From: Halobacteriovoraceae bacterium
Lineage (GTDB): Bacteria > Bdellovibrionota > Bacteriovoracia > Bacteriovoracales > Bacteriovoracaceae
Reading direction: 5' to 3'
DNA: 64,000 nucleotides
Assembly (NCBI GenBank): GCA_002713145.1
Contig: PAVS01000011.1
Coordinates: 62,001-126,000, forward strand
Notes under the pieces: model-generated
Database searches by the model: none
The model's input: only the letters and a program-made list of their open reading frames with translations
Told to the model about the DNA's origin: nothing
Translations under genes and position numbers: made by a program
In this document: positions 1-64,000 of the stretch, in pieces
How positions within the stretch are numbered: the first letter of the stretch is position 1
Layout of the letters: each line of letters begins with the position of its first letter

Positions 1-3000
1 GTCAATCGTCACGGTACCGTTATGAGTTCCAGTTGCCGTAGGAGTGTAACTTAATACAATAGTACAATTGTTATTTATTGAGCTTCCACAGGTTCCCCCT
101 GTTCCAGGGTAACTTCCTCCTTTGAAAGCAAAGGGAGCTGATAGGGTGGTTTCACTGATAGGTGTCGCAGTTCCACCAGTGTGGGTTATGAGAAGAGTCT
201 GATCAGCACTTCCACCTAAAGTCACATCTCCAAAATTAACAGCGGATGTTGGTGAAAAAGCAAGTGTGGTATCAAAAATATTAAAGCTCGTTGAAGTATC
301 AGAACTTAAACCCGTAGCCGATGCGCTAAGAGTGAAACCGTTATGGGCTTGATTAATACTAATATTGTTAAAAGTCGCAACACCATTCACCGCATTTTGT
401 GTCAGCGTTCCGCTAAGCGTGGCACTTCCTCCACTGGGATCAGCTCCAAAACTTAAAGTAATGGCGTCAGTAGCTGTGGCCACCAAACTATTGGTAGAAT
501 CTCTCACTTCTACAGTAAGAGAAGGAATAATGGCATTATTTATCTCAGTGTTCACCGGTTGGGTGACAAACGCTAGTTGTGTTGGGATCGCTGTGATATT
601 AAAACTTGTTGAAGTGACAGAGCTAAGTCCAGTGGCAGAGAACTGTAAAGTGTATCCAGATCCTGAATTATTAATTTGTAGATCAGAAAAACTAGCGCTT
701 CCATTGACGGCAGACACATTCGTCGTCCCACTCAGAGTTCCACTACTAGGATTATTTGCAATAGCGACAGATAAGGTATCACTATCATTCGTTTTGTTTC
801 CATAGGCATCTTGAATTTCTACGACAACAGCTGGATTGATGTTGGTATTTTTTAATGCATCACTTGGTTCTGTGGTAATCACAAGTTGAGATTTAGCCGC
901 AGCCGTAATATTAAAACTATTAGATGTGGCAGCACTTAATCCTGTAGCATTAGCGCTAAGTGTATAACCAGCAGCTGCTTTATCAATATTGATGTCACTA
1001 AAGGTCGCGACACCATTTATAGCAGCGACAGATAAAGTTCCGCCTAGGGTTCCGGAGCCAGCATTATTTGCAAAACTAAGAGTCACAGTATCAGTAGCAC
1101 TGGTGTCTCTATTATTATTTCCATCGAGAAGCTCGACAGTGATCGCTGGAGAAATATTCCCTCCAGCAATAGCATCACTTGGCCCCTGTACAAATGCCAG
1201 TTGAGTTGCAGGAGCTTGAGTAATATTAAAAGCAGTTGAGGTTGCACTGGTTAAACCGGTTGCACTAAAGCTGAAAGTATATCCGCTGTTAACCGTATCA
1301 ATACTAATGTCATTAAAAGTTGCCACACCATTTACTGCTGCTATACTTGTCGTTCCAGCGATACTTGCACTCCCACCACTTGGATCTGTTCCAAAACTTA
1401 AAGTCACAGTATCATTAGCAGAGGTAACTATATTGTTAGAGGCATCTCTAATCTCAACAGTTATAGCTGGAGCGATAACAAAATCATTATAGGTATCAGT
1501 GGGCTCACTTGTGATCACTAATTGAGTGGGAATACTAAAAATATTAAAAGAAGACGATGTTGCACCTGTTAAGCCCGTTGCATTGGCATCGAGAGTGTAA
1601 CCATCTCCCACATTGTCTATATTGAGATCACTAAAAGTAGCAAGTCCGTTCACTGCACTTACTGTCGTGGTACCACTAAGAGTTCCACTACTAGGATTAT
1701 TATTAATACTGAGAGTAATGCTATCTGTATCTGAAGTTCTATTTCCATAGCTATCCACAATTTCAACACTTACCGCCGGCGCTATATCAACTCCATATTG
1801 TGTATGACTAGGTTCTTGTGTAAAAGCCAAGGTAGCCTTCGCACCTGGAGTAATATTAAAACTTGTTGTGGTCGAGGAAGTGAGCCCACTTGCTGTTGCA
1901 TTTAAGGTGTATCCACTCGCTGCTTTATCAATGGTGATATCATTAAAGGTGGCAAGACCATTTATGGCCGCAACCGTCACAGTTCCTCCCAGGGTTGCAC
2001 TTCCACTGCTGGCATCATTAGCAAAACTCAAAGTGATATTATCAGTGGCAGTTGTCACTCTATTTCCTATAGCATCTAAAACTTCTACTGTTATAGCAGG
2101 TGAAATGACGCTTCCTGCTTGGGCGTCACTTGGCTGTTGTACTATCGCTAATTGAGTGGCTGATGCGGAAGTGATCGCGAAATCATCTGAGATAGCATCA
2201 GTTAAACCAGCGGCTTGGGCGCTTAAATTATAACCACTGGCTGCATAGTCAATGTTGATATCACTAAATGTGGCGACTCCATTAACAGCAGCTTGAGCCA
2301 GTGTCCCAGAGAGGGTTGCACTTCCGCCACTGGCATCACTGTTAAAAGAAAGAGTAATGGTATCAGTTGCTGAGGTGACGATATTTCCTGCTGAATCTTG
2401 AATTTCAACGGTGATAGCCGGCGAAATATTTACTCCTGCCACAGTATCTACCGGTTGAACATTAAAAGCGAGTTGAGTGGGAGTACCACTGGTGATTTCG
2501 AATCCATTTGAAGTTGCAGCACTAAGACCACTAGCGGATGCATCCAAAGTATAACCAGAACCAACTTTATCGATTTCAATATCATTAAATGTGGCCAGTC
2601 CATTCACAGCACTAGTGGTAAGTGTTCCACCCAGAGTCGCGGAGTAAGGATTATTATTAAAGGCGATTGTGATATCACTGGTATCAGCAGTTCTATTGCC
2701 ATAGGCATCTAAAATTTCAACGGTGATATCTGGAGAGATCACCGTATCGTATTGGGTGTCACTCGGTTCTTGCACGAAGGCCAATTGAGTGGCGGTATTG
2801 GCATCTATGTTAAAAGCATTAGAGGTGTCACTGGTGAGTCCTGTGGCACTGGCTTCGAGGGTATAACCGGATCCTGTTTTATCAAGAGATATATCTGAAA
2901 AGGTGGCCACACCTAATATTGGGGTAACCGTCAAAGTTCCACTCAGAGTTGCACTTCCACCACTAGCATCATTTGCGAGAGATAGGGTCACAGGAGATGT

Positions 3001-4950
3001 TGCGAGAATATCTAACCCTCCGTATGCATTTCGTACAGCTACTGAAATAGTAGGAGAGATAGTCTCTCCCGCCAGCTCATTACTGGGATGTCCAATAAAT
3101 TCAAGTTGGGTTGCAGGCGCAGGGGTGATGTCAAAACTATTTGAAGTTGCACTGGTCAACCCAGCAGATGTAAAACTTAGGGTATAACCAGTGTCTGCAG
3201 TATCAATACTTAAATCATTAAAGGTAGCGACACCGTTAACAGCATTTACAGTTATACTTCCGGAAAGAGAAGCGGTTCCACCACTTGGATCAGTCGCAAA
3301 ATTCACAGTCACCGCAGCAGAAGATGTATTGACTAAGGTATTAGTTGCATCTCTTAATTCAACTGTAATGGCCGGGGAAATCGTTTGCTCTGTTTCCGCG
3401 TCACTTGGTTGTTGGGTGATAACCAATTGAGTGGCCTGGTTTGCATTGACACTTACCCCGTTCATGACTGGAGCTAGTCCAGAAAAGTTAAGTATAGCTG
3501 CTGCAGATGTGAAGCTACTTACAATAGTGCCAGCATTTAAATTAAGAGAACTGCCATTAAAGGCAATACCATTTGAGTCGAGATCACTTGCACTTGGTGT
3601 GTACCTAAATGTGAGATACTTTGAATTTGATCCTGATTGATAGCTTGCATAAACATTGCCACTCTCTAGAGTGAGAGGAAGTTGTGGACTTCCAACAACT
3701 ATAACTTTTTCATTGAACTCCACCACAAAGTCCATGGTTTCACCGGTGAGATAATTATCATTGGTAGGTGCCGTGATGCTCACAATTTTAGGAAGGATTC
3801 CATAAACTTTTAGAAGGGGAGTCACTGGACTTGTGAAATCTAGTTGAGCATCTGTGCTGCTCGCATTTCTAATGCTTCCCCCATTAAGGTCAATTTCACT
3901 TTCAACTTGTATTCCAGATAAATCGAGATCATTGTTTGTTACGATATGGCGAAACTTTAAAACATCACTACCATTCCCGCTGATCAAACTGGCGTAAACA
4001 GTATTGCCACCTATATCAATGGGAAGTCTAGGAGAGCCAGTTGTGCTTACGGCTTCATTAAAAGTAATTTCAAAATCGAGCACGCCACCATTTAAATAGG
4101 TGTTATTAGTCGGTAGTTCTAGATTGGTTATATAAGGAGCCGATGTGTCTACTTGCACGTTAGGCATAGCAGTAGGAATGAAGGTTAATGCAGCACTATT
4201 TCCGGCTAGATCTTGAATGCTGCCATTATTAAGTTCAATAGGTGAAGCTAACTCAATGCCATCAGTATCGATATCTCCAGCTTCGATATCATAACTAAAA
4301 AGTAATCGATCAGTTCCTGAGCCAACTAAGTAGTGAGCATATTTAGTTGAGCCGCCGATATTTAGCTCGAGCTGTGGTGTTCCCGAGACTTCTACAAATT
4401 CATTAAACTGAACGATAAAAATCAGTTGATCATCTTCAATATAAATATCATCACTAGGATCAAGGATCCCGCTGATATTAGGAGAAGCGGTGTCCACCAT
4501 GATTCTGTCATCACTCATATTCAATGAAAAACTTAAGCTGGTTGATTGAGGGATCCCTGATGAGTAAAATTCTAAATTGCCTCCATTTAGATCAATGAGG
4601 GGGGTCAGAACTTCAATCCCATCATTATCACTATCTCCCGGCTGGACGGTATAGCGAAAGTATAAATTCCTGGTTCCATTACCTGAGCGATAAGTGGCAT
4701 ATTTTGTTTGAGAACCAATTTTAAGAATAATTCGCGGAGTTCCTGTAACGGTTTGTTTAGCAGGGTGACTCAGTTTAAAATCTATATGTTCGCCTAGGCC
4801 CAATAAAGTGTCGGATTCATAATTTACGCTGATTGAATTATCCACAGATTTGTGACCAGCGACTAAACCGCCACTAGATGACTCTTCAGAAGATTCCTGA
4901 CAAGAAGCTAGAAACAAGAATATAACAGATAGAATTAGTTTTAAGTGCAT
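1..4950 (-). CDS. Giant Ig-like repeat surface lipoprotein, C-terminus beyond window
   Basis: The frame is open from the ATG at 4950 to the window edge, giving 1650 residues without a stop. The N-terminus is a lipoprotein signal with lipobox LASC (Cys 17) followed by a Ser/Glu-rich spacer, so the protein should be anchored in the outer membrane. Residues about 35-505 hold four copies of a roughly 115-residue Ig-like module with conserved 'FNE.V...G.P.L' and 'D.D.DGI' patterns. Residues about 507-1559 hold ten copies of a 103-109-residue module ('TQL', 'ISPAITVE', 'NGVATF', 'GYTL', 'SFNIT'), a type common in large bacterial surface proteins. The final 90 residues resemble a choice-of-anchor D/ASPM-SPD-2-Hydin module. 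A role in surface contact or adhesion is inferred from architecture only. No catalytic motif is visible. Confidence 0.9.
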   Translation of the reverse strand, partial: MHLKLILSVIFLFLASCQESSEESSSGGLVAGHKSVDNSISVNYESDTLLGLGEHIDFKLSHPAKQTVTGTPRIILKIGSQTKYATYRSGNGTRNLYFRYTVQPGDSDNDGIEVLTPLIDLNGGNLEFYSSGIPQSTSLSFSLNMSDDRIMVDTASPNISGILDPSDDIYIEDDQLIFIVQFNEFVEVSGTPQLELNIGGSTKYAHYLVGSGTDRLLFSYDIEAGDIDTDGIELASPIELNNGSIQDLAGNSAALTFIPTAMPNVQVDTSAPYITNLELPTNNTYLNGGVLDFEITFNEAVSTTGSPRLPIDIGGNTVYASLISGNGSDVLKFRHIVTNNDLDLSGIQVESEIDLNGGSIRNASSTDAQLDFTSPVTPLLKVYGILPKIVSITAPTNDNYLTGETMDFVVEFNEKVIVVGSPQLPLTLESGNVYASYQSGSNSKYLTFRYTPSASDLDSNGIAFNGSSLNLNAGTIVSSFTSAAAILNFSGLAPVMNGVSVNANQATQLVITQQPSDAETEQTISPAITVELRDATNTLVNTSSAAVTVNFATDPSGGTASLSGSITVNAVNGVATFNDLSIDTADTGYTLSFTSAGLTSATSNSFDITPAPATQLEFIGHPSNELAGETISPTISVAVRNAYGGLDILATSPVTLSLANDASGGSATLSGTLTVTPILGVATFSDISLDKTGSGYTLEASATGLTSDTSNAFNIDANTATQLAFVQEPSDTQYDTVISPDITVEILDAYGNRTADTSDITIAFNNNPYSATLGGTLTTSAVNGLATFNDIEIDKVGSGYTLDASASGLSAATSNGFEITSGTPTQLAFNVQPVDTVAGVNISPAITVEIQDSAGNIVTSATDTITLSFNSDASGGSATLSGTLAQAAVNGVATFSDINIDYAASGYNLSAQAAGLTDAISDDFAITSASATQLAIVQQPSDAQAGSVISPAITVEVLDAIGNRVTTATDNITLSFANDASSGSATLGGTVTVAAINGLATFNDITIDKAASGYTLNATASGLTSSTTTSFNITPGAKATLAFTQEPSHTQYGVDIAPAVSVEIVDSYGNRTSDTDSITLSINNNPSSGTLSGTTTVSAVNGLATFSDLNIDNVGDGYTLDANATGLTGATSSSFNIFSIPTQLVITSEPTDTYNDFVIAPAITVEIRDASNNIVTSANDTVTLSFGTDPSGGSASIAGTTSIAAVNGVATFNDISIDTVNSGYTFSFSATGLTSATSTAFNITQAPATQLAFVQGPSDAIAGGNISPAITVELLDGNNNRDTSATDTVTLSFANNAGSGTLGGTLSVAAINGVATFSDINIDKAAAGYTLSANATGLSAATSNSFNITAAAKSQLVITTEPSDALKNTNINPAVVVEIQDAYGNKTNDSDTLSVAIANNPSSGTLSGTTNVSAVNGSASFSDLQINNSGSGYTLQFSATGLSSVTSTSFNITAIPTQLAFVTQPVNTEINNAIIPSLTVEVRDSTNSLVATATDAITLSFGADPSGGSATLSGTLTQNAVNGVATFNNISINQAHNGFTLSASATGLSSDTSTSFNIFDTTLAFSPTSAVNFGDVTLGGSADQTLLITHTGGTATPISETTLSAPFAFKGGSYPGTGGTCGSSINNNCTIVLSYTPTATGTHNGTVTID
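585..3432 (-). repeat. Three-domain higher-order repeat (A-B-C x3) inside the giant lipoprotein
   Basis: Ten tandem modules of 307-327 bp run from 3432 down to about 275. They fall into three classes recurring in fixed order. Class A (start 3432, 2478, 1530, 584) has 'DPSGGSA'-like loops and ends 'APA/ASA'. Class B (3118, 2159, 1207) has 'N(D/N)A' loops and ends in Ala-rich 'ANTA/GAKA/AAAK'. Class C (2791, 1837, 893) has 'DAYGN(R/K)T' and 'NNP' and ends 'GTP/SIP/AIP'. The super-period is about 950 bp: 3432-2479, 2478-1531 and 1530-585. Confidence 0.85.
3450..4850 (-). repeat. Four tandem Ig-like modules of a second type
   Basis: Four copies of about 345 bp encode modules with shared landmarks: 'FNE', 'GSPRL/GTPQL', 'YASY/YAHY', 'L.F.Y', 'D.DSNGI' and 'LNGG'. 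They precede the ten TQL-type modules and are not related to them in obvious sequence, so the protein joins two repeat families. Confidence 0.75.
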
Positions 4951-5230
4951 CTTAATTTACCAAGTGATTACCATTATTTATCGGTTCTTCTTGTTAACTA
5001 TTTTAAGGGAGTCATTGAATTTATAGGTAAATTAAGGAAGTTTTAAGTTAACCCCTCATAATTCTAGGTATTTAGAGGGTTAAGTAAATCTTAAGAATTC
5101 AATATTATCAATTTAGTTTGATCATTTTTAACAAGTATTATTGCCAATAAGTAAAATCCTGGTGATTGAAATTTGATAATATCTACCCCCCAGAGATCAA
5201 ACATGACAATTTTTGCTAAACTCTAAAGTA

Positions 5231-5944
5231 ATGAAATTATTTGTTTTTATGCTTCCGATTATTTTACTGGTTTCTTGTTCTCAAAGAATTAAAGTCCCCA
5301 TCAATCGCTTTCATTCTCCTGAAGTGGTAGGGGGGGGAGCTAATATTGAGTATCGCCAAGTCGGTTTTTCACAAGGTGTTTTAAACTTTGATGATAACTC
5401 TACGGAAAATCCTCTCACTATGAGCACCACTAGTGATGATGAGTTTTATTTAGGAGCTGGTTTATCTCCTTCAGTAGATTTATTTGTCAGAGTTCCTGAA
5501 GAGTCATCTTCTTTAATAGGCTTAAAAGTTCAGCTCATGGGGGGGAACACTCAAGATGCAGCTCTGGGACACAAGCTCGCTTTTACCATAGGAATGGGAA
5601 GCGAGAGGGATTCTTTTGATTCAACCTTTGAAATAGAGTTAAAGTCTGATGTGACAGATTATTCTCTTGTTCATGGTTATAGGTTTCACCCTAACTTTCT
5701 TTTGTACGAGGGCATAAGTATTTCCAATTATAGCTTCGAAGGAAGGGTTGTGGGAACAACTGGTCTGGACTCCGATCAAATAGATTATGAAGCCAGAAAT
5801 ATTCTAGGTGCCCATATTGGAGCGGTATTGGGAGGCCATAGTTTTCAATTAAAAGCTGAGTGGGGAGCTCAAAAAATAGAGTGGACCCACACGGAATCAA
5901 AGCTTTTTCAACATTTCGGCCTTGCACTTGCGGCAAGTTGGTAA
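5231..5944 (+). CDS. Predicted outer-membrane lipoprotein, unknown function
   Basis: From the ATG at 5231 the product begins MKLFVFMLPIILLVSC, a lipoprotein signal with lipobox LVSC. A TTG at 5215 (5213 first base) would add six residues before the signal and is less likely. The rest is Gly-rich with alternating hydrophobic residues (for example 'GLKVQLMGG', 'HIGAVLGGHSFQLKAEWG') and ends in an aromatic residue, which suggests beta-strands. I do not recognise a family. It lies just upstream of another outer-membrane-type gene, so both may serve the envelope. No strong Shine-Dalgarno sequence precedes the start. Confidence 0.75.
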   Translation: MKLFVFMLPIILLVSCSQRIKVPINRFHSPEVVGGGANIEYRQVGFSQGVLNFDDNSTENPLTMSTTSDDEFYLGAGLSPSVDLFVRVPEESSSLIGLKVQLMGGNTQDAALGHKLAFTIGMGSERDSFDSTFEIELKSDVTDYSLVHGYRFHPNFLLYEGISISNYSFEGRVVGTTGLDSDQIDYEARNILGAHIGAVLGGHSFQLKAEWGAQKIEWTHTESKLFQHFGLALAASW

Positions 5945-6034
5945 ACTGAGAAAACCAATCAGGTAAGCTCTTCCCCCTCACATATAACAGGATCAGTTGT
6001 TAAAATAGACTAGGAATTTGTAACAAAGGTCAGG

Positions 6035-7135
6035 ATGTTTAAAAATATAATCCTTTTATTATTCGTTATCTACTCAACTCATTCTCAGGCATTGCTGGAA
6101 TTTGAGGATGCTGTGAACCCTGAATTGGTGACCTCGGCTAGAGCACTTGCCATGGGAAATGCCTATATGAGTAAAGTTGATGACGGTTGGTCTGCTTTTT
6201 ATAATCCAGCAGGGCTCGGTACAGTTCGTGGACTCCAATTCCATCTGACAAATATTCATTTGGAAACAAATAGTGGATTTTTAGATATCACCTCCGATGG
6301 CGCTTTCACTGATTCACTATCCAAGTACCAGGATGCCTATGTACCAGGTGAGCTGCGAAATTTACATGCAGATAACCCAGGTCATACCTCACATTCTAGA
6401 TTTCAACTTTTTCCCAATATGACTTATCGAGGGATTACTCTTGGCTATATGTATACCAAACAAAATCGAGCTAGACTCAAAACAATAGATGATGATTTTG
6501 AGATTTCTGAGCGAGTGGATCATGGCCCCGTTATGTCTTTAAGTGCTTCATTATTTGGAGGTATAGTAAAGTTTGGAGCGACGGCCATCCTTTTAAATCG
6601 AATTCAATTGCAAAAAGATTTTGCACCAAGTGAAACAACAGATATTGATAAAGAACTAGATTATACGAAGGGGACAATGACTCATCTCACCGCGGGAACC
6701 AGGATCACTCTTCCTTATTTTATGCTTCCAACCTTTTCCATGGTGGTGAGAAATTCATCCAATTCAGGTTGGTATGATGAAGAGCGAAGTGGTCCTCCTC
6801 CTAAAATTCCTCAGACAGTTGATTATAGTTTCTCACTGACACCCGCCTTAGGAAGAACGTTTCGCATGCATCTCGAAATAGGAAGAAAAGATGCAGGTGA
6901 TCGCTATGACACTGTTCCTACCTCCCGAAAAACTGTGGGAGGAATTGAATTTGATTATATGAGAAAAATGTTTGTTCGCTTTGGCTTTGGTGATGGATGG
7001 GGATCTGGAGGGGTTGGAGTGCGTAATAAATCATTTGCCTTTGACCTCACTACCTACGCCATTGAAGGCAGTGAGGACGGCTATAGAGAAGATGAAGATA
7101 GACGTTACGTAATGTCTATCTCCAGTGGTTTTTAA
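6035..7135 (+). CDS. PorV/PorQ-like outer-membrane beta-barrel protein
   Basis: A signal peptide of about 18 residues (ending 'STHSQA') is followed by 'ARALAMGNAYMSKVDDGWSA' and 'FYNPAGLG'. That is the hallmark N-terminal segment of the FadL/PorV/PorQ-like outer-membrane protein superfamily. The remaining 300 residues read as amphipathic strands ending in a short C-terminal strand closing with Phe. An extended -10-like TGT-TAAAAT lies at about 6000-6008. The specific substrate or partner cannot be read from the sequence. No type IX secretion genes are visible nearby, so a PorV role is not claimed. Confidence 0.75.
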   Translation: MFKNIILLLFVIYSTHSQALLEFEDAVNPELVTSARALAMGNAYMSKVDDGWSAFYNPAGLGTVRGLQFHLTNIHLETNSGFLDITSDGAFTDSLSKYQDAYVPGELRNLHADNPGHTSHSRFQLFPNMTYRGITLGYMYTKQNRARLKTIDDDFEISERVDHGPVMSLSASLFGGIVKFGATAILLNRIQLQKDFAPSETTDIDKELDYTKGTMTHLTAGTRITLPYFMLPTFSMVVRNSSNSGWYDEERSGPPPKIPQTVDYSFSLTPALGRTFRMHLEIGRKDAGDRYDTVPTSRKTVGGIEFDYMRKMFVRFGFGDGWGSGGVGVRNKSFAFDLTTYAIEGSEDGYREDEDRRYVMSISSGF

Positions 7136-7143
7136 AGACCTGC

Positions 7144-7464
7144 CTAAACGGGCAAATCTCTTAATTGTTTTCTATGGATATGATCTTTGATCTGAGATTT
7201 CTTTCTACGAATTTGTTTATCAATTTTTTGAATGGCTTTATCAAATGTATTATAGAGTATTTTGTCAGTGGCCTCAGCATGATAATGTTGATGCTTGTGG
7301 TGGACATGAACTTCACTGGTATGTCGATCACCTTCAACTGAACAGGTCCATTTGATGAGGGCATTATCCCCTAGATATTTTTTTAAGTGTTTCACTTTGC
7401 TTCTAATTTTTTCATTCAGAGATTCAGTAGAATCTAGGTGTCTGTAACTAATTGTTAAATTCAT
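7144..7464 (-). CDS. hpf: Ribosome hibernation-promoting factor (HPF/RaiA family, short form)
   Basis: This 106-residue protein has the S30AE fold pattern: N-terminal 'MNLTISYRHLDSTESLNEKI', the helix 'KVKHLKKYLGDN', and a basic C-terminal helix 'KAIQKIDKQIRRKKSQIKDH'. Family members bind the 30S decoding region in stationary phase and block translation. Its length matches the short HPF/YfiA class without the C-terminal dimerisation domain of long HPF. It is 8 nt downstream of a CBS-domain gene on the same strand, so the two are probably co-transcribed. Confidence 0.9.
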   Translation of the reverse strand: MNLTISYRHLDSTESLNEKIRSKVKHLKKYLGDNALIKWTCSVEGDRHTSEVHVHHKHQHYHAEATDKILYNTFDKAIQKIDKQIRRKKSQIKDHIHRKQLRDLPV

Positions 7465-7472
7465 TTTTACTC

Positions 7473-7892
7473 CTATTTTATATTTTCAATTTCACCTCGG
7501 ATGATTTCTATCAGGGCATTTAATCCATCAACAGAAGTGAAAATACTGTCGATTTCACCTTTCTTATTCACGATAAGTGCTGATCCAATTTTCCTGGTGC
7601 TCATCTCGAAGGCCACTGTTTCTAGCGGTGTTCCTTTAGGGACTGTATAGGGGGACTCTGTCATAATATCGGAAGCTAAAAAGTCGTGAGAAAACTTCAA
7701 TCCACTAATCAGCGAGATATCACGATCAGTCACGATACCTATAGGTTTCTTATTTTCCACAATGGGAATATGTCTTACCCCTTTTTCATTCAATAAATGT
7801 CTTAGGTAATCTACCTTTGAATCAGGTTTGGCCGTGAGTTGGATGGGGCTAGCAAATTCATCTACAGGTATGTCTAAAGTTTTATGTTTCAC
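7473..7892 (-). CDS. Two-CBS-domain protein
   Basis: This 139-residue protein consists of two CBS motifs (about residues 10-70 and 75-135). Landmarks are 'GVRHIPIVENKKPIGIVTDRDI', 'ASDIMTESPYTVPKGTPLE' and 'KIGSALIVNKKGEI'. CBS pairs usually bind adenine nucleotides and sense energy state. A strong Shine-Dalgarno sequence (AAGGAGG) precedes the ATG. It is the first gene of a two-gene unit with hpf, which suggests a link between nucleotide sensing and ribosome hibernation (inference). Confidence 0.9.
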   Translation of the reverse strand: MKHKTLDIPVDEFASPIQLTAKPDSKVDYLRHLLNEKGVRHIPIVENKKPIGIVTDRDISLISGLKFSHDFLASDIMTESPYTVPKGTPLETVAFEMSTRKIGSALIVNKKGEIDSIFTSVDGLNALIEIIRGEIENIK

Positions 7893-7950
7893 AGCTCCTC
7901 CTTTTGAACCGTTCTTTTGCAGCCATGGGCAAATTGTAACCTAAGAATTT

Positions 7951-7964
7951 CTGATATTTATCAG
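7951..7964. promoter_or_regulatory. Perfect 6+2+6 inverted repeat upstream of the CBS-hpf unit
   Basis: CTGATA-TT-TATCAG lies in the divergent region between the CBS-hpf unit and the radical SAM gene. A TACAAT hexamer lies just closer to the CBS gene. An operator role is possible but unproven. Confidence 0.3.
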
Positions 7965-8002
7965 CTCAAGGTAAAATATGTGTGAAGATTTCATCACATT
8001 AA

Positions 8003-8031
8003 TTTACGCCACCTTAAAATCATGCTAAATA
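8003..8031 (+). promoter_or_regulatory. Sigma70-type promoter with extended -10, radical SAM gene
   Basis: TTTACG (8003-8008) is separated by 17 nt from TAAATA (8026-8031). TGC immediately precedes the -10. This predicts a transcript start near 8038 and a leader of about 60 nt. Confidence 0.5.
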
Positions 8032-8100
8032 ATCGTTTTTACTAATTAAGGGCTCAATTCCCTTGCGAATTTATTCGTTAGACAAACCTTGGAGATATGG

Positions 8101-10800
8101 ATGAAAAATCCTTATGCATCATTCTTAGATGATCTTGAAAAGCCTGCACGCTATATCGGCGGTGAACATTTTATTATTCGAAAAAATTGGGAAGAGTTAA
8201 CGGGGAAAGTCGCTCTCTGTTTTCCTGATACTTATGAAATCGGAATGAGTCATTTAGGTTTTAAAATTCTTTATGAAGAGCTTAATAAAAATGAGGATAT
8301 TTGTGCTGAACGTGCTTTTTGTCCCTGGGTCGATATGGAAAAGCAATTGCGCGAGCGCGAGCTGCCACTGGTGACATTAGAAAACTTCAAACCCCTAAGT
8401 GAATTCGATATTGTTGGTTTTTCTCTCCAGTATGAGATGAGTTACACCAATATTCTTAATATGCTCGATCTGGGGGGAGTGACCATTCAGCAAAAAGATC
8501 GAAAAGAAGATGAGCCTTTTGTTATCGCAGGTGGTCCTTGTGCGACTCATCCTGAGCCCCTCTGTGATTTTGTTGATTTTTTTGTGATCGGTGATGGAGA
8601 AAAAATATTCTCAAAAATTGCACGCTTTATTGGACGAGCAAGAAAAGAAGGCATGAAGCGTGAGCGGATTCTTTTTGAACTGGCCAAACAAAAAGGAATT
8701 TATGTTCCTTCTTTTTATGAAACAGAAATTGATGAACTCACCCAACTCGAAGTGGTCACAGGTCCTAAGCCAGAATTTGAAGGGGCCATTGCCCAGCGAG
8801 TGGAGCGCTATTTCGTAGATAGCTTAAAGGATTATCCTTTTCCTACCAAATCACCTATTCCTCATATGACAGCTATCTTTGATCGATTTTCAGTCGAATT
8901 AAGCCGTGGTTGTACTGAGGGGTGCAGGTTCTGCCAAGCGGGTATGATCTATCGTCCGGTGAGAGAGAGAAAACCTGATGATGTGATGAAAATCGTGATG
9001 GATGGAGTTAAAAACGGTGGTTTTGATGAGGCTTCCCTCACTTGTCTTTCCACAGCGGATTATTCTGCGGTTACACCTCTTGTCGTAGAACTCCTCGATA
9101 AACTCTCAAAAGATAAATCCACTCTTGGGATTTCTTCTCTGCGTGCTTATGGGTTAGATAATCGAGTGCTAGATAAACTTGCTGAGGTTAAAAACTCATC
9201 ACTTACTTTTGCTCCAGAGGCGGGTAGTGATCGTATGCGAAAAGTCATCAATAAGAACGTTAAAGAATCGGATATGCTTCAAACAGCTGAGGATGTTTTC
9301 TCACGAGGTTGGAAGAAAATGAAACTCTATTTCATGATCGGACTTCCTACAGAAGAAGATGAAGACGTCAAAGCGATCATGGATATTGGACTTAAATCAA
9401 AACAGATTGCCCAGAAAAAATGTGGGGTTAAGAATCCAGCGATAACTATTTCAGTTTCAAGTTTTGTTCCTAAACCCCACACTCCCTTTCAGTGGGCTTC
9501 TATGATCACGTTAGATGAAATTATTCGTAAGCAAAATATGCTTAAAGACTATGCGGTCAAATACGGTCTGAATTTTAGAAAGCATTGGTCTAAAATTTCT
9601 CACCTTGAAGGTATTGTTTCAAGAGGGGATCGAAGAGTGGGGAAGGCAATTTACCTTGCTTGGGAGAAAGGTTGTCGCTTTGATGGTTGGAATGAAACTT
9701 TCAGGCACGATCTTTGGATTGAAGCCATGGATGAAGCGGGAATTGAAGGTCAATATATGCTGGGTACCATTCCTGTAGAAGGTAGACTTCCTTGGGATCA
9801 TATTGATGTGGGACTAGAAGATAAATTTCTCAAACGTGAATGGATCAAGGCCACTAAAAATAGAATCTCTCCTCCTTGTGGAAAAGTTGCTGGGATGATT
9901 GTTCATCATACCAATTTGGAAGCCCTAGAGAAGACATTCACTATCGATAAGAAAAAACTCGTTTGTTATCATTGTGGGGTGGCCTGTGATCTTGGTGAGA
10001 TGGTGGAAGAGAGAAAAGATTTTCTCCAGCGAGTCGATGCTATAGAAGACAAGCCTTATGTGCGACCAGAATTTAAAAAGATTGTAGATACCCGTGAAAA
10101 ACGAGGCCAGTGGGTTGGTTATAAATATCGATTTAAATTTTCTAAAATTGGTCCCTTGAGTTTTATCTCACATCTTGATCTACAAAAAATTGTCGCGAGA
10201 ATCTTTAAGCGGGCTGATGTCAAAATGCTTTATAGTGAAGGTTATAATATTCGCCCTCTTATTTCTTTTGGACCTGCTCTTGGTCTTGGAATTTCTTCTA
10301 TGGAAGAATATTTTGATGTCCGAGTGCCAGAGCAATTTGAAAATCCTGAAGAGACTTTAAAACTCATTCAAAGTCATTCGGAGACGGGAATAGTTTTTAA
10401 AGAAATTCATGAAATCACCACTCAAGATAAATCAATTCAGGAAGCTGTTTCAGAATTTACTTATTTTCTTCCCCTCAAAAATAGTGAAGAAAAAGAAGCA
10501 CTCATGGAAAAATTTAATACGAGTTCTGAAATTATAGTTTCTAGTTTTTCTAAAAAGAGAAAAAGAAATATTGATAAAAATATCCGTCCAAAAATAAAAG
10601 ATGTCACTCTTGGGGAACTTGAACTAGACCAGCATTTTATGCAGGTGATAGATGAAGTTTCACCTTGTTATGGCCTAGGACTTTTTGTGAAAACTGAGGT
10701 TGATCAAGGATCATCGGTGAGACCCATGGATCTTAAAATTGGACTAGAAAGCTTAGGTTTTCAATTGGAAAAACCTATCAAGGTGTTGAGTAAGGTCTAA
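8101..10800 (+). CDS. TIGR03960-type radical SAM protein fused to DUF2344 domain
   Basis: The 899-residue product starts at the ATG at 8101, preceded by GGAG at 8091; a TTG four codons upstream is less likely. The N-terminal region ('KPARYIGGEH') precedes a B12-binding-like fold. A radical SAM core follows with CxxxCxxC at Cys 271, 275 and 278 ('RGCTEGCRFC') for a 4Fe-4S cluster and S-adenosylmethionine. A small Cys cluster 'CYHCGVAC' sits near residue 622. From about residue 672 to the end is a TIGR03936/DUF2344 domain ('FISHLDLQK', 'YSEGYNIRPLISFGPAL'). Many bacteria carry these parts near ribosomal protein and RNase G genes, which are absent here. A tRNA or ribosome-linked role is suspected in the family, but no reaction can be assigned. 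Confidence 0.9.
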   Translation: MKNPYASFLDDLEKPARYIGGEHFIIRKNWEELTGKVALCFPDTYEIGMSHLGFKILYEELNKNEDICAERAFCPWVDMEKQLRERELPLVTLENFKPLSEFDIVGFSLQYEMSYTNILNMLDLGGVTIQQKDRKEDEPFVIAGGPCATHPEPLCDFVDFFVIGDGEKIFSKIARFIGRARKEGMKRERILFELAKQKGIYVPSFYETEIDELTQLEVVTGPKPEFEGAIAQRVERYFVDSLKDYPFPTKSPIPHMTAIFDRFSVELSRGCTEGCRFCQAGMIYRPVRERKPDDVMKIVMDGVKNGGFDEASLTCLSTADYSAVTPLVVELLDKLSKDKSTLGISSLRAYGLDNRVLDKLAEVKNSSLTFAPEAGSDRMRKVINKNVKESDMLQTAEDVFSRGWKKMKLYFMIGLPTEEDEDVKAIMDIGLKSKQIAQKKCGVKNPAITISVSSFVPKPHTPFQWASMITLDEIIRKQNMLKDYAVKYGLNFRKHWSKISHLEGIVSRGDRRVGKAIYLAWEKGCRFDGWNETFRHDLWIEAMDEAGIEGQYMLGTIPVEGRLPWDHIDVGLEDKFLKREWIKATKNRISPPCGKVAGMIVHHTNLEALEKTFTIDKKKLVCYHCGVACDLGEMVEERKDFLQRVDAIEDKPYVRPEFKKIVDTREKRGQWVGYKYRFKFSKIGPLSFISHLDLQKIVARIFKRADVKMLYSEGYNIRPLISFGPALGLGISSMEEYFDVRVPEQFENPEETLKLIQSHSETGIVFKEIHEITTQDKSIQEAVSEFTYFLPLKNSEEKEALMEKFNTSSEIIVSSFSKKRKRNIDKNIRPKIKDVTLGELELDQHFMQVIDEVSPCYGLGLFVKTEVDQGSSVRPMDLKIGLESLGFQLEKPIKVLSKV

Positions 10801-10835
10801 GCTATTGAATTTAAATTAATCTTAAGGGCATTTTC

Positions 10836-10873
10836 TGCTAGCTAGAGAAAATTAGCTAGCACAGAGATATAAT
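10836..10873 (+). promoter_or_regulatory. Inverted repeat plus perfect -10 abutting the protease start codon
   Basis: A perfect 9-bp inverted repeat TGCTAGCTA-N8-TAGCTAGCA covers 10836-10861. TATAAT follows at 10868-10873, seven bases before the GTG start at 10880. No good -35 is present; the repeat occupies that position. There is no T-run after the hairpin, so it does not look like a terminator for the upstream gene. Confidence 0.5.
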
Positions 10874-10879
10874 GTCCAA

Positions 10880-12784
10880 GTGGGAATTCTAAAAATACAA
10901 ACTCTATTATTAGTGTTTATCTCAGCTGCTTTTGCTCAAAGTATTCCTACGCCCTCAGATGATGGGCTGAGGAGAAGCGAGCGTAGAGATTTCCAGCGCC
11001 AAGAAAAAATCCTTAAAAAACTAGGTTATCGTTTTGGAGATGGTGAGAGAAATTATGAAATCTCAAACCGATTTCGTAATCAATCTATCTGCGAAGATTT
11101 AACCATCAGTGCAGGTTTTCTTGGTTTAGAAAAAAGACCTATTTATTATTATGACTATGCTATTGCTAATAGTTTAGATCATATGAGAAATTTGCCTCGT
11201 CCGTGTCAATTAAGAATACTCAATGGCTATCAAGATTTTAAAGGTCGCAAACAAAATGATGCTGATGACGACTGTGAAAATAAAAACTGTGAATTGATTG
11301 AAAGTGCCCGCCAGCGATATATAGACAATGTCGATACCATGAGAGAGATCATTGGAGAAGAAGCTCCAAGTTTAATTGAAGATGAATTAAATGGTATTGG
11401 TTGTGTTGAGCCGACTATTGAGAACCCTACGACTTCTTCCGCTGGAAATTTAACCAGTCTTGCTGTTTCAGCGACGCAATTGGAAGCTTGTGCCGATTTA
11501 GAAGAAGGTGAGACCAGAGTCACCGCTCCTACTGATCGTCTGAAAGATTACGTAGAACAAAAATATGCGATCACGAACCTAGGAGACAATACTTATAGTG
11601 TTGATCTCGTTATTGATTTTAAAGGCAATACACCGAATGCCACTCAAGCTATGTATGCTAGAGCTGATCGCTGTTTGGAAGAATTTAATCAAGTGGCCAG
11701 GGATGGTCAGGGAAGAAAACTAAAGATTAATATTCATTCAGTGAGTGAGAGTAGCAATTTACCTTCTGACAAAAGACCACCAACTGTAGAGATTCAAGTG
11801 AGTCCTGGAGATTTTCGCCAGAGTTCAAGGCATTATAAAGAAGAAATTGAATGCTCCACCATGGTGCATGAAATGATGCATTTGATGGGCTTGCATGATG
11901 AATATCATGAAACGAATATTGGGCAATTTGTAAATCAATCTACTGGGCATGTGGTTCCCTATTATGTTCCAGGGCAGTCTGGGAAAAGCGCTGCTTTTGC
12001 TAATTTAGAACAAAACCCTAATCCTAGCTATCAATTGCAACGAGCCTATCAATGTCGAAGCGTTCCTCAAAGAGACTCGCTTATGAAACAGCATAGTCCT
12101 ATTTATAATGCCGCTGTCCCTCAAAGTTATGGATGTGATTGTTCATCTGTGGCAAATAGCACTTCAAAAGAAAATTGTCGTCAGCTTATGGCTTATCCTC
12201 AAGAGGCTCGACAGAAATATCTTCAATTATCTGCCAGCTTATCCGATACTTTTGATTCATATAGAGCTAATTGTACGGTGAGCAATTTCTCACAAAGAGT
12301 TACGATTCAATCACCGAACTCTTTTTTGACTGAGAAAAAAATTAATAACTTTCAGAAATTAAATCAACAAACGATTCGCTTCACAAATATGTCGATGAGC
12401 TCTTCAGATTTTGGCGGTCTATTGAAAAGTTCACATCAGGTCGATTGTACCTGTTCGCCAACCGATACAAACTGTATGGAGATGATCTCTAAGCTTGAAA
12501 ATTACTCGCAACAAAATACTTTTCCTACTAATAAATGTCCTTTAATGGCCAAAAAAACCGAACCTCAAAACTTGTCTCGTCCAGATTACGCAACCTTTAC
12601 TTCCGTAGTAGACCCAAGTGTCAATCTCCTGCAAACAGCTCATATGGAAATGCTTATTCATCCTCGCTGTGAGAGCCGAGCTCCCAAATATCTGCGTTGT
12701 CTGGATCAAGCTTATAGTGCTGTCGGTGAGAGCTGTATGCCCAAGCCAGCCTATTGTTCCGATGATTCTTGGCTAGATATCTAA
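10880..12784 (+). CDS. Secreted zinc metalloprotease, HExxHxxGxxD type
   Basis: From the GTG at 10880 the product has a cleavable signal peptide (cleavage after 'AAFA', about residue 19). This is the only start codon available between the upstream in-frame stop and the signal peptide. The motif HEMMHLMGLHDE gives zinc ligands His 330 and His 334, catalytic Glu 331 and a metzincin-like third ligand Asp 340, as in snapalysin-type enzymes. About 30 cysteines, many C-terminal, imply a disulphide-stabilised exported enzyme. The 634-residue length, with long flanks on both sides, is unlike small M7 proteases. Host-protein degradation in a predatory life style is inference. No Shine-Dalgarno sequence is visible, and the promoter geometry suggests a leaderless mRNA. 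Confidence 0.85.
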   Translation: MGILKIQTLLLVFISAAFAQSIPTPSDDGLRRSERRDFQRQEKILKKLGYRFGDGERNYEISNRFRNQSICEDLTISAGFLGLEKRPIYYYDYAIANSLDHMRNLPRPCQLRILNGYQDFKGRKQNDADDDCENKNCELIESARQRYIDNVDTMREIIGEEAPSLIEDELNGIGCVEPTIENPTTSSAGNLTSLAVSATQLEACADLEEGETRVTAPTDRLKDYVEQKYAITNLGDNTYSVDLVIDFKGNTPNATQAMYARADRCLEEFNQVARDGQGRKLKINIHSVSESSNLPSDKRPPTVEIQVSPGDFRQSSRHYKEEIECSTMVHEMMHLMGLHDEYHETNIGQFVNQSTGHVVPYYVPGQSGKSAAFANLEQNPNPSYQLQRAYQCRSVPQRDSLMKQHSPIYNAAVPQSYGCDCSSVANSTSKENCRQLMAYPQEARQKYLQLSASLSDTFDSYRANCTVSNFSQRVTIQSPNSFLTEKKINNFQKLNQQTIRFTNMSMSSSDFGGLLKSSHQVDCTCSPTDTNCMEMISKLENYSQQNTFPTNKCPLMAKKTEPQNLSRPDYATFTSVVDPSVNLLQTAHMEMLIHPRCESRAPKYLRCLDQAYSAVGESCMPKPAYCSDDSWLDI

Positions 12785-12836
12785 GTAAACCATTGAAATT
12801 ATTATATTGTAAATCTTATCCCATGGTGCGACTCAC

Positions 12837-12851
12837 CTAGGCAAAGCCTAG
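12837..12851. promoter_or_regulatory. Short perfect hairpin upstream of the E1 gene
   Basis: CTAGGC-AAA-GCCTAG forms a 6-bp stem with a 3-nt loop, 47 nt before the E1 start codon. The same GCCTAG core recurs in the terminator behind this gene. It could be a leader structure or the weak end of the protease transcript. It has no T-run. Confidence 0.3.
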
Positions 12852-12898
12852 TCATTTCGATAGATTAAGCCATCAATTTTTAAAAAGGATGAGTGATC

Positions 12899-15076
12899 AT
12901 GGCAAATGTCGAGACGACTGAGAAAAAAGAATCTAAAAAAACGAAGGCATTTAAAGCTAAGCTTGAGATGATCGAGAGAAATAAGCTTGATAAAAAAATC
13001 CTCGTGGATATGTATCGCAATTCTTATCTCTCAAGAAAAGTTGATGATGCTGAAATTTCCATGAAAAAACAATCGAAAGCTTTTTTCCAAATAAGCGGTG
13101 CTGGTCATGAAGGAATTTTATCGGCCACGGCCAAAATCCTTAAACCAAAATATGATTATTTTCTAACTTATTACCGTGACCGAGCTTTATGTTTAGGTCT
13201 TGGGGTGACTCCTTATGAAATGTTATGTCAGGCGAATGGAAACGTAGGAGATACAGCAACTCATGGCCGACAGATGCCAGCTCACTATGCAAATGTGGCC
13301 CTCAATATTGTTTCTCGTTCAAGCTGTACTGGAACTCAGTTCTTGCAAGCGGTAGGAACAGCTGAAGCCGGAAAGTTTTTAGCATCCATGGCAAAAGAGG
13401 GCGTTGATCACGAATATAAATATCATAAAGATGAAATTACATATGTAAGCTGTGGTGACGGAACCACTTCTCAAGGAGAGTTTTGGGAAGCCATGACCAC
13501 TGCTTGTGTTAACAAACTTCCTGTTATGTTTATGGTGCAAGACAATGGTTTCGCTATTTCGGTACCGACATTTGTTCAAACTCCAGGTGGCTCTATTTCA
13601 AAATGTTTAGATGGTATGCCAGGCTTAACCATTTTTGAATGTGATGGAACATGTCCTATTGATTCGTATGATACGGTAAAAAAAGCAGAAGAGCATCTTA
13701 GAGCTGGTAAGGGGCCTGTGCTTGTTCACGCTCATGTGACGAGACCTTATTCACATTCACTCTCTGATGATCACTCTTTTTATAGAACTCAAGAAGAATT
13801 AGAACAAGAAAAAGCGATTGATACCATTAATACTTATCCAAAATTTTTAATGGAAGCTGGAATTTTAACAGAAGAAGAAAAGAAAGCTATTGAGTCAGAA
13901 GTGAGCGCTAGTGTTAAAGAAGCTATGAAAAAAGCCATTGAAACGGAGTGGCCGGATAAATCAACTTATATGGATCACCTTTACTCAGAGGATGTCGATC
14001 CAACTTCAGCTGAATTTGAGACTGAGCCTGAACTTTCAGGCAAAGAAGATATTCCTATGGCCGGTGCCATTAATGCTGTTCTTCGTTCTGAAATTCAAAA
14101 AAATCCATTGATGAGAATTTTTGGTCAAGATGTTGCTGATTTCTCAGAGCTTAATAAATTGGATGACGAAAATCTTAAAGGAAAAGGTGGGGTTTTTAAA
14201 GTTACTGCTGGATGCCAAAGAGTTTCTAAAGATGGACAAGTTTTTAATTCTCCTCTGGCAGAGGCCAATATTATTGGACGTGCCATAGGTATGGCCATGA
14301 GAGGAATTAAACCGGTGGTAGAGATTCAATTTTTTGATTATATCTGGACTGCCTATATGCAACTTAAAAATGAAATGGGGACCACGCGCTATCGTTCAGG
14401 TGGGGATTATAAGTGTCCTATGGTCGTACGAGTTCCTATTGGTGGTTATCTTAAGGGAGGGGCTATGTATCACTCTCAATCAGGTGAATCACTTTATACT
14501 CATTGCCCTGGAATTAGAGTCGTGTACCCATCTAACGCGAGAGATGCCGCTGGACTTCTAAGAACTGCAATCCGTTGCGATGATCCTGTTATGTTTTTAG
14601 AGCACAAACACCTTTATTACCAAGGGTATAATAGAACTGCAGATCCGGGGGAAGAATATATGATTCCTTTTGGAAAGGCCCGTGTCGTTCGTGAAGGTAC
14701 TGATGCGACTATCGTTGCCTGGGGAGCTTTAGTTCAAAAATCTGTGGATGCCGCTAAAAAAATAGAAGAAGAGACAGGAAAGAAAATTGAAATTCTCGAT
14801 CCAAGAACCATCTCTCCTTTTGATATGGAAGCGGTTAAAAAATCTCTTACTAAAACCAATCGCCTGCTTATCTGTCATGAAGAGCATAAGACATCTGGAT
14901 ATGCAGGAGAGATCTGTGCCAGAGTCCATGAAGAATGCTTTGAAGAGTTAGATGCACCTATTATGCGTATTGCTTCTAAAGATGTGCATGTGGCTTATAA
15001 CCCAGGTTTAGAAGATGTTATCTTGCCTCAGACCAGTGATGTGTACGAGATGCTTAAAAAACTTTTAGAGTACTAA
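12899..15076 (+). CDS. Fused alpha/beta E1 component of a 2-oxoacid dehydrogenase complex
   Basis: The 725-residue product starts at the ATG at 12899 (AAGGA eight bases upstream). The N-terminal half (to about residue 360) is an E1-alpha with the thiamine diphosphate motif GDGTTSQGEF...QDNG. The C-terminal half (from about 385) is an E1-beta ('GQDVADF', 'SPLAEANIIGRAIGMAMRG', 'EIQFFDYIWTA'). E1 decarboxylates a 2-oxoacid and passes the acyl group to lipoyl-E2. Sequence style fits the branched-chain or pyruvate alpha/beta class rather than the single-chain AceE class. No E2 or E3 gene is next to it, so its partners are elsewhere. Substrate (pyruvate or branched-chain oxoacid) cannot be decided here. 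Confidence 0.9.
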   Translation: MANVETTEKKESKKTKAFKAKLEMIERNKLDKKILVDMYRNSYLSRKVDDAEISMKKQSKAFFQISGAGHEGILSATAKILKPKYDYFLTYYRDRALCLGLGVTPYEMLCQANGNVGDTATHGRQMPAHYANVALNIVSRSSCTGTQFLQAVGTAEAGKFLASMAKEGVDHEYKYHKDEITYVSCGDGTTSQGEFWEAMTTACVNKLPVMFMVQDNGFAISVPTFVQTPGGSISKCLDGMPGLTIFECDGTCPIDSYDTVKKAEEHLRAGKGPVLVHAHVTRPYSHSLSDDHSFYRTQEELEQEKAIDTINTYPKFLMEAGILTEEEKKAIESEVSASVKEAMKKAIETEWPDKSTYMDHLYSEDVDPTSAEFETEPELSGKEDIPMAGAINAVLRSEIQKNPLMRIFGQDVADFSELNKLDDENLKGKGGVFKVTAGCQRVSKDGQVFNSPLAEANIIGRAIGMAMRGIKPVVEIQFFDYIWTAYMQLKNEMGTTRYRSGGDYKCPMVVRVPIGGYLKGGAMYHSQSGESLYTHCPGIRVVYPSNARDAAGLLRTAIRCDDPVMFLEHKHLYYQGYNRTADPGEEYMIPFGKARVVREGTDATIVAWGALVQKSVDAAKKIEEETGKKIEILDPRTISPFDMEAVKKSLTKTNRLLICHEEHKTSGYAGEICARVHEECFEELDAPIMRIASKDVHVAYNPGLEDVILPQTSDVYEMLKKLLEY

Positions 15077-15104
15077 GTGGATTTTTAAATTCTTAACAAT
15101 AATT

Positions 15105-15136
15105 AAGCCTAGTCTCAGCACTAGGCTTTTTTTTTT
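15105..15136 (+). terminator. Factor-independent terminator of the E1 gene
   Basis: AAGCCTAGT-N6-ACTAGGCTT forms a 9-bp perfect stem followed by a run of T to 15136. Confidence 0.9.
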
Positions 15137-15222
15137 GTATAAAATTTTCACTTAAACATTTCTCTCGTGATTTTCTAATCAGCCTTCGGTAAAAGGTTCT
15201 ACTTTTTACAGGAGAAGAAAAT

Positions 15223-15723
15223 ATGAAAAAACTTTTTTTAACCGGTTTATTATTGGGTGCTGTTTCAGCTTATGCGTGTCCTAATCTGACAGGGACTTAT
15301 GTTCAGTGTGAGTCAGATCTAGGAGATGTTTCTGAAAGTCTTACCATTACTCAAGCCGTAGTTGATGGAAAAATGACTTATAAAACTGTTGATGCAGAGG
15401 GAATGGTTGAAGTTTTAACAGTGGGTGAACGATCTATCCTCTCTGATGAAATGGATGACATGGACTTAGATGATGTGAAAATTAATATGGTGGCTCTCCC
15501 TATGTGTAATGGAGACGTTCTCAATGCTGAAATGGCAGTAGAGTTGGAAAAACTTCCAGGGAGTACTATGAGTGACGAAGAGTTTAATATGCTTCAGGAA
15601 ATGATGGGACAAACAATGAGTGGAATGAGTATGTCGGTTTCATTGGACTCAGCTAAAAATCTTGTGACTGAAGTTAAGGTTGACGGTGACGTTTTAGAGC
15701 GTTCCGTTTGTAAAAGAAAATAG
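15223..15723 (+). CDS. Small secreted protein of unknown function
   Basis: The 166-residue product starts with signal peptide MKKLFLTGLLLGAVSAYA, with cleavage probably just before Cys-Pro. AGGAGA precedes the ATG. The mature protein begins 'CPNLTGTYVQC', reminiscent of small lipocalin-like or 'C-x-LxGxY' secreted proteins of this group. It has four cysteines outside the signal, a Met/Asp-rich acidic middle ('DEMDDMDLDDVK', 'MMGQTMSGMSMS') and no catalytic motif. It is monocistronic, bounded by terminators on both sides, which fits a well-expressed exported protein. Function unknown. Confidence 0.8.
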   Translation: MKKLFLTGLLLGAVSAYACPNLTGTYVQCESDLGDVSESLTITQAVVDGKMTYKTVDAEGMVEVLTVGERSILSDEMDDMDLDDVKINMVALPMCNGDVLNAEMAVELEKLPGSTMSDEEFNMLQEMMGQTMSGMSMSVSLDSAKNLVTEVKVDGDVLERSVCKRK

Positions 15724-15746
15724 TTTAAAAGTTTTCGGCTTATATC

Positions 15747-15776
15747 AGCCCAGTGATCTCACTGGGCTATTTTTTT
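15747..15776 (+). terminator. Factor-independent terminator, overlaps end of the convergent gene
   Basis: AGCCCAGTG-ATCT-CACTGGGCT followed by A and seven T. The right arm overlaps the stop codon region of the convergent acyltransferase gene (stop at 15767). Confidence 0.9.
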
Positions 15777-16759
15777 AACCACTTCTTCACTTTTAAGATA
15801 TTCGGTATTTCAAAATGTTCTGTATAATATTTGGAAGAAAAATAAGTAAGAAGGTAGAGGGGAACGAGTAAGCTCATAGCAGGGATTTGGATCCTTAAGG
15901 AAACAGCCACTTGCCAAAAAAGAGCTAAGAATAAACCATGAAATAAATAAAAAGGCAGACAATATATCCCCACTCTTTTGATATGAGCAAACCCTTGGAC
16001 GTTTCGAAGTCCAAAAATAAAAATGACTGCCACCAGGCTCACATAAATCGATCGAAGGTCATCAAAATAAAAATAGATTCCGAGATAAAAAATAAGATCA
16101 ATGGCGCTTTTTTTGTTCTTATTCAAAATAGCTAAATAAATACCAAATATAAAATGATGGATATGAATGGTAAAAAACCGAAAGGTCAGGGGGACATGTT
16201 CATGAGGGTAGTTTTGGAGTATCAAGTAATCAAGAGTTTCATTTTTTAGCAGAATAGTTGCGAGGAATATAATTAGGAAAAAAACTCTGTTCTTGAATAA
16301 AAAAAGCAGAGGTGCGAAGAGATAAAAAACTTCTTCAATATGAAGACTCCAGCCAACAACGGTATAATTCACAGTATCTGAAGGAAAAAAACCAAATAGA
16401 AACGTTAAGTTGAGTAAGAGTTCCCTCCACCCCACAGTTTCAGAGAATGGTGCTGTAAAGGCAAATTTGATGAGGCATGTGATAACCCAAGCAGGATATA
16501 TTTTAACAAACCTAAGTAAGTAGAAGGTTTTGAACTTCGATTTTTCAAATTTTTTATAGGTTTCAAAACGGAGAAAAAGCAGATATGAGCTGAGTACAAA
16601 AAAGACGAGGACTGCAGCGCCGCCGACGGGGAAAAGAAAGTCTAGCACCGGCTGTCTATAGGGGGAGGGAAAATAAAAAGAAGAGATATAGTGAATGACT
16701 AAAACGAGAATACACCCTAAGCCACGGTAGAGGTCCACGCCTTCATTTCTCTGAATCAT
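15767..16759 (-). CDS. Acyltransferase 3 family membrane protein (OafA/YrhL-like)
   Basis: This 330-residue protein has about ten hydrophobic segments. Its N-terminus is typical of the family: 'NEGVDLYRGLGCILVLVIHY', with the His after TM1 that is thought to be catalytic. A second conserved segment is 'VVGWSLHIEEVFYLFAPLLF', matching the family 'WSL..E..FYL..P' motif. Such proteins move acyl groups, often acetyl, onto lipopolysaccharide or other surface glycans from the inner membrane. Its ATG overlaps the stop codon of the upstream lipoprotein gene (ATGA), so translation is probably coupled. Substrate is not predictable. Confidence 0.9.
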   Translation of the reverse strand: MIQRNEGVDLYRGLGCILVLVIHYISSFYFPSPYRQPVLDFLFPVGGAAVLVFFVLSSYLLFLRFETYKKFEKSKFKTFYLLRFVKIYPAWVITCLIKFAFTAPFSETVGWRELLLNLTFLFGFFPSDTVNYTVVGWSLHIEEVFYLFAPLLFLFKNRVFFLIIFLATILLKNETLDYLILQNYPHEHVPLTFRFFTIHIHHFIFGIYLAILNKNKKSAIDLIFYLGIYFYFDDLRSIYVSLVAVIFIFGLRNVQGFAHIKRVGIYCLPFYLFHGLFLALFWQVAVSLRIQIPAMSLLVPLYLLTYFSSKYYTEHFEIPNILKVKKWLKK

Positions 16760-17517
16760 CGAATTTCAATATTCCTTATATCAAAAGGTTTGGATTGAGG
16801 AAGGGGATTTTCTTCCTCTTTCACTCCGGCACAAGAACTCACAGTTCGGGTGATTTCTTGGTTGAGAGGTATTTTACCTGCCACTTGATGCCATTTACTA
16901 AAGAGTTGTTTGCTCTCTGAATTATACAGGGCAAACTCAACAGTATATTCCCCTAACATAGAGCGACCAGCACTAAGCACCATGGGGTTGAATCCAAGCC
17001 GGTGCACACGAGCTGGAACCTTGGACATCGCTCTTACAAAGACTCCCTCAGCATCCGCACTCGAATCCTCAAGTTCAATATCTGGAAGGTAAGAGCGGTG
17101 ATCAAAAGCAGGGCAATGGAAATGATAGAATTGCTTAGAAACTGCGGAGGCATGATAGTAAATATTTAAAGTGAATGTTTTTGTAGAGCGCGATATATTA
17201 TCAAAATGATAATACACATGTCCTAATTGGTCGGTGCGGCCTCTGCGAGTGCGGTTAAATCTAAACAGCCAAGAGTCAACGCCATGTTTGCGAAACATCG
17301 TTTTTTTTGCACTTTCACTGATGACAGGAACTGAGGTTGAGATTCTTATACCGCGAGAGATTGTGATTTCTTTTTTGAGACCAACTTCCCATTCAACATG
17401 TTTCACTTGGGTCATTTCTGATTCAACATCTTCTAAATAGAGGATACCGTTTTTATCTTTTAGGTCATGAACTTTTGTGCACCCTAAGAGTAGGACGAAT
17501 AGTAGAAAATATTGCAT
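16756..17517 (-). CDS. Lipoprotein coupled to the acyltransferase gene
   Basis: The 253-residue product begins MQYFLLFVLLLGC, a short signal with lipobox LLGC. The mature part is rich in beta-type sequence ('GHVYYHFDNISRSTKTFTLNIYYH') with a Cys near residue 136 and one near 229. I do not recognise a family. The 4-nt overlap with the downstream acyltransferase suggests the two act on the same envelope component (inference). Confidence 0.8.
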   Translation of the reverse strand: MQYFLLFVLLLGCTKVHDLKDKNGILYLEDVESEMTQVKHVEWEVGLKKEITISRGIRISTSVPVISESAKKTMFRKHGVDSWLFRFNRTRRGRTDQLGHVYYHFDNISRSTKTFTLNIYYHASAVSKQFYHFHCPAFDHRSYLPDIELEDSSADAEGVFVRAMSKVPARVHRLGFNPMVLSAGRSMLGEYTVEFALYNSESKQLFSKWHQVAGKIPLNQEITRTVSSCAGVKEEENPLPQSKPFDIRNIEIR

Positions 17518-17553
17518 GTCCCTATTATAGTCTTTCTTGAGACCAGGCTCAAA

Positions 17554-18180
17554 TTATTTCTGGATTTGAGCTTTAGTGAGTCTTGTTTTCTCAACGATGG
17601 AATCCGTTTTAAACCAATCGTTACCTGCTCCACGTCCCATTGGGCGCCATCTTGAAGTGATTATCCGACCATTATCGTATATCTCTTCCGAGACATGAAC
17701 CTTAATCACTTCTCCTGTGATAAGTGTTCCAGCTCCTGCATGGTCTCCATAACTGATAAGGTCGCGCAATTTACATTCAAAGTGAATAGGACTTTCTTTG
17801 AGACGAGGAGGTTTTACTTTTTCAGAATCAAGTCTGGTTAAACCAGCAAAGTCAAACTCACTCTCGCCATATGGAAGTTCATTAGAACATAAATTAATAA
17901 GGTCAGCATTATCTTCAGTTACAAAATTGACGACAAACTCTTTTTCTCTCTCAATATTAACCAAAGTATCTTTCTTCTCTCCTGTGTTGGGTCTTCTTAT
18001 AGGTGCGAAACCAACAATCATAGGACGAGCAGAAAAAGCATTGAAAAAAGAAAAGGGAGCCAGATTATGAGTTCCGTTTTCATTTATCGTTGAAACTACA
18101 GCGATGGGTCTAGGAACCACTGCACCAATTAAAAATTTATAGTTTTGACTTAAATCACCATCAGTATCGAAGCTCAACAT
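17554..18180 (-). CDS. Flavin reductase-like FMN-binding protein
   Basis: This 208-residue protein matches the flavin reductase-like (split-barrel, DIM6/NTAB) family: 'FLIGAVVPRPIAVVSTINENG', 'NLAPFSFFNAFSARPMIVGF', 'VNFV'. Members bind FMN and either reduce free flavin for a partner monooxygenase or act as small flavoproteins. It is the last gene of a four-gene unit, and its ATG overlaps the VOC gene stop by one base (TAATG). No two-component monooxygenase gene is nearby. Confidence 0.88.
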   Translation of the reverse strand: MLSFDTDGDLSQNYKFLIGAVVPRPIAVVSTINENGTHNLAPFSFFNAFSARPMIVGFAPIRRPNTGEKKDTLVNIEREKEFVVNFVTEDNADLINLCSNELPYGESEFDFAGLTRLDSEKVKPPRLKESPIHFECKLRDLISYGDHAGAGTLITGEVIKVHVSEEIYDNGRIITSRWRPMGRGAGNDWFKTDSIVEKTRLTKAQIQK

Positions 18181-18731
18181 TATTTTAATCCTTTATCTAA
18201 AAATTCTTCATCATGCAGCCAATTAGTATGTTTAGGCGGTTGTTTTGTTTCTGCCCACTCATCGAGCATGTCCCAGGCAATATCTTTTAATTTTTTCATC
18301 TGCTCATCTGTTCCCGTGTTGGCCGCTAACTCAATACGGTGTCCATTGGGATCGAAAAAGTATAATGACTTAAAGACTCCGTGGTTGGTGATCCCAAGCA
18401 CATCAAGTCCATTATCTTCGAGATGTTTTTTTGCTTTTTCTAATTCATCAAGGCTTCCTACTTCAAGAGCAATATGTTGTACCCAAGTGGGAGTGTTTTC
18501 ATCACGCCCCATAGGTTTTTGTCCTGTGAGTTCAAAAAAGGCGAGGACATTTCCCTGACCTGCATCTAAAAAGATATGCATATAAGGATCAGGTTCACCG
18601 GTAGAGGGCACATGGCTCTCAGAGATGGAAACAGTTAAATCCATTCCTAACATTTTCTTGTAAAAAAGTGCCGTTTCTTTGGCGTCATTGCAGCGATAAG
18701 CCACGTGATGAATTCTTTTTAAACTTACCAT
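18180..18731 (-). CDS. VOC (glyoxalase/bleomycin resistance/dioxygenase) family protein
   Basis: This 183-residue protein has the two-module VOC pattern. Module one begins 'RIHHVAYRCNDAKETALFYKK' and module two has 'WVQHIALEVGSLDELEKAKKHLE' and ends 'YFFDPNGHRIELAAN'. Candidate metal ligands are His 9, His near 103 and Glu near 153. VOC proteins include extradiol dioxygenases, isomerases and lyases. The size fits a single-domain glyoxalase-like or small dioxygenase-like enzyme. Operon context with an FAH-family hydrolase hints at aromatic or oxoacid breakdown, but the reaction is undetermined. Confidence 0.88.
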   Translation of the reverse strand: MVSLKRIHHVAYRCNDAKETALFYKKMLGMDLTVSISESHVPSTGEPDPYMHIFLDAGQGNVLAFFELTGQKPMGRDENTPTWVQHIALEVGSLDELEKAKKHLEDNGLDVLGITNHGVFKSLYFFDPNGHRIELAANTGTDEQMKKLKDIAWDMLDEWAETKQPPKHTNWLHDEEFLDKGLK

Positions 18732-18734
18732 AAT

Positions 18735-19745
18735 TTACTCTCTTGAATTTGGGGATCCAATGGTATTTTCTAGAATACCTATTTTTTCAATTTCTAATTT
18801 TAACTGATCTCCAGGTTGTATCCAGCGATCAATTTCTAAACCACAACCTGTACCTACTGTTCCACTTCCCATAAAATCTGTAGCACGTAACCATTCTTCT
18901 CGGGAGGCATGCTCTATCATTTGGGCCCATGAATAATGTGAGTCTCCTGAATATCCTTCTGACCATTTTTCACCATTGATATGAGCAGTCATTTTTAAAT
19001 GAGGCTCACTTCCGCTAAATTCATCAGCTGTTAAAATGACAGGTCCTATCACAGAACAAAAATCTTTTCCTTTGGCCGGTCCTAGTCTCACGGCCATTTC
19101 TTTTTTCTGAATATCTCTCGCAGAAATATCATTAAAAACGGTGTAGCCAAAGACATGCTCTAGTGCCTTTTCAGCTTTAATGTTTTTTCCATCACGACCA
19201 ATGACTAAACCAAACTCCAATTCATAATCGAGAACTTTGGTATAACTAGGCCAGGGAACAGTTTCATTAGGGCCAATAAAACCACTGGTAGCTCCTTTAT
19301 AATAAGCGGGAATTTCATACCAAGCTTCGGGAATGGGTTCTTTTCGTTTTTTAAAGCCGGCTGCCACATGCTTTTCGTGAGCATAGAAATCTCTGTAGCA
19401 ATTTATACGATCAAGAGGCTTAGCAAGTGAGACAGGACCTTCTAGATTCTGTTTAAGTTCTCCATTGTTGCGAGTTTTAAGTGAACCTTGATGAGAATAT
19501 TTATTAAAGAGCTCCAGAGTTTCTTGAAAAAAACTGAGAGCATTTTCTTGATAGATATTTAAAACATCTGCAAGAGAAGAGGGAGCTTTATGCCAGGCGC
19601 TGGCTTGAGCATTAAAATAATTTTTATCCTCAAAGCTTTTTTGCCAGACTAAATTAACATCGACGATTTCTTTTTCGCCCAACAGGATTCCGAGCCGAGT
19701 GTGAGAACCGATAGGTGTTTGGAGTTTATAAGAGCAAATTTTCAT
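18735..19745 (-). CDS. Fumarylacetoacetate hydrolase (FAH) family protein
   Basis: This 336-residue protein carries the FAH core: 'CYRDFYAHEKHV', metal ligands in 'DYELEFGLVIG', 'GYTVFNDISARDIQ', 'GPAKGKDF' and 'GSGTVGTGCGLEI'. FAH-family enzymes cleave C-C bonds in 3,5-dioxoacids or decarboxylate or hydrate related acids using Mg2+ or Ca2+. A true fumarylacetoacetase is usually about 420 residues with an extra N-terminal domain, so a narrower assignment is not made. The start overlaps the upstream aminotransferase stop by 4 nt (ATGA). The VOC gene follows 3 nt after its stop. Confidence 0.9.
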   Translation of the reverse strand: MKICSYKLQTPIGSHTRLGILLGEKEIVDVNLVWQKSFEDKNYFNAQASAWHKAPSSLADVLNIYQENALSFFQETLELFNKYSHQGSLKTRNNGELKQNLEGPVSLAKPLDRINCYRDFYAHEKHVAAGFKKRKEPIPEAWYEIPAYYKGATSGFIGPNETVPWPSYTKVLDYELEFGLVIGRDGKNIKAEKALEHVFGYTVFNDISARDIQKKEMAVRLGPAKGKDFCSVIGPVILTADEFSGSEPHLKMTAHINGEKWSEGYSGDSHYSWAQMIEHASREEWLRATDFMGSGTVGTGCGLEIDRWIQPGDQLKLEIEKIGILENTIGSPNSRE

Positions 19746-20881
19746 GCCATCTCCGTATCAGGTCTTCCAAACTTTTTATCATACTCAGGAAGTAACTCTT
19801 CCATGGCGTGAAAGAAATGTTTCATCTCTTCTTTAAGACCAATGGAAATTCTCACCCAGTCAGGCATTTTGTTGGCCTTAAGTGGACGAATGATCACCCC
19901 GTGATCAAGAAGCTTTTGAAATAAAAAATCACTCGCTTCGGCTGAACCGGTTTTAAAGGCAATAAAATTTGTAATAGAGCGAACAGGACGAAAGCCCTTT
20001 TGATCTAAAAACTTTAAAGTTTCATAATATCTTTTTGTATTATTGCGGATGGTGCGCTCTAAATGGGGGTAATCTGAGAGAGCCCCGACAGCTCCTTTTT
20101 GAGCAATGAGGCTAGGCTCAAAAGGAAGTTTAACTTTATGGAGAGCTTGAATAAAATCTTTATGGGCAAAGCCATAACCGACTCTAATACCACTGAGACC
20201 ATAAGCTTTAGAAAAAGTTCTCAGGGTGATGACGTTATCGTAGCGATACTTCATAGAGTCGGGGTAATCCCAGGTTGATTGAGCGAATTCGAAATAAGCT
20301 TCATCTAAAATCACAATCGTATGCTTAGGCACGTACTGCATAAGGTAATCAAATTCTTGCTCTGTAATATATGTTCCCGTTGGATTATCTGGGTTGGCTA
20401 TATATAAAACCTTGGTATTTTCATTAACTGCTTCAGCGAGGGCTTTTGTGTCGTAGCGCATATCTTTAGTTCTCGGGACTGTTCTTACCTTAGCTCCTGC
20501 GGCAGTAGCGAGAATATGAAAACCGATGAACGTTTTTTCAGCGGTGAGAACTTCGTCCCCAGCTTGGATAAAGGCCCTGGCAATATAACCCATAATACCT
20601 TCGGATCCGTTCCCCAAGACAATATTTTCTTTTTCAACTTTATAAAGATTGGCGAGCTTTTCTTTTAACGCCGTGGCATGCATATCTGGATAGCGGTGGA
20701 CATCCCATAAGGCATTGGTCATTTCTCGAATAGCGAAGGGACTAGGCCCGAGGGGATTTTCATTACTGGCTAGCTTTGAAATTTCTGTAAGACCTTTTTC
20801 TCTGGCCAGCTCTTCAATAGGTTTTCCTGCTTGATAAACTTGTAACTTATCCAAATAATCTGGAATGAGCTTCTTTTGCAC
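19742..20881 (-). CDS. PLP-dependent aminotransferase, HisC-like
   Basis: This 379-residue class I/II aminotransferase resembles histidinol-phosphate aminotransferase: 'ASNENPLGPSP', 'LGNGSEGIM', 'NPDNPTGTY', 'ILDEAYFEF', and the PLP-lysine segment 'RTFSKAYGLSGIRVGYG'. HisC-like enzymes also transaminate aromatic amino acids. It heads an operon with FAH, VOC and flavin reductase-like genes and no other histidine genes are near. A role in aromatic amino acid transamination feeding the downstream enzymes is therefore as likely as histidine synthesis (inference). Confidence 0.9.
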   Translation of the reverse strand: MQKKLIPDYLDKLQVYQAGKPIEELAREKGLTEISKLASNENPLGPSPFAIREMTNALWDVHRYPDMHATALKEKLANLYKVEKENIVLGNGSEGIMGYIARAFIQAGDEVLTAEKTFIGFHILATAAGAKVRTVPRTKDMRYDTKALAEAVNENTKVLYIANPDNPTGTYITEQEFDYLMQYVPKHTIVILDEAYFEFAQSTWDYPDSMKYRYDNVITLRTFSKAYGLSGIRVGYGFAHKDFIQALHKVKLPFEPSLIAQKGAVGALSDYPHLERTIRNNTKRYYETLKFLDQKGFRPVRSITNFIAFKTGSAEASDFLFQKLLDHGVIIRPLKANKMPDWVRISIGLKEEMKHFFHAMEELLPEYDKKFGRPDTEMA

Positions 20882-20968
20882 GTTGCATACTCCTTAAAAA
20901 AAGTTAGCTTAAACTAGCCCTGCAAATCCATTTTAGCAAGGGATGTTGCGTTGCTCAAAAATGGTAAA

Positions 20969-21002
20969 TTCATTTGAAAATGAAGCACTTATGGGGCAGA
21001 AT
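20969..21002 (+). promoter_or_regulatory. fabI promoter with palindromic operator over the -35
   Basis: TTGAAA (20974-20979), 17-nt spacer, CAGAAT (20997-21002). The inverted repeat TTCATTT-GA-AAATGAA (20969-20984) covers the -35. A regulator bound here could block fabI transcription and perhaps the divergent aminotransferase operon. Confidence 0.5.
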
Positions 21003-21025
21003 ATCGCTTTTAAAACGAGGTTAAA

Positions 21026-21796
21026 ATGGGTTTATTAGAAGGAAAAAAAGCTTTAATTTTTGGTGTGGCAAATGATCGCTCAATCGCATGGGGGATTGCT
21101 AAAAAACTTAAAGCTGAAGGGGCAGAAGTCGCTCTTTCTTATGTCAATGATGCGATCAAAAAAAGAGTGGAACCTCTTGCTGAAGAATTAGGCGCCTCTT
21201 TTATTTTTGAGATGGATGTCACTAATGATGAGCATTACGCAAGTCTTGCGGGTAAAGTGCAAAAGCATTGGGAGAAAATCGATATTGTTGTTCATTCTAT
21301 TGCCTTTGCCGATCGTGCCGATCTAAAAGATAGTTTTGTGAAGACCTCACGTGAAGGTTTTAAAATGGCCTGTGATATTTCCGCTTTTTCATTGGTTGGC
21401 TTATCCCATAGTCTTTACGAAATGATGAACCCAGGCAGTTCCATCCTGGCCATGAGTTATTATGGCTCACAAAAAGTCATCACCAATTATAACGTGATGG
21501 GTGTGGCTAAGGCCGCCCTAGAAGCTTCAACTCGCTATCTCGCTAGTGATCTTGGACAATATGATATACGCGTCAATTGTATTTCAGCTGGGCCTATTAA
21601 AACCCTTGCCGCTTCTGGGATCTCTGGCTTTAGAGATCTTTTGAGTAAAGTTGAAGATTATGCTCCTATGAAAAAGAATGTCACTCAAGATGATGTGGGA
21701 GGAACCGCTTGTTATTTGGCCAGTGATCTATCCACTGGAGTGACTGGTCAAGTCCTTTATGTGGATAGTGGACTCAACATTATGGGTGGATTTTAG
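21026..21796 (+). CDS. fabI: Enoyl-[acyl-carrier-protein] reductase FabI
   Basis: This 256-residue short-chain dehydrogenase has the FabI-specific cofactor site 'GVANDRSIAWGIA', 'HSIAFADR', the catalytic Tyr-x6-Lys in 'YNVMGVAKAALEA', and the C-terminal 'GVTGQVLYVDSGLNIMG'. It performs the final NADH-dependent reduction of each fatty acid elongation cycle in the cytoplasm. Length and motifs are normal. GAGG precedes the ATG. It is followed after 2 nt by a membrane protein gene, so a short operon is likely. Confidence 0.96.
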   Translation: MGLLEGKKALIFGVANDRSIAWGIAKKLKAEGAEVALSYVNDAIKKRVEPLAEELGASFIFEMDVTNDEHYASLAGKVQKHWEKIDIVVHSIAFADRADLKDSFVKTSREGFKMACDISAFSLVGLSHSLYEMMNPGSSILAMSYYGSQKVITNYNVMGVAKAALEASTRYLASDLGQYDIRVNCISAGPIKTLAASGISGFRDLLSKVEDYAPMKKNVTQDDVGGTACYLASDLSTGVTGQVLYVDSGLNIMGGF

Positions 21797-21798
21797 TC

Positions 21799-22542
21799 AT
21801 GTCTCTTGCAGCGGTAAGTTCTTTTAAAGAGGCCTATCGCCAAATCTTCAAAGACAAGGTTTCATTTGCTCTCGCTCTTATTCCAGTCCTCATTGGGATT
21901 GTGCTTTTTTATTTTTTAGGCACAACTCTTTTTTCTAATATTAATGATTTGGGACAGTTTTATATTCAAAAATATCTAGGGGATGGTTCTTGGGGCACAG
22001 TTGCCACTTGGATGATCAATATTATTTTGACCATCCTCTTGTATTACATCGTGAATGTGGCGTTTGTTTTAGTCATCGCTATTATAGCAAGTCCTTTTAA
22101 CGACATTTTAAGTCAACGTATAGAAAAGAGAATGTTAGGGGAGAAGCTTCCAAGCTTCTCAGAAAGTATTAAAGGCAGTGTGACTAATTTGGTAAAAATT
22201 CTTCTCAATGAAGTACGTAAAATCATCATGATTTTAGGGATCTCTTTTTTGGCCATATTGATTGGGTTAATTCCTTTTTTAACTCCGCTCAGTTTCTTTT
22301 TATCGGCCATTGTTATTTCTATTGAATTTATAGATTACTCTTGGTCACGACATGATAAATCTTATCGCGAATGTAAATCAGATTATAGACAGCATTGGTT
22401 CAGTTACTCCTTTGGAGGACTGTTTTTCATGCTGTTGGTGAGTATTCCTGGTTTAAATATTTTGGTGCCTTCTTATGGGACAAGTTACTTTACAGTTTTG
22501 TGGGTGAAAAATAATGAACGTCATAGTCAAATTACCCAATGA
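21799..22542 (+). CDS. EI24/CysZ-like inner-membrane protein
   Basis: The 247-residue product has about five to six hydrophobic segments and the EI24-family pattern: an N-terminal 'SFKEAYRQIFKDK' amphipathic start, then 'FNDILSQRIEKRMLGEKLP' after TM2-3, and a long hydrophobic pair at residues 140-180. In proteobacteria CysZ of this family imports sulfate, but members lacking cysteine gene context are of unknown role. It begins 2 nt after fabI and overlaps the next gene by 29 nt, so it is part of the same transcript. Confidence 0.8.
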   Translation: MSLAAVSSFKEAYRQIFKDKVSFALALIPVLIGIVLFYFLGTTLFSNINDLGQFYIQKYLGDGSWGTVATWMINIILTILLYYIVNVAFVLVIAIIASPFNDILSQRIEKRMLGEKLPSFSESIKGSVTNLVKILLNEVRKIIMILGISFLAILIGLIPFLTPLSFFLSAIVISIEFIDYSWSRHDKSYRECKSDYRQHWFSYSFGGLFFMLLVSIPGLNILVPSYGTSYFTVLWVKNNERHSQITQ

Positions 22543-23533
22543 GGTAAATGAAAAACTGCTTATGATCCCTTTTCTTACAGTTCTGGAAGAACTTTTAAGA
22601 GAGATTGCACATAAAGACCCTGAGGATGATACCTACCAAATACATCTCATTTCCACTAAAAAAGGAATTGAAGTTCTTAACCTAATACCTTTTACCGCTT
22701 ACTATCACGAAATAGATGAAGAAGATTTGAAATCAGTTTTCACCGTCCACCGTGCATGCAAACATTTTACTATTACCAATAAGTTGGATTGTTTTATTTC
22801 GACGACCAAAGGTTTTGTGGATGCAAGCATTGGTAAAAATTTAAACGTGAAAAAAACTATTGGACCAGAATTGGGAAAAAATAAATGGGTCTTAACTCAC
22901 GCTGTGAAAGTTAATGAACAGGCTCATCTCTCGGATTTTCCGAAGCCTCTTCTCACGGCTATTGAAAATGAGAACTTTGAATTGCCTAATGTTAGTTGTA
23001 GAAAACTGGACCCGGTTTATTTAGACTGGAATGAAAATCCGTATTATATAATTGACTTACCACTTACTGAAGAAGAGCGGATTGACCCTTTATGGAGCGA
23101 GTTGTTTGAACACCTCACCAATAAAAGATTTGTTTTTATATGCTCTCAATTAAAACCCCACTTACAAAATGATCTTATTCAAGAATATATTGAAACATTG
23201 CCTCAAAAGAATACGTATAAAATTTTTAAATTAGATTCTTATATTGATTTTGCTAAACTTGTCAGTTTCTCCTTAGGGGTGGCCACCGAGAGCAAGGATC
23301 TTATGACCATCGCTAGTTATTGTGGAGCGTTGACTCATTTTATCAATAGTGGAGTGGACTTAAAGCTTATTGGACCCAAGTACTTTAGAGGAGAGCTCAA
23401 AGACTTAAAACTGGAACCAGAGGCCTTTAACACCATTTTAGATGAGGTTATCTCTTATATTGAACTCAAAACAAAAAAAGAAGAAGAAGAAAAACCTGAA
23501 CAAAAATCTCAAGAAGATGATTTGTCTAAGTAG
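22514..23533 (+). CDS. Putative GT9 (heptosyltransferase)-like protein, divergent
   Basis: The 339-residue cytoplasmic protein starts 'MNVIVKLPNEVNEKLLMIPFL', laid out like the GT9 start ('IL...L.GD....P'). It contains 'TIGPELGKNKWVLTHAV' and a late segment 'LVSFSLGVATESKDLMTIASYCGALTHF' that occupies the place of the GT9 nucleotide-sugar region. The usual GD near the N-terminus is missing. The C-terminus is a Lys/Glu-rich tail. A lipopolysaccharide-related transfer role is a hypothesis; it may be a non-catalytic homologue. The start lies inside the end of the upstream gene. Confidence 0.6.
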   Translation: MNVIVKLPNEVNEKLLMIPFLTVLEELLREIAHKDPEDDTYQIHLISTKKGIEVLNLIPFTAYYHEIDEEDLKSVFTVHRACKHFTITNKLDCFISTTKGFVDASIGKNLNVKKTIGPELGKNKWVLTHAVKVNEQAHLSDFPKPLLTAIENENFELPNVSCRKLDPVYLDWNENPYYIIDLPLTEEERIDPLWSELFEHLTNKRFVFICSQLKPHLQNDLIQEYIETLPQKNTYKIFKLDSYIDFAKLVSFSLGVATESKDLMTIASYCGALTHFINSGVDLKLIGPKYFRGELKDLKLEPEAFNTILDEVISYIELKTKKEEEEKPEQKSQEDDLSK

Positions 23534-23612
23534 TAGATTTTACTCGCTAGGAAATAACACCCTCAGGCCTTAAAATACTTAAGAATGACTAAAATTAAAA
23601 GTAGGAGGCTTT

Positions 23613-24323
23613 ATGAAAAAGTTTTTATTAATAGCACTTTCCTTTGCGCTGATAAGTTGTGGAGGCGATAGTGCTAAAAAATGGGTCACTGATTTAGAGT
23701 ATGAAACAAGAGATCATGACCAAGCAAAATGGATTGCCACTCAGTTTAAAGTTAATCTTGGTGACAATGTTCTTCCTAAGATCACCCAACCTCTACCAAG
23801 AGATTATGGTGTCTTTAAAACTTTCCACGCCAATGGAGAGAATTACATGGGTGTTGATCTTAATCTCACTTCTATCATTAATCTACCAGGTGGCATTGCA
23901 ACTCTTCCTAATGGTCAAGTTGTTCCTATCGATACGAGTGGTGCAGGAATCATTCAAATTCCACTTAAGTTTATCAAAGGGAGTGCTTATCTTTCTTTGA
24001 ATAACGATATGACTCTTGTAGGTGTGGCTGCGGTTATTAAGCAACTCGATGGACTTGATCTCGGAGAGATTGGTGTCTTTCCAGTGGCTACAATTAAAGG
24101 TATCGATATTATGGCCGGAGTATTTACCAGCGATAATAAAGAAGAAAGTGGTTTAGCTATATTTGCTAATTTTGGCTCACTTTGGGATAAGTCCCTTGCC
24201 TATGAAGCAGAGGCTTATATCTATGAGCCAGAGTATGTGGCCAGAAAAAGAAGATGGAAGCTTGCTCGTAAACTCAATAGGCTCTTTAAGAAAAATCAAA
24301 CAATTGATTTTGCGCTAGAATAA
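23613..24323 (+). CDS. Predicted lipoprotein, unknown function
   Basis: The 236-residue product begins MKKFLLIALSFALISC with lipobox LISC, preceded by AGGAGG. The mature region has a Gly/Ile-rich beta-type middle ('VDLNLTSIINLPGGIATLP', 'QIPLKFIKGSAYLSL') and a strongly basic C-terminus ('ARKRRWKLARKLNRLFKKN'). No family recognised. It stands alone between the fabI unit and a terminator, and is probably anchored in the outer membrane. Confidence 0.8.
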   Translation: MKKFLLIALSFALISCGGDSAKKWVTDLEYETRDHDQAKWIATQFKVNLGDNVLPKITQPLPRDYGVFKTFHANGENYMGVDLNLTSIINLPGGIATLPNGQVVPIDTSGAGIIQIPLKFIKGSAYLSLNNDMTLVGVAAVIKQLDGLDLGEIGVFPVATIKGIDIMAGVFTSDNKEESGLAIFANFGSLWDKSLAYEAEAYIYEPEYVARKRRWKLARKLNRLFKKNQTIDFALE

Positions 24324-24350
24324 CAATTCTCTATTTTTAATTCATACTGG

Positions 24351-24375
24351 GCCCGCAGCTATGCGGGCTTTTTTT
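24351..24375 (+). terminator. Factor-independent terminator after the lipoprotein gene
   Basis: GCCCGCA-GCTA-TGCGGGC followed by seven T. Confidence 0.92.
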
Positions 24376-24437
24376 GTGTACATTCCATAACATTGGCCAC
24401 AAAAATTCTGTAGGATTTTTTTACCCATTTTCCATTA

Positions 24438-24446
24438 TGCTAGATG
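24438..24446 (+). promoter_or_regulatory. Extended -10 element upstream of the 86-residue gene
   Basis: TGC-TAGATG lies 26 nt before the GTG start. The -35 is poor (T-rich). It is listed because the same TGC-TA pattern recurs at other promoters in the window. Confidence 0.35.
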
Positions 24447-24471
24447 AGAAACTATTTCTGAGGAGGAATGT

Positions 24472-24732
24472 GTGGGAATTAATGATTACAACCATCTTGA
24501 TAATGACCAAGAAACATTTGAAGTGACTCATCAATCAAGCGCTATAAATAAAGAGCTTGATGAAGCGATTATGTGGACCAAGCAAAACCCATTGAAAGCG
24601 ACACTTATTGGAGCGACAGGTTTATTGGCCTTAAAGAGTAAACTTGTTCGTCAAATGGTTATGATGGGTGTGACCTCATTTGGAACTTTGATGTTTCGTA
24701 AATCTATGATGAATTCAGAGTTGATGCAATAA
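24472..24732 (+). CDS. Small membrane-associated protein (86 aa)
   Basis: The GTG at 24472 is preceded by AGGAGG at 24461-24466. The overlapping ATG at 24469 runs into a stop after four codons, so the GTG decides the frame. The product has a polar N-terminal 30 residues, an amphipathic segment 'LDEAIMWTKQNPLKA' and a hydrophobic C-terminal half 'TLIGATGLLALKS...MVMMGVTSFGTLMF', probably one or two membrane passes. The layout recalls DUF883/YqjD-type ribosome-associated small membrane proteins, but I cannot confirm that. Monocistronic. Confidence 0.7.
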   Translation: MGINDYNHLDNDQETFEVTHQSSAINKELDEAIMWTKQNPLKATLIGATGLLALKSKLVRQMVMMGVTSFGTLMFRKSMMNSELMQ

Positions 24733-24740
24733 GCATCAAC
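24720..24740. other. Hairpin between convergent gene ends
   Basis: GTTGATGC-AATAA-GCATCAAC, an 8-bp perfect stem. It contains the stop codon of the 86-residue gene in its loop and overlaps the valS stop. No T-run follows on either strand, so it may pause or protect transcripts rather than terminate. Confidence 0.4.
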
Positions 24741-27408
24741 CCTGAAATTGTGTAAGACTATTTTCAATTGAAGTTAGTTTTTCTTTAAATTCATCAGCTT
24801 CTGCTTTTACTTTAGCCACTACATCTTCCGGAGCGTTCTCTGCAAATTTCGGATTAGAAAGCTTTTTACTGACCTTATCAAACTCTTTTTGAGTCTTATC
24901 TTTATCTTTTTTCAAACGATCAATAAATTCATCTAAATTCACAACACCTTCGAGAGGAACAAAGATCTCTGTTTGTGCTGTCGCTTTCATGATCGATTTC
25001 TCAGGTCTCGATTCATCTTTATCTTTGATATGACCAGCGCGAACATTGGCAAGTTCTTTGAGGAATCCTCTTGATGTATAGAAGTATTTGGCGAGTTCTT
25101 CGTCATTGGTGAAAAGACGAATTTCAATTTCTTCTTGGGGCTTAATTTGAACTGAGTTTCTCAAGTTGCGAATACTTGTGACCAGCTCAATGAATTTATC
25201 CATTTTTTCGACATCGTTTTGGAATTCGTACTTTGAATTATGCTCTGGGTATTTTTGAATAATAAGTAATTCTTCATCTGTATTTTTCAGGTGCTGCCAT
25301 AGTTCTTCCGTTAAAAAAGGAATCACAGGGTGAAGCAGTTTAACTATTTCTCTAAAACACAACTTTAAAACATTGGCCCTTTGAGATTTAAGTCCTGCAT
25401 TCTCTGAGTTGAGAATACCTTTTGAAAGCTCAATAAACCAAGAGCAAAATTTTTCATACACAAACTGATAAATGGCATTGCAGGCATCATCAAAGCGATA
25501 ATCGTCAAATGATTCAGTGACTGTTTTGGTGACAGAGTTAAGCTCGGCTAAGATCCACTTTTCGTGGTGATGGAGTTGATCTAAATCAATCGCTTTCTCA
25601 CTCGCACCTGCTAGGTGAGGGTGAATAAAGCGAAAGGCATTCCACAGTTTATTGATAAAATTTCTGTAGCCTTCAATCTTTGCTGGATCAAGGTTAATAT
25701 TGCGGTTATAACCCGAGCTCACAGCGAGGGTGAATCTCATGGCATCACATCCAGTTTCTTGAATGAGATCAAGCGGGTCCATAACATTCCCCAAACTCTT
25801 GCTCATTTTCTTACCATCTTTATCCCGAACAATGGCATGGATATATGTATCTTTAAAAGGAACTTGCTTCGTTACCTTTTCATTCATCATCATCATTCTG
25901 GCGACCCAGAAAAAGATAATATCAAAAGCGGTGACGAGAGTGTCGGAAGGATAAAATTTCTCAAAACCTTTTTGGGCCATTCGCTCTTTATTAGGCCAGC
26001 CAAGAGTAGACATGGGAAAAATTCCAGAGGAAAACCATGTGTCGAGGACATCCGGGTCTTGAGTGATCTCCGTTGCCTGACATTTGGGACAACTTTCTGG
26101 TTGTTCCACTTTATCCGCCCATTGGTGCTCACATTTATCACAAGCAAAAACAGGGATTTGATGACCCCACCACAGTTGTCTGGAAATACACCAAGGTCTC
26201 GGGTTTCTTTGATAAGAGTAATAAGTATTCTCCCAGCCTTTAGGAACAAATTTCATCTCATCTTTTTCAACCGCCTCTACACTTCTTTTGGCCATCTCTT
26301 CAGTATTGAGAAACCATTGTTTGGAAACCATAGGTTCAACGACTGCATTAGAACGCTGTGAATGGCCAACTTGTTGAACATGCTGCTCTTCTTTTACAAA
26401 TTGCTCGCATTCTTTAAGAAGTTGTATTGTTTTTTTACGTGCCTCTTTAACCGTTAAGCCTGCTATTTCCTGGGCTTCTGAGTTAATGGTTCCATCTTTG
26501 TTAAGAATATTGATTATAGGAAGATCATGTCTTTTTCCAATTTCATAGTCATTAAAATCATGACCAGGAGTCACCTTTAAACATCCCGTCCCTTTTTCCA
26601 TATCCACATGAGGGTCAGCCACGATAGGAACTTCCCGGTTGCAGATAGGGATAATGGCCATCTTACCTATCAGGTGTTCAAAGCGATCATCATTAGGGTT
26701 CACAGCAACCGCGGTATCTCCAAAAAGTGTTTCCGGTCTGGTGGTTGCGATCTCGAGCACTTGATTCGAATCTTTTACTCGATAATGTATATGGTAGAAA
26801 TGACCATTAATTTCTTTGTGTTCAACCTCTGCATCAGAAATAGCTGATTGAAGAACGGGGTCCCAATTGATGATATAATCAGATTGATAAATAAGCCCTT
26901 CGTTATAGAGATCAACGAAATACTCTCTGACCGCTTCTACCGGTCCATCATCCATGGTGAAGGTAAAATAATCCCAATCACAAGAATCACCTAATTTTTT
27001 AAATTGGTTTAAAATATGCTCACCGTATTCATCTTTCCATTTCCAAACTTCTTCTAGAAATTTTTCTCTACCCAAATCATGTTTGGTTTTCCCTTCTTCT
27101 TTAAAGATTTTTTGTTCAACTTTGGCTTGAGTGGCAATCCCTGCATGATCTTGTCCGGGAATCCAAAGGGTTTCATATCCTTGCATTCTTTTAAAGCGAA
27201 TGAGAGTGTCGATAAGCGTGTGATTGAGTGCATGGCCCATATGAAGTTTACCCGTAACATTAGGGGGAGGCATCAAAATGGTGTAAGGGCCTTTTCCTTC
27301 AACTCTTTCGACTGGTTTGAAATACCTATTTTCTTCCCAAATTTTATACCATTTCTCTTCCGCTATTTGTGGATCATAGACTTTGGGTAATTCGTTTTCT
27401 TCACTCAT
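24736..27408 (-). CDS. valS: Valyl-tRNA synthetase
   Basis: The 890-residue class I synthetase has the HIGH variant 'PPPNVTGKLHMGH' near residue 50, the editing domain with 'TTRPETLFGDTAVAVNP', the 'WCISRQLWWGHQIP' segment, the 'KMSKSLGN' motif, an anticodon-binding region, and the C-terminal coiled coil ('LKKDKDKTQKEFDKVSKKLS') typical of ValS. It attaches valine to tRNA-Val and edits threonine. A zinc-ribbon-like insert 'CDKCEHQW...CPKC' is present. The ATG overlaps the hisS stop by one base (TAATG), so the two synthetases are coupled. Confidence 0.97.
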   Translation of the reverse strand: MSEENELPKVYDPQIAEEKWYKIWEENRYFKPVERVEGKGPYTILMPPPNVTGKLHMGHALNHTLIDTLIRFKRMQGYETLWIPGQDHAGIATQAKVEQKIFKEEGKTKHDLGREKFLEEVWKWKDEYGEHILNQFKKLGDSCDWDYFTFTMDDGPVEAVREYFVDLYNEGLIYQSDYIINWDPVLQSAISDAEVEHKEINGHFYHIHYRVKDSNQVLEIATTRPETLFGDTAVAVNPNDDRFEHLIGKMAIIPICNREVPIVADPHVDMEKGTGCLKVTPGHDFNDYEIGKRHDLPIINILNKDGTINSEAQEIAGLTVKEARKKTIQLLKECEQFVKEEQHVQQVGHSQRSNAVVEPMVSKQWFLNTEEMAKRSVEAVEKDEMKFVPKGWENTYYSYQRNPRPWCISRQLWWGHQIPVFACDKCEHQWADKVEQPESCPKCQATEITQDPDVLDTWFSSGIFPMSTLGWPNKERMAQKGFEKFYPSDTLVTAFDIIFFWVARMMMMNEKVTKQVPFKDTYIHAIVRDKDGKKMSKSLGNVMDPLDLIQETGCDAMRFTLAVSSGYNRNINLDPAKIEGYRNFINKLWNAFRFIHPHLAGASEKAIDLDQLHHHEKWILAELNSVTKTVTESFDDYRFDDACNAIYQFVYEKFCSWFIELSKGILNSENAGLKSQRANVLKLCFREIVKLLHPVIPFLTEELWQHLKNTDEELLIIQKYPEHNSKYEFQNDVEKMDKFIELVTSIRNLRNSVQIKPQEEIEIRLFTNDEELAKYFYTSRGFLKELANVRAGHIKDKDESRPEKSIMKATAQTEIFVPLEGVVNLDEFIDRLKKDKDKTQKEFDKVSKKLSNPKFAENAPEDVVAKVKAEADEFKEKLTSIENSLTQFQG

Positions 27409-28715
27409 TATTTATCCTTAATAAAGTTTTGAATTTCAGAGATATCACTTAATTGAAAAAACTTGGCTTCTCTGGTGGGCAAGTTTTTTATTTGGACTTG
27501 AACATGACCATCTTTCTCTTCAACGATGGCCACATATTGGTGCCCCTTGCTTTCTGCTGTTTTAAATATTTTATTGAATTTCATTTTTCCTAAGTTGAGC
27601 TCAACTTTAAGCCCCTGCTCTCTAAGCACTAAGGCCAATTTTTGAGTCGCTATCAGTTCTTGATCCTCTGTATGACAGAGGAATAAATCATTAGAGGCGT
27701 GGGCCAGATCAGGAAGAAGTTTATGGGTTTCTAAAAAATCTTTAAGAGTGACATCCCCAAGACCAAATCCGATCCCAGGCAGTTCAGGCTCATCAAAAAT
27801 TTTCATCAAGCTAGCATAAGCCCCTCCCCCTGCAATAGCGCGGCGGTTTTCTGGGTTAAGATCAAAAATTTCAAACACAAGTCCGGTATAATAATCCAAG
27901 CCTCTTACGATGGTAGGATCATATTGTATATAAGGGAGTAATCCCAACTGCTCACAATTTTCCATGATCTTCATAAATTCCTGAGCTTGATCTGAAAGTT
28001 TATGGGATTTTAAAAACTCAAGAAGTTCCAGGTGATTACTGAGTGCCAAGTAATTTTTAAAAACACTCTTTTTATCATCTGCAAGTATGTCACTGATCAT
28101 TTTGTCTAAAGCCGCGTCATCGACCTTTTTGGCTTTATCAATCACTTTGTATAGCTTATAGGCTTCATCATCCTTGAGTTGCAAGAGCTCATTGAATATA
28201 GCATCAACGATTTTCCTGTCATTGACTAAAATAGAAAACATCGTTTGGTCAGCTTTTAAATTCTTAAAAAAATGAACTATAAGGCTGAGAATTTCGACTT
28301 CTCCTAAGACCGGAGGAGCTCCAAATATGTCCACATTAAATTGCCAATGCTCCCGGACTCTTCCTCTTTGTGGTTTCTCATATCGCATAAGATTGGGGAT
28401 GGCATACCATCTCAGAGGCTTAGCTGTTTGTCTGTGCACACTCGCAACCATTCTTGCCAGCGTAGGAGTCATCTCAGGTCTAATAGCTACATGGCGCTCC
28501 CCTCTGTCAGTGAAATCATAAATTTGCTCATTGATAAGTTCTTCACCTGATTTTGCTTTGTAGAGTTTAACTTCTTCCAGCAAAGGCCCATCATAAGCTT
28601 CGTAAGCAAAGCTGTGAGCCGTTTTTCTCATCTGTGAAAAAAGATAGTCTCTGATCCTCATTTCACTAGGGAAAAAGTCTCTCGAGCCCTTGTAGGGTTT
28701 CTTGCTTAATGCCAT
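27408..28715 (-). CDS. hisS: Histidyl-tRNA synthetase
   Basis: The 435-residue class II synthetase shows motif 2 'RPEMTPTLARM', 'IPNLMRYEKPQRGRVREHWQFN', the histidine-A motif 'VRGLDYYTG', motif 3 'GFGLGDV', and a C-terminal anticodon-binding domain. It charges tRNA-His. AAGGA precedes the ATG. A promoter with an extended -10 lies in the 69-nt gap to the upstream secreted-protein genes, so hisS-valS can be transcribed on its own and also by read-through. Confidence 0.96.
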   Translation of the reverse strand: MALSKKPYKGSRDFFPSEMRIRDYLFSQMRKTAHSFAYEAYDGPLLEEVKLYKAKSGEELINEQIYDFTDRGERHVAIRPEMTPTLARMVASVHRQTAKPLRWYAIPNLMRYEKPQRGRVREHWQFNVDIFGAPPVLGEVEILSLIVHFFKNLKADQTMFSILVNDRKIVDAIFNELLQLKDDEAYKLYKVIDKAKKVDDAALDKMISDILADDKKSVFKNYLALSNHLELLEFLKSHKLSDQAQEFMKIMENCEQLGLLPYIQYDPTIVRGLDYYTGLVFEIFDLNPENRRAIAGGGAYASLMKIFDEPELPGIGFGLGDVTLKDFLETHKLLPDLAHASNDLFLCHTEDQELIATQKLALVLREQGLKVELNLGKMKFNKIFKTAESKGHQYVAIVEEKDGHVQVQIKNLPTREAKFFQLSDISEIQNFIKDK

Positions 28716-28742
28716 GCAGTAATTCCTTGTTGGTATTTTACT

Positions 28743-28771
28743 TTTTTAGCAAATAAATCAACATTTGTTAA
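28743..28771 (-). promoter_or_regulatory. hisS promoter with extended -10
   Basis: Read on the minus strand: TTAACA (28771-28766), 17-nt spacer, TAAAAA (28748-28743), with TGC directly before the -10. Confidence 0.5.
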
Positions 28772-28784
28772 CGAGAAGGAGCTC

Positions 28785-29630
28785 TTATTCTGGGGTTTTA
28801 TCTACTTTATCCATGAGTTTATTGATTTCTTCACCAGCCGCCTCTGAAGGTTCAACTTCTAGGTCCTCAACATCCTTGGGGGAGTTTTGAATCAAGGCTT
28901 CTTCCTTAGAAGCTGTTGGAGCTGGCTCGGTCAGCGTCTCAAGAGTGCTCTGGTCAGGGAGGATAAAAAGAATATTTTCTGTTTGAGTAGGGATGCTCTT
29001 TTTAAAAAAACGTGAAACATTGGCCATATTCTCAAAATAGCGGAGAATATGTTGAGTGCACATTGCATTAAACTGCTCTGATTTCAGACGCATAAATTGC
29101 ATAATCCAAGGTCCTACATGTTTATTTAAGAGTTGAATGCGCTCTCTTTGCTCTTCTTTGATTTGTTCTCTTTTTGTAATATTTTTATAATTGTTAAGAA
29201 CATTATCTTTTACTAAGGGTTCAAAGTTTTTAATTTGGTCTTGGATATGAAACTTAGCAAAGTCAGTGTAGAGACTTTTATATTGATTAAGTTTTTCCTT
29301 AGCAGCAATGAGATTTGAATTTGAGATATAAGCTTTCACTTGGTGTTCAGGCGAATTTGCGAACTGATGAAAACTTTTAAAAAATTCACTAAATAAAAAT
29401 GCCTGGATATTCGCTTGATCTACAAATTTAAGATTTTCATTTATGGTTTGAAGGTGGGTGATCGTATTTTCTTTTTGAGCTAAAGTTAAATCAACCTGAT
29501 CAAGGTGATTAATCATGGCCTGTTGTAAAATAGCCGAAATCTTAGGATTGACTTTTATTTGTCCCATCACAGAGGCTTGCAAGTAAAAAGGATTCATGAC
29601 TAAAACACAAAGGAGAAAAACTCTTTTCAT
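28785..29630 (-). CDS. Secreted alpha-helical protein of unknown function
   Basis: A signal peptide of about 19 residues ('FYLQA' cleavage) is followed by about 200 residues of helical, Gln/Lys/Asn-rich sequence. The C-terminal tail is acidic ('KDVEDLEVEPSEAAGEEINKL'). A single Cys is present in the mature chain near 191. No family recognised. It is the third of three overlapping genes for exported proteins (ATGA overlap with the preceding gene), implying a joint periplasmic or extracellular role. Confidence 0.75.
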   Translation of the reverse strand: MKRVFLLCVLVMNPFYLQASVMGQIKVNPKISAILQQAMINHLDQVDLTLAQKENTITHLQTINENLKFVDQANIQAFLFSEFFKSFHQFANSPEHQVKAYISNSNLIAAKEKLNQYKSLYTDFAKFHIQDQIKNFEPLVKDNVLNNYKNITKREQIKEEQRERIQLLNKHVGPWIMQFMRLKSEQFNAMCTQHILRYFENMANVSRFFKKSIPTQTENILFILPDQSTLETLTEPAPTASKEEALIQNSPKDVEDLEVEPSEAAGEEINKLMDKVDKTPE

Positions 29631-30664
29631 AAGCCTTCTCCTAGAGAGTCATCAGTTGCTTTCTGTTCACCGTCGATAATGAGATATTTTCCTTTATAAT
29701 GTGAAACTAATAGGGAACCAAATTCAAAAATTTGAGTGATATCCCCGAGTTCGGTGAGTATGTCTAACTTACCCGTATCCAGGTTTAATTTTGCCACTTC
29801 TGTTTTTTTTGTATTCAATGCTTCTTGCATAACCATGGTCTTGATAAAATACAATTCTTTTTTCCGACAGATAAGCTGCCCTATATCTGAAAGGGGGCTG
29901 GTGTAGAGGACTTTGGTTTTCTTCGCATTCTTAAAATCAAAAATATCGATTTGTGTGATAATGCTGGCAGAAGAGCTGTCTTTGAGTGGAAATTCTCCAA
30001 TCGTTAAGGTCGCATCATTCAAACATAAACTCACTTGCTGACCATTTTCTTGGGACTTATACAGGGTTTCAAACTTTTTTTCCAATAAGTCATATAATAA
30101 AACAGCTGAATAGCCTTTAATATTTATATCCGTATAAATGATAAAGTTTTGATTGCTCATAACTGCTTCGGGAGCAAAATAAGGATTATGTTTAGGAGCG
30201 AGTTGAATTCGCCTCTCATTAGCTGTGGCAAAATTATACACAACTAATTCTCTTGTCTCAAAATCAGTATAGGTCGCGAGTAAGCCAGACATATGGAGCT
30301 GGGGAGCGTGTCCTTCGCCAAATTTTCTAAACTCATTGGTTCCGACATCAGTCACGTAAAGATCGTGATTCTTGGCCAATTTGGTGGTTTGGTGAGGATT
30401 TTTCCGGTGAAGCATAATGAGTTTGGACTGTCCCTCTTGTCCAAAGAGAAAAAACTGATCCAGAGGCTTTCCTGTAAAAACATTTTTTATACTGTAATTT
30501 GCTGAAACTTTTAATTCACCTTTTCGGGTTTGATAATAAGTATATTTTCCATTACTGCTAATAAAGCGAATATTTTCGACTGATTGTTTCGTGACGAGTT
30601 CTGCGAGCTTTGCGTGCCCACTTAAGGATATAAATAATAAAAGGATCACTCTAGTAAATAGCAT
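29627..30664 (-). CDS. Exported TolB-like beta-propeller protein
   Basis: I place the start at the ATG at 30664, which follows a GGGGG element by four bases; an ATG five codons upstream lacks a ribosome site. A signal peptide ('LLLFISLSGHA') is followed by repeated blades with patterns such as 'RFISSNGKYTYYQTRKGEL', 'HDLYVTDVGTNEFRKFG' and 'NFIIYTDINIKGYSAVLLYDL'. This is the TolB/WD40-like propeller pattern. Propellers of this kind act as protein-binding scaffolds in the periplasm. The gene overlaps both neighbours. No peptidase domain is attached. Confidence 0.65.
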   Translation of the reverse strand: MLFTRVILLLFISLSGHAKLAELVTKQSVENIRFISSNGKYTYYQTRKGELKVSANYSIKNVFTGKPLDQFFLFGQEGQSKLIMLHRKNPHQTTKLAKNHDLYVTDVGTNEFRKFGEGHAPQLHMSGLLATYTDFETRELVVYNFATANERRIQLAPKHNPYFAPEAVMSNQNFIIYTDINIKGYSAVLLYDLLEKKFETLYKSQENGQQVSLCLNDATLTIGEFPLKDSSSASIITQIDIFDFKNAKKTKVLYTSPLSDIGQLICRKKELYFIKTMVMQEALNTKKTEVAKLNLDTGKLDILTELGDITQIFEFGSLLVSHYKGKYLIIDGEQKATDDSLGEGL

Positions 30665-32552
30665 AAAACCCCCATTCATTCAGCGGTTGATGGGTTTGAT
30701 AATTTTTAAGAGCCCCAAAAATATAGCTCCAAGGAATAATTCTCGGAGCCTGAATCTGATCAAGCGAGGTTCGAGTGATCATGGAAAACTTATTATTTTC
30801 TTCAATAATGCCATCAACGATAAAACTTATTTTTTGGCACTGGTTAATCGTTTTCATATGATAAAACTGGGGAAGAAGGTTTTCCAAACAACCCACTCCC
30901 ATAAAAATAGCTTTGGGATGTTTCTTTAAAATAGATTTAAATGTCGATATGTTGAGAACTTGTCGGGTTTTCACTTTTAAATGTCTTTGAATAAGATTGA
31001 TAAAAGCCAAGTTTTCTTGGGTAAACTTTAGCGGAAGCAGATCGAGGTTAAAATTATTCTTAAGGGTGAATTTGTCAAAAGCCAAATCGTTATAGATCAC
31101 TCGAAAAGGACAATCGATGGCATTACACTTATTTGGGTCCTTGATAATAAAACACCCTGTCTTAAATTCTAATAATGTCGGTCTATACTCACTTTCATTG
31201 ATGACTTTGCAAGTTTGTTCCGAATCATTAAATCCTCTGAGGCGAGCGAGTATCTTACCTATATTTCTGCTAAGCGAATACTTGCTGTCTTTGAGTTGAT
31301 CAAAGCTAGTCGGATAACAAACTTCTTTGCGTTGGATTTTATCATCGTAGCAGACTTGAATATCCCATAATTGATCCGCCATATACTGCTCATTAAACTT
31401 GATAAATGGAAGTGTTAAGTTTGAAGAGCAATCCTGGTAACTGTCTTTTGTTGGTGTGGTGGTAAGATGGTTGAGAATTCTTCCTGCTGTAACCAGTGAT
31501 TCCTGCCCCACAAGGTATGGGCAATCATTGTAATTTCTTATCAGTCTGGAACGATTCAGTGCTCTTGAGAGTTCCATGCAATTCGGTTTCGGAAAAAGTG
31601 AACTGAACCTGTCTCCTTGATAAAGACAGTTTTCTGCATTGGCGTTGAGTTGGTTAATACATTCCTGTTTTTTTTGAGTGGAGACTTTTTGATCAGCTTC
31701 AAACCCGCAGTACAATTGCAAAGCGGGATCTATGTCTTTCGTTTGTAGAAACTGGCTCCAAAAGTTTTGTTTGAAAATTTGAGTGCACACAAAATCTGCA
31801 TGAGCAGCATTGTTGCACATGGTTTGGTAGTAATTTAAAGTCCGTGGCGATAAAATCTTTTTATAGGACTTCGCCTCTTGAACCTTTTTCTCTAGCACTT
31901 TAATGTCTCTGTAATTAGTCCCTTTCATATTTTTGAGAGAGATTTCATCTTGATAAAGGTCTTGAATCATCTGTGAGATATGACAGAGATAGGGGGACTT
32001 AGGGTCATTGATAAAGGCTTGGTAATTTTGCTGACACTCACTTTGTGATTTAGGGTAGTTTATTTTTTCTGTGGAGAGAATCTTTCTAATATTTCGTGGT
32101 TTAAAACTTTGTTGCAGCACTTTAGATTGAGGGCATTGGGGGTACCCAATTTGTTCTAAATAAGCTGGAACTTTAAGGGCATGAGTTTGTAGTTCATTTC
32201 TTTTGTCTTTAAAACTGATAAGCACGTATTCGAGTTTTTTATCAGGCCCATAGAGAAGCTCGGAACTTAATAGGTCGACAAAAGCACAAGAGTCTTTGAG
32301 CCCAAGTTTTAAAACACTGTTTTGATTATGCAGCATAATCATATTCATAAAACTGGGATGAAAAGCAATTTGAGAAGGATCAGCGACATTACTTAGGGAA
32401 AAATTAGATTTGGAGTATTTTTCTATGAGTTTAGGATACTGTGATTTACTCTTTTCAATGGCCGATTCAAGCTGGGTAAATAATGTCTGCCCATGACTTT
32501 GAGCAGACATTATGAAAATTATGACATAGCAATATGTGAATAACCTATTCAA
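30651..32552 (-). CDS. Large Cys-rich secreted protein of unknown function
   Basis: The start is uncertain. A TTG at 32552, overlapping the stop of the upstream oxidoreductase gene, gives 633 residues and a plausible signal peptide ('FTYCYVIIFIMSAQSHG'). An ATG at 32609 lies upstream and an ATG within the signal peptide is also possible. The mature protein contains about 25 cysteines spread through its length ('TMCNNAAHADFVC', 'NKCNAIDCPF'), pointing to disulphides in the periplasm or outside the cell. No known domain recognised. It is the first of three overlapping exported-protein genes. Confidence 0.7.
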   Translation of the reverse strand: MNRLFTYCYVIIFIMSAQSHGQTLFTQLESAIEKSKSQYPKLIEKYSKSNFSLSNVADPSQIAFHPSFMNMIMLHNQNSVLKLGLKDSCAFVDLLSSELLYGPDKKLEYVLISFKDKRNELQTHALKVPAYLEQIGYPQCPQSKVLQQSFKPRNIRKILSTEKINYPKSQSECQQNYQAFINDPKSPYLCHISQMIQDLYQDEISLKNMKGTNYRDIKVLEKKVQEAKSYKKILSPRTLNYYQTMCNNAAHADFVCTQIFKQNFWSQFLQTKDIDPALQLYCGFEADQKVSTQKKQECINQLNANAENCLYQGDRFSSLFPKPNCMELSRALNRSRLIRNYNDCPYLVGQESLVTAGRILNHLTTTPTKDSYQDCSSNLTLPFIKFNEQYMADQLWDIQVCYDDKIQRKEVCYPTSFDQLKDSKYSLSRNIGKILARLRGFNDSEQTCKVINESEYRPTLLEFKTGCFIIKDPNKCNAIDCPFRVIYNDLAFDKFTLKNNFNLDLLPLKFTQENLAFINLIQRHLKVKTRQVLNISTFKSILKKHPKAIFMGVGCLENLLPQFYHMKTINQCQKISFIVDGIIEENNKFSMITRTSLDQIQAPRIIPWSYIFGALKNYQTHQPLNEWGFYAIY

Positions 32553-34542
32553 TAGATTTATTAAGTATTGAGGCAACGTCTTCAACTCCAAGTTCTTCTG
32601 TTGCAGCATTCTTTCCTTTTCCTGAATGGAAATTAATCATACAAAAGGAGCAAGAAGTGGCCAGCTTATATGTTTTTGTTTCTGCAATATGTTCCAGACG
32701 GTTTTCCACCATGTCTTTTCCTTCATGGATCTCATACCACATATTTCCTCCGCCCATTCCACAGCAAAGAGACTTGTCTTTGTTTTTAACCATTTCTTTA
32801 AGTTCTACTCCTGGGATACTGTTCAAGATCTCTCTTGGAGCATCATATTCACCGTGGTGACGACCAAGATAACATGGATCGTGGAACGTAAGCTCTTCTT
32901 TAACTTCTTTGGTTGGCTTGAGCTGTCCATTTTTAACCAGCTCGGCTAGCAGTTCAGTATGGTGAACAGTATGAAAGTCACCATCTTCAAATTTAGCGTA
33001 TTCTTTTCCAATGGTATGAAGACAATGTGGACAATGAGTTACAACTTTATCGAAATCATACTGTCTCATATTGGCAATATTTTCGATGGCCACTTCAAAG
33101 AAAGAATACTCATCACCAAAACGTCTGATGGGGTCCCCATTACATTTTTCCGTTTTTCCCATGACAGCAAAAGAGACTCCGGCTTTTTTAAGTAGAGTCA
33201 CAGTGTCTTTGACGACTTGTTGGTTATTATTATCATAAGAACCTGCACAGCCTACATAGTAGAGATAATCGACTTTTTTCTGGGGTTCAATCACTGGTAC
33301 ATCTAATCCATCGGCCCATTGAAAGCGATCATCTTGAGACACGCCCCAAGGATTTCCATTCACTCGAATATTATTTACTGCTGTTGCAGCTTCCGGTGGA
33401 ATTTGACCAAGAGTCAGAGCTTTATATCTTTTCAGTCCCATAATAGGTTGAACGTGTTCGATATTAGCAGGACATTCTTCCATACAAGCACCACAGGTGG
33501 TACAAGCATCGAGTTCTGTCGCGCTGTAGAGATCTTTCTCCCAAAAATCGACATCTTCAGATTCAGGAGTTTTTTCCATGACGTCTCTCATTTTTGTGAT
33601 GATTTTTTTAGGATCGAGGGGCTTACCAGCTAGATTGGCAGGACACACTTGTGTGCAGCGACCGCATTCAACACAGGTCAGTGTATCTAATTTATTTTTA
33701 GCAGTGAGCTCACTTTTTTTGCCCAGACCAAAGGTTTCAGCTGTTTCATCTTCAAAATTCATTGGTTCTAAAACGGCACCTCTACGAGCGGGGGTCATAA
33801 GGGCACTAAAAGGCAGTGAGAAAATATGGAGAAATTTCGAATGGCCTATACTCGCAATAAAAACCATCGTGTTGGCCATATGAAAGAGCCAGATCGCTTT
33901 GTAAGCATAAGCGAGAGTTTGATCGTTCATTCCTAAAAAGAGTTGTGCCCATACCCATCCAATAGGAGACCAAAGCATTTCTTGCGCAGGCATTCCTGCT
34001 CCAACTAAACGCATACCTTCTAAAACATAACCCACGATAACTAAGAGAAAGAGCATGAGATACATCCACTTCTCTCTGTTAGGATTGGTGGCGCTTAAAT
34101 ACTCGGGTTTTTCGATATATCTTCTTTTAAAAGCCATGGTCAGACCTATGAGAATAGCCAGCCCTGCAAAATCCGCTAAAAATGAAATGACGATATAAGT
34201 GGTTCCTTGATAAACTTTGAAAGGAGAGTCGGCATGGATCGCAACCAATTCAGTCGCAATGGTTAAAATAACAAAACCGTAAAAAATAAGACTGTGAAAG
34301 ACCGCTACTCTTTTGTCTCGCACTACCTTACCTGTAAAGAAAATCGTTTCTAGAAATCTTTTCCAATTGAGATTCTCAGGTGCCAGACCTTTAAAACCCG
34401 CGTCTGCTGTGACGAATTTATACTTCTTAAAGATTCCTTGGGCCATGACAACGAATGCCATCACCATTAAGGCGTACATAATGACTTTGAAGCTAAAAGG
34501 GATTTGCCAAAAAATCTCTCTAGTTGCGATAGATGAATTCAT
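32545..34542 (-). CDS. Membrane cytochrome b / Fe-S oxidoreductase (FadF/EMO-like, CCG domains)
   Basis: The 665-residue protein has an N-terminal NarI-like region with about six membrane segments carrying His pairs for b-haem ('VFHSLIFYGFVIL', 'LFHMANTMVFIASIGHSKFLH'). Two 4Fe-4S motifs follow: 'CVECGRCTQVCPANLAG' and 'CTTCGACMEECPA'. Two CCG domains of the HdrB/GlpC type complete it ('CAGSYDN' and 'CCGMGGGNMWYE'). This architecture matches the Bacillus FadF and EMO proteins that pass electrons from electron-transfer flavoprotein to menaquinone during fatty acid oxidation. No etf genes are adjacent, so the donor is inferred from the family. AGGAG precedes the ATG. Confidence 0.88.
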   Translation of the reverse strand: MNSSIATREIFWQIPFSFKVIMYALMVMAFVVMAQGIFKKYKFVTADAGFKGLAPENLNWKRFLETIFFTGKVVRDKRVAVFHSLIFYGFVILTIATELVAIHADSPFKVYQGTTYIVISFLADFAGLAILIGLTMAFKRRYIEKPEYLSATNPNREKWMYLMLFLLVIVGYVLEGMRLVGAGMPAQEMLWSPIGWVWAQLFLGMNDQTLAYAYKAIWLFHMANTMVFIASIGHSKFLHIFSLPFSALMTPARRGAVLEPMNFEDETAETFGLGKKSELTAKNKLDTLTCVECGRCTQVCPANLAGKPLDPKKIITKMRDVMEKTPESEDVDFWEKDLYSATELDACTTCGACMEECPANIEHVQPIMGLKRYKALTLGQIPPEAATAVNNIRVNGNPWGVSQDDRFQWADGLDVPVIEPQKKVDYLYYVGCAGSYDNNNQQVVKDTVTLLKKAGVSFAVMGKTEKCNGDPIRRFGDEYSFFEVAIENIANMRQYDFDKVVTHCPHCLHTIGKEYAKFEDGDFHTVHHTELLAELVKNGQLKPTKEVKEELTFHDPCYLGRHHGEYDAPREILNSIPGVELKEMVKNKDKSLCCGMGGGNMWYEIHEGKDMVENRLEHIAETKTYKLATSCSFCMINFHSGKGKNAATEELGVEDVASILNKSIE

Positions 34543-34675
34543 ATTTTCTCCTGAAAGTTATCCTATAACTATACAATATTTAAAGAATGAAGTCATAATT
34601 TTGTAAAGCCGAGTAAAAGGCTCGGGTGGAAGCTTTTTTGTTCATAATGTTTTTCAAATGATTTAAACTGCTAGC

Positions 34676-35281
34676 ATGTTTTATCAATTGGATTTGTACT
34701 CTACATTTTTCTTAGGAATTTATTCCTTAGTTGCTTTTATATTTTCTCTGAAAAAGTATCCCATCAGTCTCAATCGCTTTAATGCAGCGGTTTATGCCCA
34801 ATGGCTAGCGCTCTTTGTATTTCTGGCCATAGAATTTTATTCTCTCTATAGAGGAACTTATCTGCTGGTAGTTGAGCGCTACTATCCGGTAATTCTCGCC
34901 TTTTTACACGCTTTGCTTGTTTTTCAAATCTCATTTGTATCAGTCAAAGAGCTCTCAACTAAAAAAATGAATGTTCTATGGAGGCTTCCTGTGATTGGCG
35001 CACTTTGTGGATTGTTTGCAAGTGAGCATCAATTATGGATTCATCTCAGTTTTACTGCTCTCATTGGATATATTTATTATCTCAATAGAAAATATCTTGT
35101 GATGCTCAGTGGAGTTTTATTTTTTAGTTTTACTTTTACCCTCGCTTTTTATTGGATGAGCGAGTTTGGCCTTTGGTATATTAATATATTGATCTTTACG
35201 TTATTATTAGGAATAAACAAATATTGGAATTATGCTTATTGCAAATTTCTAAGTTACGGTGAACTCAAGCATGCGAAGTAA
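34676..35281 (+). CDS. Integral membrane protein, unknown function
   Basis: This 201-residue protein is almost entirely hydrophobic, with about six predicted membrane segments (for example 'FFLGIYSLVAFIFSL', 'WLALFVFLAIEFYSLY', 'VLFFSFTFTLAFYWM'). No family recognised. No clear ribosome site precedes the ATG. The last 11 bases overlap the start of the following lipoprotein gene, which suggests coupled production and a joint envelope function. Confidence 0.7.
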   Translation: MFYQLDLYSTFFLGIYSLVAFIFSLKKYPISLNRFNAAVYAQWLALFVFLAIEFYSLYRGTYLLVVERYYPVILAFLHALLVFQISFVSVKELSTKKMNVLWRLPVIGALCGLFASEHQLWIHLSFTALIGYIYYLNRKYLVMLSGVLFFSFTFTLAFYWMSEFGLWYINILIFTLLLGINKYWNYAYCKFLSYGELKHAK

Positions 35282-36299
35282 AGTAATCTCATTTTTTCTA
35301 TTTTTTCTTATCATCAACTGTGCTCAAGTTACCAGTTTAAATCTGCAGAAGCATCAATTTGGTAAAATCCCTACCAAAATTATTTGGATCCAAGTGGCAG
35401 GACTCTCTTTTGAGCATATCGCCATGCTAAAATATTCTTACCCCTCAAGCAGTCAATTGTCTCCCTTTGAAGAAGCCTTATGTGTTGGAAATGCTTGGGA
35501 GTATAATCTCTACCAAATGAGACCGCCTGCATACAATAGCTTTTTATCTCAATTAACGGGAAAGAAAAATATAAAGGGTGATTGCAGTGATTATGACCAA
35601 AAACCGATTTGGAAATATATTGCCCCCAAAAATTATAAGATTGGTATCTTCGAAGGAGAAACTCAAACCAAAGATTCTCTTTTACAATCACTCACTTGTA
35701 AAAAGGATGATTTTATAGAAGATGCTATCTTTTGGAGTATGAATAAACCTGTCAGTAGCAAGTCAGAAACCTTTCATGTAAACGAAAAAACGAATTTTAA
35801 ACCAGACAATGTTTATTACGATAAATCATGCGCGAGCGGTGATTGTTTTTCTACCTTTTCACGTAATGTCGAAAGTATATTTAATGAGTTCAGTAAAAAT
35901 ACAAAAAACTATTTATTTGTGGTGAGAAACTTTCAGTACCAAAAATATTTGCTTTCAAAAGATTTGAAGCAGGCTCGGGAGGAACTCGATCAATTGGCCA
36001 CTGTGCTGAAAAGGTTTCAAGTACTGGCCCGAAAGAATAATGATGTCTTAGTTTTATTAACTTCTGCTGAAAGTTATGAAATTGAGTTTCCTAGGGCAGG
36101 TGTCGCTTGGAAGAGATTTGAAAATCATAAAACAAAACTGAGCACTCAAAACAGTAAATTACTCTCTCCCGTTTTAGTGAATGGGGCTAGAGCTGAAAAC
36201 TTTTGTGGTTTTTATGATCAAAGCCAAGTGATGACCAGAATATTTAGCGGAGCTAAGCAGCAAGGCTTGGAGTTTTCCATCATTAATCCCTTTGAATAA
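35271..36299 (+). CDS. Lipoprotein with possible alkaline-phosphatase-like fold
   Basis: The ATG at 35271 gives MRSKVISFFLFFLIINC, a signal with lipobox IINC. The segment 'KIIWIQVAGLSFEHI' resembles the first strand of alkaline phosphatase/sulfatase-type enzymes ('..v.iDGl...'), and 'NDVLVLLTSAESYEIEF' sits where those enzymes have 'T..vl.tSDHG'. The metal-binding Asp/His residues are not there, so it would be a non-catalytic relative. This fold call is a weak inference. Six or more cysteines ('CKKD', 'CASGDC', 'FCGFYD') suggest disulphides. Coupled to the upstream membrane protein. Confidence 0.6.
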   Translation: MRSKVISFFLFFLIINCAQVTSLNLQKHQFGKIPTKIIWIQVAGLSFEHIAMLKYSYPSSSQLSPFEEALCVGNAWEYNLYQMRPPAYNSFLSQLTGKKNIKGDCSDYDQKPIWKYIAPKNYKIGIFEGETQTKDSLLQSLTCKKDDFIEDAIFWSMNKPVSSKSETFHVNEKTNFKPDNVYYDKSCASGDCFSTFSRNVESIFNEFSKNTKNYLFVVRNFQYQKYLLSKDLKQAREELDQLATVLKRFQVLARKNNDVLVLLTSAESYEIEFPRAGVAWKRFENHKTKLSTQNSKLLSPVLVNGARAENFCGFYDQSQVMTRIFSGAKQQGLEFSIINPFE

Positions 36300-36315
36300 A
36301 TAAAAATACCGAAAT

Positions 36316-37155
36316 CTATTGTACGGTGTTGGGACTTATATCCTCTCTCAAGACTTTATAAATCGTGTTGCAATAATCACAACGGGTTTCCACCTGATCG
36401 CTTTCAGCAAAAATCTCTTCAATATCCTTAGGTGATAAAGTGGAAAAATTATGCAGCATTCTTTCATAACTACAGGGGCAATGAAATTTTAGTTCATGAC
36501 TTCCAATATAACTAAAATCTTCTTTTTCACAGAACTCACTAAGCTCAGCAATACTTTGTTTACTTCCACTTAAAAGATCAGCAAAAAATTCAATTTTTTC
36601 ATCAATAAAACTTTCTAATCCTATCTCCTCAAAGTCTTCAATTTTTTTATTGATATTTGTAGGAGGAAGCTTGGTGATCATGACACTATTATGAAAATCA
36701 GGAGAGAACATAACCTTAGCTTGAAACTGATAAGACTTATCTAGCACATCGTTGATAATGCTCTCAATGGGAAAGTCTTCATATTCAAGTATGGAGGTAT
36801 AAGGCTGACCTTTGAGTGACATCTTATGAATACGAGCTCGTCCTGTAATATGGGTAGGAAGTTCTTCAAAGTCTTCAGGTAAAAGAAGTGTACGTAAAGA
36901 ACCTGTGGCAGAAAGCTCCAGTTTATAGCGAAAATACGGGTCTTCTGAATCGATATAAAAACCAATACTCTCTTCAGCTTTTAAGTAGTTAATGAGTTGT
37001 GTCGAACCGAGCAAGGTCTTTTTGTAGAAGGCTAATGCAAGGGGTCCAATATTATGAATTTGAGCTATCTCACTGATAAGTTGCTCTCCATTAATAAATG
37101 AAATGGTAAATCCATATTTGTTATTTATAAAAGCTAATTGACGGGTTGTTTCCAT
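36316..37155 (-). CDS. hslO: Redox-regulated chaperone Hsp33
   Basis: The 279-residue protein matches Hsp33: an N-terminal ring-like region, 'GPLALAFYKKTLLGSTQL', 'GRARIHKMS', and the C-terminal redox switch 'FHCPCS' plus 'CDYC' (CxC and CxxC zinc ligands). Oxidation releases zinc and activates holdase activity toward unfolded proteins in the cytoplasm. All four switch cysteines are present. It is convergent with the lipoprotein gene and divergent from the addB gene. GAGGA precedes the ATG. The N-terminus is more divergent than the switch. Confidence 0.9.
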   Translation of the reverse strand: METTRQLAFINNKYGFTISFINGEQLISEIAQIHNIGPLALAFYKKTLLGSTQLINYLKAEESIGFYIDSEDPYFRYKLELSATGSLRTLLLPEDFEELPTHITGRARIHKMSLKGQPYTSILEYEDFPIESIINDVLDKSYQFQAKVMFSPDFHNSVMITKLPPTNINKKIEDFEEIGLESFIDEKIEFFADLLSGSKQSIAELSEFCEKEDFSYIGSHELKFHCPCSYERMLHNFSTLSPKDIEEIFAESDQVETRCDYCNTIYKVLREDISPNTVQ

Positions 37156-37231
37156 ATATTTCCTCGTTTGTTGAGTGCATTTAAGGTAAACTCGTTACAA
37201 CTGATTTTCAAATAAAAATTGATGAATTGTT

Positions 37232-39625
37232 ATGTTAAATATTTTAAAAATTAATCAATCAAAAGATTTTTATCGCTATGTTCAAGAGCATAATCTTATT
37301 GACCCGATAGTGGTTTGTCCCAATCCCACTATTGCGGATCAAGTGCGTTCACAATTTTTAAAAATGAGCTCTTCCGTTGAGTCAGTTACCATCGCTAAAT
37401 TTATAAGAGACCAACTCATGAGCCTGGAAGTGGAGGAGCTTTCGCAGCGTTATCGAGGAAAGTCCGAGTTGATGGTTATTCTCGGAGCTATTTGGGCCAA
37501 ATTAGGAAAAGAAAAAGATTATAAAAAATTTAAAAAGGCTTTTAACCTCTTTACAGAAATAAGAAGTTTTTCACTGAGTGAGCAAGTCTTAGCAGCTGTG
37601 TTAGAAAACTATGATGAGGAATTAGGCGAAACTGTTATTTGGATTCATCGCTTTATTGATCAATTGAATATTATTGATGAGCATAGCTCCTATTTTCTTC
37701 TCTCTGAGATGCTCCGAGGACAAGAGTTGCCAGTTGATTATCCCAAAGAGCGTATCATCATTTTTTATAATTTCGAATTTTTGACCGGCTCACAAGTTGA
37801 TCTTCTGCGCTCACTGAGTTTGAGAGATCATCTCTATATTCCCATTTTTAAAAATGTTTATGAAGGCTGTACGTCTCTCGACTGGCCATCTTGGTTTGAT
37901 CAACATAACACTCAGGTTATCGAAGCAGGGCAAAGCTTCAGTCTTCCTGAAGAATTGCCCACCTTTTTTTATCCTAAGGGGTATTTAAATAAATTTTTGC
38001 ATACACTCTCATTAAAAGATCAGGCTCTCGTACTAGGAAGCAAAGATATTAATCGTTCTATGTTACAGGAAGTTCCCAATCGATTGATTAAATACAAAGC
38101 CCCTCTGGATATCTACTCCACTCAGTTTCTGGCCGTGACAAAAGAAATTGAAGAGAAGTTAAAATTGAGCTCTATTCCTATCCATGAGATCAGGGATTTT
38201 TTACAAGCCGAGGTAAAACAAGGCATTTTGGATAAGAAATTCTTAAAAATAAAATGTATCCTTTTACTCTTAAATAAAATTAATTATTGGGCCGAACTCT
38301 CAGATGATAATATTGAAATAACTCATTTTGAGTTTTTATTACTTAAAGAAGCAACATCACTTGATTTACCCCGGCTCAACCTAACCAATTTAAAAGGACA
38401 GTTTGAAGGGGAGCTCTATCATCTCGGTCAGATTGAGAATATCAACCATCAGCAAAGTCTTATGGTTTTTAGCTCTCATTACCAAGGTGTTTCTATGGGA
38501 GGGAGCCGCTACACTGAAAATGTCGAACAGTATTTAGGGGCGATTGGACCTTTAAGAAGAAGTGAATTTGATCTTGAGATTCTTAAAGCTAAATTTCATG
38601 AATATATTCATACCAACACTGTCTCTCTTGTTTTAGAAGAAGGTCTACTTGAGCATGATCTGGCCCTCAATAATATGCTCGAGAGCTTTCATCTAAAAAA
38701 TGTACCCCACGCTTTAACGTTTTCCAAAACTCAATACCAATTTTCATCTTGGCAAGGTGAGTATCAACTCAAGCGCTTATCAGCTTCTAAATTACAAAAA
38801 TTTCTCGATTGCCAGCTCAAATTCTATTTACAGTATGGGCAACGTATTAATCCTCTTATTGAATATCAGACTGAAACTTCGCCCATTGATATGGGAGTAA
38901 TCGAACATGAAGTGATTGAGGTTTATTTCTCACACTTGCCCCAAGGGGAGTTTGATGCGGAACTTCATCAAAAAGTTTGCATCGAGGTTTTTCAAAAGCA
39001 TGCTCAGCAAAAATCATATGACCAGTTGGAAACAGAGGTGGGTCTTTTAGAAGTTAGAACGTATACCGCTCAAGTGATTAAATTTTTAATAGCCTTACAA
39101 AGCCATTATGGACTCACTTATCAGTTTGAAAAATCAATTCAACTTGAAAAAGAAGGGATTCAATACGAGGGGATGATCGATTGTTTTGCTGAAGCCGACA
39201 CAAAAGTTTTTATTTTAGATTTTAAAAGAAGTAACGCTAGCTTTAGAACATTTAAAATGATTGAGGAATTTGAGCAGATTCAGTTATGGTTCTATCTTTC
39301 GCGGATTCAAGAACTGGGACTTGCTTCCAATAAAGAGATCGTTATTGGGTATATTGATTTATCAAATATTGAAAACACTACCTTTTTTGGTTTTGACGAA
39401 GATTCACTCAAAGACTTAAAGCAAGCGATGAGTTTATCCAAAGTAAAATATCTGGGTGAGTTAGATGAGAAATTAAAACACTACGCAGATATTGAGCACA
39501 AGGCTATTCAGAGTATAAATTCACTGAAGGAATTTGTGGCCATGCCAAGTGATATAAAAGTTTGTCACTTTTGTGGCATTAATAAAATCTGTGCCAGAGA
39601 GGAGGCGAGTGATGCCAGCTCCTAA
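37232..39625 (+). CDS. addB: AddB-like PD-(D/E)XK nuclease subunit with Fe-S cluster
   Basis: The 797-residue protein has a helicase-remnant N-terminal two-thirds starting 'IVVCPNPTIADQVRSQF'; the usual AddB Walker A is absent. The C-terminal PD-(D/E)XK nuclease runs from about residue 515: 'LSASKLQKFLDCQLKFYL', 'GVIEHEVIE', 'GMIDCF' and 'VFILDFKRS' (catalytic Asp...Asp-Lys). A Cys before the nuclease (FLDC) and three at the end ('CHFCGINKIC') match the AddB/Cas4-type 4Fe-4S site. With AddA it would process double-strand breaks for recombination. It overlaps addA by 14 nt. Confidence 0.85.
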   Translation: MLNILKINQSKDFYRYVQEHNLIDPIVVCPNPTIADQVRSQFLKMSSSVESVTIAKFIRDQLMSLEVEELSQRYRGKSELMVILGAIWAKLGKEKDYKKFKKAFNLFTEIRSFSLSEQVLAAVLENYDEELGETVIWIHRFIDQLNIIDEHSSYFLLSEMLRGQELPVDYPKERIIIFYNFEFLTGSQVDLLRSLSLRDHLYIPIFKNVYEGCTSLDWPSWFDQHNTQVIEAGQSFSLPEELPTFFYPKGYLNKFLHTLSLKDQALVLGSKDINRSMLQEVPNRLIKYKAPLDIYSTQFLAVTKEIEEKLKLSSIPIHEIRDFLQAEVKQGILDKKFLKIKCILLLLNKINYWAELSDDNIEITHFEFLLLKEATSLDLPRLNLTNLKGQFEGELYHLGQIENINHQQSLMVFSSHYQGVSMGGSRYTENVEQYLGAIGPLRRSEFDLEILKAKFHEYIHTNTVSLVLEEGLLEHDLALNNMLESFHLKNVPHALTFSKTQYQFSSWQGEYQLKRLSASKLQKFLDCQLKFYLQYGQRINPLIEYQTETSPIDMGVIEHEVIEVYFSHLPQGEFDAELHQKVCIEVFQKHAQQKSYDQLETEVGLLEVRTYTAQVIKFLIALQSHYGLTYQFEKSIQLEKEGIQYEGMIDCFAEADTKVFILDFKRSNASFRTFKMIEEFEQIQLWFYLSRIQELGLASNKEIVIGYIDLSNIENTTFFGFDEDSLKDLKQAMSLSKVKYLGELDEKLKHYADIEHKAIQSINSLKEFVAMPSDIKVCHFCGINKICAREEASDASS

Positions 39626-42600
39626 TCAAGAGCAATTAGCTGCGATTGAACATTCCGGGGGAGTTCTTCTTAGCGCAGGTGCGGGGTCAGGAAAAACTTT
39701 TGTTCTCAAAGAGCATATGCTCTATCTGGTTGAGAATTGGATGCAAGAATTTAGCGCTTCTGGTCAAACGAGCAACGAGTTTTCCAGCTTTATTAAGGGG
39801 AAGTTTAGAAAAGTTGTTTTGATGACTTTTACTAAAAAAGCCGCAGGAGAGCTGGCGATAAGAATAGAGAAAGCCTTCAAAGAGAAGCTTGAAACTGACT
39901 CGGATAAAACTTCTTGGTGGGCCGATGTTGTTCAAAACTTATCTTATTTGCAAATAAGCACTATTCATGGATTTTGTTTTTATCTGATAAAGATGGGCTT
40001 TTTTCCAGACATAGCAGGTGATGAAGATGTCATAAGCGATAGCGAGTACCAAAAGCTGATGACTGGCCTTTTTGAAGATTTTTTAAGTGAGAAATTCTCT
40101 GATCATTTTGATGATGAAACCACGCAGTTATTTCTGAATGAAAAAGATAAAATTCTAGAGAGTTTAAAATCTATTTTTGGGGACCCGGCCCTCAGATTGG
40201 CTTGGAAACAAAAGACGACTTTTAAGACGTCGGAGCTTGATGCTATTTGCTCTGATATTTTAAAACTCAAAGGGTTTCCTCTTATTGAATTGCATGCATT
40301 CCCTATTTTTGAATACGCTAGCTATGAGAAGAAAACGTGGTATGAATTTGCCAAAAAATTTCAACAAGAGACACGCTCGTTTGGCAGTGGAATTCAGGCT
40401 TTGGATCAGTACTATCAATTTTTTAATAATTTAGATTATAAAATTCCCGCCAAACCTAGAGGCAAAGTCGAGCCTGTGGTTATTGCTTATTATGAAAAGA
40501 TTAGGGATTTTAAAGACTTTTTGAAATCTGAAGGAGAGAACTTCTCCCTTTTTCTACAGGAAAAAGATCATTCTGTTAAAAAATGGCTGGATATCTTTTA
40601 TGAACTTATCCATTTTGTAGAAGCTAAATATCAAGGAAAGTCAGGTCTGACTTTTTCTGATCTAGAGTATATTGTTTATAGTCAGTTTCAAAAATACCCC
40701 CATATTATTGATCAACTGAAACAAGAGTTTTCTTATCTTATTGTCGATGAGTTTCAAGACACTTCACTTATTCAATACGACATTCTCAAATTCATTATTG
40801 GAGGTGACTTTTCGAAGCTTTTTTGCGTGGGTGATATTAAACAGGCGATTTATGGTTTTAGAGGGGGTGAGTTAGGTGTTTTTCTTGATTGCCAAACCAG
40901 AGTGCAACAAAATTTATCTCTCAAAAATAATTATCGCTCAGATAAAAATATTATTCAGTTTAATAACCAACTCTTTGATTATGTTTTTGAAAAAGGTGAT
41001 CGTTATGAAGGAATTGATCCTCAAGCGGTGAAAGTCGAGTATCAAAATGTCCCTCCAGAAAAAGTTGATCCAGGGGAAGTTTTCTGTGTGAAGCTTGCCT
41101 GTGATGCTATTGAGGTCGACGAGAAATTAAACACGGCTCATGTAGAGTATTTTGAAGCGTTAGGTCTGATCGAATCGATAAAAAACAATCATATGCGACA
41201 AGAAGAAACAGCTATACTTTATAAAAAATTGAGACCAAGTCTTTTGCTGATTCATTTATTGATGGATAGACATATTGGGTTTACCGCCCAAATCAAAATA
41301 CCCTTTAATAGTGATCCACTTATAGGACTGTTTAAGTTATTGCTAGAAAAGAAGTTTAATAAAAATGCCAATGCAGATCTCTATCAGCTCTTGCTGATTA
41401 AAATTTACCTCTATCATTTAAAAGTAAGTGAGTTTGATATTGAAGTGCAAACTGCGATAGATAAATTCTATAGAGATGAACAGTTTTATGGTCTTTATTT
41501 TGCGATGATGGAATTTTTATCATTTTGTGGTGTGAGTAACTCACTCTTTGAACACAACTTGAATAATCTCGAAGTTCTTATCAAATCAAATGAAGGAGAT
41601 TTTGAAAAAATTCTCCTCACTCTTGAGAAACAAAGCTCTGTCTCTTATTCCTTTGATTTTTGTTATGGAGAGAATGCTCATTTAGTGAAAATTATGTCGG
41701 CCCATGCCTCCAAAGGACTTCAGTTCAAAAACGTGTTGTTGGGAGGAATTTATACCAATGAAACATCCCTTATTCAAAGATCACTTTTGGGAAGTATTCC
41801 CGCTAGTTTTCAGTGGAGTCAGGAGTTAGGGAGCAAAAAAAGATATAAAACTCCTCATTTTATTTTGGAGGGGTTACTGGCCAAGGAGAAAGATCTTAGT
41901 GAAAATAAAAGACTTTTTTATGTCGCCAACACCAGGGCCGTCTCCAGTTTGGGGTGGATAGAATTAGAGTTTGGGGAATTAAAACGTACCAAGTCTCAGC
42001 CCAATGCTTGGATCAACGGTCTTTTGAAGTTTGCGGCCAGTGAAGGTTTTGCCATTGAGCAAAGAGAAGTGGACGTGCATAATTTATATAATCAGGCTGA
42101 TCTCAAAAGAGTTGAAAAAGAAATTCCCTTTTTTCACTACAACCCGCTGGGATCAGAAATCAAAGCACCTTACCACCAAAACACTTTACTCTCTGAGTTA
42201 TCGATCACTAAAATGACGAGTTTAGCTGAATGCCCTCGCAAGTTTTATTTTCAAAATATTTGTAAGTTCCTCCCAGAAGAAATGGATCTTATTGAACATG
42301 CAGAAAGACCATCCCATTTAGTTGAAAATGATGAGCTCAACTCTCAAGACTTTTTGAGATCCTCAGCTGAGCGAGGAACTCAAATACATGAGGCACTTTC
42401 TCATTATGTTCAACACCGTGAATTTGGAGAGCTTGAGTTAACTGACAAAAACACCCCACAAATTGCCTGGGCTGTGGAAAAACTCAATCCTTTTTTTGAT
42501 AACTTTGATTTGATTTCCGAAAAACCGATTAAATTTGAACTCTTTGGTTATATGGTTTCAGGGATACCCGATCTGGTTATTCAACCAAGAGATGAATCTG

Positions 42601-42899
42601 CCCCTATAGAAGTATGGGATTTTAAAACAGGTAAAATTAAAGAGAACAAATTAGCGCCTTATTATTTTCAACTCTATTGTTATGCGTACGCCCACTATCA
42701 ACTCCACCCTGGGGCTAAGAATAAACCAATTAAATTAGTCTTATGTTTTGTGGATGAAAACGAAATGCTTGAGAAAAATGTTTTTTTAGAAGATGTTGAA
42801 AAGTTTCTGGAAAACTCACTCGCAAGTGCTCAAAACCCTGAGATAAAAAATACCGACTATTGTCAATACTGCACATATGCACCGGTATGTGAAAAATAA
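39612..42899 (+). CDS. addA: AddA-like UvrD-type helicase-nuclease
   Basis: The ATG at 39612 has GAGGAGG six bases upstream and gives 1095 residues. Helicase motifs are in order: Walker A 'SAGAGSGKT', 'MTFTKKAAGEL', 'STIHGF', 'VDEFQDTS', 'QAIYGFRGG', 'NNYRSD', 'SAHASKGLQF' and 'LFYVANTRA'. A C-terminal PD-(D/E)XK nuclease follows with 'GTQIHEAL', 'GIPDLVI' and 'EVWDFKTGK'. Unusually, the nuclease carries a cysteine set 'LAEC' plus 'YCQYCTYAPVC' that looks like a second Fe-S site. It unwinds and trims DNA ends with AddB before RecA loading. Confidence 0.9.
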   Translation: MPAPNQEQLAAIEHSGGVLLSAGAGSGKTFVLKEHMLYLVENWMQEFSASGQTSNEFSSFIKGKFRKVVLMTFTKKAAGELAIRIEKAFKEKLETDSDKTSWWADVVQNLSYLQISTIHGFCFYLIKMGFFPDIAGDEDVISDSEYQKLMTGLFEDFLSEKFSDHFDDETTQLFLNEKDKILESLKSIFGDPALRLAWKQKTTFKTSELDAICSDILKLKGFPLIELHAFPIFEYASYEKKTWYEFAKKFQQETRSFGSGIQALDQYYQFFNNLDYKIPAKPRGKVEPVVIAYYEKIRDFKDFLKSEGENFSLFLQEKDHSVKKWLDIFYELIHFVEAKYQGKSGLTFSDLEYIVYSQFQKYPHIIDQLKQEFSYLIVDEFQDTSLIQYDILKFIIGGDFSKLFCVGDIKQAIYGFRGGELGVFLDCQTRVQQNLSLKNNYRSDKNIIQFNNQLFDYVFEKGDRYEGIDPQAVKVEYQNVPPEKVDPGEVFCVKLACDAIEVDEKLNTAHVEYFEALGLIESIKNNHMRQEETAILYKKLRPSLLLIHLLMDRHIGFTAQIKIPFNSDPLIGLFKLLLEKKFNKNANADLYQLLLIKIYLYHLKVSEFDIEVQTAIDKFYRDEQFYGLYFAMMEFLSFCGVSNSLFEHNLNNLEVLIKSNEGDFEKILLTLEKQSSVSYSFDFCYGENAHLVKIMSAHASKGLQFKNVLLGGIYTNETSLIQRSLLGSIPASFQWSQELGSKKRYKTPHFILEGLLAKEKDLSENKRLFYVANTRAVSSLGWIELEFGELKRTKSQPNAWINGLLKFAASEGFAIEQREVDVHNLYNQADLKRVEKEIPFFHYNPLGSEIKAPYHQNTLLSELSITKMTSLAECPRKFYFQNICKFLPEEMDLIEHAERPSHLVENDELNSQDFLRSSAERGTQIHEALSHYVQHREFGELELTDKNTPQIAWAVEKLNPFFDNFDLISEKPIKFELFGYMVSGIPDLVIQPRDESAPIEVWDFKTGKIKENKLAPYYFQLYCYAYAHYQLHPGAKNKPIKLVLCFVDENEMLEKNVFLEDVEKFLENSLASAQNPEIKNTDYCQYCTYAPVCEK

Positions 42900-42909
42900 A
42901 TCACAGCAA

Positions 42910-42937
42910 TTGCGCCTGATCAAAACCATGCTAAAAT
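42910..42937 (+). promoter_or_regulatory. Promoter for the Agl/Glt-like envelope gene cluster
   Basis: TTGCGC (42910-42915), 16-nt spacer, TAAAAT (42932-42937) preceded by TGC. It lies 37 nt before the ATG of the first cluster gene. Confidence 0.55.
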
Positions 42938-42974
42938 AGTATAAGTTAGTAAATTTACAAGACCAAGGAAGGTT

Positions 42975-43691
42975 ATGTTTCACTTAAAATTGTTTCTCTC
43001 TTTGAGTTTTTTTAGTCTCGCTATATTTCCTCAATTCAATTCTTATGCAGCAGAAGATGATGTTTATGATTTCTCCTGGCTGGATAAAGATAAGGAAGTT
43101 TACGTTCTTCAAAATAGAAAGTTTCGTAAAAAGAATAAAGTCTATTTTGGAGGGACTGTCGGTCGATCCGTGTCTGGCGCATTTATCGATAGCACCGAAG
43201 GTAATCTTATCGCTGGTTATTTCTTTTCTGAGGATTGGGGATTAGAGTTTAGTTACACCAATGCCAACGGGCAACTCAATAAAACTCATGATGCGGTTAA
43301 TGATCAAGGTGCTGTTGCTTTTTATAAGAAGATTGAAACGGCTATGACCGCGATGCTGATGTGGGCTCCCTTTTACTCAAAAATTAACACCTTTAATAAG
43401 ATTTTTTACTACGATTGGCTATTTGGAGTAGGAGTTTCCAATATCTCAACATTAGACAACAGAAATGAATTTGATTCCGGTTCTATTGATGCTGATGAGC
43501 TGACCTCTGAATCGGAATCGGCCATTGCTTGGATGACGGGAATCAGATTTTATATCACTCAAAACTGGTCAACCAGATTAGATTTTAGGGCCACTCATGT
43601 GAATACTGAGTTTACACTACAAGGTGGTGATACAGAAAAACGTTGGAATAATTATTATAATTTCAATGTAGGGCTTAATTATTCGTTTTAA
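42975..43691 (+). CDS. Outer-membrane beta-barrel protein of the motility-type cluster
   Basis: A signal peptide (cleavage near 'NSYA') precedes a short linker and a barrel of about eight amphipathic strands ('VYFGGTVGRSVSGAF', 'GLEFSYTNANG', 'MTGIRFYI', 'NFNVGLNYSF' with C-terminal Phe). It fits the small outer-membrane barrel domain seen in myxobacterial and deltaproteobacterial gene clusters (TIGR04565-like). AAGGAAGG precedes the ATG. It heads a seven-gene unit of envelope proteins. In Myxococcus a comparable barrel (CglE) works with the gliding machinery; equivalence here is inference. Confidence 0.8.
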   Translation: MFHLKLFLSLSFFSLAIFPQFNSYAAEDDVYDFSWLDKDKEVYVLQNRKFRKKNKVYFGGTVGRSVSGAFIDSTEGNLIAGYFFSEDWGLEFSYTNANGQLNKTHDAVNDQGAVAFYKKIETAMTAMLMWAPFYSKINTFNKIFYYDWLFGVGVSNISTLDNRNEFDSGSIDADELTSESESAIAWMTGIRFYITQNWSTRLDFRATHVNTEFTLQGGDTEKRWNNYYNFNVGLNYSF

Positions 43692-43710
43692 AGTTTTTTA
43701 GGAATTTCTT

Positions 43711-45105
43711 ATGTGTAAAAGAATATTTATTTTTTTCTTACTTTGTCCGCTTGTGAGTTTTAGCTCCTGGCGAGATGCGGAAAAGACTTATGACAGCAGA
43801 CTATCGAATTCTGAATTAAGAAATATAGTTATAGAATTGGTCAAAGATAATTATGTTTTTTCAGCACTTCCTTGGATGAAAGAGTATTTGATCAAAGACA
43901 CCAAGCAACTTGATAGAAGAATCGATTCTGCCTTATCCCATATGATTTCAGTGGCCGGGACAAAACAATTTGAAACACTGCCTCTGAGATTTTTAAAACG
44001 TTCTAAGTCTGATAATATGCGTTTTATTATTGCCAAAAAATATTTGAGAGATAACGACTATTCTCGGGCCCTCAATTACCTAGAAAATATCAGCTCAAGC
44101 CATGAAGTGTTTCCTTATGCAGTTCATATGCAAGCGACCATCTATACGATTATAGGTGATACGAAAAAAGCTGATAAACTCTTTGATCGCTGTCGAACGG
44201 CGAGTGAATCACAGATTAGTCGTGATAAAAAATCGAGAAAATTAAAAATGAATAGAGATTATTGCATGGCCGGTAAAGCGCGAGCTGAGTTTAAAGATCG
44301 CAATTTTGATAAATCAGATCTGCTCTATCTCGATATTCCTAAATCCTCTCCCGTATGGCCTGAAATCTTATTTGAGGAAGCTTGGAATAGTTATTATCAA
44401 AAAAATTATAACCGTGCTCTAGGTAAGCTTGTGAGTTATAAAGCCCCTGTCTTTAACCATATGTTTAACCCAGAGATCGATGTGCTCCGTGCTCTGAGCT
44501 ATATGAAGCTTTGTCTATATTCAGATGCAAAATCAGTGGTGCAAGAGTTTTACGATAAATATTATAATGATGCTAAATCACTGAGGCTTTATCTCTTACG
44601 ACATAAAAGAGAAATTAATCATTTTTATAATAGTATGATGAATTATGAGAGTCGCTCTAAGAGTGAAAATTCTCTGCATGCTCTCATGTTAAAAAGTGTA
44701 TTAAACGAAGAAGCCTTTATTGATTTAAAACGACAGTTTGTCAGTGCCTCAAAAGAATACGATCGATTGAGACAAAGACCTAACTCACGATTCAAAAGAG
44801 CGACCATACTCAATCTTCAAGAAGCGATTGTGACTCAGAAAAGAATACTAGGAGCCTTTGTAAAACAAAGACTGCTCTATCATTACGCCACTTTATCCAA
44901 AGCTTTTGAGGGGATGAGTTATATTAATTTAGAAGTTTTATCTCAACGAAAAGCTAAGCTTTACTCTTTTGATGAAAACAATCGCTCTCGTGGTGATATT
45001 AAATATATAGAAAGAAATGAAAAGCAATACTTTTGGGATTTTAACGGTGAGTTCTGGGCCGATGAACTTGGTGATTATGTTTTTGCTTTAAGGTCGGAGT
45101 GCTAG
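43711..45105 (+). CDS. Exported TPR-like repeat protein
   Basis: The 464-residue protein starts with a signal peptide ('FIFFLLCPLVSFS'). It contains helical repeats with TPR-like spacing ('AKKYLRDNDYSRALNYLENI', 'LFEEAWNSYYQKNYNRALGKL', 'DVLRALSYMKLCLYSDAKSVV'). A basic, Arg/Lys/Ser-rich C-terminal region follows. It probably lies in the periplasm as a scaffold. It is 19 nt downstream of the barrel gene and 3 nt upstream of the next TPR gene. It could correspond to one of the TPR Glt proteins; the exact counterpart is not clear. Confidence 0.75.
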   Translation: MCKRIFIFFLLCPLVSFSSWRDAEKTYDSRLSNSELRNIVIELVKDNYVFSALPWMKEYLIKDTKQLDRRIDSALSHMISVAGTKQFETLPLRFLKRSKSDNMRFIIAKKYLRDNDYSRALNYLENISSSHEVFPYAVHMQATIYTIIGDTKKADKLFDRCRTASESQISRDKKSRKLKMNRDYCMAGKARAEFKDRNFDKSDLLYLDIPKSSPVWPEILFEEAWNSYYQKNYNRALGKLVSYKAPVFNHMFNPEIDVLRALSYMKLCLYSDAKSVVQEFYDKYYNDAKSLRLYLLRHKREINHFYNSMMNYESRSKSENSLHALMLKSVLNEEAFIDLKRQFVSASKEYDRLRQRPNSRFKRATILNLQEAIVTQKRILGAFVKQRLLYHYATLSKAFEGMSYINLEVLSQRKAKLYSFDENNRSRGDIKYIERNEKQYFWDFNGEFWADELGDYVFALRSEC

Positions 45106-45108
45106 AGA

Positions 45109-47952
45109 ATGAAAATTTTTGTTTTATTTATATTATTAACCACATCCCTTTTCGCTAATGATATTGAAAAGCGAAGGAATCAAATCCTTCAAATCGTTGA
45201 TGAAGAAATCAGTGAAGTTTCACGTTTGATGCGATCAACAAAGAAGAATCCTGATCTTATGCTGAGAATGGCGGAGTTGTATTTAGAAAAAGCCAGACTC
45301 TGGCGGGAACGAGAAAATCAACGTTATTTAAATGTTCCTATAGAGCAAAGAAGAAAAACGAGCAAGAGTAGATATTTTACTCAGAGTAATAAATATTTTA
45401 ACCAAGCGAATAAACTCTGCTTAGATATCGCTCGCAATTTTAAAAACTATAATAGACTCGGTGAAGTTTATTATATCTTAGGCTTTAACGCGAAAGAGTC
45501 TAATAACCCTAAGAGAGCCTCCCGTTATTTAGGGATTGCAACAAAAAAGACTTCGGATCCAGCAACTCGAAATAAAACAAAAGTGACCCTCGCCGAAGTT
45601 TATTATAATGAGAAAAAATATAAGAGGGCCATTCCTCTGTATGAAAGTGCTCTTGATAAAGCAGTAGATAAATGGTGGACCAAAGATGCGTTCAATCTCG
45701 CTTGGTGTTATTACCAAGTCGGACAAAAGTCTAAGGCCATTGATCTTATGAAAAAAGTTTATTCTCGCTCTGAGAATTCAAGATTTATCGATATGCGAAA
45801 TGATGTGAGACGTGATTTGGGGCTCTTTTACGCCACGTCTGGCAAAGTGGATGAAGGGGTAAGATTTTATAAATCCATTGGACTGGATCTCTCCGATAAG
45901 CTTATTTTTATTGCTGGCTCTCTTATGCAACAAGGTCAATTTGATAAAGCTGAAGAAGTCTATAATGAAGCCTATAAATTTGAAAAATCGGATCAAGGTA
46001 AAATAAAGATCCTTATTGATAAATTGCAACTCTATGAGAAAGCGACAAATCTTGGTGCCCATCAGGTAACCAGTCGGGCCCTCTATAAATATGCAAGAGA
46101 AAAGCAATTAAACTCGGATCAATTGAAAGTATTTAAATTTCAACTAGAAAAAGTCTCAGCCATTCTTCAGCGCCAAGTTATAGCTAAAACTTACAGAAGA
46201 CTTCCGAAAAAGAGACAGGAAAAAGCAAAACAAGCGATTGAGTATTTTGAATATCTCAGCCAACTTGAACCCAAAAGAGCTGATGAGTTTAAATTTTTAA
46301 AAGGGGAGACAGCGTTTGCTGCCAAACTTAATAAAGAAGCTTATCAATATTATAAAGAAGCCCTCCTTGTCAGTGAGAAACTTCCAGGGGCAAAATTTAA
46401 AGCCAAATCCATTGAAGGAATGTTGGCGGCAATTAGCTTGAGAGAAAATAAAACCACAAATAATGCGATCGAAACTTTTGAGCTCTATTTGAGAAATTGG
46501 AGTTCAGGAAACAAAGCCAAGGGGATTTATCCTAGATTATTTAATAATTATATGGCGAAAAACGATTATGCAGGTGCCAAGCGAACCCTTGATCGTTACA
46601 CTAAAAACTATCCCAAAGATTATAAAACTCAAGAGGCGATGATCGCAAAATTAATGGATGAAGATCGTAAAAAGAAAAATAATGATAATTTACGAGCATG
46701 GATTGCCATGATTGATGCAGGAAAGTATCAGGTGAGCCCTAAATTTAGAACCAAGTTAAAAGAACTCCTCACCACCTTACAAATTGAAGATGTTCAGCAA
46801 GACCTTAACAAAGGTAATAAGCGCAATGCTCTCGTTGGATATCTGGCGATTCTTAAAGATCCTTATAGCACCAAACGCAGTAAAATTAATGCTAAATATA
46901 ATCTGTCTGTGCTTTATTTTGAACTTGATGACACTAAGAATGCCTATAAGTGGTCAATTGAAGCGATGAAAGAGATGGAGAGCAAAGACGTGGTGCAATT
47001 TGCTGATTCCTTTATCACCATCGCTAATTATCTCTTTATGGCCTTGGAATTTAAAATGTCTGCCAATTTATCGGAAAATTTTATTTATAAAATATGTTCT
47101 GTAAAAAATAGTAAAAAAGATATCTCTTTTAAAAATGCTATTTTTATCTATCTTGCTGATCATGATATTGAATCTGCAAGAAGGCTGCATGATAAAGCGA
47201 GTGAGTGTAAAATTAAAAAATCCACTCGTGAGCTAGCCACATTTGAGTTAATGCGAGCTTATAAAGATAAAAAAATGTGGCAAGAGTATGAGAAGTTTGT
47301 TGAAGAGCTGGCCAAGACTAAAAATTACAAAGCTAAAATGATCGATGAGTATTTATTCTTATCAGCTCTGGCTAAACAATTTGGAAATGCGGCGAAAGAA
47401 ACAACATTTAGAAACAATGCCCGCAATCTTTATTTTTATGCTAAAAAACGCAAGGAATCTGTGTCTATGGATGCCTTGGATTATTTTGCTTCTTATGAAG
47501 TGCTGAAAATGAAAAACACTGCACAAGAAGTAAAAAATATTGAATACGCCTTTCCTGAAAAAGTCTTTCAATCGCGACAAGAGCAAAAGTTAAAATTATT
47601 GGAAAAACTGACAGGCCAGGCTTCAGAAGTTCAGGCCATCGGTTCTGGAGTGGGTATTGTGAATTCATTTAAAATCTTACACGACACTTATCTAGATGTG
47701 GCTAAAGACTTATTTGCCTTTACCCCCAAAGATAAATCTCCTGAGTATATTCAAGCTTTTAAAAAGGATATGAATACCCTTGGGGAGCAAATCAAGCAAG
47801 CTGCCAATCAATATAAAAAAGAAGCAAAGCGAGCGATTGAAAATAATGAAATTTTAAATACAAATAATTTCTACTTTCAAGAGACTCAGTATCCCGTGCG
47901 TTATTTTGGAGGTGGAAACACCCTGATCATGGATAGAGGAGGTAAACAATGA
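45109..47952 (+). CDS. Large periplasmic TPR protein (AgmK/GltI-like)
   Basis: The 947-residue protein has a signal peptide ('FILLTTSLFA') and an almost unbroken series of TPR-type helical hairpins from residue 40 to 850 ('EVYYILGFNAKESNNPKRAS', 'AFNLAWCYYQVGQKSKAI', 'KYNLSVLYFELDDTKNAYKW'). It resembles the very long TPR periplasmic proteins of the Myxococcus gliding complex (AgmK/GltI) but is shorter than AgmK. TPR arrays bind partner proteins, so it probably spans or scaffolds the periplasm. Its stop overlaps the start of the next lipoprotein gene by 4 nt. Confidence 0.8.
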   Translation: MKIFVLFILLTTSLFANDIEKRRNQILQIVDEEISEVSRLMRSTKKNPDLMLRMAELYLEKARLWRERENQRYLNVPIEQRRKTSKSRYFTQSNKYFNQANKLCLDIARNFKNYNRLGEVYYILGFNAKESNNPKRASRYLGIATKKTSDPATRNKTKVTLAEVYYNEKKYKRAIPLYESALDKAVDKWWTKDAFNLAWCYYQVGQKSKAIDLMKKVYSRSENSRFIDMRNDVRRDLGLFYATSGKVDEGVRFYKSIGLDLSDKLIFIAGSLMQQGQFDKAEEVYNEAYKFEKSDQGKIKILIDKLQLYEKATNLGAHQVTSRALYKYAREKQLNSDQLKVFKFQLEKVSAILQRQVIAKTYRRLPKKRQEKAKQAIEYFEYLSQLEPKRADEFKFLKGETAFAAKLNKEAYQYYKEALLVSEKLPGAKFKAKSIEGMLAAISLRENKTTNNAIETFELYLRNWSSGNKAKGIYPRLFNNYMAKNDYAGAKRTLDRYTKNYPKDYKTQEAMIAKLMDEDRKKKNNDNLRAWIAMIDAGKYQVSPKFRTKLKELLTTLQIEDVQQDLNKGNKRNALVGYLAILKDPYSTKRSKINAKYNLSVLYFELDDTKNAYKWSIEAMKEMESKDVVQFADSFITIANYLFMALEFKMSANLSENFIYKICSVKNSKKDISFKNAIFIYLADHDIESARRLHDKASECKIKKSTRELATFELMRAYKDKKMWQEYEKFVEELAKTKNYKAKMIDEYLFLSALAKQFGNAAKETTFRNNARNLYFYAKKRKESVSMDALDYFASYEVLKMKNTAQEVKNIEYAFPEKVFQSRQEQKLKLLEKLTGQASEVQAIGSGVGIVNSFKILHDTYLDVAKDLFAFTPKDKSPEYIQAFKKDMNTLGEQIKQAANQYKKEAKRAIENNEILNTNNFYFQETQYPVRYFGGGNTLIMDRGGKQ

Positions 47953-48842
47953 AAATTTTATTGATGCTCACTTTATCATTTCTCGTGGCCTGTAGTTCAG
48001 CTCCTAAAAAGAAGCAGTCTAAAAAAGTTGAAGATATCAAACAAGATGACTTTAAACAAATAAAGCTCGTGCCTTATGATCAACGAGATGATTATTTCGC
48101 TCAAGTGAAAAGTAAATACACGGAAATTTCGAATACCGAAAGCTTGGGACGTGTTTATGAATTTGATGGAGAAGTTGAACTCAAAGGTGTCTTAGGAAAA
48201 ATCACTCAACTCTGTTATGAGAAAGAGTTTAAAACTGCTGAAATTCTTATATCAAAAAATAATAAAAGTTATGCTAAAAACCCCATGTTTTGGAATATGG
48301 TAGGTTCTTGCTATTTGCTTCAAGATAAGCGAAGAAAAGCTCTTCTTTTTTACAATAAAGCTCTGGCCTTGAAAGCTAATTATGCCCCGGCCCTTAATAA
48401 TCTCGGGGTGATGTACATGCGAGAGGGAGATTATTCCAGGGCCTTAGTTGCCTTTAAAAAAGCCAAATCCTCGAAAGAATATAGCCGAACCCCTCGCTAT
48501 AATTTATCTCAGCTTTACTTGAACTTTGGTCTTTATAAACAAGCGGGGCAAGAACTTACAACTCTTTATTCACTTAGTCGTGATGATATTGATGTCCTTA
48601 ACATGTTGGCCACGGCCTATCTCATGAGTAATAATATCAAGGAGTCTCTCGATGTTTATTTAAGAGTGGATAGAGATTTCTTCGAAGATCCAAAATACGG
48701 TATTAATTTTGCTCTCGCTCATTATTTCTCGGGGAATAAGGAGAGAGCGGTTGATGTGATGGAAGACATCGATAAGGATAAACTCGGTGTTTGGAAAGAA
48801 TACTATTATGATGCTGCCAGACATATAGGAGCAGATATATGA
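47949..48842 (+). CDS. TPR lipoprotein (AglT/GltE-like)
   Basis: The 297-residue product has the lipoprotein signal MKILLMLTLSFLVAC (lipobox LVAC) and a Lys/Ser-rich tether. At least four TPRs follow ('FWNMVGSCYLLQDKRRKALLFYNKAL', read as pieces; 'APALNNLGVMYMREGDYSRA'; 'TPRYNLSQLYLNFGLYKQAG'). In Myxococcus, AglT is an outer-membrane TPR lipoprotein of the gliding machine; position and architecture agree. It overlaps both neighbours by 4 nt (ATGA), so translation is tightly coupled. Function by analogy only. Confidence 0.82.
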   Translation: MKILLMLTLSFLVACSSAPKKKQSKKVEDIKQDDFKQIKLVPYDQRDDYFAQVKSKYTEISNTESLGRVYEFDGEVELKGVLGKITQLCYEKEFKTAEILISKNNKSYAKNPMFWNMVGSCYLLQDKRRKALLFYNKALALKANYAPALNNLGVMYMREGDYSRALVAFKKAKSSKEYSRTPRYNLSQLYLNFGLYKQAGQELTTLYSLSRDDIDVLNMLATAYLMSNNIKESLDVYLRVDRDFFEDPKYGINFALAHYFSGNKERAVDVMEDIDKDKLGVWKEYYYDAARHIGADI

Positions 48843-49090
48843 AAACTATTTTACTTTTATGCCTTATTTTTACCACCACAAGTTTTGCTCAAAGCAGAAA
48901 AGCTCGGGTAAGATTTGAATATAAAAAGTATGAGCGTTTTGACTTTGATGCTCTTGATGTTGAAGGAAGCAGACCTTCACCTGGTGAACTCTCTATTCCC
49001 ACACGAATGCAAGGTAAACACAAAAATAAGTTACCGGAGCGTAAGAATTTTAATCGTGAGATGAAAAGAGCGATCGATACAGTTATTTAA
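48839..49090 (+). CDS. Small exported protein of the motility-type cluster (83 aa)
   Basis: A signal peptide (cleavage after 'TTTSFA') leaves a mature protein of about 65 residues, highly basic at both ends. A central 'FDFDALDVEGSRPSPGEL' motif recalls short periplasmic proteins in Myxococcus gliding loci (CglF-type), but I cannot confirm the match. The ATGA overlap with the upstream TPR lipoprotein and the 14-nt gap to the FHA gene show it is an integral part of the operon. Confidence 0.75.
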   Translation: MKTILLLCLIFTTTSFAQSRKARVRFEYKKYERFDFDALDVEGSRPSPGELSIPTRMQGKHKNKLPERKNFNREMKRAIDTVI

Positions 49091-49104
49091 CAAGGAAATA
49101 TAAA

Positions 49105-51129
49105 TTGGAAACTCAATTACCAAATTCAGAAAATTTATTTCAACTTATTTCACTAGATAAAAGTGTGAAGACGACTGGTGGAGTGTTGCGAGTCGGACGC
49201 TTTTTAGTGGGACGCGCAGAGAGTTGCGACATTATTGTCCACTCTGGAGTTGTTTCTTCTGTTCATGCCGTTGTCGAGGTCACCCCCACAGGTCTTAAAA
49301 TTTATGACATGAATTCTAAAAACGGTACTTATATTGGGAAAGAGAAAATTGTAGCTAGAGATGTTCATGTGGGGGAAGTGATATCTTTGGGAAATATTCC
49401 TTTTAAACTAGAACGTTATCAAGTTGAACAGGCCCTTCCTCCAGTGCTTGATGCCCTTGATCCTGTGAAGGGAGATGCTTCTGTTTTTAAAACGATGCCA
49501 TCCCCACCACCTTTAGAGAGCTCTGCTCCTCCAGCTGCGACACCAGATCTGCCTAGTGAAACTCCAAAAGTCACTCCAAGGCAATCGGATGAGGAAATCC
49601 CTTATATTGTTTACCCTTTATCGGCTGATCCCAACTCTGACTATTCAGAATATATTTTTGAAGATAAAGATCAACTCTATCCCATCTTTAAATATGAGAT
49701 CAATAAAAATGCGGTCGAGATAATCATTTTGCATAAAGATAAGGTTTACTCTGTGGATTATCTTCCGGATAAGAAAGCCACCTATGAAATCGCGGGGGCA
49801 AGAAAGTCTAAAAAAGCTAAAGATGTGGAATTTCCTTATTTAGGAAAAGAAGAGAGGATTCCTTTTATTGAAATTCAAGCGGGGAACTGCGTGGTTCACC
49901 AATTGCACAAATATGAAATGCTCTATCTCTCTGACAATAGCGTTAAAAAAGCCAGTGATGGTAGAGTTAACTTGCAAGAAAATGATATTGTAAAATTATC
50001 CAGTGGAGATTTAGAGATCTATGTGAGACGAGTTCCAGCTCCTCCCAAAGTGAAGCCGGCACCTTTTTTTAGAAGAGATCAACAACTAAAACGTTATCTC
50101 TTTTTAGTTTTTCTTATGGTTTTTTTACCGCTGGTCAGTCTCTACCTTTACCCTGTTGATAAGGAACTTCTCAACGAAAAAGATCCAGAGCGTATTGCCA
50201 CCATTCTTTATAAACAAAAACTTAAGGTGAATACGAATAAAACCGTGGCCCAGTCTGAGAAGAAAAAAGCAGTTAAACAAAAATCAAAACAGAAAAAAGT
50301 GTTAAAGAAGAAAACAGTTCAAAAAACACAAGCAACACCACAGAAATCTACGGCCAAAAAAACACCGACTAAGGATCCTGGAACTAAGACAGCTCCGAAA
50401 AAACAAGTGGTGAAACGAGTGAAAGATCCTAAACCAAAATCTGATCAAAAAGCAAAAGACTCTTCGAAGTCAAAGGCGAAATCAGCTCAAAAAAGAAGCC
50501 AAAGGCGTTACTCGCGAACGAATCTTAAGAGCCCTGGAAAGGTGGACACTTATAAATCGATGAATTTTAAATCAACTGTAAGTTCACTGATGGCCAAAGG
50601 TGGCTCACTCAGTGGAGCGAGAACAGCTCGCACCGACAGTGGGATGGCCATCAATAATGCTGGAGTTCAAGGGGGAGGTGTTGTCGAGACAGCAAAAACC
50701 GGAACTCAAGTGGGATCTCTTACGGGAGGAACAGAAGGTAAACTCGCTGCCACTCGAGGAAGTGAGGGGCTTACCAATAAAACTGGTGTCTATACTGCAG
50801 GGATTCCTTCTGAAACAGTTGTACTCGGTTCAATGGACCCTGATGTCATTAGAAGAATTTTACGAGAACATATTCCACAATTTAGATCATGTTATCAAAA
50901 AGAGCTCAATCGCAACTCTGCTAATATCTCTGGGCAAATCAGACTGGTCTTTACCATTGGAGCCTCTGGAGCGGTCTCGAGAGCGGGAGTTGATGGCAAC
51001 AGTTCACTCCCAGGTAATGTCAGAGGATGTGTGGTGAATGTGCTGAGAGGAATACAATTTCCAAGTCCACTTGGAGGAGGAACCGTCGATGTTAAACAAC
51101 CATTTAACTTCTATCCGAAAAGAATATAG
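49105..51129 (+). CDS. FHA-domain, single-span, TonB-like protein (PglI/GltG-like)
   Basis: A TTG start at 49105 (AAGGA upstream) is the only start available before the domain; the product is 674 residues. An FHA domain (about 20-100: 'LVGRAESCDIIVHSGVVSSVHA', in two halves; 'NSKNGTYIG') faces the cytoplasm. A second beta-rich cytoplasmic domain (about 165-310) precedes one membrane span ('YLFLVFLMVFLPLVSLYLY', about 333-351). Then come a roughly 100-residue Lys-rich periplasmic linker, a Gly/Ser/Thr-rich stretch, and a C-terminal AgmX/PglI-type TonB-like domain ('HIPQFRSCYQKEL', 'GQIRLVFTIGASGAV'). In Myxococcus GltG and GltJ of this design couple the Agl motor to outer parts. Confidence 0.88.
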   Translation: METQLPNSENLFQLISLDKSVKTTGGVLRVGRFLVGRAESCDIIVHSGVVSSVHAVVEVTPTGLKIYDMNSKNGTYIGKEKIVARDVHVGEVISLGNIPFKLERYQVEQALPPVLDALDPVKGDASVFKTMPSPPPLESSAPPAATPDLPSETPKVTPRQSDEEIPYIVYPLSADPNSDYSEYIFEDKDQLYPIFKYEINKNAVEIIILHKDKVYSVDYLPDKKATYEIAGARKSKKAKDVEFPYLGKEERIPFIEIQAGNCVVHQLHKYEMLYLSDNSVKKASDGRVNLQENDIVKLSSGDLEIYVRRVPAPPKVKPAPFFRRDQQLKRYLFLVFLMVFLPLVSLYLYPVDKELLNEKDPERIATILYKQKLKVNTNKTVAQSEKKKAVKQKSKQKKVLKKKTVQKTQATPQKSTAKKTPTKDPGTKTAPKKQVVKRVKDPKPKSDQKAKDSSKSKAKSAQKRSQRRYSRTNLKSPGKVDTYKSMNFKSTVSSLMAKGGSLSGARTARTDSGMAINNAGVQGGGVVETAKTGTQVGSLTGGTEGKLAATRGSEGLTNKTGVYTAGIPSETVVLGSMDPDVIRRILREHIPQFRSCYQKELNRNSANISGQIRLVFTIGASGAVSRAGVDGNSSLPGNVRGCVVNVLRGIQFPSPLGGGTVDVKQPFNFYPKRI

Positions 51130-51541
51130 TTTTCTTTTGGTCCTGGTGTTATGTTTCTCATGTAGCACCAGTCCGAAAAAACTGACTAAGAAATCATCCC
51201 CCCAAGCTCGGGGTGATAGCTGTGTCAGCGATCATAATTATGCAGAAGAGAAATACTTAACGACTGCGGCCAAAGCTCAGGCCAATATTTTAGCCCGTTG
51301 TTTTAAAAATTACTTACAATTTGAAGAAGACAAAAATCAAGAGATCAAAATTTGTAACACCCTGACTGTGCAACGTTCAGGTAAAGTGACATTTGTACAT
51401 ACCAGGGGCTTTAAAGGGGATCGCTTACCTAAAGATCTCAAGATGTGTATGGAACAAGAGTACTGGAAGATGAATTTTGCTCGTATGCAACTGGACAGAC
51501 GCTATACAATTCGCTTTCCTATCCATTTTAAATCTCGTTAA
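51089..51541 (+). CDS. Lipoprotein with TonB-like AgmX/PglI-type fold
   Basis: The ATG at 51089 has GGAGG eight bases upstream and lies within the last codons of the FHA gene (41-nt overlap in another frame). The 150-residue product has lipobox CFSC (signal 'EYSFLLVLVLCFSC'), a Lys/Ser tether, and a domain with the same landmarks as the C-terminus of its neighbour. 'ILARCFKNYL' parallels 'FRSCYQKEL', 'TLTVQRSGKVTFV' parallels 'VFTIGASGAVSRA', and a second Cys 'LKMCMEQ' parallels 'VRGCVVN'. It is probably an outer-membrane-anchored copy of the TonB-like domain. Function unknown. Confidence 0.75.
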   Translation: MLNNHLTSIRKEYSFLLVLVLCFSCSTSPKKLTKKSSPQARGDSCVSDHNYAEEKYLTTAAKAQANILARCFKNYLQFEEDKNQEIKICNTLTVQRSGKVTFVHTRGFKGDRLPKDLKMCMEQEYWKMNFARMQLDRRYTIRFPIHFKSR

Positions 51542-51563
51542 TCTTACATTCAAATCTTTAAAA

Positions 51564-51586
51564 GGGTCAAAATGCACTTTTGACCC
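51564..51586. promoter_or_regulatory. Perfect inverted repeat overlapping a promoter -35
   Basis: GGGTCAAAA-TGCAC-TTTTGACCC, a 9-bp stem with a 5-nt loop, 22 nt after the lipoprotein stop. Its right arm contains the TTGACC -35 of the promoter that follows. On the minus strand four T follow the hairpin, so it could also end the motor operon weakly. Confidence 0.55.
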
Positions 51587-51608
51587 GGATCTGTCTCCAT
51601 GCTAATTT
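51580..51608 (+). promoter_or_regulatory. Strong sigma70-type promoter in the convergent gap
   Basis: TTGACC (51580-51585), 17-nt spacer, TAATTT (51603-51608) preceded by TGC. It points into the gap before the convergent ExbD genes, with no annotated large gene downstream on that strand. Confidence 0.6.
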
Positions 51609-51639
51609 AAACTCTTGGGGAGAATAAAGGACTGAGACT

Positions 51640-51723
51640 TTGTATAAGCTGATTGTTTTTTATTCATTTTTGATCGCTTCAATGATTGTATCGAAGCTAC
51701 TGTTAGATCAGTTTCTGATGTAA
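51640..51723 (+). CDS. Possible 27-residue single-span membrane peptide
   Basis: A TTG at 51640 follows AAAGG by nine bases. It opens a 27-codon frame ending at TAA 51723, four bases before the stop of the convergent ExbD gene. The peptide is one hydrophobic helix ('LIVFYSFLIASMIVSKLLL') with a Lys at the start and Lys/Asp near the end. A well-formed promoter lies 31 nt upstream. Alternatively the transcript is a small RNA antisense to the ExbD gene. Too short to judge by coding statistics. Confidence 0.35.
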   Translation: MYKLIVFYSFLIASMIVSKLLLDQFLM

Positions 51724-51726
51724 GCT

Positions 51727-52248
51727 CTAATCTTCTTCGCTTAGAACGACGAATTTATAAGTCTTAAAACCCGCCTCAGCACAAGTGTACATGATTTTTT
51801 TCACATAGCTGTACTTTAACGTTTTATCAATGATGAGATTGGCCACCCCAGAGAATTCTTTGGCAACATCAGGTTCTTGACGGTTAAGAGTTTTAATCTC
51901 TTCTACTTTTTTAACCAGGTTATTGTAAAGAGGGTTGATAAGCCTTCCCCCATGGCCATAGACATTTTTATTATCATCAGTGGCTTCGAAAATAGTCTCT
52001 GAATCTACCCAAATTTTATCTTTGGATACTTGGATCATCACCCCGGCACTATTGAGAGAATCGGATTTAGAGTAGGGAAGTTTAATCTCTTTGGGTACTT
52101 CAACGGTGATCCCAGAGGAGTTATAAGATTTAAGTAAAAAAACCAGAAGAATAACCAAAATATCTAAGAGAGAAGTGATATCGATCTCAAAGTGTCTATT
52201 CTTTACGTGTCTTTGTTTTTTGTTTCTAATACTTCGTTTTCTAGACAT
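51727..52248 (-). CDS. ExbD/TolR-type motor protein (second copy)
   Basis: The 173-residue protein has a basic cytoplasmic N-terminus ('RKRSIRNKKQRHVKNRH'), one membrane span with the conserved Asp ('EIDITSLLDILVILLVFLL'), and a periplasmic domain. ExbD/TolR proteins form proton-conducting stators with ExbB/TolQ. It is the last gene of an exbB-exbD-exbD operon, 1 nt after its neighbour. The one-TolQ, two-TolR arrangement is like Myxococcus AglR-AglQ-AglS, the gliding motor. Confidence 0.9.
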   Translation of the reverse strand: MSRKRSIRNKKQRHVKNRHFEIDITSLLDILVILLVFLLKSYNSSGITVEVPKEIKLPYSKSDSLNSAGVMIQVSKDKIWVDSETIFEATDDNKNVYGHGGRLINPLYNNLVKKVEEIKTLNRQEPDVAKEFSGVANLIIDKTLKYSYVKKIMYTCAEAGFKTYKFVVLSEED

Positions 52249-52249
52249 A

Positions 52250-52792
52250 TTAACTCATTATGTTTCCAAAAATAATTTTATGAAAGAGAAAGCGGACTTG
52301 AACATCAATCCCATCTTTGTCTTTTTTAAACATAGTTTCATCGGTATTTCTAAGTTTTCGAGTGGCATCCATGATGAGGACAATTTCCTCATAACTCAAA
52401 TCTGCTTTGGGCTCCAAGATAACTTGTTCTTCCCCCAAGTTTTGTTTTTTAATTTTGACCAGCTCGTTGTGAAGAGTATCTAAGTCATACTCACCTTCGA
52501 TATTACGAACTTCGATATTTCTATCTTTAGTTCCACCTCTTGAGTTCTGGAGCTGAACAAGAATATTATTTTTGTTGATGACCAACGTCAGCATAAAAGG
52601 TGGCTTATCATCTTTAGGGGGAGGAGTCGTTGACACTATAGGCACGTCTGAGCCAATCTCAAAAATTTTTACAAACTGAGTAGACATAAGTAAGAAAAAT
52701 ATAAAGATAAAAACCGCATCCAGAATAGGAATAAGATTGATTCCCTCTTCTGTACGCTTCGCTTTTCTGCTTGTTGGTGTTCTATAGGCCAT
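52250..52792 (-). CDS. ExbD/TolR-type motor protein (first copy)
   Basis: The 180-residue protein has a short basic N-terminus, then 'INLIPILDAVFIFIFFLLM' with the proton-carrying Asp in the single span, and a periplasmic region with 'VQLQNSRGG' and 'DLSYEEIVLIMDATRKL', a TolR/ExbD C-terminal pattern. It should pair with the ExbB protein just upstream (9-nt gap) and the second ExbD downstream. The periplasmic domains of the two ExbD proteins differ considerably, so they probably bind different targets. Confidence 0.9.
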   Translation of the reverse strand: MAYRTPTSRKAKRTEEGINLIPILDAVFIFIFFLLMSTQFVKIFEIGSDVPIVSTTPPPKDDKPPFMLTLVINKNNILVQLQNSRGGTKDRNIEVRNIEGEYDLDTLHNELVKIKKQNLGEEQVILEPKADLSYEEIVLIMDATRKLRNTDETMFKKDKDGIDVQVRFLFHKIIFGNIMS

Positions 52793-52801
52793 AAGTATCT
52801 C

Positions 52802-53455
52802 TTATTCAGATTTCTCTTTCGTTCCTAATAAATCTAAAAGCTTTACACTAAATTCATCTATTTCATTGATGATTTTATCTGCTTTCGAGCTAAGGAAAGC
52901 ATGAAGAATCATAATGGTGATAGCTGCTGATAGACCTAAGAAAGTCGTATTCATCGCAGTCGAAATACCTTCTGCCAGGATCTGAGCTTTTTGAGCAGGG
53001 TCAACATTAGCAACTGCGCTAAATGATTTCATAAGACCTTGGATGGTCCCGAGAAGACCAAAAAGAGTTGAAATATTAGCAATAAGTTGTAAATAGTTTA
53101 AACGTAGCTCAACTTTAGGCACCACTTCTAAGGCGGAAGCGTCGAGAGCATTTTGAATTTGCTCTGTTCCTTGATTGGCACGCTTGAGTCCATTTTTTAA
53201 AACACGTGGCAACGCTGCTTGTGTTCCAGAGCAAACTCTAATTGCCCCTTGGATATCATTCGATAAAACGTATCTTTGAATCTCATTCATAAAAGAAGGA
53301 CCATCAACGTCATAATTTTTTGATAATTTTTTGAATCTCTCTAGAGCGATCGCAATACCGACTCCCCAAATCACAAGAATAACTCCCATGAATATTCCAC
53401 CTGCCTGAATAAAGGCAGATATTTGCATCACTAAATTGGCTTCATTACCTTCCAT
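52802..53455 (-). CDS. MotA/TolQ/ExbB proton-channel protein
   Basis: I choose the ATG at 53455, which has GGGAG five bases upstream; a GTG at 53467 would put that sequence inside the gene. The 217-residue product has three membrane segments: residues about 10-30, 'LRLNYLQLIANISTLFGLLGTIQGLM' (in two pieces) and 'GISTAMNTTFLGLSAAITIMIL'. The TolQ/ExbB hallmark 'LLGTIQGLMKSF' is present. It forms the ion channel with the ExbD proteins. Its closeness to the FHA/TonB-like cluster supports an Agl-type motor. Confidence 0.92.
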   Translation of the reverse strand: MEGNEANLVMQISAFIQAGGIFMGVILVIWGVGIAIALERFKKLSKNYDVDGPSFMNEIQRYVLSNDIQGAIRVCSGTQAALPRVLKNGLKRANQGTEQIQNALDASALEVVPKVELRLNYLQLIANISTLFGLLGTIQGLMKSFSAVANVDPAQKAQILAEGISTAMNTTFLGLSAAITIMILHAFLSSKADKIINEIDEFSVKLLDLLGTKEKSE

Positions 53456-53584
53456 GTCTACTCCCACTTAAAGGTTGAATTATTATTAAAAGTATTTACT
53501 TACTATTGTAAGCTATTATTATTCCGAACGATACAGTTAATTTCTGCCTATTTAAGTACGTGAGAAAATGAGTTGGTTAAAAAC

Positions 53585-54169
53585 TTAAGCGTAGTGCTCA
53601 GGGTAGAGTTCCCGCTCAATACCTTCAATAAAAATGTGAATGAGTTTGATATGAATTTCTTGAATACGGTCAGTGATGGGACTGTCGACGATGATAGGAA
53701 CATCCACCATGTCTTTTAATTTGCCCCCTGTTTTACCTAAAAGACCAACAACTTTCATCTTTTTTTGTCTGGCCACTTCAACAGCTTTGATCACATTTTC
53801 TGAATTTCCAGAAGTTGAAATAGCAAGAAGAGTATCACCCTCTCGCCCCCAAGCTTGTACATGTCTAGAGAAAATATAATCATAACCATAATCATTCGCG
53901 ACACATGTTATATGAGAGGGATCTCCCATATTGATAGCACAAATAGGATCACGGTCTTTGCGATAGCGACCGGTGAGCTCTTCTACAAAGTGCATGGAGT
54001 CGCACATGGAACCTCCATTCCCACAGGCCATAATTCTACCATCTAATTTGAGTGTGCCTAAAAATGTTTTAACGGCACTTTCAATATGATCAATATTTTT
54101 TTGGTCATTAATAAATGTGTTGAGTGTTTCTTGAGCTTGGGTAAGGGAGTCTTGAATATAATTTTGCAT
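53585..54169 (-). CDS. gmhA: Phosphoheptose (sedoheptulose-7-phosphate) isomerase
   Basis: The 194-residue SIS-domain protein has the GmhA landmarks 'ACGNGGSMCDSMHFVEELTGRY', broken here as 'ACGNGGS' and 'FVEELTGRY', then 'ISTSGNSENVIKA', 'GLLGKTGGKL' and 'DRIQEIHIKLIH'. It converts sedoheptulose 7-phosphate to D-glycero-D-manno-heptose 7-phosphate, the first step of lipopolysaccharide core heptose synthesis, so the cell makes a heptose-containing envelope glycan. Glu in 'EELTGR' and His in 'EIHIKLIH' are the expected active-site residues. It is downstream of trxA on the same strand. Confidence 0.95.
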   Translation of the reverse strand: MQNYIQDSLTQAQETLNTFINDQKNIDHIESAVKTFLGTLKLDGRIMACGNGGSMCDSMHFVEELTGRYRKDRDPICAINMGDPSHITCVANDYGYDYIFSRHVQAWGREGDTLLAISTSGNSENVIKAVEVARQKKMKVVGLLGKTGGKLKDMVDVPIIVDSPITDRIQEIHIKLIHIFIEGIERELYPEHYA

Positions 54170-54180
54170 AGAGATATTTA

Positions 54181-54226
54181 ATCACGGAATAAATCATTTG
54201 CCCAAAGACATTACTTATTCCGTGAT
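54181..54226. repeat. Perfect 12-bp inverted repeat between trxA and gmhA
   Basis: ATCACGGAATAA (54181-54192) and TTATTCCGTGAT (54215-54226) are exact reverse complements separated by 22 nt. No T-run follows on the minus strand, so it is not a standard terminator. It lies 8 nt after the trxA stop and 12 nt before the gmhA start. Confidence 0.75.
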
Positions 54227-54233
54227 AAATTTA

Positions 54234-54557
54234 TTACATAAGGTCGTTAATTGTTTTAAGTATTTCAGCTTTTGGTTGATTCCCAACTAAAGTGCTTTTT
54301 ACTTCACCATCTTTAAAGAAGATAAGAGTAGGAATACCTCTGATCCCATATTGTTGTGCTAATTCACCAGCTTCATCAACATTGACCTTAACAACTTTAG
54401 CATTGCTTCCCACTTCATCACTAATCTCTTCTAAAACAGGAGCCAGTGCTTTACAAGGTCCACACCATTCAGCCCAAAAATCAACGACTACTGGAGTGTT
54501 TGACTTGAGTACTTCTGTCTCAAATGAGTCTTTATTAATATTTGATAGATTAGCCAT
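54234..54557 (-). CDS. trxA: Thioredoxin
   Basis: This 107-residue protein is a standard thioredoxin: 'VVVDFWAEWCGPCKALAP' with the redox pair Cys 32 and Cys 35, cis-Pro in 'RGIPTLIFFKDGE'. It reduces cytoplasmic disulphides using thioredoxin reductase. A GAGGAG site precedes the ATG. An extended -10 (TGC-TAAGTT) lies about 30 nt upstream. Length and motifs are normal. Confidence 0.96.
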   Translation of the reverse strand: MANLSNINKDSFETEVLKSNTPVVVDFWAEWCGPCKALAPVLEEISDEVGSNAKVVKVNVDEAGELAQQYGIRGIPTLIFFKDGEVKSTLVGNQPKAEILKTINDLM

Positions 54558-54586
54558 TTTTATCTCCTCATTAATTATATTTCCTT

Positions 54587-54595
54587 AACTTAGCA
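54587..54595 (-). promoter_or_regulatory. Extended -10 element of trxA
   Basis: Minus strand TGC-TAAGTT (54595-54587). A weak -35 (TGGGCA) is 18 nt farther upstream. It shares the TGC-TAA pattern of other promoters in the window. Confidence 0.4.
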
Positions 54596-54695
54596 TAGGA
54601 AAACACTCTTTGCCCAGACTCTTGAGTATTGTGCACAGTTGCATAAACTTTTTACCTATTTATCAATACTTGAATCGCAGTTAGAATAGAGACAC

Positions 54696-55217
54696 ATGGA
54701 TAGAAAATACTTATTGAAATCAAGCATTAAAACAGCGCGTCTTGCTAGGCTTTTGGCCAAGTCCGTCGATCTCTTTATCATCTTGATCCTCAGTATGTTT
54801 TTTTACCCTTTCGGATTAATTTTAGCCATTTTCTATCTCGCTTTTGCGGATTCCCTCTACGGAGGACAGTCGGTAGGAAAATTATTGATGGGCTTTGCGG
54901 TGATCTCCCTTGAAGATGGGAAGCCTTGTTCTACTAAGCAGTCCGTCATAAGAAATCTGCCTATCATTATCCCTCTGGCTTTTGCAGTGATTCCACCTTG
55001 GGGCATTATTTTTGGGATGATTCTTTTTCCTCCGCTTATCTTATTGGAACTATATCTCTTGTTTAAGCTTGATTCTGCCCATAGACTAGGTGATGTTATG
55101 GCCGATACCACTGTTATCGCTAACGATCCTAATCGTGCGGATATTAGAAAAGCCCAAGAGTCATGGTTTCAAACTGAGCAGAAAAACATGTCGCCAGTTA
55201 ACTCGACTAGGCTATAA
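54696..55217 (+). CDS. RDD-family membrane protein
   Basis: The 173-residue protein has an RDD-type start ('ARLARLLAKSVDLFIILIL') and a second conserved Asp segment ('LAFADSLYGGQSVGKLLMGFAVI'), with about three membrane spans. RDD proteins are small inner-membrane proteins, some linked to ion or proton exchange; the function here is unknown. The C-terminal 35 residues are hydrophilic. It is divergent from trxA, and its stop codon lies inside the -10 of polA. Confidence 0.85.
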   Translation: MDRKYLLKSSIKTARLARLLAKSVDLFIILILSMFFYPFGLILAIFYLAFADSLYGGQSVGKLLMGFAVISLEDGKPCSTKQSVIRNLPIIIPLAFAVIPPWGIIFGMILFPPLILLELYLLFKLDSAHRLGDVMADTTVIANDPNRADIRKAQESWFQTEQKNMSPVNSTRL

Positions 55218-55218
55218 T
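55213..55218 (+). promoter_or_regulatory. Consensus -10 (TATAAT) of polA overlapping an upstream stop codon
   Basis: TATAAT at 55213-55218 contains the TAA stop of the RDD gene and lies 35 nt before the polA ATG. The -35 is weak. Confidence 0.4.
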
Positions 55219-55252
55219 ACCCCCGATTCTTAACATTAAATTTTGAGGTTAT

Positions 55253-57892
55253 ATGAAGAGACTTATTATCGTTGATATTAGTAGTTTTATTTTTAGAGCG
55301 TTTTTTGCCATTAGACCCATGAACGCTCCGGATGGAACTCCAGTCAATGCGGTTTATGGAATTTTGACTATGCTCATGAAATTACTTCAAAATTATAATC
55401 CTTCCCATATTGTCCTAGCACGAGACACTCGTGGAGGTTCTTTTAGAAACGAACTTTATAGTGAATACAAGGCCAATAGAGGAGCACCTCCGGAAGAGCT
55501 GGTTCCTCAGTTCGCTCTGATTGAAGAGCTGATTGAAAAAATGGGGATTCCTCATCTGGCGGTTGAAGGTTATGAAGCTGATGATCTTATAGGTTCTTAT
55601 GTTGTGCAGTTTAAAAAAGATTTTGATGAAGTGTTGATTGCTTCTGGTGATAAAGATCTCATGCAGTTTGTAGGGGATAACGTCAAAATGGTCGATACCA
55701 TGAAAGATAAAATGTATGGCCGAGAAGAAATTTATGAAAAGATGGGAGTTTATCCAGAACAAGTGGCAGATTATCTTACCTTACTTGGAGACTCCTCAGA
55801 TAATATCCCGGGTGTGCGGGGGATAGGAGCGAAAGGGGCAGCCAAACTTCTCGCTGAATACGAAACTCTAGATAAGCTTCTGGCCAATATCGATATGCTC
55901 ACTAATAAAAGAGCAAAAACAGCTCTAGAAAAAGCAGGGGATGAAGTTCATCTCTCAAAAAAATTAGTGACGATTGTCACTGATATTGATTTGGGGCATT
56001 CCGTTGATTGCCTGCAATACTCTTTAGAGCCTAACGATGATCTGCTTGGATTTTTAGATAAGCTCAATTTTAAAAGTATTCGCACTAAGATTGCCACTGG
56101 TGCGGGAAATTCCGTCATGGTCACTAAACCAAAGAGCTTTATCGATCATGAGGTGATCAAAGAAGAGAAAAGATATAAAGAGCTTATTGAGATCCTGCAA
56201 TCAGAAGATCAACTCTATATCGAGCCCTTTTTCACTCACGATGACTATCATAAAATCGATCCTGTTGTTTTTGGAGTGGCCATCCCTGAGAGAAATTTTT
56301 TGCTCTACACTGATGATTTCAAATTCAGCAGCTTTATTAAAGATATATCGACTATTCCTGGATTGCGTATTGTCAGCTCCAATATTAAAACTCTCTATTT
56401 CTGTATGTACGAAGAAGGGCTAGACACTTATCTCGATGCTTTTGATCTCACTCAGGCTCATTTTGTGCTGGATCCAGAAAAAAAGCATAACCTTCAAACT
56501 ATGGCGATGGAGTTTATTCAAGAAAACGTTCCTTTGATAAAAGATCTGCGCAAAGAAAATTTTGAAGAGCATCAATCCAAAACAGCTTTTGAAAGTGGCT
56601 TTGCTAAAAGACTGTTTGCTGGAATTAGAGTTTTTCCCTGGCTGATTAGAAAACTACAGGATAATGATCTCTACCGTCTTTACACAGAACTCGACTCACC
56701 ACTGATGGCGATACTGGCACGAATGGAGTGGTACGGAGTTGAACTCGATACAAAAATGTATAAAAAACTAGAAAAAGAATTTTCTAAAATAACAGAAGAT
56801 ATTGACCAAAAAATTAAAGAGGTCTCTGGTGAAGAGGTTAATTTAAAATCACCTAAACAAGTCTCAAAACTTCTTTTTGAAGATCTAGGTTTGCCTATTA
56901 TCAAAAAAACAAAAACAGGAGCCTCAACAGATGCTTCAGTGTTAGAAAAACTTGATTTAATGGGAGAGAGTGAAATTCCCGGATTGATCATACAATACCG
57001 TGAAATAGATAAACTCAATTCCACCTATGTAAAATCTCTGCCCGAGCTGGTCCACGAGGATGGAAGAATTCACACTCATTTTAATCAGCATATTGCTGCG
57101 ACAGGAAGGTTATCTTCTGATAAACCAAACCTTCAAAATATTCCGACTCGTACCGAGAACGGAAGAAAGCTGCGTGCGGGATTTAAGGCGGCCAAGGGCT
57201 ATCAGCTTTTAGGGGCTGATTACTCTCAAGTTGAACTCAGACTGCTTGCTCATTTCTCACAAGATCCGGTGATGTTGAAAGCTTTTAATGATGGAAAAGA
57301 TATCCACGCGCAAACGGCCAGTGAAGTGTTTGAAATAGATCTGGAAGACGTGTCGAGTGAAGATAGACGTTATGCCAAGGCCATTAACTTTGGGCTTATG
57401 TATGGACAAACTTCTTTTGGACTCTCTCAGATGCTAGGCATCACCCAACGAGATGCAAAAGAATATATCACTAATTATTTTACTCGCTTTCATAAAGTTA
57501 AATCTTATCTAGACACGTTGATAGAATCTTGTGAAGAAAAAGGGTATTCAGAAACTCTTTTTGGACGCAAACGCTATATTAAAGATATCAACTCTACTAA
57601 CCGTCAAGTTAAGTCTATGGCCGAAAGGATGGCGATTAACTCGCCTATTCAGGGGACCGCGGCGGATATTATCAAAAAAGCGATGTTAGATATTGATGAA
57701 GCCATGAAAAGCGAGGGGCTGGGGAGCCGAATGCTGCTCCAAGTTCACGATGAACTTATTTTTGAAGTCCCTGAGAGTGAAATAGATTTAATGAAAAGTC
57801 TTGTGCGCTCTAAGATGGAAAATGCAGTAGAATTATCTGTGGAGCTAAAAGTGGATATGGGTTGTGCTGATAATTGGTATGACTTAAAATAA
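55253..57892 (+). CDS. polA: DNA polymerase I
   Basis: The 879-residue protein has an N-terminal 5'-nuclease domain ('DISSFIFRAFFAIRP', 'GYEADDLIGSY', 'SGDKDLMQFV', 'GDSSDNIPGVRGIGAKGA'), a degenerate 3'-5' exonuclease region (about 290-470), and a C-terminal polymerase domain. Polymerase motifs are A 'GADYSQVELRLLAHFS', B 'RRYAKAINFGLMYGQTSFGL' and C 'LLQVHDELIFEVP'. The exonuclease region lacks the D-x-E of Exo I and the Asp of Exo II, so proofreading is probably lost, as in Bacillus and Thermus enzymes. It repairs gaps and removes primers. Confidence 0.97.
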   Translation: MKRLIIVDISSFIFRAFFAIRPMNAPDGTPVNAVYGILTMLMKLLQNYNPSHIVLARDTRGGSFRNELYSEYKANRGAPPEELVPQFALIEELIEKMGIPHLAVEGYEADDLIGSYVVQFKKDFDEVLIASGDKDLMQFVGDNVKMVDTMKDKMYGREEIYEKMGVYPEQVADYLTLLGDSSDNIPGVRGIGAKGAAKLLAEYETLDKLLANIDMLTNKRAKTALEKAGDEVHLSKKLVTIVTDIDLGHSVDCLQYSLEPNDDLLGFLDKLNFKSIRTKIATGAGNSVMVTKPKSFIDHEVIKEEKRYKELIEILQSEDQLYIEPFFTHDDYHKIDPVVFGVAIPERNFLLYTDDFKFSSFIKDISTIPGLRIVSSNIKTLYFCMYEEGLDTYLDAFDLTQAHFVLDPEKKHNLQTMAMEFIQENVPLIKDLRKENFEEHQSKTAFESGFAKRLFAGIRVFPWLIRKLQDNDLYRLYTELDSPLMAILARMEWYGVELDTKMYKKLEKEFSKITEDIDQKIKEVSGEEVNLKSPKQVSKLLFEDLGLPIIKKTKTGASTDASVLEKLDLMGESEIPGLIIQYREIDKLNSTYVKSLPELVHEDGRIHTHFNQHIAATGRLSSDKPNLQNIPTRTENGRKLRAGFKAAKGYQLLGADYSQVELRLLAHFSQDPVMLKAFNDGKDIHAQTASEVFEIDLEDVSSEDRRYAKAINFGLMYGQTSFGLSQMLGITQRDAKEYITNYFTRFHKVKSYLDTLIESCEEKGYSETLFGRKRYIKDINSTNRQVKSMAERMAINSPIQGTAADIIKKAMLDIDEAMKSEGLGSRMLLQVHDELIFEVPESEIDLMKSLVRSKMENAVELSVELKVDMGCADNWYDLK

Positions 57893-57919
57893 TAATAACT
57901 TATTGAAGGAGAAAATAAG

Positions 57920-58111
57920 ATGAAAAAAATGTTAATGATGACAACGATGTTAAGTTTATTTGTTCTAGGTTCATGTGCTCATAATCATGGGGCCCATGAC
58001 CATGGTCAAAAAGATAAAATGGCTTGTTGCCAAGGTAAAGAGAAAAAAGATTGCTGTAAAAAAGAAAATGCATGTAAAGACGGAACTTGTTCTGAGAAAA
58101 AGGACGCATAA
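57920..58111 (+). CDS. Small His/Cys-rich lipoprotein
   Basis: This 63-residue product has a lipoprotein signal (lipobox LGSC at Cys 19) and a short mature part rich in His ('HNHGAHDHG') and in Cys pairs ('ACCQG', 'DCCKK', 'ACKDGTC'). Such composition suggests metal binding (Cu, Zn or Ni) at the membrane, but no known family is recognised. AAGGAG precedes the ATG. It sits between polA and a cupin lipoprotein, with 3 nt to the latter. Confidence 0.75.
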   Translation: MKKMLMMTTMLSLFVLGSCAHNHGAHDHGQKDKMACCQGKEKKDCCKKENACKDGTCSEKKDA

Positions 58112-58114
58112 GTC

Positions 58115-58519
58115 TTGAAATATCTTTTGTTTTTTACTTTTATAGCTTGTGCTTCCCAACCATCACAATACAGCGTGGTGGAGAAGCCGGAGCACTTCGT
58201 CTCCCCTGGGGGATCTATAGATGCGGCTTTTTATATTCAAGAAGACAGTTTTATGGGAACGCTGGCCCTCAAACCTGGAGCCGTGGTAGCCAAACATAGC
58301 CATGATGGTTCTGGGGAGTATCTTTATTTTACTAAAGGTCAAGGAGAGCTCACTATAGGAGACGAGGTCATAAAGGTGAAAGATAATATGGCGGTTTTTA
58401 TTCCTCGTGGTGTTGAACATTCTTATGTGAACACCGGAAAAAAAGAAGCCTTTGCCATTCAGGTTTATTCCCCAAGAGGACCTGAGAAACGTTTTAAAAA
58501 ATGGAAAGACGAATTATAA
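58115..58519 (+). CDS. Cupin-domain lipoprotein
   Basis: A TTG start at 58115 (AAGGA upstream) gives 134 residues with signal 'KYLLFFTFIAC' (lipobox FIAC). A single cupin domain follows: 'HSHDGSGEYLYFTKGQGEL' (motif 1 with His, His, Glu) and 'PRGVEHSYVN' (motif 2 His). These are the usual metal ligands. Cupins can be enzymes or metal- or ligand-binding proteins. Next to a His/Cys-rich lipoprotein, a metal-related envelope role is possible (inference). Confidence 0.82.
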   Translation: MKYLLFFTFIACASQPSQYSVVEKPEHFVSPGGSIDAAFYIQEDSFMGTLALKPGAVVAKHSHDGSGEYLYFTKGQGELTIGDEVIKVKDNMAVFIPRGVEHSYVNTGKKEAFAIQVYSPRGPEKRFKKWKDEL

Positions 58520-58523
58520 ATAG

Positions 58524-58547
58524 GCCCTCAGTTGAGGGCTTTTTTTA
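58524..58547 (+). terminator. Factor-independent terminator after the cupin gene
   Basis: GCCCTC-AGTT-GAGGGC (inside a 7-bp repeat) followed by a run of T to 58547. The T-run reaches the end of the convergent gene. Confidence 0.9.
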
Positions 58548-59210
58548 TTGATTTAAACACTTTTTGACATCATCACTAAAAGTAAATTTTCTCTTACAGC
58601 TTCTGAGTTTTCGAGCAGAAAACTTTTTTGCCACGATACCTTCTAAACACGTCAGAGCATCATCCCCAAAAGGAAAAGCGTCGTTACAATCATCAATCAC
58701 TTTCTTGATCCCACGGATATCCACGGGCTCTAATAGACGCGTACACTTAAGTGTCTCCTCACTAAAAGTAAGAACTTCCTCACAAGCATTGATATTATAA
58801 GCTGTTTTTTCTGGGTCTTGGCTGGTTTTAGCGATTTCAAAACATTGATCCAGAGCAGATCCTCTGAACTCATTTTCACAAACATAGCGAAGTTTAGGAT
58901 TTATGCTTTTATAATCTAGATAAGAGTCTGCACAGCTGGGGCAATCGAGTTTAAACTCCTCCAAGCTTAATTCCGTATCTGCATGCCAGTTAATAAAGCG
59001 AGTTTGATGCCCTCTTTTGATTTCAAGATAAGTATAATCTGCGATAAATTTAGCTTTTGAAACACCTTGATACTCGCGCTCCATTCCGTTGAGTTGAACC
59101 GTTGTTTTACAGCTGCCTACACAACTGGTTGAAATTTGGCTGGAATAGCTCTGTGCCATGGCAGCTGTGGCCATAAGGGCTCCTAAAATAACTCCGCTGA
59201 ATCGTTTCAT
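58545..59210 (-). CDS. Secreted Cys-pair repeat protein
   Basis: The 221-residue product has a signal peptide (cleavage after 'ATAAMA'). Its C-terminal half holds four copies of a Cys-x(11-12)-Cys motif with an aromatic in the middle: Cys 111/123, 143/156, 175/188 and 205/218, spaced 30-32 residues apart ('CEEVLTFSEETLKC', 'CNDAFPFGDDALTC', 'CKRKFTFSDDVKKC'). Each is probably a disulphide-closed helical hairpin. The N-terminal half has extra Cys pairs ('CVGSC', 'CPSC'). Function unknown; I do not recognise a family. Confidence 0.8.
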   Translation of the reverse strand: MKRFSGVILGALMATAAMAQSYSSQISTSCVGSCKTTVQLNGMEREYQGVSKAKFIADYTYLEIKRGHQTRFINWHADTELSLEEFKLDCPSCADSYLDYKSINPKLRYVCENEFRGSALDQCFEIAKTSQDPEKTAYNINACEEVLTFSEETLKCTRLLEPVDIRGIKKVIDDCNDAFPFGDDALTCLEGIVAKKFSARKLRSCKRKFTFSDDVKKCLNQ

Positions 59211-59310
59211 AATTCTCTCCTCTTAAAATGAATTAAACTCATTATATTTGTTTCCAGAGGGATATTCAGGGGGAAGGGTCAGGATTACAGGGGGTGTGTA
59301 AAAAATAGAC

Positions 59311-59334
59311 AAAAAAAAGCCCTCTTGCGAGGGC
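59311..59334 (-). terminator. Factor-independent terminator of the peroxiredoxin gene
   Basis: On the minus strand GCCCTC-GCAA-GAGGGC is followed by eight T. Confidence 0.92.
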
Positions 59335-59365
59335 CTTATTTTGGGAAATTTTCTGGGAGCAAAAA

Positions 59366-59956
59366 TTATTTTGCGTGCTTAGAAAGGTAGCTAGCTACAC
59401 CTTCCGCATTAGGCTTCATTCCTTCTTCACCTTTTTTCCAGTTAGCCGGACAAACTTCTCCGTGCTCTTCGTGGAAAGCAAGTGCATCAACAACTCTAAG
59501 AGCTTCTTCAACGTTTCTTCCTAGAGGAAGATCGTTAATTGTTGAGTGTCTTACCACTCCTTCTTTATCGATTAAAAATAATCCTCTGAGCGCCACTTCT
59601 TCGTTAAAAAGAATTCCGTAATCTCTAGAGATATTTTTAGATTTATCAGCGATAAGTGGGTAATCAATTTCACCAATTCCACCATTTTCTGGAGCTGTAT
59701 TTCTCCAAGCAAAGTGAGAGAATTCTGAATCTACTGAAACACCAATCACTTGTGTGTTTCTTTCTTTAAACTCACCAACTTTTTTGTGGAAAGCGATGAT
59801 TTCTGAAGGACAAACAAATGTAAAATCTAGTGGGTAAAAATAAAGAAGTACATTTTTTCCTTTATAATCAGAAAGGGAGATTTCTTTAAAAGATCCATCT
59901 TCCATTACTGCTGTTGCTTTAAAATCTGGTGCTTGTTTTGTAACTAATGATGCCAT
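59366..59956 (-). CDS. Typical 2-Cys peroxiredoxin (AhpC/Prx1 type)
   Basis: The 196-residue protein has the peroxidatic Cys 49 in 'DFTFVCPSEI', the 'GVSVDSEFSHFAWRN' segment, and a resolving Cys near residue 168 in 'GEVCPANW', followed by a C-terminal helix tail as in sensitive, eukaryote-like Prx. It reduces hydrogen peroxide and organic hydroperoxides using thioredoxin or AhpF; no ahpF is adjacent and a thioredoxin lies 5 kb away. An OxyR operator with promoter lies just upstream and oxyR follows on the same strand. AGGAG precedes the ATG. Confidence 0.95.
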   Translation of the reverse strand: MASLVTKQAPDFKATAVMEDGSFKEISLSDYKGKNVLLYFYPLDFTFVCPSEIIAFHKKVGEFKERNTQVIGVSVDSEFSHFAWRNTAPENGGIGEIDYPLIADKSKNISRDYGILFNEEVALRGLFLIDKEGVVRHSTINDLPLGRNVEEALRVVDALAFHEEHGEVCPANWKKGEEGMKPNAEGVASYLSKHAK

Positions 59957-59988
59957 GTTATTTCTCCTATGGTTAAAAATCTAGTGTC

Positions 59989-60018
59989 ATTATTGGTTAA
60001 ATCCGGATAATTATCCAA
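59989..60018 (-). promoter_or_regulatory. Peroxiredoxin promoter
   Basis: Minus strand TTGGAT (60018-60013), 18-nt spacer, AATAAT (59994-59989). It sits immediately next to the OxyR site, the usual position for OxyR contact with RNA polymerase. A 12-bp palindrome GGATAATTATCC (60005-60016) lies in the spacer. Confidence 0.5.
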
Positions 60019-60054
60019 TTTTAAATTTCTATTAGTGTAATAGATTAAATCTAT
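60018..60054 (-). promoter_or_regulatory. OxyR operator upstream of the peroxiredoxin gene
   Basis: On the plus strand CTAT (60029), N7, ATAG (60040), N7, CTAT (60051) match three of the four quartets of the OxyR consensus with exact 7-nt spacing. The fourth position (60018, ATTT) matches two of four. The inner bases also fit the consensus T and A positions between ATAG and CTAT. Confidence 0.8.
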
Positions 60055-60098
60055 GAAACAAGGGGGCATCAGTTGATATTATTTATGCACTGTGTGCA

Positions 60099-61043
60099 TC
60101 AATGAATATCGATAACCTCTTGAGATTTATGACTTAGCTCTCGAATATCATCTGGTATTGCAGCGAGTATTTCTTCTTCTAATACTTGAATAATCTTATT
60201 CTTAAGGCAATCTTTATTGAACACCAGGGAAACTTCTCTGGTAGGAACAGGGCGTTTAAATTCTCGAATATTCTTTTTGAGCTTAGCCGAGAATTCCGTC
60301 ACTGCCATATGGGGCAGGATAGTGTAACCATGACTTTTTAAAACCATATTTTTAAGAGTCTCGAAATTTCCACTTTCAAAAGAAATATTCTCTTTGTTAC
60401 TGGCCAATTCTTTTTGGTTACAAATATTCAACACTTGGTCTCGAAAACAATTACCTTTATTGAGAAGCCAAATTTCATTGATATCTAAATCCTCTTGGGC
60501 CACCTTCGTTTTTTTTGCCAATTCATTTTTAGGGTTTATGAAGAGATAAAAGGGCTCATAGTAGAGAGGAATCTCTTTGATATTATTTTCATGCAAAGGT
60601 GTGACTAATAGTCCTGCATCGATGTCATCGGACTTTAATTGCTCTATAATATCCTCAGTTTTTAACTCCAGGATTTGTAAGTTCACCTTGGGATACTCTT
60701 TTAAAAAATTATGCACAAACATAGGCAGAATAAAAGGCGAGAGAGTAGGAATGACCGCCAATTTAAAGTCTCCACTAATTTCATCTTTCATATCTGAGAG
60801 TAAATTATAGAGGTTCTTTTGTTCTTTTAGAATTTTATGAGCTTGCTCCACCACAATTCGACCTTCTGTTGTGGTGGCAATAGGTGACTTAGAGCGATCA
60901 AAAATAGTGATTTGCAGCTCATCTTCTAGTTTTTGCAATTGCATACTCAAAGTCGGTTGGGTCACAAAACATGATTCAGCTGCCCTCCCAAAATGTTTGA
61001 GTTTATCCACGGCAATTACATATTCCAGCTGAGTCAGAGTCAT
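60099..61043 (-). CDS. oxyR: Hydrogen peroxide sensor OxyR (LysR family)
   Basis: The 314-residue regulator has the LysR helix-turn-helix at the N-terminus ('HFGRAAESCFVTQPTLSMQL') and an effector domain with the redox pair in 'KGNCFRDQVLNIC'. The cysteines are residues 199 and 208, the same numbers as in E. coli OxyR. Oxidation forms a disulphide that switches DNA contacts and activates peroxide defence genes. It lies upstream of the peroxiredoxin gene on the same strand, with a consensus OxyR site between them. It is divergent from an EamA transporter with a 54-nt gap. Confidence 0.95.
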   Translation of the reverse strand: MTLTQLEYVIAVDKLKHFGRAAESCFVTQPTLSMQLQKLEDELQITIFDRSKSPIATTTEGRIVVEQAHKILKEQKNLYNLLSDMKDEISGDFKLAVIPTLSPFILPMFVHNFLKEYPKVNLQILELKTEDIIEQLKSDDIDAGLLVTPLHENNIKEIPLYYEPFYLFINPKNELAKKTKVAQEDLDINEIWLLNKGNCFRDQVLNICNQKELASNKENISFESGNFETLKNMVLKSHGYTILPHMAVTEFSAKLKKNIREFKRPVPTREVSLVFNKDCLKNKIIQVLEEEILAAIPDDIRELSHKSQEVIDIH

Positions 61044-61097
61044 AGCAAGAATCTTAATTTTATTCCCTTAAAAGGGCAAATAATTTATACTTGAGCA

Positions 61098-61976
61098 ATG
61101 CAAACTGCCTATATCTACGCTTTATGTGCCAACGCTTGTTTTGCCGTAGCGACACTTTTTTTTACTCATTACACCAGAAAACTTTCTTCACTGTGGATGA
61201 ATACCTTTAAAGCCTCTGTCGCTCTGGTTTGTTTTGGAGCAATGAATCTGTACTTAGGAGGTTTTCACCCCATCACAACTTATAATTTTTTAGTTTTTTT
61301 TATCTCAGGCTTTCTGGCCCTAGGGATTGGGGATGTATTTTTACTGAATGCTTTCAAAGAAATGGGAACAGGAAGGACGTTGGTTTTATTTGGGTTTCAT
61401 CCGGTCATTGTGGGGGTGGTTTCCTTTATTGCCTTTGACCAAGCCATAAGTTCTAAAAAACTTGTGGTCATTCTTCTCTTTATCTTATGTCTCATCATTT
61501 TTAGTGTCGAGAATTTTAGAAAAACAAAAAGCTGGGATCTCAAAGGTATTTTACTGGCGCTCTTAGGGATGAGTTTTGATGCGGTTGGAGTGACCATTAC
61601 CAGATACGGTTTTAATCTCAATGAAAACTTAACGGCTTTTGAAGGAAATTTTTATCGCTGTCTTGGAGCGATTGTAGCGTATATCTTACTCTCTTATTGG
61701 TATCCTTTTTCCTTTGTGGCGGGGTTTAAAAAACTCCGATGGCGTTCCCGAGGGCTCGTCTTTATTGGAGCATTTCTGGGAACTTTTTTATCCCTGGCTT
61801 TTTATCTCGAGGCCATTAAGACTTCCCATCTGGCCACCATCTCTGCGATTTCAATTACCGGTGTGACCATGAGTGCGGGACTGGAATGTCTGTGGGAGAA
61901 AAAAGCCCCTTCCATTTATCTGTTAGGGGCTTTGAGTTTATTGTCACTAGGACTGTGGATTTTATTTGATACTTAA
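61098..61976 (+). CDS. EamA/DMT-family transporter
   Basis: The 292-residue protein has about ten membrane segments in two five-helix EamA halves ('ALCANACFAVATLFFTHYTR', 'GFLALGIGDVFLLNAFKEMG', 'LLALLGMSFDAVGVTITRYG', 'ALSLLSLGLWILFDT'). Family members export metabolites or amino acids or move nucleotide sugars. Substrate unknown. Its start is 54 nt from oxyR on the opposite strand, so an OxyR-bound region could influence both. Confidence 0.88.
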   Translation: MQTAYIYALCANACFAVATLFFTHYTRKLSSLWMNTFKASVALVCFGAMNLYLGGFHPITTYNFLVFFISGFLALGIGDVFLLNAFKEMGTGRTLVLFGFHPVIVGVVSFIAFDQAISSKKLVVILLFILCLIIFSVENFRKTKSWDLKGILLALLGMSFDAVGVTITRYGFNLNENLTAFEGNFYRCLGAIVAYILLSYWYPFSFVAGFKKLRWRSRGLVFIGAFLGTFLSLAFYLEAIKTSHLATISAISITGVTMSAGLECLWEKKAPSIYLLGALSLLSLGLWILFDT

Positions 61977-61978
61977 AC

Positions 61979-63373
61979 TTAGAGAATAGACAGCATCTCG
62001 GCTTCTGTGCGCGCCGGGTGGTGAGGATTCTCTTCACCTCCATGATCATGATCAACATGCTTGTGTCCAGACTCTGGAGGCATATGCCCGCCATAAATAT
62101 ATTGAAAAAAGTCTGCTTGAAAACTCATCTGAGCATATTCTTCTAAATCAGATTTAAAGTCTTCCGTTGTGACTGTGGTGAGTTTTCTTTTCGCAAAAAA
62201 GACACGCAGAAAATCTTTAAGACCTGGTTTACCAATCTCTTTGAGTTGCTTATCTAGATACCCCATAAAAGAGCGACCATACTCGTAACTTCTTTTATCC
62301 GTTTTTCTGGTATAAAGATTATGGGCCGCGAGATTTGCTGAATCATAAAAGGGAAGATCAACAGTTTGATAGCCTTTATCTCTCCAACTGGCCAGGGCTT
62401 CATCTAACCAACCCGAGTTTCCATTAGCCGGGTGAACACCTTTGGCAAAATAGAAGTGAAATAACTCATGCCCTAGAGAGACAATCGAAGTTTCTGTGGC
62501 TCCAGCATGCTCCATGCCTCCTCTTAAACCTGTCCCATAAATAATCAGTTGATCATGGGGATAGGCACCGTAATCCGCTTCCAGTTCACGCATCACCTTC
62601 CAAGCTTTCTTTTTAGCTAGGTAGTTATAGAAACGGTAGTTGGAATAGATCGTCACAGGAATATCTCTGCCGTCAATAGAAGGATAAGTTAAATAGTAAC
62701 GAACAAATCTATTGATAGGGACTAAATGAAAGTACAGAGAAGACGCGGTATAAAAATCAGGGTATCTCACGCGATAATGATTTTCAGAAACTTTCGTTTT
62801 TTCTCCATTGGTAAAGAGACTATGCCATCTTTTTGTACCCGTCACTTTGACATCAATTTCCATACGGTACTGATCATATTCATAATTGGTTGGAAGATAT
62901 TTTTCTAAAAACATTCTATCTCTCAGATCACGAATAAAAAAACCACTGGAGACATTTCCCCAATCAGGTTTTCTATCATTAGTTGAGAACCTGGTTCCAT
63001 TTTCAATTTCAGAGTGAATAATGACTTGATGAATTCCTTTAGGAAGTTCTTTTTCAATCATACGCAATTTACTGGCGTCTCCTGGTGTTTTAATGAGACT
63101 GACCTCCACTTCTTTATCGTGGATCGTGACTGAAAGAGGTCTATTAACCAAATCAAAGAGGGGATAACCTTTTTGCTTTTGCTCAAATAAGATTTTTGTT
63201 TCGACCAAGGCCCTATGGTTTTGTACATCAAAAGTTATATTGTATTGCGCTCGTCTGAAATCAACAAAAACAGCTTGTTTATCTCTGACCTTAAAATTCG
63301 GTGGGGCTTGCTCAATACCTGCTGTTGAATAATAAACAAAAAGAAAAGAAATTAAGATGAGAAATTGTTTCAT
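61979..63373 (-). CDS. Exported M1-like (gluzincin) aminopeptidase
   Basis: The 464-residue product has a signal peptide ('FLFVYYSTAG'), an N-terminal beta-sandwich domain, and a catalytic region with 'GGMEHAGAT' (equivalent of the M1 GAMEN loop). The zinc motif HELFH-x18-E follows at His 302, Glu 303, His 306 and Glu 325. The spacing is exactly that of M1 peptidases. The chain is shorter than most M1 enzymes, lacking the large C-terminal helical domain. The C-terminal tail is His-rich ('HKHVDHDHGG'). It may act on prey or periplasmic peptides (inference). ATGA overlap with the upstream amidotransferase gene. Confidence 0.88.
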   Translation of the reverse strand: MKQFLILISFLFVYYSTAGIEQAPPNFKVRDKQAVFVDFRRAQYNITFDVQNHRALVETKILFEQKQKGYPLFDLVNRPLSVTIHDKEVEVSLIKTPGDASKLRMIEKELPKGIHQVIIHSEIENGTRFSTNDRKPDWGNVSSGFFIRDLRDRMFLEKYLPTNYEYDQYRMEIDVKVTGTKRWHSLFTNGEKTKVSENHYRVRYPDFYTASSLYFHLVPINRFVRYYLTYPSIDGRDIPVTIYSNYRFYNYLAKKKAWKVMRELEADYGAYPHDQLIIYGTGLRGGMEHAGATETSIVSLGHELFHFYFAKGVHPANGNSGWLDEALASWRDKGYQTVDLPFYDSANLAAHNLYTRKTDKRSYEYGRSFMGYLDKQLKEIGKPGLKDFLRVFFAKRKLTTVTTEDFKSDLEEYAQMSFQADFFQYIYGGHMPPESGHKHVDHDHGGEENPHHPARTEAEMLSIL

Positions 63374-64000
63374 TCGTTACCCTTCGTTAGTTTTTTTCCG
63401 TGAACATGATTAAAACATGAGCGCTTAAGGAGCCATTTGAATATTCCTCTTCTCGGAGATCCAAAAGTCCACTCGGGGTGGAACTGCACTCCTAGAACAG
63501 GGCGATTATAAAACTCTAATGATTCAGCGATAAGATTTTTATTGGATAAAGATGTCACTTCTAGATAAGGCCATTTCTCTTTATGTTGGTTGAAGTACTC
63601 GACATTCAGTCCTTGATGGTGAAGTTCGACAGCGCGAAAATTATTGAGCCCTACTAATTCTTTTATGAGGGACTCTTCATTTTGCACATAGACTCTATCT
63701 AATTTATATCTTCTGTTATCAATACCAAGCTCGGCTTTAATATCTACATAAAGTGGGATTCCTTGGGAGACTGTAAGCACCTGCATGCCTCGACAAATTC
63801 CGAGGATGGGTTGGTATCTTTGATTTTTATTTAAAAAATATTTTGTGACGAGATCGAATTCAAATTCATCTCTAACTTTACCAATCTCATTGAGTTCAGC
63901 CAGATGCTCGTACTTTTCAATATGCTCTTTCATCTCCGACGTGACGCGATTTTTGTACCATTTTGGGTCTATATCTGAGCCCCCTGGAATGAGAATTCCG
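63370..64000 (-). CDS. PuuD-like gamma-glutamyl hydrolase, class I glutamine amidotransferase fold (5' end missing)
   Basis: The frame is open to the right window edge; the conserved 'ILIPGGSDIDP' lies upstream of the first internal ATG (63933), so the true start is outside. The catalytic Cys is in 'GICRGMQVL', with His and Glu in 'GVQFHPEW' and the substrate-side 'ELHHQGL'. This is the peptidase C26 family pattern (gamma-glutamyl-GABA hydrolase PuuD and relatives). It cleaves gamma-glutamyl bonds in the cytoplasm. Translationally coupled (4-nt overlap) to the exported M1-like peptidase gene, suggesting a shared nitrogen or peptide scavenging role. Confidence 0.9.
   Translation of the reverse strand, partial: GILIPGGSDIDPKWYKNRVTSEMKEHIEKYEHLAELNEIGKVRDEFEFDLVTKYFLNKNQRYQPILGICRGMQVLTVSQGIPLYVDIKAELGIDNRRYKLDRVYVQNEESLIKELVGLNNFRAVELHHQGLNVEYFNQHKEKWPYLEVTSLSNKNLIAESLEFYNRPVLGVQFHPEWTFGSPRRGIFKWLLKRSCFNHVHGKKLTKGNE

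Follow-up and report, generated by a model that had tools for sequence, protein, structure and literature searches.

Two convergent operons of a Bacteriovorax relative probably encode one Agl/Glt-type trans-envelope machine

Ten neighbouring genes, seven on the plus strand (42975-51541) facing three motor genes on the minus strand (51727-53455), were analyzed in a 64,000-nucleotide stretch of DNA that is here called the window. It is very probable that these genes encode a single machine that belongs to the Agl/Glt family (expanded core complex). Its output would most likely be to move outer-membrane or surface material in a directed way, with a slight preference for a non-gliding or shared role. 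The earlier note had described a seven-gene plus-strand unit and a minus-strand TolQ-TolR-TolR operon, and all ten genes were indeed found at their places. Dozens of related contigs show this gene order again, so the arrangement is not due to chance.

The source genome is a 3.75-Mb draft in 25 contigs. When genome contigs were searched with the TolQ-like protein, all of the best 80 of 548 matches belonged to Bdellovibrionota, and the nearest named contigs among these 80 were from Halobacteriovoraceae and Bacteriovoracaceae metagenome-assembled genomes, with TolQ proteins about 80% identical; the source organism is a relative of the predatory Bacteriovorax, and a predatory lifestyle is likely by kinship. 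Successive genes within the operons are separated by -4 to +19 bases, and the overlap between genes G and F amounts to 41 bases. Start-codon refinement from the sequence pointed to ATG 51089 as the most likely start of the gene G lipoprotein and to ATG 53455 as that of the TolQ-like protein J, the latter preceded by a ribosome-binding-site-like sequence. The 185 bases between the converging operons (51542-51726) contain a 9-bp inverted repeat, GGGTCAAAA-tgcac-TTTTGACCC, read in the sequence near 51565-51587, which is too AT-rich to give a signal in the terminator scan; the promoter and terminator scans of the locus returned counts similar to those obtained from shuffled sequence.

The envelope proteins of the plus-strand operon were compared with profile models and with their counterparts in a locus at 787 kb of an HD100-like genome (L186, called here the 787-kb locus or set after its position). 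Gene A (42975-43691, plus strand) encodes a 238-aa outer-membrane beta-barrel in the GltA/GltB position that matches TIGR04565 OMP_myx_plus (E 3.2e-24) and Pfam OMP_b-brl (E 5e-8), and it resembles the barrel of the 787-kb set (hhalign probability 99.6). Gene B (43711-45105, plus strand; 464 aa) encodes an exported GltC-like protein matching NF033756 gliding_GltC (E 3.9e-26, 92 bits; equivalog cut-off 450), a model that found no match in 14 control genomes. The exported TPR protein of gene C (45109-47952, plus strand; 947 aa) matches many TPR models, the best at 7e-15, and aligns over 877 columns with gene C of the 787-kb set (hhalign probability 100). It matched no GltD model in the profile search, and we assign it as a putative GltD-type protein only by its position, its TPR content and this HD100 counterpart. 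Gene D (47949-48842, plus strand), in the GltE position, encodes a 297-aa TPR lipoprotein with the lipobox LVAC that matches TPR models and, weakly, NF033758 gliding_GltE (E 1.6e-4), and that resembles its counterpart in the HD100-like set (hhalign probability 99.7). The exported 83-aa product of gene E (48839-49090, plus strand) matches NF033764 gliding_CglF along its whole length (E 1.4e-5), CglF being another name for GltF (PMC4488436), and the gene is present in 34 of the 40 whole-genome loci examined. The extras of Group A of Bdellovibrio and Myxococcus, GltF and the GltA/B barrels, are thus represented by homologues of CglF(GltF) and of a barrel, with one barrel only.

Gene F (49105-51129, plus strand; 674 aa), the predicted GltG-like force transducer, matches NF033760 gliding_GltG (E 1.4e-37; 129.5 bits, equivalog cut-off 650), FHA (E 8e-14) and NF033768 myxo_SS_tail, the AgmX/PglI tail model (E 1.5e-20). 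In its AlphaFold2 model (mean pLDDT 64, domains above 80), the FHA domain and a second beta domain are followed by one transmembrane helix (326-348), and an extended disordered stretch links this helix to the TonB-like AgmX/PglI tail. Force transducers of the TonB/TolA type have such a layout, to which the FHA domain would add a cytoplasmic sensor. Since the equivalog cut-offs were missed by both GltC (92/450 bits) and GltG (129.5/650), these proteins are regarded as homologues and not as proven equivalents.

The minus-strand operon encodes a TolQ-like protein and two TolR-like proteins in one gene block, as in AglR with AglQ and AglS. Gene J (52802-53455, minus strand), a TolQ/ExbB/MotA-like motor channel of 217 aa, matches PF01618 (E 9.6e-26), and its T137 and T171, the proton-path threonines of TolQ/ExbB, are conserved in 128 of 128 homologues. 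The first and second TolR/ExbD-like stator proteins, encoded by gene I (52250-52792, minus strand; 180 aa) and gene H (51727-52248, minus strand; 173 aa), match PF02472 with E-values of 8.6e-13 and 1e-14, respectively; the membrane Asp25 of gene I is retained as Asp in nearly all window-type homologues, and the membrane Asp29 of gene H is kept in 119 of 120 homologues. The matches to the GltC, GltG and CglF profiles and the intact proton-path residues bear out the view, put forward in the earlier note, of an Agl/Glt-like proton-driven trans-envelope machine. The equivalent of ExbB Glu176 is absent from gene J; since this column is unconstrained in the family, where K, V, T, E and H all occur, the absence was dropped as a notable trait.

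In the mechanism that we propose, the TolQ-like protein J would form a channel ring surrounding the two TolR-like proteins I and H, and proton flow through the membrane Asp/Thr pathway would power the GltG-like protein F, whose single helix would span the inner membrane with the FHA domain in the cytoplasm and the TonB-like tail in the periplasm. From there, force would be relayed to the outer membrane by B and C (periplasmic TPR proteins), D and G (lipoproteins), E (CglF-like) and A (barrel). By analogy with the Glt (gliding) and Nfs (spore coat) systems of Myxococcus, the window machine would most likely move cargo of the outer membrane or cell surface in a directed manner. In Myxococcus the AglRQS proton channel is required for both motility and sporulation, driving gliding and spore-coat assembly, and AglR binds GltG and NfsG (PMC3858216). 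Nfs resembles the window set as a Glt-paralogous envelope complex served by the same motor type, with an output that is not motility (PMC3858216), but it lacks a motor of its own and borrows AglRQS, whereas the window set has its own motor. The window set also has in common with the AglRQS-GltA-K system of Myxococcus xanthus the TolQ-like and two TolR-like proteins, GltC, GltG, CglF(GltF), the TPR proteins and the barrel; unlike the window set, which occupies one locus, the M. xanthus genes are spread over three clusters (G1, G2 and M1), and that system needs GltH, GltI, GltJ and GltK too. Equivalents of these four proteins are missing from both the window locus and the 787-kb HD100-like locus, and no GltJ-like protein with GYF and tail was seen in the source genome.

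In nearly every Bacteriovoracaceae contig that was long enough, an addA-like gene and A-B-C-D-E-F in one direction face H-I-J, gmhA and trx; 69 convergent loci were counted, some of them being the same contig counted twice. Synteny of the motor with the TPR/FHA genes, whose absence in relatives the earlier note had set as a refutation, is therefore conserved across this family, and a window-type GltG occurs in 23 of its 28 genomes that are at least 90% complete. Three relatives (L139, L152 and L158) carry A-B-C-D-E-F-J-I-H as a single co-directional cluster, and the flanks of L139 match those of the window family, with the addA-like gene before and trx, RDD and polA after. The 787-kb HD100-like locus is co-directional in the same order, and each of the nine genes A-F and J-I-H of the window is homologous to its counterpart there (hhalign probability 97-100; 17-37% identity). 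From its gene-number position we take this locus to be Bd0828-0838. The simplest history would be that of an ancestral single operon whose motor block was inverted in place in most Bacteriovoracaceae, as the comparison of gene orders suggests, and such an inversion means that one machine can be encoded by two convergent operons.

In the trees of J (TolQ), B (GltC) and F (GltG tail) alike, the window set clusters with one group of relatives and has identical paralogous sets as neighbours, and this match between motor and envelope trees indicates that both operons make one machine. With the Bdellovibrio bacteriovorus cluster Bd0828-0838 (PMC3169522), as equated above by position, the window shares the nine homologous genes A-F and J-I-H, and the order of the Bd0828-0838 type is the ancestral co-directional one of L139, L152 and L158; in the window the motor block is instead inverted and convergent. 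The window set further differs from the 787-kb set in its extra TonB-like lipoprotein, in the depth of the divergence (17-37% identity) and in a motor that falls in a different tree clade. Direct orthology of the motor with that of Bd0828-0838 was not retained as a reading, since the motor tree, which has long branches, groups the window clade with the bd1480-type set.

Besides the window set, the source genome contains full sets on contigs C1, C2 and C15, which makes four, and a diverged fifth one on contig C3. Those on C1, C2 and C15 each form one operon of the order A-B-E-J-I-H-C-D-F, with the motor inside. Four expanded Agl/Glt sets have been described in Bdellovibrio (Luciano et al. 2011, PMC3169522), so that multiplicity is known too. 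In the source genome a MIDAS/vWA adhesin gene lies next to the C1, C15 and C3 sets; the same holds for L160, L161 and L163 of Halobacteriovorax and, of the four HD100-like sets, for L185, L187 and L188. These adhesin genes match NF052240 MIDASAdhsBdello, and that of C15 matches CglD as well. The L187 adhesin is probably Bd1483; its neighbour in number, bd1480, is a surface-induced aglQ gene (PMC9140294; PMC11003981), and deletion of bd1483 left predation normal, gliding being no part of that result (PMC11003981). The adhesin-linked sets (C1, C15, Halobacteriovorax L161 and the HD100-like set at 1.40 Mb with bd1480) share their gene families and tree neighbourhood with the window set, but unlike it they have the motor inside the operon, in the order A-B-E-J-I-H-C-D-F in Bacteriovoracia, and a MIDAS/vWA gene adjacent.

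A profile built from the adhesins found none beside the window-type sets. When each locus was counted once and 2.5 kb or more of sequence upstream of gene B was required, an adhesin was adjacent to 8 of the 11 sets with the motor before C-D-F, in contrast to none of the 15 convergent and none of the 8 motor-last sets; as the loci are related, these counts are not independent. No CglB-like vWA surface adhesin is encoded in the window locus, although one encoded elsewhere could still serve. It is thus uncertain, with no surface-adhesin gene nearby, that the window copy drives gliding, and the adhesin pattern argues against taking it as the gliding engine by default.

We nevertheless give roughly one chance in three to the possibility that the organism uses the window set as its dedicated engine for gliding, with an adhesin encoded elsewhere in the genome. 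The full core Agl/Glt part list is present, MIDAS adhesins exist elsewhere in the source genome together with an MglA-like gene beside recR, and the window-type GltG is widespread in the family, as counted above. Moreover, Bdellovibrio glides, and Luciano et al. (2011) chose Bd0828-0838, which has the ancestral gene order, as the best gliding candidate (PMC3169522). Against this stand the adhesin counts, the three other sets of the source genome that do adjoin a MIDAS/vWA adhesin, a window motor closer to the bd1480-type set than to that of Bd0828-0838, and a window locus that does not encode GltH, GltI, GltJ or GltK equivalents. We therefore favour the adhesin-linked paralogues as better gliding candidates and a Glt/Nfs-like surface transporter for the window set, a non-gliding or shared surface-transport role being slightly ahead of a dedicated gliding engine. 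A broader and more tentative proposal, which we hold as rather unlikely in its full form, is that Bdellovibrionota harbor two Agl/Glt classes with different functions, recognizable by their architecture. In one class the motor precedes C-D-F, a MIDAS/vWA adhesin would accompany the set, and the output would be cell movement or a grip on prey. The motor-last and convergent sets, including that of the window, would never be so accompanied and would move something else, e.g. an envelope polymer in the predatory cycle; gene G would be a second TonB-like domain, anchored in the outer membrane and gained in Bacteriovoracia, which may serve for docking.

It is highly improbable that the locus encodes a Tol-Pal or TonB system for nutrient uptake whose TPR neighbours are unrelated to it. 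The motor proteins do belong to the TolQ/TolR superfamily, with a match of TIGR02796 tolQ at E 2.2e-17, and every solved relative is TolQ or ExbB; a search for a solved structure of an Agl/Glt motor likewise gave TolQ, ExbB and ExbD only. However, the tolQ score lies far under its equivalog cut-off (63.5/221 bits), as does that of exbB (32.1/206 bits), and the locus has no TolA, TolB or Pal genes or model matches and no TonB-dependent receptor. Homologues of GltC, GltG and CglF adjoin the motor throughout the family, and best matches to TonB/Tol systems only, the outcome that the earlier note had set against its own reading, did not occur, as the GltC, GltG and CglF models match. The uptake reading was ruled out by these profile scores and by synteny. 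Equally implausible are two unrelated neighbouring operons: they lie on opposite strands 185 bases apart, and other genes intervene in some relatives (L053, L058 and L069), but the single co-directional cluster of L139, L152, L158 and the HD100-like locus and the agreement of the motor trees with those of GltG and GltC rule this out and uphold the claim that the two convergent operons belong together.

The machine type, its occurrence in Bdellovibrio and the single-locus form are already published, single-locus core complexes having been reported outside Myxococcus (Luciano et al. 2011, PMC3169522). The compact, one-locus form, presented earlier as unusual compared with Myxococcus, is in both respects normal outside that genus, as that report and the three more one-operon sets of the source genome show. 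In the literature searched, the coverage of which was incomplete, we found no description of this locus in Bacteriovoracaceae, of the inversion of its motor or of the split by adhesin linkage. According to a 2026 review, the engine behind gliding in Bdellovibrio-like predators has yet to be identified (PMC13104615), and sorting the paralogous sets of one phylum by architecture and adhesin linkage yields a short list for which of the four sets drives gliding.

Finally, gene G (51089-51541, plus strand) encodes a lineage-specific 150-aa lipoprotein with a TonB-like domain, and its orthologues were found only in the five closest relatives among the fetched whole-genome loci. It matches the NF033768 tail model (E 3e-4), contains the invariant cysteines C71, C89 and C120, and is modelled by AlphaFold2 with a folded domain (pLDDT above 90) of helix-strand-strand-helix-strand. 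In this model the folded part repeats the topology of the GltG tail, and Foldseek ranked TonB and TolA domains at the top, the best only at E 0.037. Gene G may have arisen by capture of a copy of the GltG tail, and as an outer-membrane-anchored protein it may help in docking or locking. Short tail proteins are also located elsewhere in some other members of the family.

A fifth, diverged set of core-complex genes was located on contig C3 of the same genome (locus L047, 7175-18484), in which the order TolQ-TolR-TolR, a 916-aa protein, a CglF-like protein and a 398-aa protein is followed by GltC-like and MIDAS-adhesin genes. The 398-aa protein has a strong AgmX/PglI tail, which reached 134 bits with the Myxococcus GltG model and so exceeded the score of the tail of the window gene F (129.5 bits). 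A mechanosensitive-channel-like protein (MS_channel_2nd) is encoded directly 3' of GltG in both adhesin-linked sets, those of contigs C1 and C15 (L045, 6901-7623; L046, 10766-11596). Window-type GltG was not found in five nearly complete genomes of the family (G017, G022, G025, G027 and G031), which would provide natural knock-outs of this protein if any of them is culturable.

In the HD100-like 1.40 Mb set (L187, 12344-15320), as well as in locus L079, one TolR-like protein has lost the membrane Asp, with LAPLLAVMV in place of PILDAV, and this sequence change suggests that proton transport in these sets relies on a single TolR subunit of the pair.

About 9 kb from the Glt-like set of contig C2, also of this genome, an MglA-like GTPase gene adjoins recR (L210, 1465-2067, - strand; GPGLGGKTT motif, Arf family E 1.9e-8), and a 159-aa protein with no Pfam family occupies the MglB position (2057-2536, - strand). 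Such an arrangement was reported for Bacteriovorax marinus by Milner 2014.

Within the window, the - strand of positions 1-5000 encodes pieces of a long repetitive protein with SASGLSAATSNGFEI-type repeats, possibly a large surface protein, that extends past the window start. Between the converging operons, a perfect 9-bp inverted repeat with a 5-base loop (GGGTCAAAA, 51565-51587) is possibly a terminator common to both.

Follow-up and report, generated by a model that had tools for sequence, protein, structure and literature searches.

Motors of the ExbB/ExbD type power gliding, envelope maintenance and nutrient uptake. The described machine closest to the locus discussed here is the Glt-Agl core complex of Myxococcus and Bdellovibrio, whose gene table, in the available part of the source, gives GltF, of 89 residues, as its smallest protein and nothing of the size of the 27-residue peptide described below (PMC3169522). 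A proteome study of Bdellovibrio, in its available part, ties different gliding clusters to the entry and exit phases (PMC12546842), which makes stage-specific control of such machinery plausible. No mention of an extra helix or of a small protein was found in a cryo-EM paper on the Ton and Tol motors (PMC12215075). Our literature search yielded no small membrane protein of the Glt/Agl machine, a result that does not in itself prove absence from print. To our knowledge, no small accessory helix has been described for the Glt/Agl branch.

The window analysed here is a stretch of 64,000 nucleotides from a Halobacteriovoraceae bacterium, a marine relative of predatory bacteria, in which two gene sets of a gliding-type motor flank a small open reading frame that, judged from its sequence and that of its relatives, is almost certainly a real gene. 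As in the Myxococcus and Bdellovibrio core complex, so far as the available part of that source describes it (PMC3169522), GltC-, GltF- and GltG-like proteins are encoded together with one ExbB/TolQ-family and two ExbD/TolR-family proteins, and the locus is of the Glt/Agl gliding type in having a GltG-like FHA/TonB-type protein near an ExbB and two ExbD proteins. On the plus strand lie a GltC-like TPR protein (43711–45105; NF033756, E 3.9e-26, below the equivalog cutoff), a long TPR protein that is GltD-like by place only (45109–47952; TPR matches), a TPR lipoprotein that is GltE-like by place (47949–48842; TPR matches, and NF033758 at E 1.6e-4, below cutoff), a GltF/CglF-like small exported protein (48839–49090; NF033764, E 1.4e-5, below cutoff, and operon place), and a GltG-like protein with an FHA domain and an AgmX/PglI C-terminal domain (49105–51129; NF033760, E 1.4e-37, below the equivalog cutoff; NF033768, E 1.5e-20; FHA, E 8e-14). 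Because the cutoffs are missed for GltC, GltE, GltF and GltG, these neighbours are relatives and not certified members of the respective families. Converging on them from the minus strand are an AglS/AglQ-like ExbD/TolR-family motor protein (51727–52248; PF02472, E 1e-14), a second protein of that family (52250–52792; PF02472, E 8.6e-13) and an AglR-like ExbB/TolQ-family motor protein (52802–53467; PF01618, E 9.6e-26). Among named records, those matching ExbD are metagenome assemblies: two carry the label Halobacteriovoraceae, two Oligoflexia and one Bdellovibrio sp. Elsewhere, in the same-genus genome G003, a GltF-like frame of 83 residues, a frame of 458 residues and an ExbB-like frame are clustered (L138, G003:C607), suggesting that this genome has an additional Glt-type set.

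The gap between the two convergent gene groups (51542–51726) holds, all on the plus strand, an inverted repeat, a sigma-70-type promoter, an AAAGGA and a TTG frame. The initial annotation had pointed to a Shine-Dalgarno-like AAAGG and a TTG frame for one hydrophobic helix, and both are indeed in place: AAAGGA (51626–51631) stands with its AGGA 8 bases 5' of the TTG at 51640, and the frame (51640–51723) runs through 27 codons, encoding MYKLIVFYSFLIASMIVSKLLLDQFLM, to a TAA at 51721–51723. Its end is near the ExbD stop as had been stated, the distance being three bases before the triplet at 51727 and not four. The window copy starts with TTG and the other nine known copies with ATG. In G021 (L008) a Shine-Dalgarno match was not found near the ATG, and the peptide there may begin at a TTG four codons further 5', for which a GGGGGA is better placed. 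All ten peptides carry K3 and a hydrophobic stretch of 15 residues from position 4, which is in each case the best 15-residue Kyte-Doolittle segment (mean 2.26–3.20) and is long enough for a membrane helix; they share the motif M-x-K-L-[IV]-x-[FI]-Y-[ST] ahead of the remainder of that stretch, most have a basic residue near position 19, and their C-terminal part shows hardly any conservation. With high probability, as far as such features can tell, the product is an inner-membrane protein. Curated families gave no match when the window and G002 peptides were compared with Pfam and the G002 peptide with NCBIfam.

The case for a gene is carried by the relatives, whose loci were located by ExbD search. 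Four further genomes in which a lipoprotein gene adjoins exbD (G001, G002, G012 and G021) were picked by gene order alone, and each has in the gap a frame of 26–30 codons at the corresponding place, in the same orientation. Further carriers were found later (G018, G074, G077, G148 and G149), G148 being picked from the matches of a degenerate DNA pattern for such peptides and then confirmed; that search, whose matches in 62 of 129 genomes were mostly noise, also led to loci L066, L069 and L074, and most of the other loci it added were chance frames. A profile HMM built from the ten rows places the peptide family in 10 of the 129 genomes of the host's family, each at E <= 2e-9 (2.7e-10 for the window copy), the next-best match in these genomes having E 1.3e-3, and no further genome with a peptide at E <= 0.001 was found among 368 of the phylum. 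This count is circular for the ten rows themselves, and what is informative is the gap to the next match and the absence elsewhere.

Substitutions in these loci follow the reading frame. For the five loci chosen by synteny only, the BLOSUM score of the translated alignment was 2.61, as against 0.49 +/- 0.35 for permuted columns and 1.39 +/- 0.21 when permutation preserved codon positions, with 0 of 5000 permutations matching the observed value in either case; for all ten loci it was 2.44 against 0.43 +/- 0.29 (0 of 2000). Over codons 3–9 of the ten loci, pairwise differences at the first, second and third codon positions were 0.28, 0.00 and 0.48. The initial annotation had named conservation of the frame and synonymous-site bias as its touchstones, and frameshifted frames beside a hairpin conserved on its own as the pattern that would speak against a gene; the ten loci present the reverse of that pattern, the frame being kept in all ten and the pairing of the hairpin not. 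The recurrence of both the frame and its promoter geometry in nine further genomes is more than chance, and since the small frame and a switch of its own are kept in ten related genomes, its product probably belongs to the motor machine as a genuine small component or regulator.

The peptide gene also has a constant companion. Directly 5' of it, and last in the Glt-type operon, is a gene for a lipoprotein-like protein of 150 residues (51089–51541, plus strand), the C-terminal half of which is similar to the tail domain of GltG/AgmX (NF033768 at E 2.9e-4, short of its cutoff; hhalign against the GltG tail, Prob 84, E 7.6e-6). The gene looks like a stand-alone version of that domain and, apart from one distant match, is found only in the same clade. 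Matches to it occur in 11 of 129 genomes, and in 10 of the 11 the peptide gene lies directly 3' on the same strand; the eleventh, in G062, is that distant match (31%, E 2.6e-9), in an unrelated neighbourhood and without the peptide. In nine of the ten carriers, Agl-type ExbB/ExbD/ExbD genes converge on the small frame. The tenth, G018, has the lipoprotein gene and the peptide on one contig and exbD on another with other neighbours, so that the peptide goes with the Glt-type operon, and with the lipoprotein gene at its end, and not with exbD. Genome G003, of the same genus as the host, shows neither the lipoprotein nor the peptide, in a draft that is 80% complete and whose exbD is truncated by the end of a contig.

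In a 42-tip tree of AglQ/AglS-type proteins (FastTree, midpoint root, 42 of the available loci; G148, with its cut exbD, was left out), nine carriers group as a single clade with support of 0.991. At the outgroup locus L088 the end of gltG lies about 50 bases from exbD, and the lipoprotein and peptide genes thus look like an insertion between the two. Two loci of other family members (L010 and L018) have a different, longer frame resembling a membrane protein between a gltG-like gene and exbD, and the gltG-exbD gap seems to be a place for lineage-specific membrane genes.

The gap was said to contain a promoter of the form TTGACC-17-TGC-TAATTT, and this description is accurate: the -35 hexamer TTGACC (51580–51585) and the -10 hexamer TAATTT (51603–51608) are separated by a 17-base spacer ending in TGC. 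The accompanying claim that it is one of the best promoters in the window stands in part; it ranks 15 of 127,928 in a weighted scan that combines weights, spacing and an extended -10 bonus, the weights being textbook-like and set by hand, and is absent from a 9-of-12 consensus scan, its -10 matching TATAAT at 3 of 6 bases. A -35/-10 pair with a spacing of 16–17 lies at the aligned place in all ten loci. The start codon follows the -10 at a distance of 29–33 bases in nine of them and of 18 in G149, and G001 has another pair that outscored the aligned one. No sigma-54-type site was found upstream of the peptide gene in the ten genomes. Near the start of the gap is a CTTACA box (51543–51548, plus strand), which stands 18 bases 5' of the sequence YCAAAATGCAC and recurs in relatives, at exactly this distance in 5 of 10 genomes and with other spacings or as variants in the rest.

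The -35 is embedded in a palindromic element (51564–51586). It had been described as lying inside a perfect 9-bp inverted repeat, and the arms GGGTCAAAA (51564–51572) and TTTTGACCC (51578–51586), on either side of TGCAC, do pair at all nine positions, with the -35 in the right arm. Such a repeat in a convergent gap could be no more than a minus-strand intrinsic terminator serving the exbB-exbD-exbD operon, the promoter match being coincidence: read on that strand, the 9-bp stem and 5-base loop are followed by TTTTAAAGATTT, with a TTTT after the stem, and on both strands the fold scores better than those of most shuffled sequences (z -2.51 and -2.8, which is modest). The relatives argue otherwise. 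Pairing of the arms falls to 3–8 of 9 in the other carriers, and the tail has 0–4 T among its first eight bases in the nine genomes with exbD adjacent and 6 of 8 in G018, so that across the relatives an intrinsic terminator is not recognised, although a lenient scan passes the window copy alone. What persists is sequence, YCAAAATGCAC, loop included, being kept at the corresponding position in 7 of 10 genomes (with a one-base shift in G074, and in divergent form in G012 and G148), together with the aligned downstream promoter in all ten. We therefore rejected the terminator as the main explanation, neither pairing nor tail being kept, and regard it as unlikely; an RNA-structure reading of the repeat was rejected on the same two counts, and its fold z-scores are modest. 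With pairing lost and sequence kept in most genomes, the element looks like a protein-binding site overlapping the -35.

A near-identical element occurs a second time, upstream of a gene for a DksA/TraR-like C4 zinc-finger protein, in the same-genus genomes G000 (that of the window), G001, G002 and G003 (L145, 2065–2220 in G000:C1; L147; L144; L141). Searched with at most one mismatch, CAAAATGCACTTTTGAC has 22 matches in 129 genomes against 9 for a reversed control: five belong to the peptide gene, four are the sites ahead of the DksA/TraR-like gene, three are in or across open frames (G003, G077 and G149), and the remaining 10 are in other genomes, in neighbourhoods outside the analysis. At the DksA/TraR-like gene the element is followed by a sigma-54-type pair of a TTGGCA box and a TGC box, 84 bases from start to start in G000 and G001 and also visible in the sequence of G002 and G003. 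Orthologues in G012, G018 and G149, and a second copy in G000, have the sigma-54-type site, and the element was not found upstream of them. Just before the element of this gene in G000 is a gene with a FliG_C domain (PF01706, E 1.5e-19), and G001 has a similar frame in the corresponding position. Wider searches for a regulon stayed near background with a 17-mer at up to three mismatches in the own genome (19+18 matches against 13+17 for the reversed control), and mostly so with a 15-mer in 14 genomes. The half-site presumably resembles that of FleQ. One regulator, perhaps an enhancer-binding protein, might act at both promoters and cover the -35 of the peptide promoter, which we offer as a lead from the sequences and not as a result.

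The promoter could also serve to drive an RNA antisense to the 3' end of the exbD transcript, with the frame incidental or secondary. The stop of the small frame lies only three bases from that of ExbD and, as no plus-strand terminator was found in 50500–52800, a transcript may run on antisense to exbD. Codon-wise substitution tells against this account, as does G018, which keeps gene and promoter with exbD on another contig; that the peptide there stays with the lipoprotein gene while the motor genes are elsewhere argues against a purely antisense role. The initial annotation, which had offered an antisense RNA as its alternative, is thus weakened on this point by G018, an overlapping antisense transcript being possible in the other nine genomes, and as the principal function we hold antisense action to be quite improbable.

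In size, single helix, basic N-terminus and convergent transcript the frame resembles type I toxins. That the hydrophobic peptide is such a toxin with an antisense regulator is nevertheless very unlikely, given a single strong match in each genome, its conserved location and its restriction to one clade, an N-terminal motif conserved beyond hydrophobicity alone, and no dedicated antisense promoter identified.

The reading that we prefer, a membrane protein with a promoter of its own, is in line with the initial annotation as far as a small membrane protein goes, since frame, promoter geometry and regulatory element are all kept in relatives; that it regulates the ExbB/ExbD motor, as proposed there, is conjecture. 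On this reading 51640–51723 would be a protein-coding gene for a single-helix membrane protein of 25–30 residues, which would have arisen or become recognisable in one Halobacteriovoraceae-type clade, together with the lipoprotein gene, between gltG and the Agl-type motor genes. Since a sigma-70-type promoter of its own precedes it, with a putative protein-binding site across the -35 region, the gene could be switched independently of the Glt operon. The peptide would most likely insert in the inner membrane, its N-terminal lysine facing the cytoplasm. As a regulatory or accessory subunit it may bind a membrane helix of the Glt/Agl complex (in GltG, in a partner of the lipoprotein or in the ExbB/ExbD stator), much as AcrZ or KdpF act on their complexes. 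Translation, topology, the partner and an activating or repressing action at the element are what we infer. We consider this explanation as a whole probable, and the peptide is likely to serve the Glt/Agl machine; direct action on the ExbB/ExbD stator, as opposed to GltG or the lipoprotein, is possible but doubtful. The wider picture, in which a separately regulated Glt/Agl micro-subunit shares its regulator with the sigma-54-dependent DksA/TraR-like gene and the motor is tuned by supplying or leaving out one small helix at some point in the predatory life cycle, is speculative and rather unlikely to hold in full.

Set beside the known systems, the element is like the enhancer sites of bacterial enhancer-binding proteins of the FleQ/NtrC type in being a CAAAA/TTTTG palindrome upstream of a sigma-54-type promoter at the DksA/TraR-like gene of four genomes, and unlike them at the peptide gene, where it overlaps a sigma-70-type -35 and a sigma-54-type promoter was not found. 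From the Glt-Agl complexes of Myxococcus and Bdellovibrio, as covered by the available part of PMC3169522, the locus differs in its small lipoprotein and its peptide, which are specific to one clade of this lineage. A 27-residue membrane protein that is conserved beside such a motor and has a promoter of its own would provide a readily testable handle on the assembly or switching of the motor, and its frame exemplifies a gene that length-based annotation would miss. The machine and the phylum differ from those of AcrZ, KdpF, MgtS and MgrB, and likeness to these proteins was judged by Pfam and NCBIfam only, with no match; in build, and as far as the available part of PMC11539335 describes them, the peptide is nonetheless of their kind, having fewer than 50 residues, one hydrophobic helix, a gene beside a large membrane complex and, possibly, a control of its own.
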